Positions 1 through 38,819 of a stretch of 38,819 nt of DNA are shown piece by piece. The position numbers were made by a program, and so were the translations under genes. Location: positions 1 through 38,819 of the forward strand of contig JABBOA010000004.1 in assembly GCA_019352075.1 (NCBI GenBank). The letters are read 5' to 3'. Origin of the DNA: Acidobacteriota bacterium (GTDB lineage: Bacteria; Actinomycetota; Acidimicrobiia; Acidimicrobiales; RAAP-2). The number at the start of each line of letters is the position of its first letter. Positions within the stretch are counted from its first letter, which is position 1. The notes below the pieces were generated by a model, which was not told where the DNA came from, did no database searches, and saw nothing but the letters and a program-made list of their open reading frames with translations.

Positions 1-140
1 GAGAGATCCGCACGCTCGAGGACGTGGGGGCCGAGATGAACCTCACGCGCGAGCGCATTCGCCAGATCGAAGCGCGCGCCATGAGCAAGTTGCGCCACCC
101 CTCCTCGGACACCGGTGCGCGCGACCTCTTGACCCTCTAG
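1..140 (+). CDS. sigA: Principal RNA polymerase sigma factor, C-terminal end (partial)
   Basis: Only the last 45 codons are present; the reading frame begins at base 3 and ends at the TAG at 138-140. The visible peptide contains [20 protein letters not shown], the nearly invariant helix-turn-helix of sigma-70 region 4.2, which contacts the -35 element. This wording is typical of group 1/2 (RpoD/SigA/HrdB) factors rather than ECF sigma factors. The tail after the helix is short, as usual for the family. The upstream part lies outside the window, so housekeeping SigA cannot be separated from a SigB-like paralogue. A strong hairpin follows downstream. Confidence 0.9.
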
Positions 141-223
141 GTCGCCGCCACTCGCGCGACCGGTGCGCGACGGCGACGCCCCATCCGCAGGGGCGGTGTC
201 GGGTCATCGCGAGGCGGATTCAA

Positions 224-260
224 CCAGGCGGGGGAGCCGTGCGCGCCGACCTCCGCCTGG
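224..260. terminator. Hairpin between convergent sigA and HAD gene, likely bidirectional terminator
   Basis: CCAGGCGGGGG at 224-234 pairs with CCTCCGCCTGG at 250-260 (11 bp with one G-T wobble) around a 15-base loop. It sits between the sigma factor stop and the end of the opposing HAD gene, where a terminator for both is expected. There is no T-run, which is common in high-GC actinobacteria. A smaller stem, CGCCCC 177-182 with GGGGCG 190-195, lies just upstream. Confidence 0.5.
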
Positions 261-278
261 GGGATCGACCACGCCGCG

Positions 279-1052
279 CTAACGCCGCGTTTGACTACGC
301 CCGATGAGGGCCAAGACGCCCAGGACCGCCGCGGACACGATGAATGGCGTACGGCCACGGTGACCGTCGTGAGCACGCACCTTGGTGGTGAAGGACAGGA
401 TCGGCCACTCGTGGTCGTGCGCCACCCGGGTGAGGGCGCGGTCGGGGTTGACCGCGAAGGGATGACCCACCGCGAGGAGCATGGGGATGTCGGTCTCGGA
501 GTCGGAGTAGGCGAAGGATTCCTCGAGGTCGATCCCGCGTGCGGCGGCGATCTCGCGCATCGCGACCGCCTTGTTCTCACCCACCGCGTAGAACTCCATC
601 TCGCCGGTGAACTTGCCGTTCTCGTCGATCATCGCCCGTGAGGAGATGGCCCCGGTGATCCCGAGGAGCTCGGCGAAGGGTTCGACGATCTCGGCGGGCG
701 AGGTGGAGACCAGCCACACCTCGTCACCCTCGGCTTGGTGGTGGCGGATCAGTTCGAGCGCCTCGAAGTAGATCAGCGGCTCCATCACCTCGTTGAGGGT
801 CTCGGCGACCAGGGTCCTCACCTCGTCGTGGTCCCAGCCCTTGGTGATCTTGAGCACCGAGCGACGGATCTTGGCCAGGCGCTCCTCGTTGGCGCCGAAG
901 CGCAAGAAGAGGATCTGTAGGAAGACGCCTCGCAACAGGGTGCGACGCCGCAGGAGGCCGCGCGCGTGCAGCTCCGGGCCGAGGGCCACCATGGACGCCT
1001 TGGCGATGACGGTCTTGTCGAGGTCGAAGAATGCGGCGCGCACGTAGCCCAT
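279..1052 (-). CDS. HAD superfamily IB hydrolase (SerB-like phosphatase) with C-terminal membrane segment
   Basis: 257 residues. HAD motifs are complete: motif I FFDLDKT (nucleophile D10, acid D12), motif II LVSTS (S116-S118), motif III lysine K161 in GENKA, and motif IV YSDSETD (D184, D188). The IB subfamily includes phosphoserine phosphatase and a group of actinobacterial membrane-linked phosphatases. Residues about 236-251 form a hydrophobic helix followed by RSQTRR, so the protein may be tethered to the membrane by its C-terminus. ATG start at 1052. The substrate cannot be read from the sequence; serine biosynthesis and phospholipid head-group or sugar phosphatase roles are both possible. 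It lies downstream of the trkA pair on the same strand, 33 bases away. Confidence 0.8.
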   Translation of the reverse strand: MGYVRAAFFDLDKTVIAKASMVALGPELHARGLLRRRTLLRGVFLQILFLRFGANEERLAKIRRSVLKITKGWDHDEVRTLVAETLNEVMEPLIYFEALELIRHHQAEGDEVWLVSTSPAEIVEPFAELLGITGAISSRAMIDENGKFTGEMEFYAVGENKAVAMREIAAARGIDLEESFAYSDSETDIPMLLAVGHPFAVNPDRALTRVAHDHEWPILSFTTKVRAHDGHRGRTPFIVSAAVLGVLALIGRSQTRR

Positions 1053-1085
1053 GCTAGGGGGCGGACCCCGTGAGCAGGAGGGTCG

Positions 1086-1754
1086 CTAGCCGATGAACGC
1101 CGTGGCGCACGAATCCTTGGCGTCGCCGCGGGTGATCAGGATGACGTGGTCGTGTTCGAGGAACCGCGTGGTCTCACTGGGCACCAGGGGTTGGTCGTTG
1201 CGCACCACCGCGACGACGCGCACGTTGTCGGGGAGGCGTAGCTCGTCGAGGGTGTGGCCGTAGGCCACGGCCGGGGCGTCGCCGGCCAGGGTGATCTCGC
1301 ACAGGTGCATGCGACCGTTCGCCAGGTCCATGAGGTTGATCATCGAACCCACCTCCACCGCTTCGTCCACCAGCGACGTGATGAGCGCGGGGGTGGATAC
1401 CGCGACGTCCACGCCCCAGGTCTCGCGAAAGAGCCATTCGTTCTTCGAGTTGTTGATGCGCGCGATGACGCGCGGGACCCCGAATTCCTGCTTGGCCAGC
1501 CAACTGATCACCAAATTGTCCTCGTCGTCGCCGGTGGCGGCGATGATGACGTCGGCGCCGCGCAGGTCGACCGCCGAGAGCGAGGAGTACTCGCAGGCGT
1601 CGGCGGTGACCACGTTGACGCCGTGCAGGGCCCCGCGCAGCTTCTCCGCCGTCTCAGTCATGTGCTCGAGCAGGGTGACGTCGTGTTGGCGGTCGATCAG
1701 GTCGAGCGCGATCGCGGTCCCGACCGATCCGCCCCCGGCGATGACCACCCTCAT
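1086..1754 (-). CDS. TrkA family potassium uptake regulatory subunit (CeoC-like)
   Basis: 222 residues from the ATG at 1754 (MRVVIAGGGSVGTAIALDL). The N-terminal Rossmann fold has the GxGxxG nucleotide loop at residues 7-12 (RCK_N) and the last about 80 residues look like RCK_C, which in this family can bind small ligands such as c-di-AMP. The ORF remains open upstream, but that extension is a shadow of the preceding gene. Start and upstream stop overlap as ATGA (1751-1754), so it is translationally coupled to the partner TrkA. In mycobacteria the equivalent pair is ceoB-ceoC and lies beside an APC permease, as here. The channel partner (TrkH/G) is not in the window. Confidence 0.88.
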   Translation of the reverse strand: MRVVIAGGGSVGTAIALDLIDRQHDVTLLEHMTETAEKLRGALHGVNVVTADACEYSSLSAVDLRGADVIIAATGDDEDNLVISWLAKQEFGVPRVIARINNSKNEWLFRETWGVDVAVSTPALITSLVDEAVEVGSMINLMDLANGRMHLCEITLAGDAPAVAYGHTLDELRLPDNVRVVAVVRNDQPLVPSETTRFLEHDHVILITRGDAKDSCATAFIG

Positions 1755-2404
1755 GAGCGGGGCTCTTGAAGGTGGTGGTCGAGTTCGACGAATCCCTCGG
1801 GGGTGACCATGAACTCCAGCACGTCGTCCTCCTGGGCGAAGAGTCCGTCGATGTCGACGCGCCCGCGGCCCCCGCGGATCAGTCCGATCAGTCGCACGTT
1901 GTCCCCGAGGGAGAAGTGACCGAGTTCGCGTCCCGCGAGGTGGTCGGGCACGATGCGCTCGACCAACTGCAGCGTCCCCGTGCCGTCGGTCCACTCCACG
2001 GTGTCGTCGGCGGGGATGATCCACTTCTTGACCTGCTGGGTCGTCCACAGTGACGTCGCCACCGTGGGAATTCCGAGCTTCATGTAGATACCCGCGCGCT
2101 GGGGGTCGTAGATGCGCGCCACGATGTTCTTGATGCCGTAATTGTCACGACCGATGCGCGCACACAGGATGTTGGTGTTGTCGCCCCGGGTCACGGCCGC
2201 CAGCGCGTTCGCCTGACTCGCCTCGGCCTTGGCCAGGACGTCGCGGTCGAAGCCCGAACCGTGGATGGTGCGACCGTTGAAGTGCACCAGACGACGAAAG
2301 GCGTCGCGATTCTTGTCGATGACCACCACCGAATGACCCTCGTCGGAGAGCTGCATCGCGAGTCCGGACCCCACTCGGCCACAGCCGACCACCACGATGT
2401 GCAC
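1751..2404 (-). CDS. TrkA family potassium uptake regulatory subunit (CeoB-like)
   Basis: 217 residues beginning MHIVVVGCGRVGSGLAMQL: GxGxxG dinucleotide loop at the N-terminus, followed by FNGRTIHGSGFDRDVL and the conserved TRGDNTN segment of RCK_N domains, then an RCK_C domain from about residue 140. The start is a GTG at 2404. It is the first gene of the minus-strand pair and diverges from the permease gene, with 76 bases between the two starts. The cytosolic RCK proteins gate K+ channels or transporters in response to NAD(H)/ATP; the nearby KimA-like permease suggests a K+ homeostasis locus (inference). Confidence 0.9.
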   Translation of the reverse strand: MHIVVVGCGRVGSGLAMQLSDEGHSVVVIDKNRDAFRRLVHFNGRTIHGSGFDRDVLAKAEASQANALAAVTRGDNTNILCARIGRDNYGIKNIVARIYDPQRAGIYMKLGIPTVATSLWTTQQVKKWIIPADDTVEWTDGTGTLQLVERIVPDHLAGRELGHFSLGDNVRLIGLIRGGRGRVDIDGLFAQEDDVLEFMVTPEGFVELDHHLQEPRS

Positions 2405-2467
2405 GCGCCCATCTCACCACAATCGGGCGCGGACCCGCAACTTGCCGCCCTTTTCGCGCTTGAGGTC

Positions 2468-2473
2468 TATGGT
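2468..2473 (+). promoter_or_regulatory. Possible -10 (TATGGT) for a leaderless permease mRNA
   Basis: TATGGT lies seven bases before the GTG at 2481, the same spacing seen before several other genes in this window. It fits a leaderless transcript starting at or next to the GTG and favours that start over the ATG at 2469, whose Shine-Dalgarno-like GAGG is only three bases away. Confidence 0.35.
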
Positions 2474-2480
2474 GGTCGTC

Positions 2481-4847
2481 GTGTCTGACGCGGATAAGCA
2501 GCTGGCTAAGAACTCGCCGGTTCTGACGTCGCACGCCAATCTGTCGGCCGTCTATCCCGAGAGCCTCGGGTACCGGATCAAACGCCTCGTTCTGGGCAAA
2601 CCCTACGTCACCGAACAACTCAGCGGCGAGCGGCTCGGCCGGGGGATCGCGCTCGGGGTGCTGGCGCCGGACTGCATCTCGTCGTCGGCGTACGGCACCG
2701 AGGAGATCCTCACCCAGATGACGCCGTTCATCGGCATCGCGGCGTTCGCACTGGTGGTACCGATCATGTTCGTGATCATCGGGGTCTTGTTGTTCGTCAC
2801 GCTCTCGTATTGGGACGTGATCAAGTACTACACCGCGGCCGGTGGCGCGTACGTGGTGGCGCGCGAGAACTTCGGGCCCAAGGTCGCCCAGGTCGCCGCC
2901 GTGGCCCTGCTGATCGACTACACGGTCACGGTGGCGGTGCAGTGCTCGGCGGGCACCAACGCGCTGACCAGCGCGATCCCGAGCCTGACCCCCTACGCGC
3001 TCAAGATCACCGTCGCCATCGTCTTGATCCTGGTCTTCGGCAACCTCCGGGGGTTGCGCGAAGCGGGTAGCTACTTCGCACTGCCGACGTACCTCTACAT
3101 CCTCGGACTCGGGTCGACGATCGTCTTGGGCTACTACAAGTACTTCGCGGGCACCCTGCACACGGTCGCGGTGCCGACCAACACCGCCTTGGGCTACCAC
3201 CTGGGCACGCCGGGTTCCGGGGCCCTCATGGGCCTGGCCTTCATCTCACTGCTGCGCGCCTACGCCAACGGCGGTTCGTCGCTGACGGGGCTCGAGGCCA
3301 TCTCCAACGGCGTCGCGAGTTTCCGGCGGCCCGAATCCCTGCACGCGCGCCAGACGCTGGTCGTCATGTCGAGCGTGCTGGCGTTCTTGCTCATGGGCAC
3401 GGCGCTGCTGGCGCACTGGACCCACTCGCTCCCGTTCTCCTCGGGCTCACCGACGGTGGTCTCCCAGGAGGTGGGGGCGGTGTTCGGCTACCACGGCACG
3501 GGACACCTGGTCTTCCTCTTCGTGCAGTTCGCCACCGTGCTGATCCTCTATACCGGTGGCAACACCTCGTTCAACGGGTTCCCGTTCCTGGCCAATTACG
3601 TGGCCACCGACAAGTACCTGCCCCGACAGTTGACCAAGCGCGGTCACCGCCTGGCCTTCTCCAACGGCATCATCCTGCTCGGGGTGGTGTCGCTGACGTT
3701 GATCCTCGCCTTCGACGGCAACGTCAACTCCCTCGTCGCCCTCTACGCGATCGGCGTGTTCACCGGGTTCACCATGGCCGGCGCGGGCATGGTCGCGCGC
3801 CACCGGCGCACCCGCGACCCGCACTGGCGTCGCGCCGTCGCCATCAACGGATTCTCCGCCGCCGTGACGGCGCTGGTCGTGGCCATCTTCGTCACCGTGA
3901 AGTTCAAGGAGGGCGCCTGGATCATCGTCCTCGTGGGGCCGATGATGTACTTGGCCCTGTTGCGCTTCAACAAGCAGTATCTGCGCGAGGCCCACGCCTT
4001 CGAGGCCTCGGCGACGTCGGCGCCCATGAACATCCGCACCAATCGAGTGGTCGTCTTCGTGGACAACTACGACCTGGCCACCGAGCGCGCTCTGCAGTAC
4101 TGCAACACGCTCAACGCCTATTCGGTGCGCGCCGTGCACTTCGACATCGACCCGATGGTCACGCGACACCTCGAGACGCGCTGGGGCCGTCCCGATACCG
4201 CCTCGGAGTCGATCAGTCTGGAGATCGTCGAGTGCGAGGACCGTCGACTCGACCGGGCGGCCCTCGAACTCGTCGCCGACGTCGTGCGCGACCCCGACGT
4301 CTTTTGCATGGTGATCCTGCCGCGCCGGGGTTTCGTCTCGCGGCTGCAGCGTCTGCTGCACGACCGCACCGCCGACGCCATGGCGGGCGCCGTGATGCAG
4401 ATCCCACGGACGGCGGCGACGATTATCCCGTACCGCGCGAGTCGTAGCCGTCTGGCGCAGGGGGACCTCACCGAGGTGCCCATCAGCGACGAGGTGGTGC
4501 GCGGGGGCGTGCGTGAGGAGTCGCACCTCGAAGCGGACCTCAAGCTGGCCGAGCGCTCCGGTGGTGCCGCGCCGATCGGGGGACTGCGCGAGCGCAGTTT
4601 CGTGGAGATCGCGGGACGCGTGCGCGCCATGACGATCACGCGCGAGAACGGCACGAGTGACCTGCGCTGTCTCATCGTCGACAACTCCGGGTCGGTGGCG
4701 TTGATCTTTCAGGGGCGTAGCGTGGTCCCGGGCATCGAGCGCGGGACCCGGCTGTTGGTACGCGGGACCGTCACCTCACTGCGCCGCGAGGCGGTCATTC
4801 TCAATCCCCAGTACGAGATCGTGGCGGCTCCCGCGAGCGACGATTAG
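2481..4847 (+). CDS. APC/KimA-like permease with USP-like domain and fused C-terminal OB-fold
   Basis: 788 residues from GTG 2481 (alternatives GTG 2472, ATG 2469). Residues about 60-510 hold roughly twelve hydrophobic segments of the APC superfamily; the ALGVLAPDCISSSAYGTEE stretch is typical of the YdaO/KimA and Rv2690c group. Next comes a soluble domain (NRVVVFVDNYDLATERALQY onward) resembling the universal-stress-like domain of KimA K+ importers. The last about 85 residues (SFVEIAGRVRAMTITR ... VPGIERGTRLLVRGTV ... LNPQYEI) form an OB-fold like the separate OB-fold protein encoded in the mycobacterial ceoBC neighbourhood (Rv2694c type). Fusion of that protein to the permease is unusual. 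The TrkA pair next door makes potassium the likeliest substrate, but amino-acid transport cannot be excluded. Confidence 0.85.
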   Translation: MSDADKQLAKNSPVLTSHANLSAVYPESLGYRIKRLVLGKPYVTEQLSGERLGRGIALGVLAPDCISSSAYGTEEILTQMTPFIGIAAFALVVPIMFVIIGVLLFVTLSYWDVIKYYTAAGGAYVVARENFGPKVAQVAAVALLIDYTVTVAVQCSAGTNALTSAIPSLTPYALKITVAIVLILVFGNLRGLREAGSYFALPTYLYILGLGSTIVLGYYKYFAGTLHTVAVPTNTALGYHLGTPGSGALMGLAFISLLRAYANGGSSLTGLEAISNGVASFRRPESLHARQTLVVMSSVLAFLLMGTALLAHWTHSLPFSSGSPTVVSQEVGAVFGYHGTGHLVFLFVQFATVLILYTGGNTSFNGFPFLANYVATDKYLPRQLTKRGHRLAFSNGIILLGVVSLTLILAFDGNVNSLVALYAIGVFTGFTMAGAGMVARHRRTRDPHWRRAVAINGFSAAVTALVVAIFVTVKFKEGAWIIVLVGPMMYLALLRFNKQYLREAHAFEASATSAPMNIRTNRVVVFVDNYDLATERALQYCNTLNAYSVRAVHFDIDPMVTRHLETRWGRPDTASESISLEIVECEDRRLDRAALELVADVVRDPDVFCMVILPRRGFVSRLQRLLHDRTADAMAGAVMQIPRTAATIIPYRASRSRLAQGDLTEVPISDEVVRGGVREESHLEADLKLAERSGGAAPIGGLRERSFVEIAGRVRAMTITRENGTSDLRCLIVDNSGSVALIFQGRSVVPGIERGTRLLVRGTVTSLRREAVILNPQYEIVAAPASDD

Positions 4848-4985
4848 TCCTGGTCAACGCGCCGACCATTGGTGAGTGTTAGAAATACTCGGTTCGAGAT
4901 GTCACGCGGCTCATCGCCAAGGGGTGGTGCGAGTGTGTCTATCTTTGTGTACGACTGATCGACGAGCGGAAGAAAGGCGGTGACG

Positions 4986-7790
4986 ATGGCACGAGCACTT
5001 GTGATCGTCGAATCGGTGGCGAAGGCGACCCGTATCCAGGGCATGCTCGGACCCGACTACATCGTCAAGCCCTCGATCGGACACATCCGCGACCTCCCCC
5101 AGAGTGCGGCCGACATCCCCGCCTCGGTCAAGGGCGAGAAGTGGGCGCGCCTGGGGATCAACGTCAGCGACCACTTCAAACCCGTCTACGTGGTGTCGAG
5201 CGATCGCAAGAAGGTCGTCAGCGAACTCAAGGCGGCGCTCAAGCAGGTCGACGAGCTCTACCTCGCCACCGACGAGGACCGCGAGGGCGAGGCGATCGCG
5301 TGGCACCTGCGCGAGGTCCTGAGCCCCAAGGTCCCCGTCAAGCGGATGGTCTTTCACGAGATCACGCCGGCCGCGATCGCGCGGGCCGTCACCGACACCC
5401 GCGACCTCGACCTGCGCCTCGTCGACGCCCAGGAGGGTCGCCGCTTCTTGGACCGACTCGTCGGCTACGAGGTGTCGCCGGTCCTGTGGCGCGCGGTCGA
5501 CAAGGCGCGCTCGGCGGGACGTGTGCAGTCCGTGGCGATCCGCCTGGTGTGCGAGCGCGAGCGCGAGCGCATGGCCTTCACGTCGGCCACGTGGTTCGAC
5601 GTCACCGCGACTCTCAACGCCGCGACGACCTTCGAGGCCACCGTCGACACGGTGAACGGCGCGTCGCTGGCCACCGGCAAGCACTTCGACGCGGCCGGTC
5701 GTCTGCAGTCCTCCGCCACGGTCGAAGTCTTGAGTGAGGCGTCCGCGCAGGCGCTGGCGGACTCGTTGGCCCGACGCGACGTCAGCGTCGTGTCGATCAC
5801 CTCCACGCCGCGCACCCAGCGTCCCCAGCCCCCCTTCATGACCTCCTCGTTGCAGATCGAGGCCAGTCGCAAGTTGCGCTTCGACCCCGAGCGCACCATG
5901 CGCGCCGCCCAGCGGCTCTACGAGCAGGGCTGGATCACGTACATGCGAACCGACTCCACGACGTTGTCCACCGAGGCCATCAACGCCGCGCGCGCCATGG
6001 CCGCCTCGATGTACGGCGACGACTACGTGTCCGACGCCCCGCGTCGCTACGACCGCAAGGTCAAGAACGCCCAGGAGGCCCACGAGGCCATTCGTCCCGC
6101 CGGAGAGGTCTTTCGCACGCTCGACGAGGCACAGTCGAGCCTCGGCGGTGACGAGCGAGCGGTCTACGACCTCATCTGGAAACGCACGGTCGCCTCGCAG
6201 ATGGTGGACGCACGCCTCACCCAGGACCGCGTACGACTGCGCGGCGAGCTCGACGACGTCGCTGGTTTCGACGGCACCGTCGAGGTCGGGCTCGGCGCGT
6301 CGGGCCTGCGTATCGAGTTCCCTGGCTTTCGGCGCGCCTACGTCGAGGGCACCGATGACCCGGAGGCCGAGTTGGCCGACCAGGAGCGCATCTTGCCGCC
6401 GCTGCGCGAGGGCCAGTCGGTGGGCGTCGCGCGCGTCGCGATGAAGAGTCACGACACCCAGCCCCTCGATCGCTTCTCCGAAGCGACGCTGATCAAGAAG
6501 CTTGAGGACCTCGGCATCGGGCGGCCCTCCACGTACGCGAGCGTCATGAAGACGATCGACCGGCGTGGTTACGTCTGGAAGAAGGGCAAATCGCTGGTCC
6601 CGGCGTTTCGCGCCTTCGCGGTCGTCAATCTTCTACAGACGTACTTCGCGGACCTCGTGGACTACCAGTTCACGGCCGAGATGGAGAACCAACTCGACGA
6701 CATCGCCGACGGTCGTCAGGACCTCGAGCCGTGGTTGCACAAGTTCTACTTCGGCGACCCCGCCGCCACCACCGAACTGGCCCGACGCGGTCTCGAGCAC
6801 ATGACCCACGACCAGCACGACTTCGACTTCGCGGCGATCAACTCGATCGAATTGGGCACCGCGCCCGACGGGCTGGCGGTCTCGGTGCGCTCAGGGCGTT
6901 ACGGTCCCTACCTCGTGCACGGTGAGGACCGGGTGTCGATTCCCGAGGCGACCGAACCCGACTCGTTGAGCGTGGTCCACGCGTTGTCGTTACTGGCCGC
7001 GCCGAGCAACGACCGCCAACTGGGTGTTGACGAGAACGGCCAGGCCATCTTCTTGAAGGCCGGCCGCTACGGTCCCTACGTGCAAGTGGGTGAGGTGAGC
7101 GACCCCAAGGACAAGCCCAAGACCGCCTCGCTGTTCTCGTCGATGTCGCCCGAGACCATCACCCTGGACGACGCGCTGCGGCTCCTCTCACTGCCGCGCG
7201 ACCTGGGCGCGCACCCCGATGACGGTGAAGCGGTGCTGGCCCAGAACGGTCGCTACGGTCCTTACCTGACGTGGGGCAAGGAGACCCGCTCGCTCGAGAG
7301 CGAGGACCAGATCTTCGCCATCGACCTCCCCGCGGCCCTCGCGTTGCTCGCCCAACCCAAGCAGCGCGGACGCCGCGCCGCGGCGGGACCGCTGAAGGAC
7401 CTCGGTGAGGATCCCGTCACGAAGCGTCACGTCGTGGTGCGTTCGGGCCGATTCGGGCTCTACGTGACCGACGGCGAGGTCAACGCGACCCTGCGCTTGG
7501 GCGACACGCCCGAGTCGATCACCCTGGACCGCGCCGCAGAACTCCTGGCCGAGCGGCGTAACGCCGAACCGTCATCGCGCTCGCCGCGGTCGACGAAGAA
7601 GGCACCCGCCAAGAAGGCACCCGCCAAGAAGGCCACGACGAAGAAGGCCACGACGAAGAAGGTCGTGACGAAGAAGGCCACGACGAAAAAGGTCGTGACG
7701 AAGAAGGCCACGGGGGCCGCGAAGCGCGTCGCGACGGCGGCGGGTGCCGCGGCGAACGCGGCCCTCACCACCCGCGCGGACCACGACTAG
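4986..7790 (+). CDS. topA: DNA topoisomerase I (type IA)
   Basis: 934 residues from ATG 4986, with AAAGG eight bases upstream; a GTG at 4980 is in frame but too close to that site. Relaxes negatively supercoiled DNA. The TOPRIM domain is visible as LVIVES (E9) and ATDEDREGEA (D96, D98, E100). The catalytic tyrosine is Y319 in WITYMRTDSTTLS. The central gate domain contains SEATLIKKLEDLGIGRPSTY. From about residue 620 there are several C-terminal TopA repeats, each with SGRYGPYL or similar, instead of Cys4 zinc fingers, as is usual in actinobacteria. The last about 65 residues are a Lys/Ala/Thr tail thought to promote processivity on DNA. It forms a tight run with tmk (1-base overlap) and holB. 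Confidence 0.98.
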   Translation: MARALVIVESVAKATRIQGMLGPDYIVKPSIGHIRDLPQSAADIPASVKGEKWARLGINVSDHFKPVYVVSSDRKKVVSELKAALKQVDELYLATDEDREGEAIAWHLREVLSPKVPVKRMVFHEITPAAIARAVTDTRDLDLRLVDAQEGRRFLDRLVGYEVSPVLWRAVDKARSAGRVQSVAIRLVCERERERMAFTSATWFDVTATLNAATTFEATVDTVNGASLATGKHFDAAGRLQSSATVEVLSEASAQALADSLARRDVSVVSITSTPRTQRPQPPFMTSSLQIEASRKLRFDPERTMRAAQRLYEQGWITYMRTDSTTLSTEAINAARAMAASMYGDDYVSDAPRRYDRKVKNAQEAHEAIRPAGEVFRTLDEAQSSLGGDERAVYDLIWKRTVASQMVDARLTQDRVRLRGELDDVAGFDGTVEVGLGASGLRIEFPGFRRAYVEGTDDPEAELADQERILPPLREGQSVGVARVAMKSHDTQPLDRFSEATLIKKLEDLGIGRPSTYASVMKTIDRRGYVWKKGKSLVPAFRAFAVVNLLQTYFADLVDYQFTAEMENQLDDIADGRQDLEPWLHKFYFGDPAATTELARRGLEHMTHDQHDFDFAAINSIELGTAPDGLAVSVRSGRYGPYLVHGEDRVSIPEATEPDSLSVVHALSLLAAPSNDRQLGVDENGQAIFLKAGRYGPYVQVGEVSDPKDKPKTASLFSSMSPETITLDDALRLLSLPRDLGAHPDDGEAVLAQNGRYGPYLTWGKETRSLESEDQIFAIDLPAALALLAQPKQRGRRAAAGPLKDLGEDPVTKRHVVVRSGRFGLYVTDGEVNATLRLGDTPESITLDRAAELLAERRNAEPSSRSPRSTKKAPAKKAPAKKATTKKATTKKVVTKKATTKKVVTKKATGAAKRVATAAGAAANAALTTRADHD
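7596..7715 (+). repeat. Eight 15-bp tandem repeats coding the Lys-rich TopA tail
   Basis: Eight consecutive 15-base units each begin AAGAAG or AAAAAG and encode KKAPA (twice), KKATT (twice), KKVVT, KKATT, KKVVT and KKATG. Neighbouring units are nearly identical in DNA, so copy number may vary between strains through slippage. The basic pentapeptides resemble histone-H1-like tails. Confidence 0.85.
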
Positions 7791-8392
7791 TGGCGCGAGG
7801 GTTGTTCGTCGTCTTCGAGGGGATCGACGCCTGCGGCAAGAGCACCCAGGCGCGTCGCGTCGCCCACGACCGCGGGGCCCGATTCGTCTTCGAACCCGGC
7901 GACACCGTCCTCGGGGCGCAATTGCGTGGCTGGCTCCTCGACGCCTCCACCCCGATGTCACCGGTCACCGAGTCGTTGATGATGCTCGCGGACCGCTCAC
8001 ACCATGTCGCCACCGTGATCGAGCCGACGCTCGCGCGCGGCACCCCCGTCGTGGCCGATCGCTTCTACGCCTCGACACTGGCCTATCAGGGCTACGGTCG
8101 TGGTGTGGACATGGCCGATCTCCAGGCCGCGACCGACCTGGCCATCGGCGGGTGTCGACCCGCGATGACGGTGTTGATCGACATCGACGTCGACACGGCC
8201 AACGAACGACGAGCACGCAGCGCCGAAGACCGATTCGAATCCGCGGACGCCGCCTTCCACGACCGTGTGCGCGAGGGCTACCTCGAGATGGCGGCGCGTG
8301 ACCACGCCCGCTGGTTCGTGGTGGACGGGCGCGCGACGATCGACGAGGTCGCCGCGGTCATCGATGAGCGGTTGGGCGCCCTGGACTGGTGA
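7790..8392 (+). CDS. tmk: Thymidylate kinase
   Basis: 200 residues; phosphorylates dTMP to dTDP. The P-loop is GIDACGKST (11-19), the dTMP-contacting FEPGD follows beta-strand 2, and the DRF motif is in VADRFYASTLAYQGYG. The LID region RRARSAEDRFES is arginine-rich. The GTG start at 7790 shares one base with the topA stop (TAGTG), and the stop overlaps holB by four bases, so topA-tmk-holB is probably one transcript. The tmk-holB pairing is widely conserved. Length is normal for the family. Confidence 0.97.
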   Translation: MARGLFVVFEGIDACGKSTQARRVAHDRGARFVFEPGDTVLGAQLRGWLLDASTPMSPVTESLMMLADRSHHVATVIEPTLARGTPVVADRFYASTLAYQGYGRGVDMADLQAATDLAIGGCRPAMTVLIDIDVDTANERRARSAEDRFESADAAFHDRVREGYLEMAARDHARWFVVDGRATIDEVAAVIDERLGALDW

Positions 8393-9489
8393 GCGACGTC
8401 TTCGATCGTCTCGTCGGCCAGGACCAGGCGGTGGCGGTCCTTCGCCATCACGCACGGCACCCGGTCCACGCCTACTTGTTCACTGGGCCGGCCGGATCCA
8501 ACATCAACGACGCCGTGACCGCCTTCGCCGCGGCGCTGCAGTGTCGCGACTTCGGGTGCGGCACCTGTGAGATCTGTCGCAAGGTTCTCGATCACGTGGA
8601 CCCCGACGTGCACGTGGCCGAGCGTGCCGGGGTGACGTGGCGCGTGGACGAATTGCGCGAGATCGATCGCGTGTCGCGCCGTCGACCCCTGGGGCCCGGC
8701 TACCAGGTGATGGTCGTGCCCGAGGTGGAACTGACCGTGACGGGTGCCGCCCCCTCGGCACCGGCGCTGCTCAAGTCGCTGGAGGAGCCCCCGGCGCGCA
8801 CCATCTTCGTGCTCACCGCCGACGACCTGCCCGACGCCCTCGCGACCATCGTGTCACGGTGCGTGGAGGTCAAGTTCCAGGCAATGAGCGAGGCCGACCT
8901 CATCGTGGCGCTGCGCCGTGACGGCGCCACGCCCGACGCGGCCCACGCGGTGGCGCGCGCCGCCCGCGGGAATCTCTCTCGCGCGCGGGTATTGATGCGC
9001 GATCCGGGACTGGGCGAGCGCCTGGCGACGTGGCGCGACGTGCCCGAGAGGCTCAACGGCACGGCTGCGGTGGCGCTCGAGATCGCCACCGAGATCTCTG
9101 GCGCCATCGACGCCGCGCTGGCGCCCCTGGTGTCGATGCACGCCGACGACCTGGCCCGCCGGGTCCGCGAGGCCAAGGACGTCGGGCAGCGATCGGTCGC
9201 CAATCGCAAGGAGATCGAAGCGCAGTTCAAGCGTGAACAGCGGCGCTTTCGTCTCGAGGAACTGAGATTCGGCCTCAGCGTGGTGTCGGGGGTCTACCGC
9301 GACCGCATGGTGGGAGCCCTCGGCGAACTCGACGAGACCTCGGCGACGACCGAGGGTCGGGCCCACTACCGGGTCGCGACGTCTCTGCGAGCCCTCGAAC
9401 TCCTGGTCGAGGCCAACGAGCGACTGTCGACCACGATCGACGAGGGACTCTTGCTGGCGGACCTGATGCTCTCGCTCGCGCGGCTCTGA
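8389..9489 (+). CDS. holB: DNA polymerase III delta' subunit
   Basis: 366 residues from a GTG at 8389 overlapping the tmk stop (GTGA). Clamp-loader AAA+ fold: N-terminal VFDRLVGQDQAV, a Walker-A position that reads GPAGSNIN (33-40) with no lysine, as expected for the non-hydrolysing delta' subunit, and a zinc module C52-C57-C60-C63 (QCRDFGCGTCEIC). SLEEPPARTIFVL and the SRC sensor region (TIVSRCVEV) follow. The Walker-B region is degenerate (VVPEVELTV). Context after tmk supports holB over dnaX. The C-terminal third is less conserved and mostly helical, as in the pol III collar domain. Confidence 0.92.
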   Translation: MSDVFDRLVGQDQAVAVLRHHARHPVHAYLFTGPAGSNINDAVTAFAAALQCRDFGCGTCEICRKVLDHVDPDVHVAERAGVTWRVDELREIDRVSRRRPLGPGYQVMVVPEVELTVTGAAPSAPALLKSLEEPPARTIFVLTADDLPDALATIVSRCVEVKFQAMSEADLIVALRRDGATPDAAHAVARAARGNLSRARVLMRDPGLGERLATWRDVPERLNGTAAVALEIATEISGAIDAALAPLVSMHADDLARRVREAKDVGQRSVANRKEIEAQFKREQRRFRLEELRFGLSVVSGVYRDRMVGALGELDETSATTEGRAHYRVATSLRALELLVEANERLSTTIDEGLLLADLMLSLARL

Positions 9490-9508
9490 GGCGGTCGGGC
9501 GAATCGGG

Positions 9509-9514
9509 TAACCT
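9509..9514 (+). promoter_or_regulatory. Possible -10 (TAACCT) of tRNA-Thr(CGT)
   Basis: TAACCT ends ten bases before the tRNA 5' end. The same hexamer precedes the other tRNA-Thr gene and tilS. No clear -35 hexamer is visible. Confidence 0.4.
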
Positions 9515-9524
9515 TTCTAGTCGC

Positions 9525-9600
9525 GCCTGGGTAGCTCAGTCGGTAGAGCAGCGCATTCGTAATGCGCAGGTCAGGAGTTCGAATCTCCTCCCAGGCTCCA
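9525..9600 (+). tRNA. tRNA-Thr (anticodon CGT)
   Basis: A complete cloverleaf: acceptor stem GCCTGGG 9525-9531 pairs with CCCAGGC 9590-9596, discriminator T, and CCA encoded at 9598-9600. The D arm contains TAGCTCAGTCGGTAGAGCA, the anticodon arm is GCGCA-TTCGTAA-TGCGC with anticodon CGT (reads ACG), and the T arm contains GTTCGAATC. It stands alone 35 bases after holB. Confidence 0.97.
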
Positions 9601-9642
9601 GTCATGGTGGCCCTTCGACCACTGCGGGACTCCTCGTTCTCG

Positions 9643-9658
9643 TGGCCGGTTCCGGCCA
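9643..9658. terminator. Possible terminator stem after tRNA-Thr and murD2
   Basis: TGGCCGG and CCGGCCA form a perfect 7-bp inverted repeat with only TT between. It lies 43 bases past the tRNA and within the gap to the opposing murD2 stop. The very short loop and the lack of a T-run make termination uncertain. The rest of the gap (9601-9749) shows no gene. Confidence 0.25.
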
Positions 9659-9749
9659 TCGCGCGCGCGGGGGTGCGTGGCCACCTTCGTGCGCTCCCCG
9701 GCCGGTGCCGGGCGTCATGACGCGCCCTCGTCACCGCGCGGCGGAGGGA

Positions 9750-11072
9750 TCAGCTTCGCGCGCGCGTCCCCGGATGAGCGTCGAGTAGCGAGCGAACGCA
9801 CCGCGCGAAATCATCGCTGCGCTCGGCCCAATTTCGGTACGCGTCGAAGCTCGGCGCGGCGGGCGAGAAGAGGACGACACCACCGTCGTCGACCGCCCGG
9901 TCGGCGGCGTCGACGGCGCTTCGCATGTCGGGGCAGTGGATCACCGCGAGCGATCCGCGCAACGACGCCGCGAGACGCTCGCCCGCCGGGCCCATCACCA
10001 CCACCGTCGTCGGGGCGTGGCGCCGACCGAGCTCCCGCGCCAAGTCGTCGTAGTCGACACCGCGGTCGAACCCTCCGGCGATCAGTGCGACGTGGTCGTC
10101 TACGAAGACGTCGAGGGCCGCGAGGGTGGGCAGGGGCGACGTCGCGAGACCATCGTCGACGTAGCGCACGCGTCGGCCGTCGGCGTCGCGCGAGCCAATC
10201 AGGGTGAGGCGCCCCCGCAGGGGCGTGAACTCGCGGGCCCGGGCGCGAATCATCGTGCGCACGTCGTCGTCGCGGCGACCCGTGGCCAGGGCGCAGGCCC
10301 GCAGGGCGAGGCCGACGTTGTACTCGTTGTGCGCGCCCAGGAGACCGAGGTCGTGCGCGAGCCCCGTGGGCTCGAGGGGGGCGACGACGACGTGACCGCC
10401 CATGTGGACGCTGGCGTCAAGGAGCTCGGGGCGCTCGGCGATCAGGGTGACGTGCTCGCCGGCCGCGCGGGTGATGGTCAGTTTGTCCTCGTGGTACTGC
10501 TCGAGGGTGCCGTGCCAGTCGAGGTGGTCCGATCCCAACGAGGTCACCAGGACCAGGCTCGGCGCCCGCGTCACGTCGAGGGACTGAAAGCTCGACACCT
10601 CGAGGACCAGCCAACCGGAGGACGCGTCGACCTCGGGGTCGTAGGGGGGTTGGCCGAAGTTACCCAGTTCCTGCGCCTCCTCGCCGAGCACCCGCAGGAA
10701 GAAGGCGACGAGCGACGTCGTGGTGGACTTGCCCTTGGTGCCGGTGACCGCGATGACGCGTTCGCGATCGATCTCGTGCAGCCAGAGGTCGAGCGCGGAG
10801 GTCACGGTGACCCCGCGCTCCTCGAGGGCGACGACGTCACCACGGCGCCGGGGGATCCCCGGACTCTTGACGACCACGTCGCAGGTGGCGAGGGCCTCGA
10901 GACCTCCACGCCCCGTGGCGAGCACGCCGTCGTCACGGGGATCGTCGTCGACGATCACCAGGTCCGCACCGACGCCGTGGAGTCGGCGCGCCGTGGCGCG
11001 GCCCTCGACGCCGTACCCGTAGATACCCACCCGTCGGCCGAGGAGGTCAGCGAAGCCAGTGGGCCGGAACAC
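9750..11072 (-). CDS. murD2: MurD-type ligase, probably UDP-MurNAc-L-Ala--L-Glu ligase (MurD2)
   Basis: 440 residues. Mur ligase fold: N-terminal Rossmann-like GIYGYGVEG, ATP loop GTKGKSTT (111-118), EVSSFQ (158-163), DHLDWHG, carbamylated-lysine candidate K197, and C-terminal FSPAAPSFDAY. This is clearly the MurD branch. The DSKATN motif of classical MurD, whose lysine and threonine help hold D-Glu, reads DDGLATSP here, so the lysine is replaced. The gene overlaps murL by 26 bases, and in Xanthomonas the equivalent partner, MurD2, adds L-Glu which MurL then epimerises. The L-Glu specificity is inferred from that pairing and the altered motif. GTG start at 11072. No other mur gene is nearby, unlike the usual division/cell-wall cluster. 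Confidence 0.82.
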   Translation of the reverse strand: MFRPTGFADLLGRRVGIYGYGVEGRATARRLHGVGADLVIVDDDPRDDGVLATGRGGLEALATCDVVVKSPGIPRRRGDVVALEERGVTVTSALDLWLHEIDRERVIAVTGTKGKSTTTSLVAFFLRVLGEEAQELGNFGQPPYDPEVDASSGWLVLEVSSFQSLDVTRAPSLVLVTSLGSDHLDWHGTLEQYHEDKLTITRAAGEHVTLIAERPELLDASVHMGGHVVVAPLEPTGLAHDLGLLGAHNEYNVGLALRACALATGRRDDDVRTMIRARAREFTPLRGRLTLIGSRDADGRRVRYVDDGLATSPLPTLAALDVFVDDHVALIAGGFDRGVDYDDLARELGRRHAPTTVVVMGPAGERLAASLRGSLAVIHCPDMRSAVDAADRAVDDGGVVLFSPAAPSFDAYRNWAERSDDFARCVRSLLDAHPGTRARS

Positions 11073-12327
11073 GGCTGGGTCCTTGGGGCTCGAGGAGTTC
11101 CTCGAAGTCGCGATCGGGCGAGGTGAGCCGCGCCAGTTCCGCGAGTCGGGTCACCTCGCGCCACGACGCCAGTTGACTCACCGATCGCAGGGCCACGGCG
11201 CTCTCGTCGGGATCGCCGACGCACTCGAAGGGTTTGTGCTGCAGGCCCAATCCGACCAGTGAGCGCAGCGTCTCGTCGAGTCGAGGGTCGGCGATCGGTT
11301 CGCCCAGGAAGATGCGGCGCAACTCGTCGCGTGCGATGAAGGGGGCGAGTATCAGATTGATGAAGAGGCACTTGTCGCACGTGCCGCACCACTTCGTGGC
11401 GCGCGACCCGGGTCGTTGGCTGAAGGCCCGGTTGCAACTGCGAAAGACGCCGTGGTAGTCGCGCGCCCGTGCGAACTGCTGGGCGACCCACAGTTCGCTG
11501 CGATCGCGCAGGTAACTGGCGACCACGAACTCGGGTCCGACGCGTTCGCTCAGCGCGTCGCTCAAGAGGACCTCGGCCGCCCACGATTTGGACCACTGGT
11601 GGTTGACGTCGCGGTCGCGCCAGCGAAGGTTCGGGGCGGACGCCGAGTGTTCGTTGCTCATGGCCACCGCGCCGCGACCGGTGGACAGGGCCGCCAGGGC
11701 CGCCAGGAGCGTGACCATGGCGGTGACCGGCACGTGTCCGTTGAAGAAGTTGTCGTCGCCGCGCAGGATCTGCGGGTCGAGTTGGCGCGACGCGCGCACG
11801 ATGTCGAGTTGGGCGACCGCCGCGGTGGCCTCGAGGGGCGCGAATCGCCCCGACGCGGGGCTCATGATGAAGAGGGCCCGATCGAGGTGCGCGAGGCCCT
11901 GGACGGTCACCACCGAGTCGATACCCCCCCCGAAGGGGATCAGCACCCGGGAGGGCTCGATCGTCGGCGCATAGGAGACCGCGTCAGTGCCGCCAGTGAC
12001 CTCGACGTCGTCGAGGATCAGGCCGTTGCGGTAGGCGAACTCGCCGAGGCCCTCGTGCAGCGCCGCGTCGAAGAGGGCGCGGGCGCGCGGTCCCACGGGG
12101 GTGTCGCCCAGATCGATGCGCATCGCCGCACCCGCCTTGTAGTACGACAGACCCGCCAGCAGGTACCACAACTGGGCCACGGCGACGAGGGCGGGCCGAC
12201 GCAGCGGCCCGGCGTTCTCGAAGGTGACGACCTCGACGAAGTGTCGCCCATCGAGTTCGTAGTGGCCGCGCAGCGAGTGGTCGTCGACCTCGAGGCCCGC
12301 GTATCGGAATGAGTCTGCGCGGATCAC
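11047..12327 (-). CDS. murL: UDP-MurNAc-L-Ala-L-Glu epimerase (MurL)
   Basis: 426 residues from GTG 12327, with AAGGA five bases upstream; the longer open frame upstream is a shadow of pgeF. In the known pathway MurL uses ATP to epimerise the terminal L-Glu of UDP-MurNAc-L-Ala-L-Glu to D-Glu, replacing glutamate racemase plus classical MurD. Visible features: a PP-loop-like FGGGIDS (132-138), consistent with adenylate formation, SNEHSAS (224-230), and a cysteine cluster KWCGTCDKC (312-320) that could bind metal. Its start overlaps the pgeF stop (GTGA) and its end overlaps murD2 by 26 bases. Identification rests on recalled family features plus the murD2 partnership. Confidence 0.8.
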   Translation of the reverse strand: MIRADSFRYAGLEVDDHSLRGHYELDGRHFVEVVTFENAGPLRRPALVAVAQLWYLLAGLSYYKAGAAMRIDLGDTPVGPRARALFDAALHEGLGEFAYRNGLILDDVEVTGGTDAVSYAPTIEPSRVLIPFGGGIDSVVTVQGLAHLDRALFIMSPASGRFAPLEATAAVAQLDIVRASRQLDPQILRGDDNFFNGHVPVTAMVTLLAALAALSTGRGAVAMSNEHSASAPNLRWRDRDVNHQWSKSWAAEVLLSDALSERVGPEFVVASYLRDRSELWVAQQFARARDYHGVFRSCNRAFSQRPGSRATKWCGTCDKCLFINLILAPFIARDELRRIFLGEPIADPRLDETLRSLVGLGLQHKPFECVGDPDESAVALRSVSQLASWREVTRLAELARLTSPDRDFEELLEPQGPSRVPAHWLR

Positions 12328-13121
12328 GGTGTTCCTTCCCTTCGTGTTGCATCGTAGGTCGCGCGTCGCGCGACGAGGCCGAAGCGTCCGCAGGGACGTT
12401 GCGCGCGGTCCGAGAAGAAGACGCCGCCGTCGTCGGTGTAGGGGGTGCACGAGGTGACGTGCTCGTCCAGGACGCCCCCGCGGCGAAGTTGATGGCGGGT
12501 GACGACGCCCAGGTCGAGTCGTTGCCGGTCCCCCTGGTCCTCGTGACAGGCGCCGTCGACGTCGCTGAAGTGACGGGCGACTTCGGGGCCGATCTGGTAG
12601 CGCGCGCTCGAGATGTGTGGACCGACGACGACGCGCACTTCGTTCGCGCGCGCGAAGTGGGCCAGTGTCGCGGGGATGACGCCGGCGACGAGGCCCCGCC
12701 ACCCCGCGTGGGCCACGGCGACGCGTGCGTCCGTGGGGTCGACGAAGAGCAGGGGTACGCAGTCCGCCACCAGCACGCACAGGGCCACGTCGTCGCGGGT
12801 CGTGACCAGGGCGTCGCCCTCGAGGGGGCCCGCGCGCCAGTGGTCCAGGTCGTTCACGGTGGCGCCGTGAACTTGGTGCGAGGTCACGAGGTGCGACGGC
12901 GCCACGCGCGCCGCCGCGGCCACCCGGCGGCGGTTCTCGGCGACGAGTCGCGGGTCGTCGCCGACGTGCAGGGCGAGATTGAGGTGCTCGTAGGGGGCGG
13001 TGCTCACCCCACCACCGCGACCGGTGACGAAGGCGTCGACGCCGAACTCGCGCATCGCGTCGAGCTCGAAACGGGGGAGCCCGTCGCGCGAGGGGGTCGC
13101 GAGGGTCAGCGCGACTGACAC
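12324..13121 (-). CDS. pgeF: Laccase-domain protein, peptidoglycan editing factor (YfiH/YlmD family)
   Basis: 265 residues from GTG 13121; the start inside the preceding gene gives a 16-base overlap, and the longer frame is a shadow. Family hallmarks: VTGRGGGVSTAPYEHLNLAL, TSHQVHG (H82), VADCVPL (C121) and AHAGWRG (H138), the zinc/copper ligands. YfiH-type proteins cleave purine nucleosides in vitro and in E. coli remove peptidoglycan precursors carrying L-Ser in place of L-Ala. The tight coupling to murL and murD2 fits a role in quality control of the first stem-peptide residue (inference). In many bacteria the gene follows ftsZ instead. Confidence 0.93.
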   Translation of the reverse strand: MSVALTLATPSRDGLPRFELDAMREFGVDAFVTGRGGGVSTAPYEHLNLALHVGDDPRLVAENRRRVAAAARVAPSHLVTSHQVHGATVNDLDHWRAGPLEGDALVTTRDDVALCVLVADCVPLLFVDPTDARVAVAHAGWRGLVAGVIPATLAHFARANEVRVVVGPHISSARYQIGPEVARHFSDVDGACHEDQGDRQRLDLGVVTRHQLRRGGVLDEHVTSCTPYTDDGGVFFSDRAQRPCGRFGLVARRATYDATRREGTP

Positions 13122-13498
13122 GCCGGGCAGGTCCCGTTCAATTCCAGGACGTGGCGCACGTCGGCGAAACCGAAGCGCGTGGCGATGTCGTGCGCCCAAC
13201 GCTCGAGCTCGGGCGCGTCGACCTCGACCGTCGCGCCGCACGTACGACACGCGAGATGGTGGTGGTGCGAGTCGTCGACGCAACGCCGGTAGAGGGCTTC
13301 GCCGCGGTCGGTCATGACGACGTCGACCAACTGCCCGTCGGAGAGTTTGCGCAACTGGCTGTACACCGTGGCCAGGGCCACTTCGCCGCCGTCGCGAACG
13401 ATCAACCCGTGGAGGTCCTGGGCGCTGACGAACCCCTGGACCCGCTCCAGCGCGCGGATGACCTCGCGCCGCTGATTGGTGTTCCTGGTCACGGACAT
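13106..13498 (-). CDS. zur: Fur-family regulator, probably zinc-responsive Zur
   Basis: 130 residues. N-terminal winged helix with the family recognition segment ALATVYSQLRKL (41-52); the C-terminal half has the HHHH run (78-81) and two structural-zinc pairs, C84-x2-C87 and C124-x2-C127. Fur-family repressors bind palindromes when metal-loaded. A divergently oriented zinc-type ABC importer 60 bases away, with a palindrome between the starts, points to zinc rather than iron. ATG 13498 is preceded by TAGGCT with a six-base gap, suggesting a leaderless mRNA. It is the first gene of an overlapping operon with pgeF, murL and murD2, so cell-wall genes may follow zinc status. Confidence 0.85.
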   Translation of the reverse strand: MSVTRNTNQRREVIRALERVQGFVSAQDLHGLIVRDGGEVALATVYSQLRKLSDGQLVDVVMTDRGEALYRRCVDDSHHHHLACRTCGATVEVDAPELERWAHDIATRFGFADVRHVLELNGTCPACQSR

Positions 13499-13504
13499 GC
13501 CGCC

Positions 13505-13510
13505 AGCCTA
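13505..13510 (-). promoter_or_regulatory. Putative -10 (TAGGCT) of the zur-pgeF-murL-murD2 operon
   Basis: On the minus strand TAGGCT is followed by six bases and the zur ATG, the spacing of a leaderless transcript. Confidence 0.5.
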
Positions 13511-13531
13511 GCCGCGCACGCCTTGTTGACT

Positions 13532-13542
13532 GGAATGATTCC
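13532..13542. promoter_or_regulatory. Putative Zur operator shared by zur and the zinc importer
   Basis: GGAAT-G-ATTCC is a perfect 11-base palindrome, embedded in TTGACTGGAATGATTCCGG. The AATGATT core resembles recalled actinobacterial Zur boxes. A weaker copy (GAATGGTTC) lies at 13557-13565 over the znuA start. The main box ends three bases before the znuA -10 and lies about 35-45 bases upstream of the zur start, so one site could repress both directions. Binding is inferred. Confidence 0.55.
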
Positions 13543-13545
13543 GGC

Positions 13546-13551
13546 TAAGAT
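13546..13551 (+). promoter_or_regulatory. Putative -10 (TAAGAT) of the zinc importer operon
   Basis: TAAGAT is followed by seven bases and the ATG at 13559, again leaderless spacing. It supports that ATG over an in-frame ATG at 13535, which would lie within the operator. Confidence 0.5.
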
Positions 13552-13558
13552 ATCAAGA

Positions 13559-14488
13559 ATGGTTCCGAAAAGAAGTGATCGCCGCCGCGCGATGGCGCTC
13601 GCGCTGACCCTGAGCGTGAGCGCACTGACCCTGGCGGGTTGCGCCCCCACGCGCGGGCCCTCGGGCGCGATCGAGGTGGTGGGCGCCGAGGTCCAGTACG
13701 GTGACGTCCTGGCACAGATCGGTGGCGCGTACGTGCACGTGACGTCGATCATGAACAACCCCAACACCGACCCCCACAATTTCGGCGCCACGCCCGGCGT
13801 GGCCCGCTCTATCGCCGCGGCCCGCTTGATCGTCCAAAACGGTGCGGGGTACGACTCGTTCATGAACCAGCTCGAAGCGGCCTCGGCGAACTCGTCACGC
13901 GTGGTGATCTCGGTCGCGGCCCTGCGCCATCAGACCGCGGCGGCCAATCCGCACTTCTGGTACGACCCGGCGACGATGCCCATGGTGGCCACGGCGCTGA
14001 CCGGTGACCTCGTGAGGATCGCGCCAGCGCACGCCGCGTACTTTCGCGCCCGCGAGACGACGTTCCTTCGCGAGTGGCGCGCCGTCACCGCGGCCGTGGC
14101 CTCCGCGCGAGCGCAGTTCGCGGGCCGACGGGTCGCCACGACCGAGCCGGTGGGGGACTACCTGCTGAGCGCCATGGGACTGACCATCGCCACCCCCTTC
14201 CGGTTCCAAGCCGACGTGATGAACGGCATCGACCCTTCACCACAAGACATCGTCACCCAGCAACGTCTGTTGACGGGTCACGCGGTGGGCGCCCTGTGCT
14301 ACAACGCGCAGGTGACGAGTCCGGTCACCCAGTCGCTGGTGGACCTGGCCGCCGCGAACCACGTGGCCCTCGTGGCGATCTACGAGACGATGCCGCGCTC
14401 CCTGCACGTGCAGAGCTGGATGCTCGCGGAGATCGCGGCGGTCCGCGACGCGCTCGCGCACGGCACGTCCACCCGGAGCATCGCGTGA
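13559..14488 (+). CDS. znuA: Zinc ABC transporter substrate-binding lipoprotein (ZnuA/TroA family)
   Basis: 309 residues from ATG 13559. Basic N-terminus, hydrophobic core and lipobox LTLAGC give a lipid-anchored C28, as expected for a Gram-positive-type envelope. Cluster 9 metal-binding features: DPHNF (H73), NPHFWYDP (H132), and a C-terminal ALVAIYETMP segment. The His-rich loop of some ZnuA proteins is absent. It captures Zn2+ (possibly Mn2+) outside the membrane and passes it to the permeases encoded downstream. The Fur-family gene facing it makes zinc the best guess. It overlaps the ATPase gene by four bases (GTGA). Confidence 0.9.
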   Translation: MVPKRSDRRRAMALALTLSVSALTLAGCAPTRGPSGAIEVVGAEVQYGDVLAQIGGAYVHVTSIMNNPNTDPHNFGATPGVARSIAAARLIVQNGAGYDSFMNQLEAASANSSRVVISVAALRHQTAAANPHFWYDPATMPMVATALTGDLVRIAPAHAAYFRARETTFLREWRAVTAAVASARAQFAGRRVATTEPVGDYLLSAMGLTIATPFRFQADVMNGIDPSPQDIVTQQRLLTGHAVGALCYNAQVTSPVTQSLVDLAAANHVALVAIYETMPRSLHVQSWMLAEIAAVRDALAHGTSTRSIA

Positions 14489-15294
14489 GTGCGCCCGCGA
14501 CGATCGTCGACGTCCGCGGGGTGGACGTCGAACTCGGGGGCCGGCGCATCCTCACCGACGTGAACTTCAGCGTGCGCAGCGGTGACTTCACCGGTCTCAT
14601 CGGATCCAATGGGGCCGGCAAGACGACGCTCCTGCGCCTGATGCTGGGACTGGTGCAACCCACCCAGGGCGAGGTGGTGTGGCCCAGCCACGCCCGCGAG
14701 CAACGCCGGGTCGGTTACGTCCCCCAGAAGGTGGCCCTCGACGTCGACGTGCCGCTGCGCGTGCGCGACTTCGTGGCCCTCGGCGACGATGGGCACCGCT
14801 ACGGACTGCGTCGGCGCACCCCCGACACCTGGCGACGGGTGCACGACGTGCTCGACGCGGTGGAGGCCAGCGATTTGGCCGAGCGACGCATCGGTGCGCT
14901 CTCGGGCGGTGAACTCCAGCGGGTCCTGATGGCGCACGCACTGGTCAGCGCGCCGGAGTTGCTGCTGCTCGACGAGCCATTGGCCAATCTCGACCCGGGG
15001 GCGACCGAGGACATCGTCTCGCTACTGGCGCGGGTGCGCGAGCGCGAGCACGTGGCGATCTTGTTGTCGGCGCACGACATCAATTCGCTACTGGGGGTGA
15101 TGGACCGCGTGGTCTATATCGCCAACGCGCACGTGGCGAGCGGCCCGACCGACGAGGTGGTGCGCCCCGACGTGCTGAGCAAGCTCTACGGTCATCACGT
15201 CGACGTGGTACGGGTGCACGGGCGCTTCCTGGTCGTCACCGGGACCACGTCGCAGGAGCCGGTGGCCGAACACCCTGACCTGGTGGTGGAGTAG
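14485..15294 (+). CDS. znuC: Zinc ABC transporter ATP-binding protein
   Basis: 269 residues from GTG 14485; the open frame upstream is a shadow of znuA. ABC ATPase motifs are complete: Walker A GSNGAGKTT (40-48), Q-loop VPQK, signature LSGGE (139-143), Walker B LLLLDEP (159-165), D-loop NLD and the switch histidine in LLSAHD. It powers the importer formed with the adjacent permeases. Its place between a cluster 9 binding protein and ABC-3 permeases assigns it to metal uptake. The C-terminal about 30 residues (VHGRFLVVTG and following) are a short extension common in this group. Confidence 0.93.
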   Translation: MSAPATIVDVRGVDVELGGRRILTDVNFSVRSGDFTGLIGSNGAGKTTLLRLMLGLVQPTQGEVVWPSHAREQRRVGYVPQKVALDVDVPLRVRDFVALGDDGHRYGLRRRTPDTWRRVHDVLDAVEASDLAERRIGALSGGELQRVLMAHALVSAPELLLLDEPLANLDPGATEDIVSLLARVREREHVAILLSAHDINSLLGVMDRVVYIANAHVASGPTDEVVRPDVLSKLYGHHVDVVRVHGRFLVVTGTTSQEPVAEHPDLVVE

Positions 15295-15296
15295 TC

Positions 15297-16172
15297 GTGC
15301 ACTGGCTCTTCGAACCGGGCATCTGGTCGAACGCGGCGGTGCGCACGGGCGCGGGCGTCGGCGTGGTGGTGGCCACGGTCTCGGCGCTGGTGGGACTCTT
15401 CACGGTGATGCGCAGCCAGTCCTTCGCGGGGCACGCCCTCGCCGACGTCGCGACGGCCGGGGGCGCGGGTGCGGGGCTCTTCGGTTTCTCCCCGTTGGCC
15501 GGCTTCGTCATCGGGTCGCTACTGGGCGCGGGCGCGATGGAGGCGATCGGCGTGGAGCGGGTGCGTCAGCGCGACGTGGCCACCGGGGTGGTCCTCGGGG
15601 GCGCCACCGGCCTCGCGGCGTTGTTCTTGTACCTCATCACGCTCAGCTCCTCGAGCGCCGGATCCACCCAGTCCATCCTCTTTGGCTCGTTGTTCACCGT
15701 CTCGAATTCCAGTTTCGGGGTGATCGCGGTGGTGGCGGCGGCGGTGTGCCTGGCGCTCGCCGCACTGGGACGACCACTGCTCTTCGTCTCGGTGAGCCCC
15801 GACGCCGCGCGCGCGCGCGGCGTGGCGGTGCGTCGCGTCGCACTGGCCTACACCCTGCTGATGGCCGTCACCGTGGGTCTGTCCGCCATCGTGATCGGGT
15901 CGGTGCTGTCGACGGCGCTGCTGATCGGACCGCCGGCGGCCGCCCTACGACTCGGCCGCGGCCTGTGGACGACGCTCGCGCTCGCGGTCGCGCTGGGCGT
16001 GGGTGCCGTGGGGTTCGGCGTGGTGGCGTCCTACGACAGCTACTACTGGTGGCCCTCGCATCGTGCGCTGCCCGTGAGTTTCTGCGTGGTCGCCCTGGTC
16101 GTGCTCGAACTGGTCCTCGTCAACGTCGTCGTGCGCACGACGCGGCGCCGTGACGCGGGCGCGAGGGTCTGA
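15297..16172 (+). CDS. znuB: Metal ABC transporter permease, ABC-3 family (first copy)
   Basis: 291 residues from GTG 15297, two bases after the znuC stop. Eight or so hydrophobic segments with the ABC-3 hallmarks: MRSQSFAGHALADVATAG near the N-terminus, VSPDAARARGV in the coupling loop and VIGSVLSTALLIGPPAAALRL near the C-terminus. It forms the membrane channel for zinc. A second, shorter permease follows with a one-base overlap, so the channel may be a heterodimer. A basic tail RTTRRRDAGARV lies on the cytoplasmic side. Confidence 0.9.
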   Translation: MHWLFEPGIWSNAAVRTGAGVGVVVATVSALVGLFTVMRSQSFAGHALADVATAGGAGAGLFGFSPLAGFVIGSLLGAGAMEAIGVERVRQRDVATGVVLGGATGLAALFLYLITLSSSSAGSTQSILFGSLFTVSNSSFGVIAVVAAAVCLALAALGRPLLFVSVSPDAARARGVAVRRVALAYTLLMAVTVGLSAIVIGSVLSTALLIGPPAAALRLGRGLWTTLALAVALGVGAVGFGVVASYDSYYWWPSHRALPVSFCVVALVVLELVLVNVVVRTTRRRDAGARV

Positions 16173-16963
16173 TGTTCTCGAGCTTCATGACCAACGCCTG
16201 GATCGTGGGTACCGTGGTGGCCCTGTTGGCGGGCGCCACCGGTTTCTTCGTGGTCCTGCGCGGTTCGTCCTTCGCGGCGCACGCGATACCCAACGGCGCC
16301 TTCGCGGGCGCGGCGGGCGCCGCGCTGGTGGGCGTGACGCCGCTGGTGGGCCTCATCACCTTCGCGGTGATGGCGAGCGTGGGCATCGGGGCGTCGCGCC
16401 GTCACCGCAGCGACGTCGCCACGGCGATGGCGCTGGTGATGATGCTGGCCCTGGGCGCGGCGTTCTTGTCCTTGAGTGCGGCCTACGAGCCGCAGGTGGA
16501 GGCTCTCCTCTTCGGGGAGATCCTCGGCGTCGCGACGACGTCGATCGCCCCGGTCGTGATCATCGCGTCGCTCTGCGCCGCGGCCCTGGCCGTCATGTAT
16601 CGTCCACTGCTCTTCAACGCCGCCGCGCCGGACCTGGCCGCGGTGAGGGGCCTCAATCCCCAGCGGCTGGAGATGGGTTTCATGCTCACGCTGGCGCTCG
16701 GGGCGGCGCTCACCGTCCCGGTGGTGGGCGCGCTCTTGACCTTCTCGCTCACCGTGGGTCCTCCGGCCGCGGCGCGGCTGGTCACGCGACGTCCGGGCAG
16801 CGCGCTGGTGGCGTCGATGGTGTTGAGCGTGATCACCCTGTGGGCGTCGATCGCCGCGTCGTACCAGTCGAATCTGCCCGTCGGTTTCTTCGTGGGCTCC
16901 TTGAGCGCGCTGGCCTACGTCGCCGCGCGGGTCCTCACGCAGTGGCGGGGTCGGCGTGTCTAA
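16172..16963 (+). CDS. Metal ABC transporter permease, ABC-3 family (second copy)
   Basis: 263 residues; its ATG shares one base with the previous stop (TGATG). It keeps the same landmarks as the first permease, such as LRGSSFAAHAIPNGAFAGAA, APDLAAVRGL and VGALLTFSLTVGPPAAARL, but is clearly diverged in between. Two different ABC-3 permeases in one operon occur in some metal importers (MntCD, TroCD type) and suggest a heterodimeric pore. It is the last gene of the znu operon; tilS begins nine bases later, apparently from its own promoter. Confidence 0.88.
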   Translation: MFSSFMTNAWIVGTVVALLAGATGFFVVLRGSSFAAHAIPNGAFAGAAGAALVGVTPLVGLITFAVMASVGIGASRRHRSDVATAMALVMMLALGAAFLSLSAAYEPQVEALLFGEILGVATTSIAPVVIIASLCAAALAVMYRPLLFNAAAPDLAAVRGLNPQRLEMGFMLTLALGAALTVPVVGALLTFSLTVGPPAAARLVTRRPGSALVASMVLSVITLWASIAASYQSNLPVGFFVGSLSALAYVAARVLTQWRGRRV

Positions 16964-16966
16964 CCT
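16961..16966 (+). promoter_or_regulatory. Putative -10 (TAACCT) for leaderless tilS mRNA
   Basis: TAACCT overlaps the end of the permease gene and is followed by six bases and the tilS GTG. The hexamer is identical to those before both tRNA-Thr genes. Confidence 0.5.
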
Positions 16967-16972
16967 AACGGG

Positions 16973-17848
16973 GTGAACCTCCTCGAGGACTGCGATTTCC
17001 CGGCGCCCGGCACCCGCGTCGACCTCGCGGTGTCGGGAGGGCCCGACTCGCTGGGACTGCTCGTGCTGGCCCTCGAGGCCCACCTCGTGGTGACGGTGCA
17101 CCACGTCGACCACCACGTGCGCCCGACCAGCGGCGACGACGCGAACTACGTGCGCGAGGTCTGTCGTCGCTTCGCGGTGGACTGCGTGGTGCACGACGTG
17201 CGACTCGAGGGCGGCGCCAACTTCGAGGCCCGCGCGCGCGCCGCGCGCCGTCGGGTGGTGCCCCGGGGCGCCTTGACCGGGCACACCATGGATGATCTGG
17301 CGGAGACGGTTCTGCTCAATATGATGCGCGGCGCCGGTCTGGCCGGCCTGAGTCCGATGGTCGACGACGCCACCAAGCCGCTACGCCACCTGCGTCGCCT
17401 CCACGTCCACTCCCACGTGGTGGGGGCTGGTCTCGCGGCGCGCCACGACGAGACCAATGACTCGGACCGCTTTCGACGCAACCGCGTGCGTCACGAGCTC
17501 CTGGCCCTGATGAACGACGTGGCGCAGCGTGACGTCGTGCCGGTGCTGGCGCGCCAAGCCCACGTCCTCTTCGAGGAGCGCGCCTGGTTGGAGGAGCTCG
17601 CCCGCGAGGACCTCGCCCGCGACCTGGGCGCGGTGGACTGTCGCGAGCTGCGCACCTGGGCGCCGGCGCGCCTGACGCGCTGGCTGCGGGCACGCCTCGC
17701 CACGCGCACCGCGCACGGCGAGTTCTATCCGCCGTCGGCGCGCGAGGTGGCGCGCGCGCTCGCCGTGGTGCGCGGTGACGTGGTCGCCTGCGAGTTGACG
17801 GGCGGGCGACGCCTCGCTCGCCGGGCGCAGCGCCTCACCCTCGAGTGA
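16973..17848 (+). CDS. tilS: tRNA(Ile)-lysidine synthase
   Basis: 291 residues from GTG 16973. It converts C34 of the CAU-anticodon tRNA-Ile to lysidine so that AUA is read as Ile. The PP-loop ATPase motif is SGGPDS (21-26), followed by HVDHHVRP, GHTMDDLAETVLLNMMRG and RRNRVRHELL, which are family signatures. The protein is shorter than E. coli TilS and lacks the full C-terminal domains, as is usual in actinobacteria. The tilS-hpt pair is widely conserved. Confidence 0.93.
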   Translation: MNLLEDCDFPAPGTRVDLAVSGGPDSLGLLVLALEAHLVVTVHHVDHHVRPTSGDDANYVREVCRRFAVDCVVHDVRLEGGANFEARARAARRRVVPRGALTGHTMDDLAETVLLNMMRGAGLAGLSPMVDDATKPLRHLRRLHVHSHVVGAGLAARHDETNDSDRFRRNRVRHELLALMNDVAQRDVVPVLARQAHVLFEERAWLEELAREDLARDLGAVDCRELRTWAPARLTRWLRARLATRTAHGEFYPPSAREVARALAVVRGDVVACELTGGRRLARRAQRLTLE

Positions 17849-17878
17849 GCCGCTCCCCTACGGCGCCGGGACCTCCAC

Positions 17879-17884
17879 TACGCT
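17879..17884 (+). promoter_or_regulatory. Possible -10 (TACGCT) before hpt
   Basis: TACGCT is followed by eight bases and ATG 17893. No convincing ribosome binding site precedes the ATG, which fits a leaderless or near-leaderless mRNA. Confidence 0.35.
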
Positions 17885-17892
17885 GTCGAGAC

Positions 17893-18462
17893 ATGGGTTC
17901 TCTTTCTCGCGATGACGCCAGCGCCCACTGGGCCAACCACGACCTCGGCGAGGTGGTGGTCTCGGCGAAGGAGATCGCCGACCGCGTCAGCGAACTCGGT
18001 CGCCAGATCACCCTCGATTACGCGGGCCGGCCACCGTTGTTGGTGTGCGTGTTGAAGGGGGCGGTGAATTTCGTGGCGGATCTGATGCGCTGCATCGAAC
18101 TCCCCGTCGAGGTCGACTTCATGGCGGTCTCGTCCTACGGTGCGGCCACCAAGACCAGCGGGGTGGTGCGCATCGTCAAGGACCTCGACGTCGACCTGAC
18201 GAACCGTGACGTGCTGATCGTCGAGGACGTCGTCGACTCGGGGCTGACCCTCAACTACCTGCGTCAGTACCTCGGCGCGCGCAGTCCGCGCAGCCTCGAG
18301 GTCTGCGCACTCCTGCTCAAGGAGGGCGAGCAGCGGGTCGTGCAATCACTGCGCTACGTCGGCTTCGCCATCCCCGCGCACTTCGTGGTGGGCTACGGCC
18401 TCGACGTGAACGAGAAGTACCGCAACCTCGACGCGATCTTCACCTTCGTCGGCGAGGTCTAG
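17893..18462 (+). CDS. hpt: Hypoxanthine phosphoribosyltransferase
   Basis: 189 residues from ATG 17893; an upstream GTG at 17845 is in frame but would overlap tilS and add non-conserved sequence. It makes IMP/GMP from hypoxanthine/guanine and PRPP. The PRPP-binding loop [13 protein letters not shown] spans 107-119, with LKGAVNF and [10 protein letters not shown] as further family landmarks, and [13 protein letters not shown] near the end. In most actinobacteria and firmicutes ftsH follows hpt; here folE follows after two bases. Confidence 0.96.
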
Positions 18463-18464
18463 GC

Positions 18465-19046
18465 GTGGTCGATCGCGAACGGGTCGAGGCGCTGATCCGT
18501 GAATTGCTGGCCGCCATCGGCGAGGACCCTCGCCGGGCCGGACTGGTCGAGACGCCGCGGCGCGTCGCCGACATGTACGGCGAACTCTTCGAAGGATTCG
18601 ACACTGATCCGGGTGCGCACCTCGAGGTGACCTTCGAAGAGGGCCACGACGAGATGGTGATGGTGCGCGACATCGCCTTCGCCTCGCTGTGCGAACACCA
18701 CCTGGTGCCCTTCACGGGACTCGCGCACGTGGCCTACCTGCCGGGCGTCGAAGGGCGCATCACGGGACTGTCGAAGATGGCGCGCCTCGTCGAGGGCTAC
18801 GCGCGACGCCTGCAGGTCCAAGAACGCATGACCACGCAGATCGTCGAGGCGATGGAACGAGTGATGCAGCCACGCGGTTCGATCGTGGTCATCGAGGCCG
18901 AGCATTTCTGCATGTCGATGCGCGGCGTCAAGAAGGCGGGCGCCACGACGGTGACCTCGGCGGTGCGCGGGGTCTTTCGCGATGACGCGTCGTACCGGGC
19001 CGAGGCGCTGCAGTACATCCACCAACGCCGGTCCACGTGGCGTTGA
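18465..19046 (+). CDS. folE: GTP cyclohydrolase I
   Basis: 193 residues from GTG 18465. First step of folate synthesis: GTP to 7,8-dihydroneopterin triphosphate. Zinc and catalytic residues are visible in [10 protein letters not shown] (C76, H78, H79) and [12 protein letters not shown] (H147, C149); [20 protein letters not shown] is strongly conserved. Standard length for the short bacterial form. It lies two bases after hpt and overlaps folP by ten bases, so it begins a compact folate operon. Confidence 0.97.
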
Positions 19047-19867
19047 GCCGCGAGGCGATGCGCCCCGGGGTGAGGGGCCCCGGGGTGATGGGCATCGTCA
19101 ACGTGACCCCGGATTCCTTCTTCGCCGCCGCGCGCACGCAGGCGCGCGACGAAGCGATCGCGCGCGGCGTCGATCTCTTCGCGCGCGGTTGTGACATCGT
19201 GGACGTCGGCGGTGAGTCGACGCGCCCGGGAGCGCTCGACGTGCCCCTGGAGGAGGAACTCGACCGCGTCCTCGCCGTGGTCGCGGCGCTGGCGCCGTAC
19301 GGTGCGGTGTCGATCGACACGCGCAAGCCCGAGGTGGCCCGCGCCGCCGTGGGGGCCGGGGCGGTCGTGGTCAACGACGTGTCGGGCGACCTGATGGACG
19401 TGGCCGGCGAACTGGCGGTCGGTTACGTGGCCATGCACTCGCGAGGGACCCCGCGCACGATGCAGCTCGATCCGCGCTACGACGACGTGGTCGCCGAGGT
19501 CCTCGTGGCGCTCGACGCCCTGGCCGTGCGGGCGCGCGCCGCGGGCGTCGCGCAACTCTGGTTGGATCCGGGCATCGGCTTCGGCAAGGCCACGGCGCAC
19601 AATCTGGCTCTGGTGGCGCATTGCGGGGACTTCGTCGAGCTCGCGCGACGCCACGACGCCGGCGTGCTCATCGGCACCAGCCGCAAGGGGTTCCTCGCGG
19701 GGCTGGGTCCCACGACGCTGGACGTGGACCAGCGCCTCGAGGGATCGCTGGCCACCGCGGCCTGGGCGCTGATGAGCGGCGCCGCCATGGTTCGCGTGCA
19801 CGACGTCGCCGCTACCCTGCAGTTGCGCGAGTTGCTGTCACGACCGCTCAGCGTGGTCCGGGCGTGA
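19037..19867 (+). CDS. folP: Dihydropteroate synthase
   Basis: 276 residues from GTG 19037 (ten-base overlap with folE). It joins p-aminobenzoate to dihydropterin pyrophosphate and is the sulfonamide target. TIM-barrel motifs: NVTPDSFF (22-29), GGESTRPG (58-65), SIDTRK (92-97), DPGIGFGK (177-184) and GTSRKGFL (213-220). The loop after NVTPDSFF, usually SDGG, is altered and shorter here. The stop overlaps the next gene as GTGA. Confidence 0.97.
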
Positions 19868-20376
19868 GGGGCAAGTGGGCGGCGGGCATCCAGCCGCGCG
19901 GCTTCACGTGGGTCTACCGGGGCCTCTTCGCGGTCTCCGAACGCCCGGGCGGCTCGACGGCGGTGCACCGACGCGTGCGGCGCGAGGAAGAGCTGCTGTG
20001 GCTCAAGCACCAGGGTTTCGGTCGCGTGGTGTCGATCCTGCCGGTCATGCAGAACCTCGACGCTTACGTCGCGCACGGACTCAGCGCCAGTCACTACGCG
20101 CTGCGTGGTGGCCCCCAGCAGCGCGAGGTGCTCGACGCGTGTTACCGCGACCTGTCACAGTCGATGAAGAACAACGTCGCGGTCCTCCTGCACGGTGACG
20201 ACGTGTCCGACCGGCTGCTCGGAGTGCTCGCCGGTTACCTCGTGTGGACCGAGAAGGTGGAGACGGTCCCGGCGTCGATCGCCCTCATCGAGCGGCTCTT
20301 TCGCCGCTCGCTCGGCCCCGATGGCCGCGAAGTGTTGATGAGTCTGCCCGCCCCGACGCAGGACCCCGAGGCGTGA
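19864..20376 (+). CDS. Predicted inactive tyrosine/dual-specificity phosphatase-fold protein in the folate operon
   Basis: 170 residues from GTG 19864, overlapping folP and folB by four bases each. Not a known folate enzyme. Layout resembles DSP/PTP proteins: EEELLWLKHQGFGRVVSILP (42-61) matches the strand and helix before the active site, SHYAL precedes a helical stretch, and VAVLLHGDDVSDRLLGVLAG (105-124) occupies the P-loop position. The PTP signature is HCx5R; here it reads H110-G111-DDVSD-R117, so histidine and arginine are kept but the catalytic cysteine is glycine. The helix after it (GVLAGYLVW) also fits. It is therefore probably a pseudophosphatase, perhaps a ligand-binding or regulatory protein. 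Fold assignment is by eye; function unknown. Confidence 0.6.
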   Translation: MRGKWAAGIQPRGFTWVYRGLFAVSERPGGSTAVHRRVRREEELLWLKHQGFGRVVSILPVMQNLDAYVAHGLSASHYALRGGPQQREVLDACYRDLSQSMKNNVAVLLHGDDVSDRLLGVLAGYLVWTEKVETVPASIALIERLFRRSLGPDGREVLMSLPAPTQDPEA

Positions 20377-20741
20377 GCGATCGTATCGAACTGCACGGGC
20401 TGCGCGTCAGGGCGGTGGTCGGCGTTCTGGACGAGGAGCGGGCCCGTGAGCAGCCACTGTCGATTGATGTCGACATCGAGCGACCCTTCCGTGCCGCGGC
20501 GAAGGACGACGACCTCGCCGCCACCACGAATTACGCCGCGATCCTCGACCTGGTCGAGCGCCTCGTCGTCGCGGGGCGATTCCTCTTGCTCGAGACCCTG
20601 GTCTCGCGCGTGGCCCACGCCGTCTTGGACGCCGACGGCGCCATCGACGCGGTGCACGTGCGCGCGCGTAAGGTGCGTCCGCCGGTGCCCCAGGACGTCG
20701 ACTCCGTCGCGGTGTCGTGCACGTTGCGTCGCGAGACGTGA
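20373..20741 (+). CDS. folB: Dihydroneopterin aldolase
   Basis: 122 residues from GTG 20373. It makes 6-hydroxymethyl-7,8-dihydropterin. The family pattern is clear: DRIELHGLRVRAVVGVLDEE, QPLSIDVDIE, TTNYAAILDLVERLV, FLLLETLVSRVA and the C-terminal VHVRARKVRPP containing the conserved lysine. Four-base GTGA overlaps link it to the gene before and to folK after. Confidence 0.95.
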   Translation: MSDRIELHGLRVRAVVGVLDEERAREQPLSIDVDIERPFRAAAKDDDLAATTNYAAILDLVERLVVAGRFLLLETLVSRVAHAVLDADGAIDAVHVRARKVRPPVPQDVDSVAVSCTLRRET

Positions 20742-21205
20742 CGCGGGCGTACTTCTCGCTGGGCTCGAACCTCGGCGACCGCGCGACGTACCTGTCCCGG
20801 GGGGTCGCCACGGTCACCCACGGTGAACCCCATCGGGTGTCACGCGTGTACCAGAGCGAACCGGTCGGTGGTGTCGACCAGGAGGACTTCTGGAACCTGG
20901 TGCTCGAAGTGACGACGTCGGCGACGGCGTACGAGTTACTGGCGCGCGCCCGCGGCGCCGAGGTCGCGGCGGCGCGCACCCGCGAGGTCCGCTGGGGCCC
21001 GCGCACCCTCGACGTGGACATCGTCTGGATCGACGGCGTCACGAGCTGCGACGAGGAGTTGACCCTGCCGCACCCGCGGGCGTTCGAACGCCGCTTCGTC
21101 CTGGTCCCCTGGCGCGAGCTGCGCCCCGACCTCGTGAGCGACGCCGACGTCGCGCGCGCGGGCGGTGCGCTGTCAGTTCTCGGTACACTCGACGTGTTGC
21201 ACTAG
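20738..21205 (+). CDS. folK: 2-amino-4-hydroxy-6-hydroxymethyldihydropteridine pyrophosphokinase
   Basis: 155 residues from GTG 20738. It transfers pyrophosphate from ATP to hydroxymethyldihydropterin, supplying FolP. Motifs: YFSLGSNLGDR (N-terminal), YQSEPVGG, QEDFWNLVLEV, and the signature RWGPRTLDVDIVWIDG followed by LTLPHPRAFERRFVLVPW. It completes the folE-P-B-K set in a single operon. The downstream gap to the DUF2520 gene is 29 bases. Confidence 0.96.
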   Translation: MTRAYFSLGSNLGDRATYLSRGVATVTHGEPHRVSRVYQSEPVGGVDQEDFWNLVLEVTTSATAYELLARARGAEVAAARTREVRWGPRTLDVDIVWIDGVTSCDEELTLPHPRAFERRFVLVPWRELRPDLVSDADVARAGGALSVLGTLDVLH

Positions 21206-21234
21206 ACCGAACGGCACCCTCGGGGCTGGAACGG

Positions 21235-21957
21235 ATGGCTATCGTGAAAATCTTGATCGTCGGAGCCGGGCGGGCCGGCACGTCCTTCGCGGCGGCGCTG
21301 GACCCGCGACACGACGTCACCCTCATCCATCACGGTGAGTTGGGCGGCGTCGTCGACGCGGACCTCGTCTTGTTGTGCGTGCGCGACGACGCGATCGAGG
21401 CGACGTCGCGTCGGGTGGTGGCGCCGGCGCACACCGTGGTGGCGCACGTCGCGGGTTCGCGGGGACTCGACGTGCTCGCCGATCACGTGCGCGTCGGGTC
21501 GATGCACCCACTGGTGACGATGCCCGACGCCGAGAGGGGGGCGCAGCGACTGCGCGGTGGCGTCTTCGCCGTCGAGGGCGACGCGCTGGTGCGCGAGTTG
21601 GTGGCGTCGCTCGGCGGACGGGTCATCACCGTCGCGGCCGGACAGCGCGTGCGCTATCACGCCGCGGCCGCCGCGGCCGCCAATCACCTCGTGGCGTTGA
21701 TGGGCCACGTCGAGACGCTGGCGTCGGCGAGTGGAGTGGACGTGGGCGACTTCGTGGGCCTCGCCCAACAGGCCCTCGACGACGTGGCGCGCGTGGGGCC
21801 GTCGCGTGCACTCACGGGCCCGGCCGCGCGCGGTGACGTCGCCACGATCGCCGCGCACCTGGCGTCGCTGCCGCCCGACGAGCGTGCCACCTACGAAGTG
21901 CTGGCCGAGCGGGCCCAACGCCTCGCGACGAGGGGGGTCGTGTCGTGCACCGACTGA
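21235..21957 (+). CDS. Rossmann-fold protein with DUF2520 domain
   Basis: 240 residues from ATG 21235 (a GTG at 21244 would start just before KILIVGAG). The N-terminal dinucleotide loop is GAGRAG (10-15); the C-terminal half is helical (YHAAAAAAANHLVALMG), as in beta-hydroxyacid dehydrogenase-like DUF2520 proteins. The same family sits between folK and panC in mycobacteria (Rv3603c). Its reaction is not established; proximity to panC has prompted suggestions of a role in pantothenate synthesis such as ketopantoate reduction, but nothing in the sequence proves this. It overlaps panC by 13 bases. Confidence 0.85.
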   Translation: MAIVKILIVGAGRAGTSFAAALDPRHDVTLIHHGELGGVVDADLVLLCVRDDAIEATSRRVVAPAHTVVAHVAGSRGLDVLADHVRVGSMHPLVTMPDAERGAQRLRGGVFAVEGDALVRELVASLGGRVITVAAGQRVRYHAAAAAAANHLVALMGHVETLASASGVDVGDFVGLAQQALDDVARVGPSRALTGPAARGDVATIAAHLASLPPDERATYEVLAERAQRLATRGVVSCTD

Positions 21958-22820
21958 GCGCGATCGCGCCGTGGCGCGCCTACGCCCAATCGGTGCGCGA
22001 CGCCGGTGGGCGCGTCGGCGTGGTGCCCACCATGGGTGCGCTGCACGACGGCCACTTGTCACTGGTGCGCCGCGCGCACGACAACGGTGACGTGGTGGTG
22101 CTCACGTCCTTCGTGAATCCGCGCCAGTTCTCCGACGCGAGCGATCTGGCCGGCTACCCGCGAACGCCCGCGGCCGACATCGCCCTGGCCGAGGCCGCCG
22201 GCGTCGACGCCTTCGTGTCACCCTCGTTAGAGGAGATGTGGCCCGATCATCCCCGCCCGACGCTCACCACGGTGGCGGTGAGCGAACTGGCCGCCCCCCT
22301 CGAAGGTGCGGGGCGCCCCGGACACTTCGACGGCGTCGCCAGCGTCGTGGCGAAGTTGCTGGTCATCACCGGTCCCGCCCGCGCCTACTTCGGTGAGAAG
22401 GACTACCAGCAGCTGGTGGTGGTGCGGCGCCTGGTGCGCGACCTCGCCTTCGACGTGCAGGTGGTGGGGTGCGCGACGCTGCGCGACGAGGACGGACTGG
22501 CCCTGTCGAGTCGCAACGCCCTCCTCAGTCCCGACGGACTACGCCGAGCTCGCGCGCTCTCGCGAGCCTTGCGTGCGGCGAAGTCCTCGAAGGGCCGCCC
22601 GAGCGAGTGTCGCACGATCATGCGCGAGGTGATGGATTCGGCCGGCGTCGACGTCGCCTACGCCGACGTCGTCGACGTCGCGACGCTGACACCGTTGGGC
22701 GACCACGAACGCGGTCGAGGGCGCGCGATGGTGGCGGGCGTCGTCGAGGGCGTGCGGCTCATCGACAACGACGAGATCGACTTCGACCAAGGGGGTGACC
22801 GACGTGCTCTTGGCGATTGA
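21945..22820 (+). CDS. panC: Pantothenate synthetase
   Basis: 291 residues from GTG 21945. It condenses pantoate and beta-alanine with ATP. Nucleotidyltransferase features: VPTMGALHDGH (27-37), TSFVNPRQF (54-62), YPRTPAADI, GRPGHFDGVASVVAKLL, YFGEKDYQQLVVVRRLV and LALSSRNALLS (KMSKS equivalent). Length is normal. panD, which often follows panC in actinobacteria, is absent; coaX starts inside the panC 3' end (26-base overlap). Confidence 0.96.
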   Translation: MHRLSAIAPWRAYAQSVRDAGGRVGVVPTMGALHDGHLSLVRRAHDNGDVVVLTSFVNPRQFSDASDLAGYPRTPAADIALAEAAGVDAFVSPSLEEMWPDHPRPTLTTVAVSELAAPLEGAGRPGHFDGVASVVAKLLVITGPARAYFGEKDYQQLVVVRRLVRDLAFDVQVVGCATLRDEDGLALSSRNALLSPDGLRRARALSRALRAAKSSKGRPSECRTIMREVMDSAGVDVAYADVVDVATLTPLGDHERGRGRAMVAGVVEGVRLIDNDEIDFDQGGDRRALGD

Positions 22821-23637
22821 CGTGGGGAACACCGAGACGGTCATCGGACTCTTTGGACCCGATGGTCCTGAGGCGCCCGACGCCCGGGGTTTCGCCCGGG
22901 CCACCGGCGAGCACGGCCTCGCGTTCCACTGGCGGATCTCGACGTTGGCGGAGCGAACGCCCGACGAGCACGCGATGATGCTCACCCAGCTGCTGGACCT
23001 CGAGGGACTGGACCTGCGCACCGCGGTGAGCGCGATCGCGATCTCGTCGTCGGCGCCGCCGGTGACGACGCAATTGCGACGGATGGCCAATCGTTGGTTC
23101 TCCGACCTCGAGGTCACGGTATTGGGTCCCGGTACCAGGTCCGGCATGCCGATCCTCTACGACAATCCGCGCGAGGTGGGCGCGGACCGGATCGCTGACG
23201 CCGTGGGGGCGTACGACCTCTATCCGGGGGCGCTGATCATCGTGGACATGGGGACCGCCACGGTGTTCGACGTGGTGTCGGCCAAGGGCGAGTACCTGGG
23301 CGGCGCCATCGCGCCGGGGGTCGCGATCTCGCTCGAGGCGCTCTACACCCAGGCCTCGGCGCTTCGCTCCGTGGAGCTCGTGCGGCCGCGTTCGGTCATC
23401 GGCCGTTCGACGGTCGAGTCGATCCAATCGGGGGTCCTCTACGGCTTCGCGGGACAGGTCGACGGTGTGGTCGAGCGCATCCACGGCGAGTTGGGTGAGG
23501 CGACGGTCGTCGCCACCGGCGGCCTCGCGGGGCTCATCGCACCCCACACCAAGTCGGTCCAACACGTCGAACCGTGGCTGACCCTTCACGGATTGCGTAT
23601 CGTTCATCAACGGAATCATTCAGGAGCCACCACGTGA
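22795..23637 (+). CDS. coaX: Type III pantothenate kinase
   Basis: 280 residues from GTG 22795; a GTG at 22804 would give a 17-base overlap with panC instead of 26 and is also possible. First step of CoA synthesis. ASKHA fold motifs: AIDVGNTETVIGLF (7-20), GADRIADAVGAY (129-140), DMGTATVFD (151-159) and VATGGLAGLI near the end. Type III kinases need a monovalent cation and are not feedback-inhibited by CoA. Overlaps lysS by four bases. Confidence 0.95.
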   Translation: MTDVLLAIDVGNTETVIGLFGPDGPEAPDARGFARATGEHGLAFHWRISTLAERTPDEHAMMLTQLLDLEGLDLRTAVSAIAISSSAPPVTTQLRRMANRWFSDLEVTVLGPGTRSGMPILYDNPREVGADRIADAVGAYDLYPGALIIVDMGTATVFDVVSAKGEYLGGAIAPGVAISLEALYTQASALRSVELVRPRSVIGRSTVESIQSGVLYGFAGQVDGVVERIHGELGEATVVATGGLAGLIAPHTKSVQHVEPWLTLHGLRIVHQRNHSGATT

Positions 23638-25037
23638 ACACGCCTTACACCTTCGACCACAATGCCTTCGCGGGCCCGTTGCAGAGCGCCTACGCGCACT
23701 TGGGCGTCGGCGAGGAGTCCGGGGTCGCCGTCAACGTCGCGGGGCGCCTCATGCTGCTGCGTACCCAGGGCAAGCTGGCCTTCGCGACACTGCGCGACTC
23801 GAGCGGCGAGATCCAGCTGTTCGCGCTGGCCGCGGTCACCGAGGGCTTCGAGGAATTCTCCCGACTCCACCTGGGCGACTGGGTGGGCGTGAGCGGCGAG
23901 GTCGTGCGCACCAAGCGCGGCGAACTGTCGGTGAAGGTCACGTCGTGGGTGCACCTGGCCCAGGCCCAGCACAATTTCGGCGACAAGTGGGCCGGCATCA
24001 GTGACTTCGACCTGCGCTACCGCCATCGCGAGGCGGATCTCTGGGCCAATCCCGCCTCGCGCCAGTCCCTGGTGCGCCGCAGTGAGGTCGTGCGATCGCT
24101 GCGCGAACGGTGCTGGGCCGCGAACTTCACCGAGGTCGAAACCCCGATGCTCAACGCCATCCCCACCGGGGCCGCCGCGCGGCCCTTTCGAACCCTGCAC
24201 CACGCCCTGGATTCGGAGTTCTACTTACGCATCGCCCCCGAACTCTGGCTCAAGCGTCTGGTGGTCGGCGGTTTCGAACGCGTCTTCGAGCTCGGCCGGG
24301 TCTTTCGCAACGAGGGCGTGAGCCCGCGTCACAATCCGGAGTTCACCATGCTCGAGCTCTACGCGGCCTACTGGAACTATCTCGACATGATGGCCTTCAC
24401 CGAGGAGCTCGTCGCGGGCGTGGCCCGCGACGTGCGCGGGACGACCGACGTCGAGTACCAGGGTCGCCCGTTCTCCTTCGCCACGCCCTGGCCGCGGCGC
24501 ACGATGGCCGAACTGACGTCGGCGGCGGTGGGCGAGGACGTGTCGGTGCACACGGCGCGCGCGCGCCTGGTGGAACTGTTGGGTGAGCGCGACGTCGTGG
24601 CGCACGACTCGTGGGGCCCGGGACGCTGTCTGGCCGAACTCTTCGAGGTCACCTGCGAGGACTCCCTGTGGGATCCGATCTTCGTGACCGATTTCCCGGT
24701 CGAGGTGTCGCCCCTGGCGCGGCGACACCAGAGCGACCCGGAGTTGACCGAACGCTTCGAGTCCTACGCCGCGGGCCGCGAGCTCTCCAACGGCTTCTCG
24801 GAGCTCAACGACCCCGTCGACCAGCGCGCGCGCTTCGAGGGACAGGCCCGCTTGGCCGCGGCGGGCGACGACGAGGCCATGGTCATCGACGAGGACTACA
24901 TCAAGGCGCTCGAGTGGGGTCTGCCCCCGACTGCGGGATTGGGCATCGGGGTCGACCGACTGTCGATGTTGATCGCCGACGAATCGAACATCCGTGAGGT
25001 CATCGCCTTCCCCACACTGAAGCCGCGACGCGACTAG
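23634..25037 (+). CDS. lysS: Lysyl-tRNA synthetase, class II
   Basis: 467 residues from GTG 23634, with CAGGAG seven bases upstream. An N-terminal OB-fold anticodon-binding domain (VAVNVAGRLMLLRTQGKLAF) is followed by the class II core: motif 1 around WAANFTEVETPML, motif 2 FELGRVFRNEGVSPRHNPEF (218-237) and motif 3 GLGIGVDRLSML (435-446). It is somewhat shorter at the N-terminus than the usual about 500 residues, and the stretch between OB-fold and core (FDLRYRHREADLW) departs from the common RYRQRYVDL wording. It ends the operon; its TAG overlaps the opposing stop in CTAG at 25034-25037. Confidence 0.95.
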   Translation: MNTPYTFDHNAFAGPLQSAYAHLGVGEESGVAVNVAGRLMLLRTQGKLAFATLRDSSGEIQLFALAAVTEGFEEFSRLHLGDWVGVSGEVVRTKRGELSVKVTSWVHLAQAQHNFGDKWAGISDFDLRYRHREADLWANPASRQSLVRRSEVVRSLRERCWAANFTEVETPMLNAIPTGAAARPFRTLHHALDSEFYLRIAPELWLKRLVVGGFERVFELGRVFRNEGVSPRHNPEFTMLELYAAYWNYLDMMAFTEELVAGVARDVRGTTDVEYQGRPFSFATPWPRRTMAELTSAAVGEDVSVHTARARLVELLGERDVVAHDSWGPGRCLAELFEVTCEDSLWDPIFVTDFPVEVSPLARRHQSDPELTERFESYAAGRELSNGFSELNDPVDQRARFEGQARLAAAGDDEAMVIDEDYIKALEWGLPPTAGLGIGVDRLSMLIADESNIREVIAFPTLKPRRD

Positions 25038-26011
25038 TACGAGGGCAGATCCTCGAGCATCGACGCGAGGAACGAGGACAGTCCGTCGCGCAGGGCGACG
25101 CTGGGAACGACCCCCAGGGCCGCGTCCGCCGTCGCGAGGAACCCCCGGGCCGTCGTGATCGTCGCCTCGACGCCACCGCTGGCCACGACCAACTTGCGGG
25201 CGCGTTCGCGCTCGTCGTCGCCCAGGGGCGCGCCGAGCAGGCTCCGCAGTTCGTCGCCCACCTTGTCGTCGCCCAGGGCGACCAGGGTGGGCAGGTTGTA
25301 GATGCCCTCGGCGAGGTCTTGGCCCGCGGGCTTGCCCAGTTCGTTGTCCACCGCGATGACGTCGAGGACGTCGTCGCGCAGTTGGTAGACCATGCCGAAG
25401 CAGCGACCGAACTCGGTCAGCGCGTCGCGGACCTCGTCAGGGTGTGCGGCGGTGAGCGCGCCGATGCGACAGCTCGCCGACATCAACGCGGCGGTCTTAC
25501 CTTCGATGGCCTCGTAGTAGTCGTCGCGGGTCCGCTCCACCGAGAAGATGGTGCGCACTTCGGCGACCTGGCCACGGGTCAACCAGGCCAGCGTGTGGGC
25601 CATGAGTCCCGCCACTTCGACGCCGAGGTCGGCCGCGATGCCGGCGGAGCGGGCCATGAGGTAGTCGCCGCCCACGATGGCGATGAGGTTGCCGTAACGG
25701 GCATTGACCGAATCGACGTTGCGACGGATTTCCGCCTCGTCCATGACGTCGTCGTGATAGAGCGAGGCGAGGTGCATCAGTTCCACCGACACGCCGCCCA
25801 TCAGGTCCTCGTGGGTGGCGACGCGTTCACCCATGGTGGCCGAGACGACGGCGAGGATGGGACGCAGTCGTTTGCCACCCGCGTAGATCAGGTGCGTGGT
25901 CACCTGATCGAGGTAGTCGTCGCCGAAAATTACCGACTCGGCCAGGAGAGATTCCAGGCGTTGGAGATCAGTTTCTACCTGGGGTAGTCGTAGGCGCTCG
26001 TGGGGGTTCAC
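25034..26011 (-). CDS. All-trans polyprenyl diphosphate synthase (GrcC/heptaprenyl type)
   Basis: 325 residues from GTG 26011. Trans-prenyltransferase: GGKRLRP (45-51) binds IPP, first Asp-rich motif LYHDDVMDEA (D87, D88, D91), second Asp-rich motif QLRDDVLD (D213, D214, D217), plus GKTAAL. HLASLYHDDVMDEA matches the medium/long-chain enzymes that make menaquinone side chains rather than short-chain FPP synthases. Chain length cannot be read exactly. It sits on the opposite strand between lysS and clpC, a position held by lsr2 in mycobacteria. TAGAGT six bases before the GTG suggests a leaderless mRNA. Confidence 0.88.
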   Translation of the reverse strand: MNPHERLRLPQVETDLQRLESLLAESVIFGDDYLDQVTTHLIYAGGKRLRPILAVVSATMGERVATHEDLMGGVSVELMHLASLYHDDVMDEAEIRRNVDSVNARYGNLIAIVGGDYLMARSAGIAADLGVEVAGLMAHTLAWLTRGQVAEVRTIFSVERTRDDYYEAIEGKTAALMSASCRIGALTAAHPDEVRDALTEFGRCFGMVYQLRDDVLDVIAVDNELGKPAGQDLAEGIYNLPTLVALGDDKVGDELRSLLGAPLGDDERERARKLVVASGGVEATITTARGFLATADAALGVVPSVALRDGLSSFLASMLEDLPSY

Positions 26012-26017
26012 TCCACC

Positions 26018-26023
26018 ACTCTA
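26018..26023 (-). promoter_or_regulatory. Putative -10 (TAGAGT) for leaderless polyprenyl synthase mRNA
   Basis: On the minus strand TAGAGT is followed by GGTGGA and the GTG start at 26011, exactly six bases. Confidence 0.5.
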
Positions 26024-26060
26024 GATGAGCGTCTTATGGCCCTATTAGGTGCAGAATGAA

Positions 26061-26075
26061 GGTGCGCGCCGCACC
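26061..26075. promoter_or_regulatory. Inverted repeat upstream of clpC
   Basis: GGTGCG-CGC-CGCACC is a perfect 6-bp inverted repeat with three central bases, immediately upstream of a possible -10 TACACT (26078-26083) and a short leader with AAAGGAA before the TTG start. It could be an operator; it does not clearly match the ClgR box of actinobacterial clp genes. Confidence 0.3.
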
Positions 26076-26112
26076 GGTACACTTCAATTACGAGAACGAA
26101 AAAGGAAGCAAA

Positions 26113-28611
26113 TTGTTCGAACGATTTACAGACCGGGCCCGGCGAGTCCTAGTGCTCGCGCAAGAGGAAGCGCGCGACCTCAATCACGCGTTCATCGGGA
26201 CCGAGCACATCTTGTTGGGGCTGATCCGTGAGGGCGAGGGAGTGGCCGCCAAGGCGCTCGACGCCCTCGGTGTGACATTCGACGTGGTGCGCGAGAAGGT
26301 GGAGGAGGCCATCGGCCCCAACTCCAACCCGAGTCCCGGGTCGCCGCCCTTCACCCCGCGCGCCAAGAAGGTGCTGGAGTTGAGTCTGCGCGAAGCGCTC
26401 CAACTCGGCCACTCCTACATCGGCACCGAGCACATGCTCCTGGGTCTCGTCCGCGAGGGCGACGGAGTGGCCGCGCAAGTCCTCAACGACCTCGGCGCCG
26501 ACATGGCGCGTGTGCGTACCCAAGTGATCCAGATGATGTCGGGCCAAGCGGGCAAGGAAGCCGGACCCAGTTCGGGCGCGAGTTCGAAGTCCGAGTCCGA
26601 GTCCTCGGGCGGCTCGGCCGTCCTCGACCAGTTCGGTCGCAACCTGACGCAGTTCGCTCGTGAGGGCAAGCTCGACCCGTTGGTCGGCCGTGACAAGGAA
26701 GTCGAACGCGTCATGCAGGTCCTCTCGCGTCGTACCAAGAACAACCCCGTGCTCATCGGCGAACCCGGCGTGGGCAAGACGGCCATCGTCGAGGGCCTCG
26801 CCCAGAAGATCGTGGCCAATCAGGTGCCCGTCACGCTCGCCGACAAGCAGCTCTACACCCTCGACCTGGGCGCGCTCGTCGCGGGCAGTCGCTACCGCGG
26901 TGACTTCGAGGAGCGCTTGAAGAAGGTGCTCAAGGAGATTCGCACCCGTGGCGACATCATCCTCTTCATCGACGAGATCCACACCCTCGTGGGCGCCGGC
27001 GCGGCCGAGGGCGCGATCGACGCGGCGTCGATCCTCAAGCCGATGTTGGCGCGCGGCGAGTTGCAGACCGTCGGGGCCACCACCATCGACGAGTACCGCA
27101 AGCACATCGAGAAGGACGCCGCGCTCGAGCGTCGATTCCAGCCGGTCAAGGTCGAGCAGCCCTCGATCGCGATGACGATCGAGATTCTGAAGGGTCTTCG
27201 TGAGGTCTACGAGGAGTTCCACGCCGTCAAGATCACCGACCAGGCGCTGATCGCCGCGGCGAATCTGGCCGACCGCTACATCGCCGACCGTTTCCTGCCG
27301 GACAAGGCGATCGACTTGATCGACGAGGCCGGCAGTCGTCTGCGCATCCGGCGGATGTCCGCACCCCCGGCCGCCAAGCGCTTCGACGAGGACATCGCGC
27401 GCGTGCGCGCCGACAAGGAGTCGGCGATGGAGAAGGGCGCCCTCGAACAGGCCAAGGCCCTCGAGGAGCAAGAGCGCGAGCTCATCGCCAAGAAGGACGA
27501 ACTCGACGCGTCGGTCAAGGCCTCCGGCGGCGACACCTTCGACATGGTGGACGAGGAGACGATCGCCGAAGTGTTGGCGAACTGGACCGGCATTCCCGTC
27601 TATCGCCTCACGGAGGAGGAGACCTCCAAGCTCCTGCGCATGGAGGACGAGCTCCACAAGCGCATCATTGGCCAGGACGAGGCGATCATTGCCCTGAGCC
27701 GCGCCATCCGTCGCACTCGCGCGGGGTTGAAGGACCCCAAGCGCCCGGGCGGCTCGTTCATCTTCCTCGGCCCGACCGGTGTCGGAAAGACCGAGTTGGC
27801 CAAGACCCTGGCGGAGTTCCTCTTCGACGACCAGGATGCGCTGATCCAGCTCGACATGAGTGAGTACATGGAGAAGCACTCGGTCTCGCGACTGGTGGGC
27901 TCGCCCCCCGGCTACGTGGGATACGACGAGGGTGGTCAGTTGACCGAGGCCGTTCGGCGCAAGCCCTTCTCGGTGGTGCTCTTCGACGAGGTCGAGAAGG
28001 CCCACCCCGACGTCTTCAACACGTTGTTGCAGATCCTCGAAGACGGGCGTCTGACGGACTCCCAGGGTCGCGTGGTGGACTTCAAGAACACGATCTTGAT
28101 CATGACCTCGAACCTCGGCACCGCGGACCTGCGAAAGACCATTGGTTTCTCCAAGGGCAGCGACCTGGCCAGCCACGAGCGCATGAAGGAGAAGGTGCAT
28201 CAGGCTCTCAAGGCGCACTTCCGACCGGAGTTCCTCAACCGCATCGACGACACGATCGTCTTCCACGAGTTGACCAAGGACGAGGTCATCGCCATTGCCG
28301 ACCTGTTCATCTCGCGACTGCGCGAGCAGCTGGCGGTGCAGGGTCTGGGACTCGAACTCTCCGCGGCGGCCCAGGCCTATTTGGCCGACAAGGGCTACGA
28401 CCCTGAATTGGGCGCGCGTCCCCTGCGTCGGGCGATCCAGACCTACGTCGAAGACGTGCTGAGCGAGAAGATCCTCTTCAAGGAGTTCCACGCCCCCCAG
28501 ACCATCGTCGTGGACGTGGTCGAAGGCCCCGAGGGACCGACCCTGAGCTTCGAGGGTGTCGAGGGACTGCCGCCGTCGGTCGACTTCGAGGACCTGTCGC
28601 CGAACGCCTGA
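26113..28611 (+). CDS. clpC: ATP-dependent Clp protease ATPase subunit ClpC
   Basis: 832 residues. The TTG at 26113 is chosen because AAAGGAA lies five bases upstream and the protein then begins [16 protein letters not shown] exactly as ClpC1 does; an in-frame ATG at 26056 would add 19 non-conserved residues. Two Clp_N repeats ([19 protein letters not shown] and [19 protein letters not shown]) precede NBD1 with GEPGVGKT (216-223), ILFIDEIHT, a coiled middle region, then NBD2 with GPTGVGKT (553-560), [11 protein letters not shown] and a ClpP-docking region. It unfolds substrates for ClpP. Middle-domain wording is degenerate relative to the UVR motif. Ends with an acidic tail. Confidence 0.97.
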
Positions 28612-28626
28612 GTCACACGTCGTTCC

Positions 28627-28632
28627 TAGAGT
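28627..28632 (+). promoter_or_regulatory. Possible -10 (TAGAGT) for leaderless radA mRNA
   Basis: TAGAGT lies seven bases before GTG 28640, within the 28-base gap after clpC. No Shine-Dalgarno-like sequence is evident there. Confidence 0.4.
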
Positions 28633-28639
28633 GGGTCGG

Positions 28640-29974
28640 GTGAAGGTTCACTCGATCCACGTCTGCCGCGAATGTGGCACGACGTCACCGCGATGGGTCG
28701 GACGATGCCCGGGCTGCGCGGCCTGGAACTCGCTCGACGAGGAGAAGTCGCTCGCGCGCCCTACGGTGTCGGGACCGGCGACGACGGTCGCGCTGCACAC
28801 CGTCGACACGGACCATGATCAGCGATTCTCGACGGGGGTCGGCGAACTGGACCGGGTGCTCGGCGGCGGGTTGCTGGCTGGCTCGACCACCCTGCTCTTC
28901 GGTGAGCCCGGGGTGGGTAAATCGACGCTGGCGCTGATGAGCCTGCGCGCCCTCGCCCGGTGCGCTACCCCCGTGGTCCTCATCGGCGCCGAGGAGTCGG
29001 CGGTCCAGGTCGCGCAACGAGCGCGACGTCTTGGTCCCATCCCCGAGGGCCTCGAGGTGGCGACGACGACGTCGGTGGCCACCGCGCTCGCCCTCATCGA
29101 GCAGCGTCGACCCGCGGTGTGCGTGATCGACTCGATCTCGGCGATGAGCGACGACGGCCTCAGCGGGGTCGCGGGTTCGGTGGCGCAGGTGCGCAACGCG
29201 GCCGAGCGGCTCTGCGCGCTGGCCAAGTCCACGTCGACCGCCCTGTTGCTCGTCGGTCACGTCACCAAGGACGGCGAGCTGGCGGGTCCGCGCACTCTCG
29301 AGCACCTCGTCGATACGGTGGTCCGCATCGAGGGCGACCGCTACGGCACCCTACGCGTGGTGCGCGCGATCAAGCACCGCTTCGGTCCCACCGGTGAGGT
29401 CGGGTTGCTCGAGATGGTCAACGACGGTCTGCGCGACGTGCCCGAGACCGCGATGACGCGTGGCCAGTCGGCGCCGGACGTGTCCGGCGTGGTCTTCACG
29501 GTGACCAACGACGGGTCACGGTCCTTTCTGGTGGAGGTCCAGGCACTGGTCGCTTCGAGTTCGGGCTCGCCGCGTCGCGTCGCGCACCAGGTCTCCTCGC
29601 AGCGGCTCTCACTCATGCTGGCGGTACTGGAGGCCCGTTGCGACATCGACGTGAGCGACGCGGACGTCTTCGCCGCCACCGCTGGCGGCCTGGCGGCGAC
29701 GGAGCCCGGCGTCGACTTGGCCCTGGCCCTCGCCGTCGCTTCGGCGGTACAGGGTTTCGCTCTGTCGCGCGCCCTGGTCGCGGTGGGTGAAGTCGGACTG
29801 GCCGGCGAACTGCGCGCGGTCAGCGGCTTGACGCGTCGCGTCCGCGAGGCGCAGCGCCTGGGCGCGACCCGTGCGCTCGTGCCCCTCGCCGGGGACCTCG
29901 ACGAGGTCGAGGGCATCAGCGTCGTGCGATGCGCGACGCTGGCCGCGGCGATCGCGGCGTCGCGCGGGACCTGA
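28640..29974 (+). CDS. radA: DNA repair protein RadA/Sms
   Basis: 444 residues from GTG 28640 (GTG 28631 also in frame). RadA is a RecA-like branch-migration helicase. The N-terminal zinc finger is C9-x2-C12 and C23-x2-C26 (CRECGTTSPRWVGRCPGC), Walker A GEPGVGKS (88-95), Walker B VCVIDSI, then a RadA motif that reads KHRFG (245-249) instead of the usual KNRFG. The C-terminal Lon-protease-like domain is present (DVFAATAGGLAATEPGVDLALALAVAS, VGEVGLAGELRAV). disA, a frequent neighbour, is absent. Confidence 0.95.
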   Translation: MKVHSIHVCRECGTTSPRWVGRCPGCAAWNSLDEEKSLARPTVSGPATTVALHTVDTDHDQRFSTGVGELDRVLGGGLLAGSTTLLFGEPGVGKSTLALMSLRALARCATPVVLIGAEESAVQVAQRARRLGPIPEGLEVATTTSVATALALIEQRRPAVCVIDSISAMSDDGLSGVAGSVAQVRNAAERLCALAKSTSTALLLVGHVTKDGELAGPRTLEHLVDTVVRIEGDRYGTLRVVRAIKHRFGPTGEVGLLEMVNDGLRDVPETAMTRGQSAPDVSGVVFTVTNDGSRSFLVEVQALVASSSGSPRRVAHQVSSQRLSLMLAVLEARCDIDVSDADVFAATAGGLAATEPGVDLALALAVASAVQGFALSRALVAVGEVGLAGELRAVSGLTRRVREAQRLGATRALVPLAGDLDEVEGISVVRCATLAAAIAASRGT

Positions 29975-30031
29975 GGCGTCGGGTCTCCTCACGTGGCCCG
30001 GCGCTTCGCACGGCGACGCTCCGCGGTGGAT

Positions 30032-31048
30032 CTAGAACGCCGTGGTGTAGCCGTTGATCGCGGGTTGGCCGCCCAGGTGGGCGTAGAGGACCCGCGAGCC
30101 GGGCGCGAAGGCGCCCTCGCGCACCAGGTCGATCAACGCGGCCATGGACTTGCCCTCGTAGACGGGATCGACGATCACGCCCTCGAGCCGCGCCAGGAGA
30201 CGGATGGCGTCGATGGTCTTCTGGTCGGCCACCCCGTAGACGCCGGCGTGCCAGCGCTCGAGCAGGACGACCTCGTCATCGGCCAGTTCGCGACCCAGCT
30301 CGATCGCCGCGGCGGTGCGTCGGGCGATGCGCGCGATCTGCTCTCGAGTCTGGGTCGCGGTCGCCGAGGCGTCGATCCCCCACACGTCGCGGGCGCGGTC
30401 CGAGTGAGCGAAGCCCGCGATCATGCCGGCCTGGGTCGAGCCGGTCACCGAACAGACGATCACCTTGTCGAAGCGCCAGCCGAGCGCGGCCTCCTGGTCC
30501 TGCACCTCGAAGGCCCAGGCCGCGAAGCCGTGGCCGCCCAGGGGGTGGTCCGACGCACCGGCGGGGATCGCGTACGGGGTGCCGCCGCGTTCGCGTACCT
30601 CGGCCAGGGCCCTCTCCCAGGAGGGACGAACGCCGATGTCGAAGGTCGCCGGATCCAGGCGGACGTGGGCGCCCATCAGTCGGCTGAGCAGGATATTGCC
30701 GGTGGTCTCGTAGTGGGGTTCGTCCCACGGGACCCAGTGCTCCTGCACGAGCACGCACGACAGCCCGAGATGGGCCGCGACCGCCGCCACCTGACGGGTG
30801 TGATTGGACTGCACGCCACCGATGGAGACGAGGGTGTCACAGCCCTGCGCGAGGGCGTCGGCGGCCAGGTACTCGAGTTTGCGCGTCTTGTTGCCGCCGA
30901 AGGCCAATCCGGAGTTGACGTCCTCGCGCTTGGCCCAGATCTCGACCTCGCCGCCGAGGTGTTGACTGAGTCGATCGAGCCGTTGCAGCGGCGAGGGGCC
31001 GAAGGTCAAGGGAATGCGAGGGAAGGCTGCGAGAGCGGCACGCGACAT
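30032..31048 (-). CDS. acdS: 1-aminocyclopropane-1-carboxylate deaminase
   Basis: 338 residues from ATG 31048, with AGGAG four bases upstream; the longer frame adds only 11 residues. It is a PLP enzyme of the tryptophan synthase beta fold that breaks ACC, the plant ethylene precursor, into 2-oxobutanoate and ammonia. [11 protein letters not shown] holds the PLP lysine (K54) and [19 protein letters not shown] the nucleophile region (S81). Residues that separate true ACC deaminase from D-cysteine desulfhydrase are present: Y297-E298 in DPVYEGKSM and L325 in YAHLGG, equal to Pseudomonas Y294, E295 and L322 with a constant offset of three. Length equals the classical enzyme. It stands alone, converging with radA. 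Confidence 0.9.
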
Positions 31049-31112
31049 AGGGCTCCTGGTCGAGGTCGGGGGTAACGACATGATGGCACTCGCGACGCCG
31101 CACGCGGCGAAT

Positions 31113-31143
31113 CTGACACGTTCTGCGAAAAATTTGGTAGAAT
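31113..31143 (+). promoter_or_regulatory. Putative carD promoter
   Basis: CTGACA (31113-31118) and TAGAAT (31138-31143) are separated by 19 bases in a short AT-rich stretch. A start near 31150 would give a leader of about 48 bases ending in TTTGAGGAGAACCTGAGTC before the ATG. Confidence 0.5.
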
Positions 31144-31197
31144 AACTAATCCCCTAACGCGCGATTGCGCAACTTTTCTTTGAGGAGAACCTGAGTC

Positions 31198-31686
31198 ATG
31201 GCCACTCACAAGTACAAAAAGGGTGATCGTCTCGTTTACCCTCATCACGGGGCCTGCACCGTCGAAAAGATCGAGAAGATGACCGCCTTCGACGTCAAGC
31301 AGGACTACCTGAAACTGAAGGTCGCCTACACCGACTTGATCTTGATGGTCCCGGTGGCGAATGCCGAGTCCGTCGGTCTGCGCGACGTCATCAACGACGA
31401 AGAGGTCGAAGAGGTCTTCGCCGTGCTGCGTAAGAAGGAAGCGCGCATGCCGACCAACTGGTCGCGCCGTTTTAAGAACCACTCGGAGAAGTTGCGCTCG
31501 GGCGACATCTACCAAGTCGCCGAGGTCGTGCGGAACCTTTCGATCCGCGACAAGGACAAGGGCCTCTCGGCGGGCGAGAAGCGCATGTTGACGCGCGCGC
31601 GCCAGATCCTGGTCTCAGAACTCACCTTCGCCCTCAACGTGGACACTGACGCGGCGGAGGAAAAGCTCGCCTCGGTGCTGCCGTAG
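31198..31686 (+). CDS. carD: CarD-family RNA polymerase-binding transcription regulator
   Basis: 162 residues from ATG 31198, preceded by GAGGAG. The N-terminal RNA polymerase-interaction (Tudor-like) domain begins YKKGDRLVYPHHGACTVEKI, as in mycobacterial CarD; the C-terminal helical part (NWSRRFKNHSEKLRSGDIYQVAEVVRNL) binds DNA near the -10 and stabilises open complexes. It controls rRNA and housekeeping transcription. It leads the carD-ispD-ispF-rlmB run, the same order as mycobacteria except that cysS is missing before rlmB. Confidence 0.96.
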   Translation: MATHKYKKGDRLVYPHHGACTVEKIEKMTAFDVKQDYLKLKVAYTDLILMVPVANAESVGLRDVINDEEVEEVFAVLRKKEARMPTNWSRRFKNHSEKLRSGDIYQVAEVVRNLSIRDKDKGLSAGEKRMLTRARQILVSELTFALNVDTDAAEEKLASVLP

Positions 31687-31688
31687 CC

Positions 31689-32333
31689 GTGACGGTGGCC
31701 GCCGTCGTCGTGGCCGGCGGCCGCGGGGTCCGTTTCGGCGGACCGAAGCAATTCTCACTCCTGGCCGGTGAATCCGTGGCGGCGCATTCGGTGCGCGCAT
31801 CGCGCAGTGTGGCTCACTACGTGGTGCTCGTCGTGCCCGAGGGATTCACGGCCACTGATGAGGGTGCCGATGTCGTCGTGTCAGGCGGCGAGACCCGCGC
31901 CGATTCCGTGCGGGCCGGGCTCAAGGCTCTTCCCGACTGTGACGTCGTGGTTGTTCACGACGCGGCCCGGCCCCTCGCTTCGCCTCGTCTTTTCGCCGCG
32001 GTCGTCGAAGCCATCGCGAAGGGCGCCGACGCCGCTATTCCGGGTCTCAGCGTCACTGACACCGTCAAGCGCGTCGTTCGGCGCAACGGTCAGTCAGTGG
32101 TGACCGGGACGCTCGACCGGAGCGAACTCGTCACCGTGCAGACGCCCCAGGCCTTTCGCCGCAGCGTCCTGGAACGTGCGCACGCAGCCCTTGACGACGC
32201 CACCGATGACGCGGCCCTGGTCGAAGCCATCGGCGGCACCGTGGTCGTCGTTGTGGGCGATTCTCAAAACGTGAAGATCACCGAGCCCGCCGACCTCGAG
32301 CGAGTCGCCAGGACGCTGGAGTCAAGCTCATGA
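31689..32333 (+). CDS. ispD: 2-C-methyl-D-erythritol 4-phosphate cytidylyltransferase
   Basis: 214 residues from GTG 31689, two bases after carD. Third enzyme of the MEP isoprenoid pathway. The nucleotide loop is VVVAGGRGVRFGGPKQF, then GGETRADSVRAGL, VVVHDAARPL and TPQAFRRSVLERA. The family's usual AAGxGxR loop reads VAGGRGVR here. It overlaps ispF by four bases (ATGA). MEP pathway products feed the polyprenyl diphosphate synthase encoded upstream. Confidence 0.95.
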   Translation: MTVAAVVVAGGRGVRFGGPKQFSLLAGESVAAHSVRASRSVAHYVVLVVPEGFTATDEGADVVVSGGETRADSVRAGLKALPDCDVVVVHDAARPLASPRLFAAVVEAIAKGADAAIPGLSVTDTVKRVVRRNGQSVVTGTLDRSELVTVQTPQAFRRSVLERAHAALDDATDDAALVEAIGGTVVVVVGDSQNVKITEPADLERVARTLESSS

Positions 32334-32803
32334 GAATCGGTCAGGGTATCGACGTTCACCGTTTCAGTGACGACGCTGACCGGGAACTCCATCTCGGTCT
32401 CATTCGAATCGATCGTGAACGAGGACTCGCCGGCCATTCGGACGCTGATGTGGCCACGCACGCACTCATCGATGCCTTGCTGGGAGCGGCCAACCTCGGC
32501 GACATCGGACGTCATTTTCCGGACCATGACCCTCAGTATTCGGGTATCGCATCGCGCACCATGTTGGTCGCGACATTGGGTCGCGTGGCTCAAGTGGGTT
32601 TTCGACCCGTCTCGGCGGACGTAACCATAATCGCGGAGAAGCCGCGGCTAGCGGAGTTCATGCCGGTGATGTCCGAGGAGTTGACAGACGTGATGGGTTG
32701 TGTCGTGTCGGTGAAGGCCACCACCACCGAAGGTTTAGGGGCAATTGGTCATGGAGAAGGAATCGCCGCGTCCGCGATCGTTTTACTGGAGGAGTCCTCA
32801 TGA
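32330..32803 (+). CDS. ispF: 2-C-methyl-D-erythritol 2,4-cyclodiphosphate synthase
   Basis: 157 residues from ATG 32330. Zinc ligands are in GIDVHRF (D8, H10) and the histidine of LAGHSDADV; HALIDALLGAANLGDIGRHF and the C-terminal KATTTEGLGAIGHGEGIAA are family signatures. Normal length. It follows ispD directly with an ATGA overlap and is in turn overlapped by rlmB, so the three are translated as a unit. Confidence 0.96.
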   Translation: MRIGQGIDVHRFSDDADRELHLGLIRIDRERGLAGHSDADVATHALIDALLGAANLGDIGRHFPDHDPQYSGIASRTMLVATLGRVAQVGFRPVSADVTIIAEKPRLAEFMPVMSEELTDVMGCVVSVKATTTEGLGAIGHGEGIAASAIVLLEESS

Positions 32804-33663
32804 GTCCGCGTCACGCACCTCGTCGCAATTCGCCGGGGCGCCCCTCGCGTCAGGGTGGTCGCCCGATGACCGGTGGTCAGGTGGGTGGTCCCCGTCGAGC
32901 GCCGAGTCGCGAGAAGGAAGGGCTGGGTGGCGAACAGGTCGAGGGGCGACACGCGGTGCTCGAACTGCTTAAAGCACGACGTCGACCGATCCACAGGATT
33001 TATGTGGCCGATGCGCAAGACCCTTCGGATGTTCTCGACGCCATCGAGCGCGAAGCGCAACGTCAGCGTGTTCCAGTGCAGGTGGTGTCAATGGCGCGAC
33101 TCGATCGCGAAGCTCGCACCGAGAGTCATCAAGGGGTGATGGCGATAGCATCACGCCTCGAAACCGTGAGTCTCGACGAACTGTTGGAGAATCCGAATCC
33201 GTTCTTGCTGGTGTGCGATGGTGTGACCGATCCGCGCAATCTTGGTGCGATGTTGCGCAGTGCTGACGGCGCAGGGGTGACCGGCGTCGTGGTGCCGCGA
33301 CACCGGTCCGCTCGCATCTCGCCTACCGTGACCAAGACCGCCGCGGGCGCAGTCGAATATTTGACGTTCTGCGACGTCGGCGGGATCCCAACGGCCATCG
33401 ACCAACTGAACAAATCGGGTGTGCTCACTGTCGGTCTGGCTGGTGAGTCGGACGCTTCGCTCTATGACCTCGACCTCGGTTCGACCCCCGTGGCTCTCGT
33501 GGTCGGCAGCGAGGAAAAGGGTCTCGCACCGCTGACGCGAAAACGATGCGAGGCAGTGGTGTCAATCCCACAACTCGGAAAGATCAGTTCCCTGAATGCG
33601 GGAGTCGCAGTTTCGGTCGCAGCCTTCGAAGTCGCTCGCCAACGGAGTCTTACAAAGCGGTAG
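32800..33663 (+). CDS. rlmB: TrmH-family (SPOUT) 23S rRNA 2'-O-methyltransferase
   Basis: 287 residues from ATG 32800, with GGAGGAG five bases upstream. The first about 45 residues are basic and Gly/Pro/Arg-rich, then an L30e-like substrate domain (EGRHAVLELL) and the SPOUT knot: NLGAMLRSADGAGVTGVVVP, LVVGSEEKGL and ISSLNAGVAVSVAAFE. RlmB methylates G2251 of 23S rRNA. The tail motif usually reads SLNVSVA, here SLNAGVA. Family members with other RNA targets exist, so the exact site is inferred. Codon use is slightly less GC-biased than in genes upstream. Confidence 0.88.
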   Translation: MSPRHAPRRNSPGRPSRQGGRPMTGGQVGGPRRAPSREKEGLGGEQVEGRHAVLELLKARRRPIHRIYVADAQDPSDVLDAIEREAQRQRVPVQVVSMARLDREARTESHQGVMAIASRLETVSLDELLENPNPFLLVCDGVTDPRNLGAMLRSADGAGVTGVVVPRHRSARISPTVTKTAAGAVEYLTFCDVGGIPTAIDQLNKSGVLTVGLAGESDASLYDLDLGSTPVALVVGSEEKGLAPLTRKRCEAVVSIPQLGKISSLNAGVAVSVAAFEVARQRSLTKR

Positions 33664-33671
33664 TTCAATTT

Positions 33672-33700
33672 TTGTTGGCTTTTGGCGACCGTTGTATATA
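33672..33700 (+). promoter_or_regulatory. Putative promoter of the repeat protein gene
   Basis: TTGTTG (33672-33677) and TATATA (33695-33700) are 17 bases apart in an AT-rich gap. The leader would be about 100 bases, ending with GAGAGGT before ATG 33808. Confidence 0.4.
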
Positions 33701-33807
33701 GGATTCGTCAAGTTGGCTCAAAGTCTGTGATTTTGGCGGCCTTTGTAAAGAGTCGGCGAGCGATTCCTTGAACTGCAAACTCAACAGACAATATTGAGAG
33801 GTAATCG

Positions 33808-35649
33808 ATGGGGCCTGCTTCGAAGCGTCTCTCGACCATCATTGCCATTGCGTTGTCCGCAATGGCATCGATTGTCCTGTTGCAGGCTCCCGCAGATGCG
33901 GCTATCGGTACGACCGTAACTTTTGTTGTTAACAATGGCCAAACGCAACTAATGAATTATCAGGTAGCACAAGTCAACGGTCAGGCAAATTTGACTCCAT
34001 TTGCTTCGCTGTTTCCGAATTTTAGTTACACGAACCATACGTTTGCATATTGGAGCAATCAACCGGGTGGAGGCGGGGCGACCTACACAGACGGTGCCCT
34101 CTATCCCTTCTTGAATGATGCGACCCTTTACGCCCAGTGGACGGCGCCATCACGTACAGTCACATTCGCAGAGAACGCAAGTCCAAGTGATTCGGTTGAG
34201 ACATCGCAAATAGGGGATGCGCCAACTTCACTAACACTCTTCAATAATCTTGCGGTTTCTTTTTCGAATCCCAACTTCACATTTTCGGGATGGAATACGG
34301 CTCCGAATGGAACCGGACAGAACTACGGAGACGGCGCTCTCTATAGTTTTTTGTCCGATGTCATTTTGTATGCGCAGTGGTCGCCGGACTCTGAGTCACT
34401 TTCATTTTCGTCCAATACTGGTTCTGGAAACGTTCCGCCACTTACTGGACCGTTCGGTAATTCCGTAACGTTGCCTGATGGCAGCACGCTGTCAAAACCG
34501 AATTTCACATTCACCGGTTGGAATACGAAGCCGGATGGCAGTGGTACTCAGTTCCCGTCGGGATCGACCATAGTGATGCCGGTAGCTGAAACTCTGTACG
34601 CCCAGTGGTCACCTGCCAGTGAGACGCTGTCGTTCTCGTCAAACACCGGCGTAGGGAATGTTCCGCCCATGACTGCTCCCTTTGGAGGCTCGGTTACCTT
34701 GCCCCCGGGCAACTCGCTGACCAAGTCGAACTACTCTTTCGCCGGTTGGAACACGATGCCCGACGGCAGCGGCACTCAGTATGCACCGGGATCTGTCATC
34801 TCGGTCTCCGCGGGGGAAACGCTTTACGCCACCTGGTCGCGCAACGACTTCGTCGTAACGTTCGTCACTTCAAACGGGACGGTCGCGGACGCCCCGATAT
34901 CGGTGCCCGCGGGCGACGCCATCACACTGACGTCACCGGTGAACCCGATCGAACCGGGTTACACATTTGCGGGCTGGTTCACTGCGCCTACTGGGGGTCA
35001 ACTGGCGGGCGAGACTGGGTCCTCTTACCTACCCGTCGATTCGATCGTCCTCTACGCGCGTTGGTTGGCGAGCCCCGAGATGATTCTCAAGTTCTCTGCT
35101 AACGGCGGTACGGGCCACGTCGGGTCACTCTCGGCTCACCAGGGTCTCACGGTGGTGATCCCCGGTGGGTCGGGCCTCCTTCGCCCGGGCTTCACCTTCC
35201 GAGGATGGTCCACTACCCCAAGGGCTGGCCGACCAGATGTCAGGATCGGGGCGAAGCTCGTTCTTGTGCACAGCAGAACGCTCTACGCACTGTGGCATCG
35301 TGTTCTGCCGTCGACGATGCCGCAGGTTCTCTTGGGAAGTGTGGGAACGTTCGCCCCGAATTCCAGTGTCCTTACGCCCACGATGCGTCGGTTCATCGCC
35401 TCGTTGGCCGTGGGAATTGATCGGCACCACCGCACGACGGTCTTGATCTATGGCTATGCGACGTCCAAGGATTCATCGCGAGGCGCGCAACGATTGAGTC
35501 TGCGGCGAGCACAGGTGGTCACGGCGCAACTGCGTGGTGACTTGGCCCATCTGAAGGATGTAGGGGTCAGCCTTCGGGCTAGCGGCGAGGCGCGCCTCAC
35601 GAATTCGGTGCTGGCGTCGTTCCGCAACGTCGAGGTATTCGCCAACTGA
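33808..35649 (+). CDS. Secreted InlB B-repeat protein with C-terminal OmpA-like domain
   Basis: 613 residues. A signal peptide (basic KR, hydrophobic core, likely cleavage after ADA at residue 31) leads into six beta-grasp repeats of the Listeria/Bacteroides B-repeat (Flg_new) type, each ending in a TLYAQW-like motif at W111, W191, W267, W343, W419 and W496, with a spacing of 76-80 residues. Typical wording is FTGWNTKPDGSGTQ. Residues about 505-613 resemble an OmpA domain (FAPNSSVLTPTMRRF, QRLSLRRAQVVTAQL), though the usual GHTD reads GYAT. Likely a cell-surface or wall-bound protein. The first half is clearly AT-richer than neighbouring genes, rising to normal GC by the end, which may mark acquisition or different selection. 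No partner gene is adjacent. Confidence 0.85.
   Translation: MGPASKRLSTIIAIALSAMASIVLLQAPADAAIGTTVTFVVNNGQTQLMNYQVAQVNGQANLTPFASLFPNFSYTNHTFAYWSNQPGGGGATYTDGALYPFLNDATLYAQWTAPSRTVTFAENASPSDSVETSQIGDAPTSLTLFNNLAVSFSNPNFTFSGWNTAPNGTGQNYGDGALYSFLSDVILYAQWSPDSESLSFSSNTGSGNVPPLTGPFGNSVTLPDGSTLSKPNFTFTGWNTKPDGSGTQFPSGSTIVMPVAETLYAQWSPASETLSFSSNTGVGNVPPMTAPFGGSVTLPPGNSLTKSNYSFAGWNTMPDGSGTQYAPGSVISVSAGETLYATWSRNDFVVTFVTSNGTVADAPISVPAGDAITLTSPVNPIEPGYTFAGWFTAPTGGQLAGETGSSYLPVDSIVLYARWLASPEMILKFSANGGTGHVGSLSAHQGLTVVIPGGSGLLRPGFTFRGWSTTPRAGRPDVRIGAKLVLVHSRTLYALWHRVLPSTMPQVLLGSVGTFAPNSSVLTPTMRRFIASLAVGIDRHHRTTVLIYGYATSKDSSRGAQRLSLRRAQVVTAQLRGDLAHLKDVGVSLRASGEARLTNSVLASFRNVEVFAN
34381..34836 (+). repeat. 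Two closest tandem copies of the B-repeat
   Basis: Residues 192-267 and 268-343 are direct repeats of exactly 76 residues (228 bases each), sharing LSFSSNTG, GNVPP, SVTLP, GWNT, PDGSGTQ and ETLYA in register. The DNA of the two copies has diverged at many third positions, so the duplication is not recent. Confidence 0.8.
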
Positions 35650-35677
35650 CCAATGTACGCCTTGGGTCCTCGAACGT

Positions 35678-36088
35678 CTACTCCACGACGCTGGCACAGT
35701 GGCGACACTTGGTCGCGGCGGCGGGCAGGTCGGAGGAGAGACACTGGGGGCAAGTCTTGGTCGCGGGGGGAGGGCCGAACACTGTGGTTCCCCGGCGGGC
35801 CATGAAGGCGCGATAGGGCACCACGAGGGCGAAGTAGATCACGGTCATGAAGATTACGAAGTACACCACGGCCGAGATGAATGCGCCCAGTTCGATGCGT
35901 TGACCGTTCACGGTCCAACCCAGTCCGGACGCGGTGGGGCCCGAGCCCTCCGCCGCATTGACGAGGGGCGTAATGATCGAGTCGGTGAAGGCCTTGATGA
36001 GCGTGCTGAAGGCCAACGCGACGACGAGGCCGACCGCGATCACGATGAGTTCACCTTGCAGCATGAAGTTCTTGAATCCCTTGATCAC
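35678..36088 (-). CDS. mscL: Large-conductance mechanosensitive channel with C-terminal zinc ribbon
   Basis: 136 residues from GTG 36088, with AGAGGA upstream. The N-terminal amphipathic helix and TM1 read GFKNFMLQGELIVIAVGLVVALAF, matching the MscL pore helix; a periplasmic loop (residues about 45-66) and TM2 (FISAVVYFVIFMTVIYFALVV) follow. Instead of the usual C-terminal helical bundle the protein ends in a Cys4 ribbon: C113-x2-C116 and C128-x2-C131. MscL opens at high membrane tension to release solutes on osmotic downshock. The stop is 28 bases from the opposing repeat protein gene. Confidence 0.9.
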   Translation of the reverse strand: MIKGFKNFMLQGELIVIAVGLVVALAFSTLIKAFTDSIITPLVNAAEGSGPTASGLGWTVNGQRIELGAFISAVVYFVIFMTVIYFALVVPYRAFMARRGTTVFGPPPATKTCPQCLSSDLPAAATKCRHCASVVE

Positions 36089-36487
36089 CCTGTCCTCTTC
36101 TCCTCGACAATCCCTACGTGCAACATAGACCGGGACGCCCCCGGCCAACAGCGAAGAGCCACTACTCAGGCAGGGTCCTATGACCTCACATCCCCTCCCG
36201 GCGGGTCACCTCGGACCAGGCGGTAGGTCGGCGCGAGACGACGCATCTCAGTCAAGACCGCACCACGGTGCGTCAGTTTGCCGGGAAGTCAGACTCGCGT
36301 CGACCTATCGTCCAATATCTTCGCTGTTGGCCGGGGGAGGACCGGGTCATCACGGACTGCATCCCTGGCGACAGAATCGGCGGGACTGAACGGGCAACGC
36401 CGTTGTGGGTGGGACGACTGCGTGAAGCCAGTCCTCGGCGATGGCGTGGCGACCGGACCGGCGAGATGACGCGTCCGTTGACGAACG
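36089..36487. other. Intergenic region with no recognisable gene, containing a nested hairpin
   Basis: About 400 bases between mscL and tRNA-Thr(TGT). Reading frames here show no family resemblance. A two-tier inverted repeat is visible at 36174-36217: GGTCC/GGACC outside and TGACC/GGTCA inside, around a C-rich then G-rich loop. A second partial stem, GACGCA 36240-36245 with TGCGTC 36269-36274, follows. These could belong to the mscL 5' region or to an unrecognised small RNA; the end near 36487 may hold the tRNA terminator. Nothing more can be said. Confidence 0.4.
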
Positions 36488-36561
36488 TGCCGGTGGAGGG
36501 ATTCGAACCCCCGACCTGACGATTACAAATCGCCTGCGCTGCCAGACTGCGCCACACCGGC
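36488..36561 (-). tRNA. tRNA-Thr (anticodon TGT)
   Basis: On the minus strand the acceptor stem GCCGGTG pairs with CACCGGC; discriminator A at 36488; CCA is not encoded. The D arm contains GGCGCAGTCTGGCAGCGC, the anticodon arm is GGCGA-TTTGTAA-TCGTC with one weak pair and anticodon TGT (reads ACA), and the T arm contains GGTTCGAATCC. Confidence 0.95.
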
Positions 36562-36573
36562 TGGGAGCCACCT

Positions 36574-36579
36574 AGGTTA
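36574..36579 (-). promoter_or_regulatory. Possible -10 (TAACCT) of tRNA-Thr(TGT)
   Basis: Minus-strand TAACCT ends 12 bases before the tRNA 5' end, the same hexamer as before tRNA-Thr(CGT). Confidence 0.4.
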
Positions 36580-36643
36580 CCGAATGATTGCCGAAGCGGC
36601 ACATGAATAGTTGCTCGCGCCCAAATGGTGAGCCCTAGGCCGT

Positions 36644-36649
36644 TAATCT
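36644..36649 (+). promoter_or_regulatory. Putative -10 (TAATCT) for a leaderless LytR_C mRNA
   Basis: TAATCT is followed by six bases and the GTG at 36656. No ribosome binding site is seen. Confidence 0.5.
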
Positions 36650-36655
36650 AGTCCC

Positions 36656-37168
36656 GTGGCTACTTCGCGCGAATCGTCCGGCTCCCCTAAGGGTGGCTCG
36701 CACTACCAGCCGTCTCTCGGTGTCATGCTCATCATCCTGGTGCTCTTCGTCGGTACCACTTTCGTGGCGTTGCGCGCCCACGCGACGGGACACGCGCCGA
36801 CGCCCACCACTCATCGCCCCAAGTCCACCGCTAAAACCACGACCACTGGAGCAACAACGTCCACCACCGTGCCCAAGTCGCAGGTCAGTGTGCAGGTCGC
36901 CAACGGCACGACGGTGAGCGGACTAGCGGGCACCTACACGACGAAGTTGCAGCTCCTGGGCTGGAATACCCTGCCCCGCCTCAACGGACCGGCCCAAACG
37001 GCGACGGTCATCTACTACCACCCGGGTTACCTGTGGGCGGCTCAGGAGATCGCGGCGGAGATCCCGGTCCCCGCGACCGCGGTCAAGCCCATTGGCATCA
37101 CGAGGCCCGTGCCTGGCGCCGCGGGCGACGACATCGTGGTCATCCTGGGCCCCGACGCCGCGGGCTAA
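36656..37168 (+). CDS. Single-pass membrane protein with LytR_C domain
   Basis: 170 residues from GTG 36656. A short cytoplasmic N-terminus is followed by one transmembrane helix (GVMLIILVLFVGTTFVALRA, about 22-41), a Thr/Pro/Ser-rich extracellular linker, and a C-terminal domain from about residue 78: VSVQVANGTTVSGLAGTYT, LQLLGWNTL, TVIYYHPGY and IVVILGPDAA. That pattern fits the LytR cell-envelope attenuator C-terminal domain (LytR_C), found alone in many actinobacterial wall proteins; its ligand is unknown. The stop overlaps the opposing gpgS stop by four bases. Confidence 0.8.
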   Translation: MATSRESSGSPKGGSHYQPSLGVMLIILVLFVGTTFVALRAHATGHAPTPTTHRPKSTAKTTTTGATTSTTVPKSQVSVQVANGTTVSGLAGTYTTKLQLLGWNTLPRLNGPAQTATVIYYHPGYLWAAQEIAAEIPVPATAVKPIGITRPVPGAAGDDIVVILGPDAAG

Positions 37169-37941
37169 CCCCGTGCGGGGAGATCCACGTGGAATCGATC
37201 GAGCGCGACTTTGAGCACTTCGGTCGCCATGGGGCGCAGTTCCTCCAGGGGCCGGTTGCGGTGGCGTCGAACTCCGAGGTCGACTTGGGCGAGCGACCCC
37301 ACGCCAAATTTCTGCGCCACGTCGATCAAGAGGGCGATTTCGACGCCGTAGGCAGACTCAAGGGTCAATGCGTCAAGGGTCTCGTGGCGAATCGCCGTCT
37401 CGCCCGCAAGAGGTTGGCGGATGTCGCCGAGGCCCGAATAGAGCAGTGACAGGATTGGTCGGGCGGTCAGTTCATTGACCCGGCCGCCCCCACGCGGCAT
37501 GTCGAGCAGGGGGCGTTCGTAGTATCCCTTGACGAGGTGGACGTCGGGGCGCTCCAAGAGGGGCTGCACCATCCGCGCCACGTAATCGACCCCCGGATTC
37601 AGTACGTCGCCGTCGAGGAAGACCACGATCTCCGCGTCGATCGCCGCCACACCGGCGGCGAGGGCTTCTCCCTTGCCGGTGCCGTCGCGCAGAGGGAGTA
37701 CGCGCGCGCCGTGGCGCGCGGCGACTGATGCGGTGTCGTCGCGGGAGTGGTCGTCGACCACGATGATGTGGTCAACAAACCCCTCGTGGTGCGCCACGGC
37801 GTCGATAACTCCCCCGATGGTCGTCGCTTCGTTCTGGGCCGGGATGACGACGGCGATTGCGTGGCCCCGACGTAGATCCCAGACCGTGGCCAGATCGAAG
37901 TCGACGTCGGCGAGGGTCCAAGGGGCGTCAACGCTTTTCAT
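37165..37941 (-). CDS. gpgS: Glucosyl-3-phosphoglycerate synthase (GT family 81/GT-A)
   Basis: 258 residues from ATG 37941. It transfers glucose from a nucleotide sugar to 3-phosphoglycerate, the first step to glucosylglycerate and, in mycobacteria, to methylglucose lipopolysaccharides. GT-A features: VVIPAQNEATTIGGVI (31-46), VVDDHSRDDT, GKGEALAAG (89-97), metal-binding DGD (110-112), VKGYYERP, GGGRVNELTARP (151-162), QPLAGE and YGVEIALLID, DLGVRRHRNRPL. These match GpgS rather than generic family 2 enzymes. It is shorter than the mycobacterial protein (about 320 residues), mainly at the ends. Confidence 0.87.
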   Translation of the reverse strand: MKSVDAPWTLADVDFDLATVWDLRRGHAIAVVIPAQNEATTIGGVIDAVAHHEGFVDHIIVVDDHSRDDTASVAARHGARVLPLRDGTGKGEALAAGVAAIDAEIVVFLDGDVLNPGVDYVARMVQPLLERPDVHLVKGYYERPLLDMPRGGGRVNELTARPILSLLYSGLGDIRQPLAGETAIRHETLDALTLESAYGVEIALLIDVAQKFGVGSLAQVDLGVRRHRNRPLEELRPMATEVLKVALDRFHVDLPARG

Positions 37942-37947
37942 ACCCTG

Positions 37948-37953
37948 AGACTA
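37948..37953 (-). promoter_or_regulatory. Putative -10 (TAGTCT) for leaderless gpgS mRNA
   Basis: Minus-strand TAGTCT is followed by CAGGGT and the ATG at 37941, exactly six bases. Confidence 0.5.
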
Positions 37954-37977
37954 TGAGATGGGCGTTGCATCGCGAAC

Positions 37978-38006
37978 TTGACACCACTACAGTGATTAGA
38001 CAGAAT
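37978..38006 (+). promoter_or_regulatory. Strong sigma-A promoter for the SAM riboswitch and thrC
   Basis: TTGACA (37978-37983), a 17-base spacer and CAGAAT (38001-38006). The -35 is a perfect consensus match. Transcription should start near 38012-38014, right at the 5' edge of the riboswitch. Confidence 0.65.
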
Positions 38007-38013
38007 AGTTATG

Positions 38014-38126
38014 TCATCAAGAGCGACTGAGGGGCGGGCCCGATGAAGTCGCGACAACCAGTGTGAATCACAGTAACCCTGTCACACCAGGTGCCAAAGC
38101 CCGAGCGATGAAAAGGGAGATATGAG
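38014..38126 (+). ncRNA. SAM-I (S-box) riboswitch overlapping the thrC start
   Basis: The order of conserved elements matches the S-box aptamer: ATCAAGAG at 38016-38023; P2a GCGAC (38023-38027) with GTCGC (38048-38052); GGCCCGATGAA (38037-38047); the CAACC-like ACAACC after P2; P3 GTGTGA (38061-38066) with TCACAC (38082-38087); AGGTGCCAAA (38089-38098); and P4 CCC (38100-38102) with GGG (38115-38117). The P1 3' strand GAT(AT)GA covers the thrC AUG and the region just after the Shine-Dalgarno-like AAGGG. No terminator stem follows, so control should be at translation start: SAM binding would hide the ribosome site. P1 is short and imperfect by eye. Confidence 0.85.
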
Positions 38127-38819
38127 TTTCGCTACCGGTCTACTATGTCGAGAGTGTGGTACCGCCTACCCGGCGGAGGCTCGCTACTCGTGTGAATACT
38201 GCTTTGGGCCGCTCGAGGTCAGTTATGACCTGGAGTCCGCCAAGAGTGTCGTGACGCGTGAGTCCATCGAAGCGGGACCGCGATCGATCTGGCGCTACGG
38301 GGCCCTCTTGCCCGACCCGGGTGTCGAGCCCGTGGACCTGGGCGCCGGATGGACCCCGCTACGCCGCGCCACTCGTCTGGGCGAGGTGCTCGGGGTCAAG
38401 GAACTCTGGCTCAAGGACGACACGCGCAATCCCACGGGTTCTTTCAAGGACCGGGTGGTCTCGGTGGCGCTGTCGAGCGCGCGCCGATTGGGCTTCACCA
38501 CGGCGGCCTGCGCCTCCACCGGGAATCTCGCCACGTCCGTCGCCGCCCACGCGGCGTTCATCGGCTGGCCGAGCGTGACGATCATCCCCTCGGACCTAGA
38601 GAAGTCCAAGATAGCGATGACCGCGATCTTCGGTGGCACCGTGTTGGGGGTGGAGGGAAACTACGACGACGTGAACCGACTGTGCGTCGAGCTCGTCGCC
38701 GAACACCCCGACTGGGCGTTCGCCAACGTCAATCTGCGGCCGTACTACGCCGAGGGCTCCAAGACCCTGGCCTTCGAGATCTGCGAGCAGCTGGGCTGGA
38801 GCACACCGGACCAGGTGGT
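38122..38819 (+). CDS. thrC: Threonine synthase (partial, runs off the window)
   Basis: 232 codons from ATG 38122 to the window edge. It converts O-phosphohomoserine to threonine with PLP. An N-terminal zinc ribbon (C9-x2-C12, C24-x2-C27) precedes the catalytic fold; the PLP lysine is K109 in NPTGSFKDR, and CASTGNLATSVAAHAA supplies the phosphate-binding stretch. This zinc-ribbon form is common in actinobacteria, archaea and cyanobacteria; related PLP enzymes such as cysteate synthase look similar, and the missing C-terminus prevents a full check. The start is enclosed by the SAM riboswitch, with AAGGG four bases upstream. Confidence 0.88.
   Translation, partial: MSFATGLLCRECGTAYPAEARYSCEYCFGPLEVSYDLESAKSVVTRESIEAGPRSIWRYGALLPDPGVEPVDLGAGWTPLRRATRLGEVLGVKELWLKDDTRNPTGSFKDRVVSVALSSARRLGFTTAACASTGNLATSVAAHAAFIGWPSVTIIPSDLEKSKIAMTAIFGGTVLGVEGNYDDVNRLCVELVAEHPDWAFANVNLRPYYAEGSKTLAFEICEQLGWSTPDQV

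Follow-up and report, generated by a model that had tools for sequence, protein, structure and literature searches.

The window analysed here, a 38,819-nt stretch of contig JABBOA010000004.1, ends in a leader RNA followed by the first part of a gene that the protein libraries call threonine synthase (Table 1). Running the Infernal check against RF00162 (SAM-I, or S-box) that the first-pass annotation had proposed gave a significant cmscan match of 57.4 bits (gathering score 44.4, E 7.4e-11), which bore out its claim of an S-box aptamer. This was the sole RF00162 match at E ≤ 0.001 in the organism's own genome (2.06 Mb in 165 contigs, 91% complete). The gene behind the aptamer is cut by the contig end, and the last 55 nt of the window are identical to the reversed start of contig C160, where the reading frame goes on past this exact overlap. 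There it is adjoined by a sulfur-carrier gene with a C-terminal GG (C160:3879-3604; 91 aa, ending in VPAVAGG, 51 bits to PF02597), whose start and the stop of the first gene share 4 nt. We refer to the two genes as metM and metO. A GroEL-like gene (named by eye) lies downstream of metO, and on the other side of the leader a glycosyltransferase-like gene (named by eye; 37165-37941, minus strand) diverges from metM, with about 70 bp between its start and the predicted start of metM transcription.

Table 1 Features of the metM leader and gene, in window positions unless a contig is named.
Feature	Position	Strand	Basis
Promoter-like site: -35 TTGACA 37978-37983, 17-nt spacer, -10 CAGAAT 38001-38006	37978..38006	+	site search
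SAM-clan aptamer of P4-less form, nearest to family SAM-I (S-box, RF00162)	38011..38114	+	covariance-model match
P1 5' strand, UCAUC	38014..38018	+	P1 pairing analysis
P2: outer strands GCGAC 38023-38027 and GTCGC 38048-38052, enclosing an inner stem and apical loop	38023..38052	+	Rfam alignment
PK-1 strand in P2 loop, CGGG	38035..38038	+	pairing across relatives
P3 with segments CAACC and GGTG	38053..38095	+	Rfam alignment
PK-1 strand in J3/4, CCCG	38100..38103	+	pairing across relatives
P1 3' strand, GAUGA	38107..38111	+	P1 pairing analysis
Shine-Dalgarno GGGAG, 3 nt 3' of the 5-bp P1	38115..38119	+	sequence
First 232 codons of a metM-like gene that the libraries name threonine synthase; ATG 38122-38124; continues on C160 at 4478..3876 (-)	38122..38819	+	ORF

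The arrangement recurs among relatives. Among 120 family genomes drawn from a larger group, RF00162 was matched in 111 and in none of the other 9, giving 148 matches. The first-pass annotation had suggested inspecting related upstream regions, and this confirmed the association, with 109 of the matches, in 108 of the 120 genomes, lying directly ahead of a window-type gene; the other 39, in 32 genomes, lay away from metM, and three genomes held only such copies. A class-wide search matched RF00162 in 235 of 395 genomes, and the 30 best-scoring loci had a window-type gene downstream in 11 cases and a MetY-like gene (by eye) in 11 more. The best 80 matches of a contig scan included named Streptomyces orthologues, whose identity to the window gene's congener is 56–58%. 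When 20 loci hand-picked among the more distant matches listed were scanned, RF00162 was found upstream in 18, including all eight named Streptomyces, Frankia, Kutzneria and a Bacillota MAG in which it lay about 500 nt from the MetM gene, while none was found upstream of the other two, L270 (Omnitrophota) and L273 (Nitrospira).

Of the 109 metM leaders, 108 could be parsed for aptamer structure. The five outer pairs of P2 form in all 108, with changes seen at three of the pairs, and PK-1, allowing one loop trim, is complete in every one, its pair 28-65 being swapped from G-C to C-G in 14 leaders. Taking all loci together, PK-1 was complete in 137 of 139 parsed (8 of the 39 non-metM loci were unparsed), against a mean of 68.7 and a maximum of 80 after shuffling. 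The SAM-I core nucleotides are kept in the window aptamer, which would be expected to bind SAM, and the CAACC and GGTG segments of P3 are presumably the SAM contacts. The window P3 has a mismatch at pair 43-59 that is common to 34 of the 108 parsed leaders. P4 is missing: its columns are deleted in the window's Rfam alignment, and the distance from GGTGCCAA to P1 is 9 nt in 105 of the 108 parsed family leaders. When 13 leaders from outside the family were tried (two unparsed), L256 and L261 also had 9 nt, whereas four measured named Streptomyces leaders had 32–34 nt. Because the RF00162 element lacks P4, we name it a P4-less variant and not a typical SAM-I RNA.

Compared with SAM-I, the window RNA has in common P1, P2 with its loop, P3, PK-1 and the CAACC/GGTG core, but it lacks P4, has a P1 of only 5 bp and has no separate expression platform. 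As described in an excerpt of PMC6890682, SAM-I has P4, SAM-IV has PK-1 plus P5/PK-2 and no P4, and SAM-I/IV has P4 and no PK-1. By the same excerpt the window RNA shares PK-1, the absence of P4 and a short P1 with SAM-IV (RF00634), but SAM-IV has P5 and PK-2 downstream, whereas the family RNAs reach the start codon 5–16 nt after P1 (10 nt in 60 of the 109 leaders, with start codons assigned by script). Judged on this architecture and not on an RF00634 score, membership of SAM-IV was rejected, as neither a P5 hairpin nor a PK-2 was found; a SAM-IV-like PK-2 between the P3 loop and the Shine-Dalgarno (SD) sequence gave a mean longest pairing of 2.99 against 2.74 in shuffled sequence, with p ≤ 0.1 in 2 of 108. 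SAM-I/IV (RF01725) belongs to the same clan as SAM-I, and membership there was likewise rejected, with no RF01725 match in the own genome at E ≤ 10. The window RNA carries PK-1 alone, without P4 and without room for P5/PK-2, and this reduced SAM-I-type aptamer is a real SAM-clan riboswitch.

The near-consensus promoter claimed in the first-pass annotation also stood, matching the consensus at 10 of 12 positions and found once against a mean of 0.2 in shuffles. The best match to the -35 element was 5 or 6 of 6 in 86 of the 109 related leaders, compared with 7% of shuffled stretches, and in 85 of those 86 it lies 36–41 nt before the P1 anchor. Because this position is conserved, transcription probably starts at the 5' edge of P1, near 38013. 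The annotation had further placed the start codon inside P1, which proved wrong, since the window P1 has 5 bp and both SD and ATG lie 3' of it. Counted as contiguous pairs from the inner C-G pair, P1 has 5 bp in 95 of the 109 family leaders; it is longer (6 bp) in 7 and shorter in the rest, with 4 bp in 5 leaders and 3 bp in 2. The sixth position outward is unpaired in 100 and paired in 9, ruling out a P1 that extends into the SD or the start codon. The SD match starts with, or 1–4 nt past, the last P1 base in 103 leaders, and two leaders have no SD match. A search of the window leader for a terminator-like site found none, and 7 nt separate the RF00162 match from the ATG, in keeping with the earlier remark that there is no separate expression platform. 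An AUG within the P1 strand GAUGA opens a five-codon frame (ATG AAA AGG GAG ATA TGA, 38108-38125), by eye without an SD of its own, whose stop overlaps the metM ATG; as a conserved feature it was rejected, being absent by eye from L062, L065 and L039.

A strict 5-bp P1 ending at the SD suggests that P1, once stabilised by SAM, would hinder 30S binding sterically. Folding of the 109 leaders did not make the SD any less accessible once P1 had formed (mean accessibility 0.50 against 0.49, 55 of the 109 shifting in one direction); control by base pairing is therefore unsupported, and the sign of the switch rests on geometry and precedent. An alternative SD/anti-SD fold was rejected, no single partner dominating and accessibility being equal in both states, as was a CCC/GGG pairing of the SD with J3/4, which is broken in 14 leaders with GGCCG. 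The unchanged accessibility and an SD that is itself unpaired in P1 would also suit an RNA through which SAM turns translation on, or one that acts via transcription (for example Rho) and not by SD occlusion. We think such a mode unlikely, since no terminator-like site was detected and none would fit ahead of the ATG, a conserved partner of the SD was not found (the J3/4 pairing is broken in those 14 leaders and the P3-loop pairing is at chance), and end-product repression is expected of a biosynthetic operon.

We then compared the window gene with housekeeping threonine synthase, using P0001, a full-length congener of the window protein (415 aa, from genome G130), as a stand-in for profile and structure scores. 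P0001 matches PALP plus several threonine-synthase models, and NCBIfam names the window-type protein threonine synthase, P0001 scoring 268.7 bits to TIGR00260 thrC (cut-off 167.1). A survey with P0001 covered 59 family genomes, the own one 91% complete and all others at least 94%; with some gene copies lying in pieces at contig ends, it found a window-type gene in 57, a second ThrC, about 35–40% identical, in 58, and both in 56; G461 has a window-type gene and no second ThrC match, and the second ThrC of G469 and of G492 has internal stops. The own second ThrC scored 427 bits against M. tuberculosis threonine synthase (2d1f), compared with 172 bits for P0001, whose best score was 185. It adjoins lysA-hom on the 3' side in the own genome, as in G130 and G126, and in G055 the second ThrC lies between hom and thrB (lysA and hom were named by sequence recognition, thrB confirmed by profile search). 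The window gene shows neither a hom/thrB neighbourhood nor the best match to a solved ThrC. In a tree of 36 rows, 24 window-type and 11 ThrC-type proteins split at 100/99 support, with one long-branch row outside both groups. The window-type clade, ThrC-like and distinct from housekeeping ThrC, includes Streptomyces proteins of the same gene order, with RF00162 upstream and a ThiS-type carrier downstream (S. albulus MetM is not among them). All 24 window-type proteins have cysteines at 9, 12, 24 and 27, which are lacking from the ThrC type, except in one row at 27, and 29 further positions are fixed in the MetM-like group and different in the ThrC type. All eight genomes reached from more distant loci, whose kinship is not given, hold a window-type gene and a second ThrC-like gene, the second match in G500 being partial.

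Coupling to a carrier gene is similarly widespread. Leaving aside 28 of the 109 family loci in which no judgement was possible (26 with no room, 2 cut), a MetO-type gene lies next to metM in 79 of the 81 assessable, none being found in the other 2. Sixty-eight of the 79 proteins end in GG, 54 of these with the 4-nt overlap, and 11 carry one or two residues beyond GG. Of the best 80 loci of the distant scan, 3 could not be assessed; 72 of the other 77 have the carrier gene downstream and 5 lack it. Among the matches listed, all 8 Streptomyces loci have it. Beyond the terminal GG, one or two Cys are present in MetO of L062, L069, L072, L081, L094, L096 and L107 and in six of the Streptomyces loci, there as one extra residue, so these MetO proteins would need trimming before thiocarboxylation.

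Streptomyces MetM reportedly uses thiocarboxylated MetO and O-phosphohomoserine. In the CysO-CysM cysteine synthesis of M. tuberculosis, sulfur is donated by a protein thiocarboxylate, the enzyme depends on PLP and its substrate is a phospho-amino acid; the window pair would have these three elements in common with it, but with a ThrC-like enzyme and O-phosphohomoserine instead. A CysM-like gene (named by eye) is found elsewhere in the own genome (L190). According to an excerpt of PMC12172450, Hasebe et al. 2024 (AEM 90:e01247-24) identified MetM as a Streptomyces homocysteine synthase; the excerpt also places a SAM riboswitch upstream of S. albulus metM, compares a neighbouring sulfur-carrier gene with metO, and describes a cyanobacterial MetM homologue that in vitro acts as both a threonine synthase and a threonine deaminase, making some threonine. 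A link between SAM riboswitch and metM is thus already reported in Streptomyces. As far as that excerpt goes, Streptomyces metM-metO and the window locus share the ThrC-like enzyme, the ThiS-type carrier gene and the SAM riboswitch upstream; the window locus differs in its Acidimicrobiia-type family, an RNA without P4, a carrier that overlaps metM by 4 nt and a function that we infer. An excerpt of PMC8079986 gives for S. lividans TK24 an RNA-seq-validated RF00162 ahead of SLIV_16930-SLIV_16925, labelled threonine biosynthesis, so that an RF00162 before a two-gene "threonine biosynthesis" transcript is common to both, whereas the four measured Streptomyces leaders have 32–34 nt between GGTGCCAA and P1, the place of P4, where the window has 9 nt. 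The parts of the literature consulted on SAM riboswitches with threonine synthase, or with Acidimicrobi, gave no description of the present case.

On these comparisons the window gene very probably encodes a MetM-type enzyme and is not thrC, and its product would convert O-phosphohomoserine to homocysteine with thiocarboxylated MetO. The thrC label of the first-pass annotation is therefore not borne out, as the ordinary ThrC is encoded elsewhere, after lysA-hom, and the window gene falls in the MetM-like clade; its alternative of a methionine-related role gains support from the MetM-like paralogy, the MetO-like carrier and the separate ThrC. Its suggestion that the locus links the two branches of O-phosphohomoserine use holds in that the two genes would compete, but the window gene most likely belongs to the methionine side. 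The contrast drawn with the SAM-activated plant threonine synthase does not arise, because the gene is MetM-like, has a MetO-like carrier and coexists with a separate ThrC. The homocysteine- and threonine-forming reactions share chemistry, and a bifunctional enzyme, forming homocysteine with the MetO-thiocarboxylate and threonine otherwise, would let SAM touch both amino acids. We regard this as improbable: G461, with no second ThrC match, and the in vitro activities of the cyanobacterial homologue (PMC12172450, excerpt) would fit it, but 58 of 59 genomes have a separate ThrC (two copies with internal stops) and the MetM-like group has 29 fixed positions at which ThrC-B differs. That the gene is a true threonine synthase through which SAM balances threonine against methionine flux is very hard to credit despite the above-cut-off TIGR00260 match, since the second gene, found in 58 of 59 genomes, fits ThrC far better in its score to 2d1f, its neighbourhood and its clade, and the window gene is coupled to a sulfur-carrier gene.

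The methionine pathway content of the 59 genomes was consistent with a MetM-type role. MetX was found in 29 (matches >400 bits, the next being <35 bits; none reached the curated 500 bits, and controls likewise fell below it), and MetA in 6, every one with MetX. MetH (S-methyl_trans) and ThrB were each found in 58, ThrB being above the cut-off in 47. Full-length or large PF01053 matches (>260 bits) occurred in 37 genomes, a count that leaves out weaker matches, with which the total is 58. Of the 30 genomes without MetX, 28 hold MetM, and 22 of these 28, including the own genome, also lack a full-length PF01053 enzyme, leaving MetM as the only candidate homocysteine-forming enzyme found in these 22 by searches that did not extend to MetE or to PF01837, which stands for homocysteine synthesis from aspartate semialdehyde. 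With the genomes mostly drafts and the own one at 91% completeness, any single absence carries little weight. G055 and G326 hold neither MetM nor MetX. In G055 and G063 a PF01053 gene lies beside a cystathionine-beta-synthase-like gene (named by eye), which suggests reverse transsulfuration. G099, which holds MetM, has metY in pieces and a metX with an internal stop (G099:C43:15979-18329), an apparent decay of the MetX/MetY route.

We consider it highly likely that the SAM-clan riboswitch, closest to SAM-I, provides product feedback on the metM-metO operon and that this explains the locus as a whole. Transcripts would start with the aptamer's 5' edge. MetM, which resembles threonine synthase and is a PLP enzyme carrying an N-terminal Cys4 knuckle, would act with MetO (ThiS/CysO-type, GG end) to convert O-phosphohomoserine to homocysteine, which MetH would carry on to methionine and thence to SAM. 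When SAM is plentiful, the core and the 5-bp P1 would be locked, and with the end of P1 at the SD or a few nt away from it the 30S subunit could not load; when SAM is scarce, P1 would open and metM would be translated, metO being translated along with it through the 4-nt overlap. As the gene appears to be MetM-type and on the methionine side, control by SAM would be ordinary product feedback, and the apparent paradox of SAM repressing threonine synthesis is removed; what is less usual is the pared-down form of the RNA. The case indicates that a database name can be put right by riboswitch context, the "threonine synthase" of the libraries being very likely a homocysteine synthase, and it predicts that a good part of this small-genome actinobacterial family makes methionine through the recently described MetM/MetO route only. 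With the compact RNA one can also ask if a 5-bp P1 next to the SD suffices to switch translation. More tentatively, and leaning slightly against its holding in every part, we join these points into one reading: a PK-1-only SAM-I core with a 5-bp P1 at the SD may form a steric clamp without an alternative fold that governs the sole homocysteine route (MetM/MetO, replacing MetX/MetY) in part of the family, with small accessory genes of unrelated kinds having adopted the RNA design too.

The 39 non-metM RF00162 loci (among L036-L187) have the P4-less design, with swapped and compensated base pairs in P3, and the small genes that begin a few nt after them are non-methionine genes. Five unrelated families account, by eye, for about 26 of them: proteins of 126–136 aa, proteins with "PGHxVHWIQ/LWNHDP", TY-Chap3, proteins with "GWxLWNxSKRIS", and GNAT; the others lack a clear frame. 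PADLOC gave no match for four proteins from these loci. An integron origin was rejected, direct repeats being absent from two of three regions and the third holding two short two-copy families. At L036, in genome G417, the RF00162 element lies 17 nt ahead of a homoserine dehydrogenase gene.
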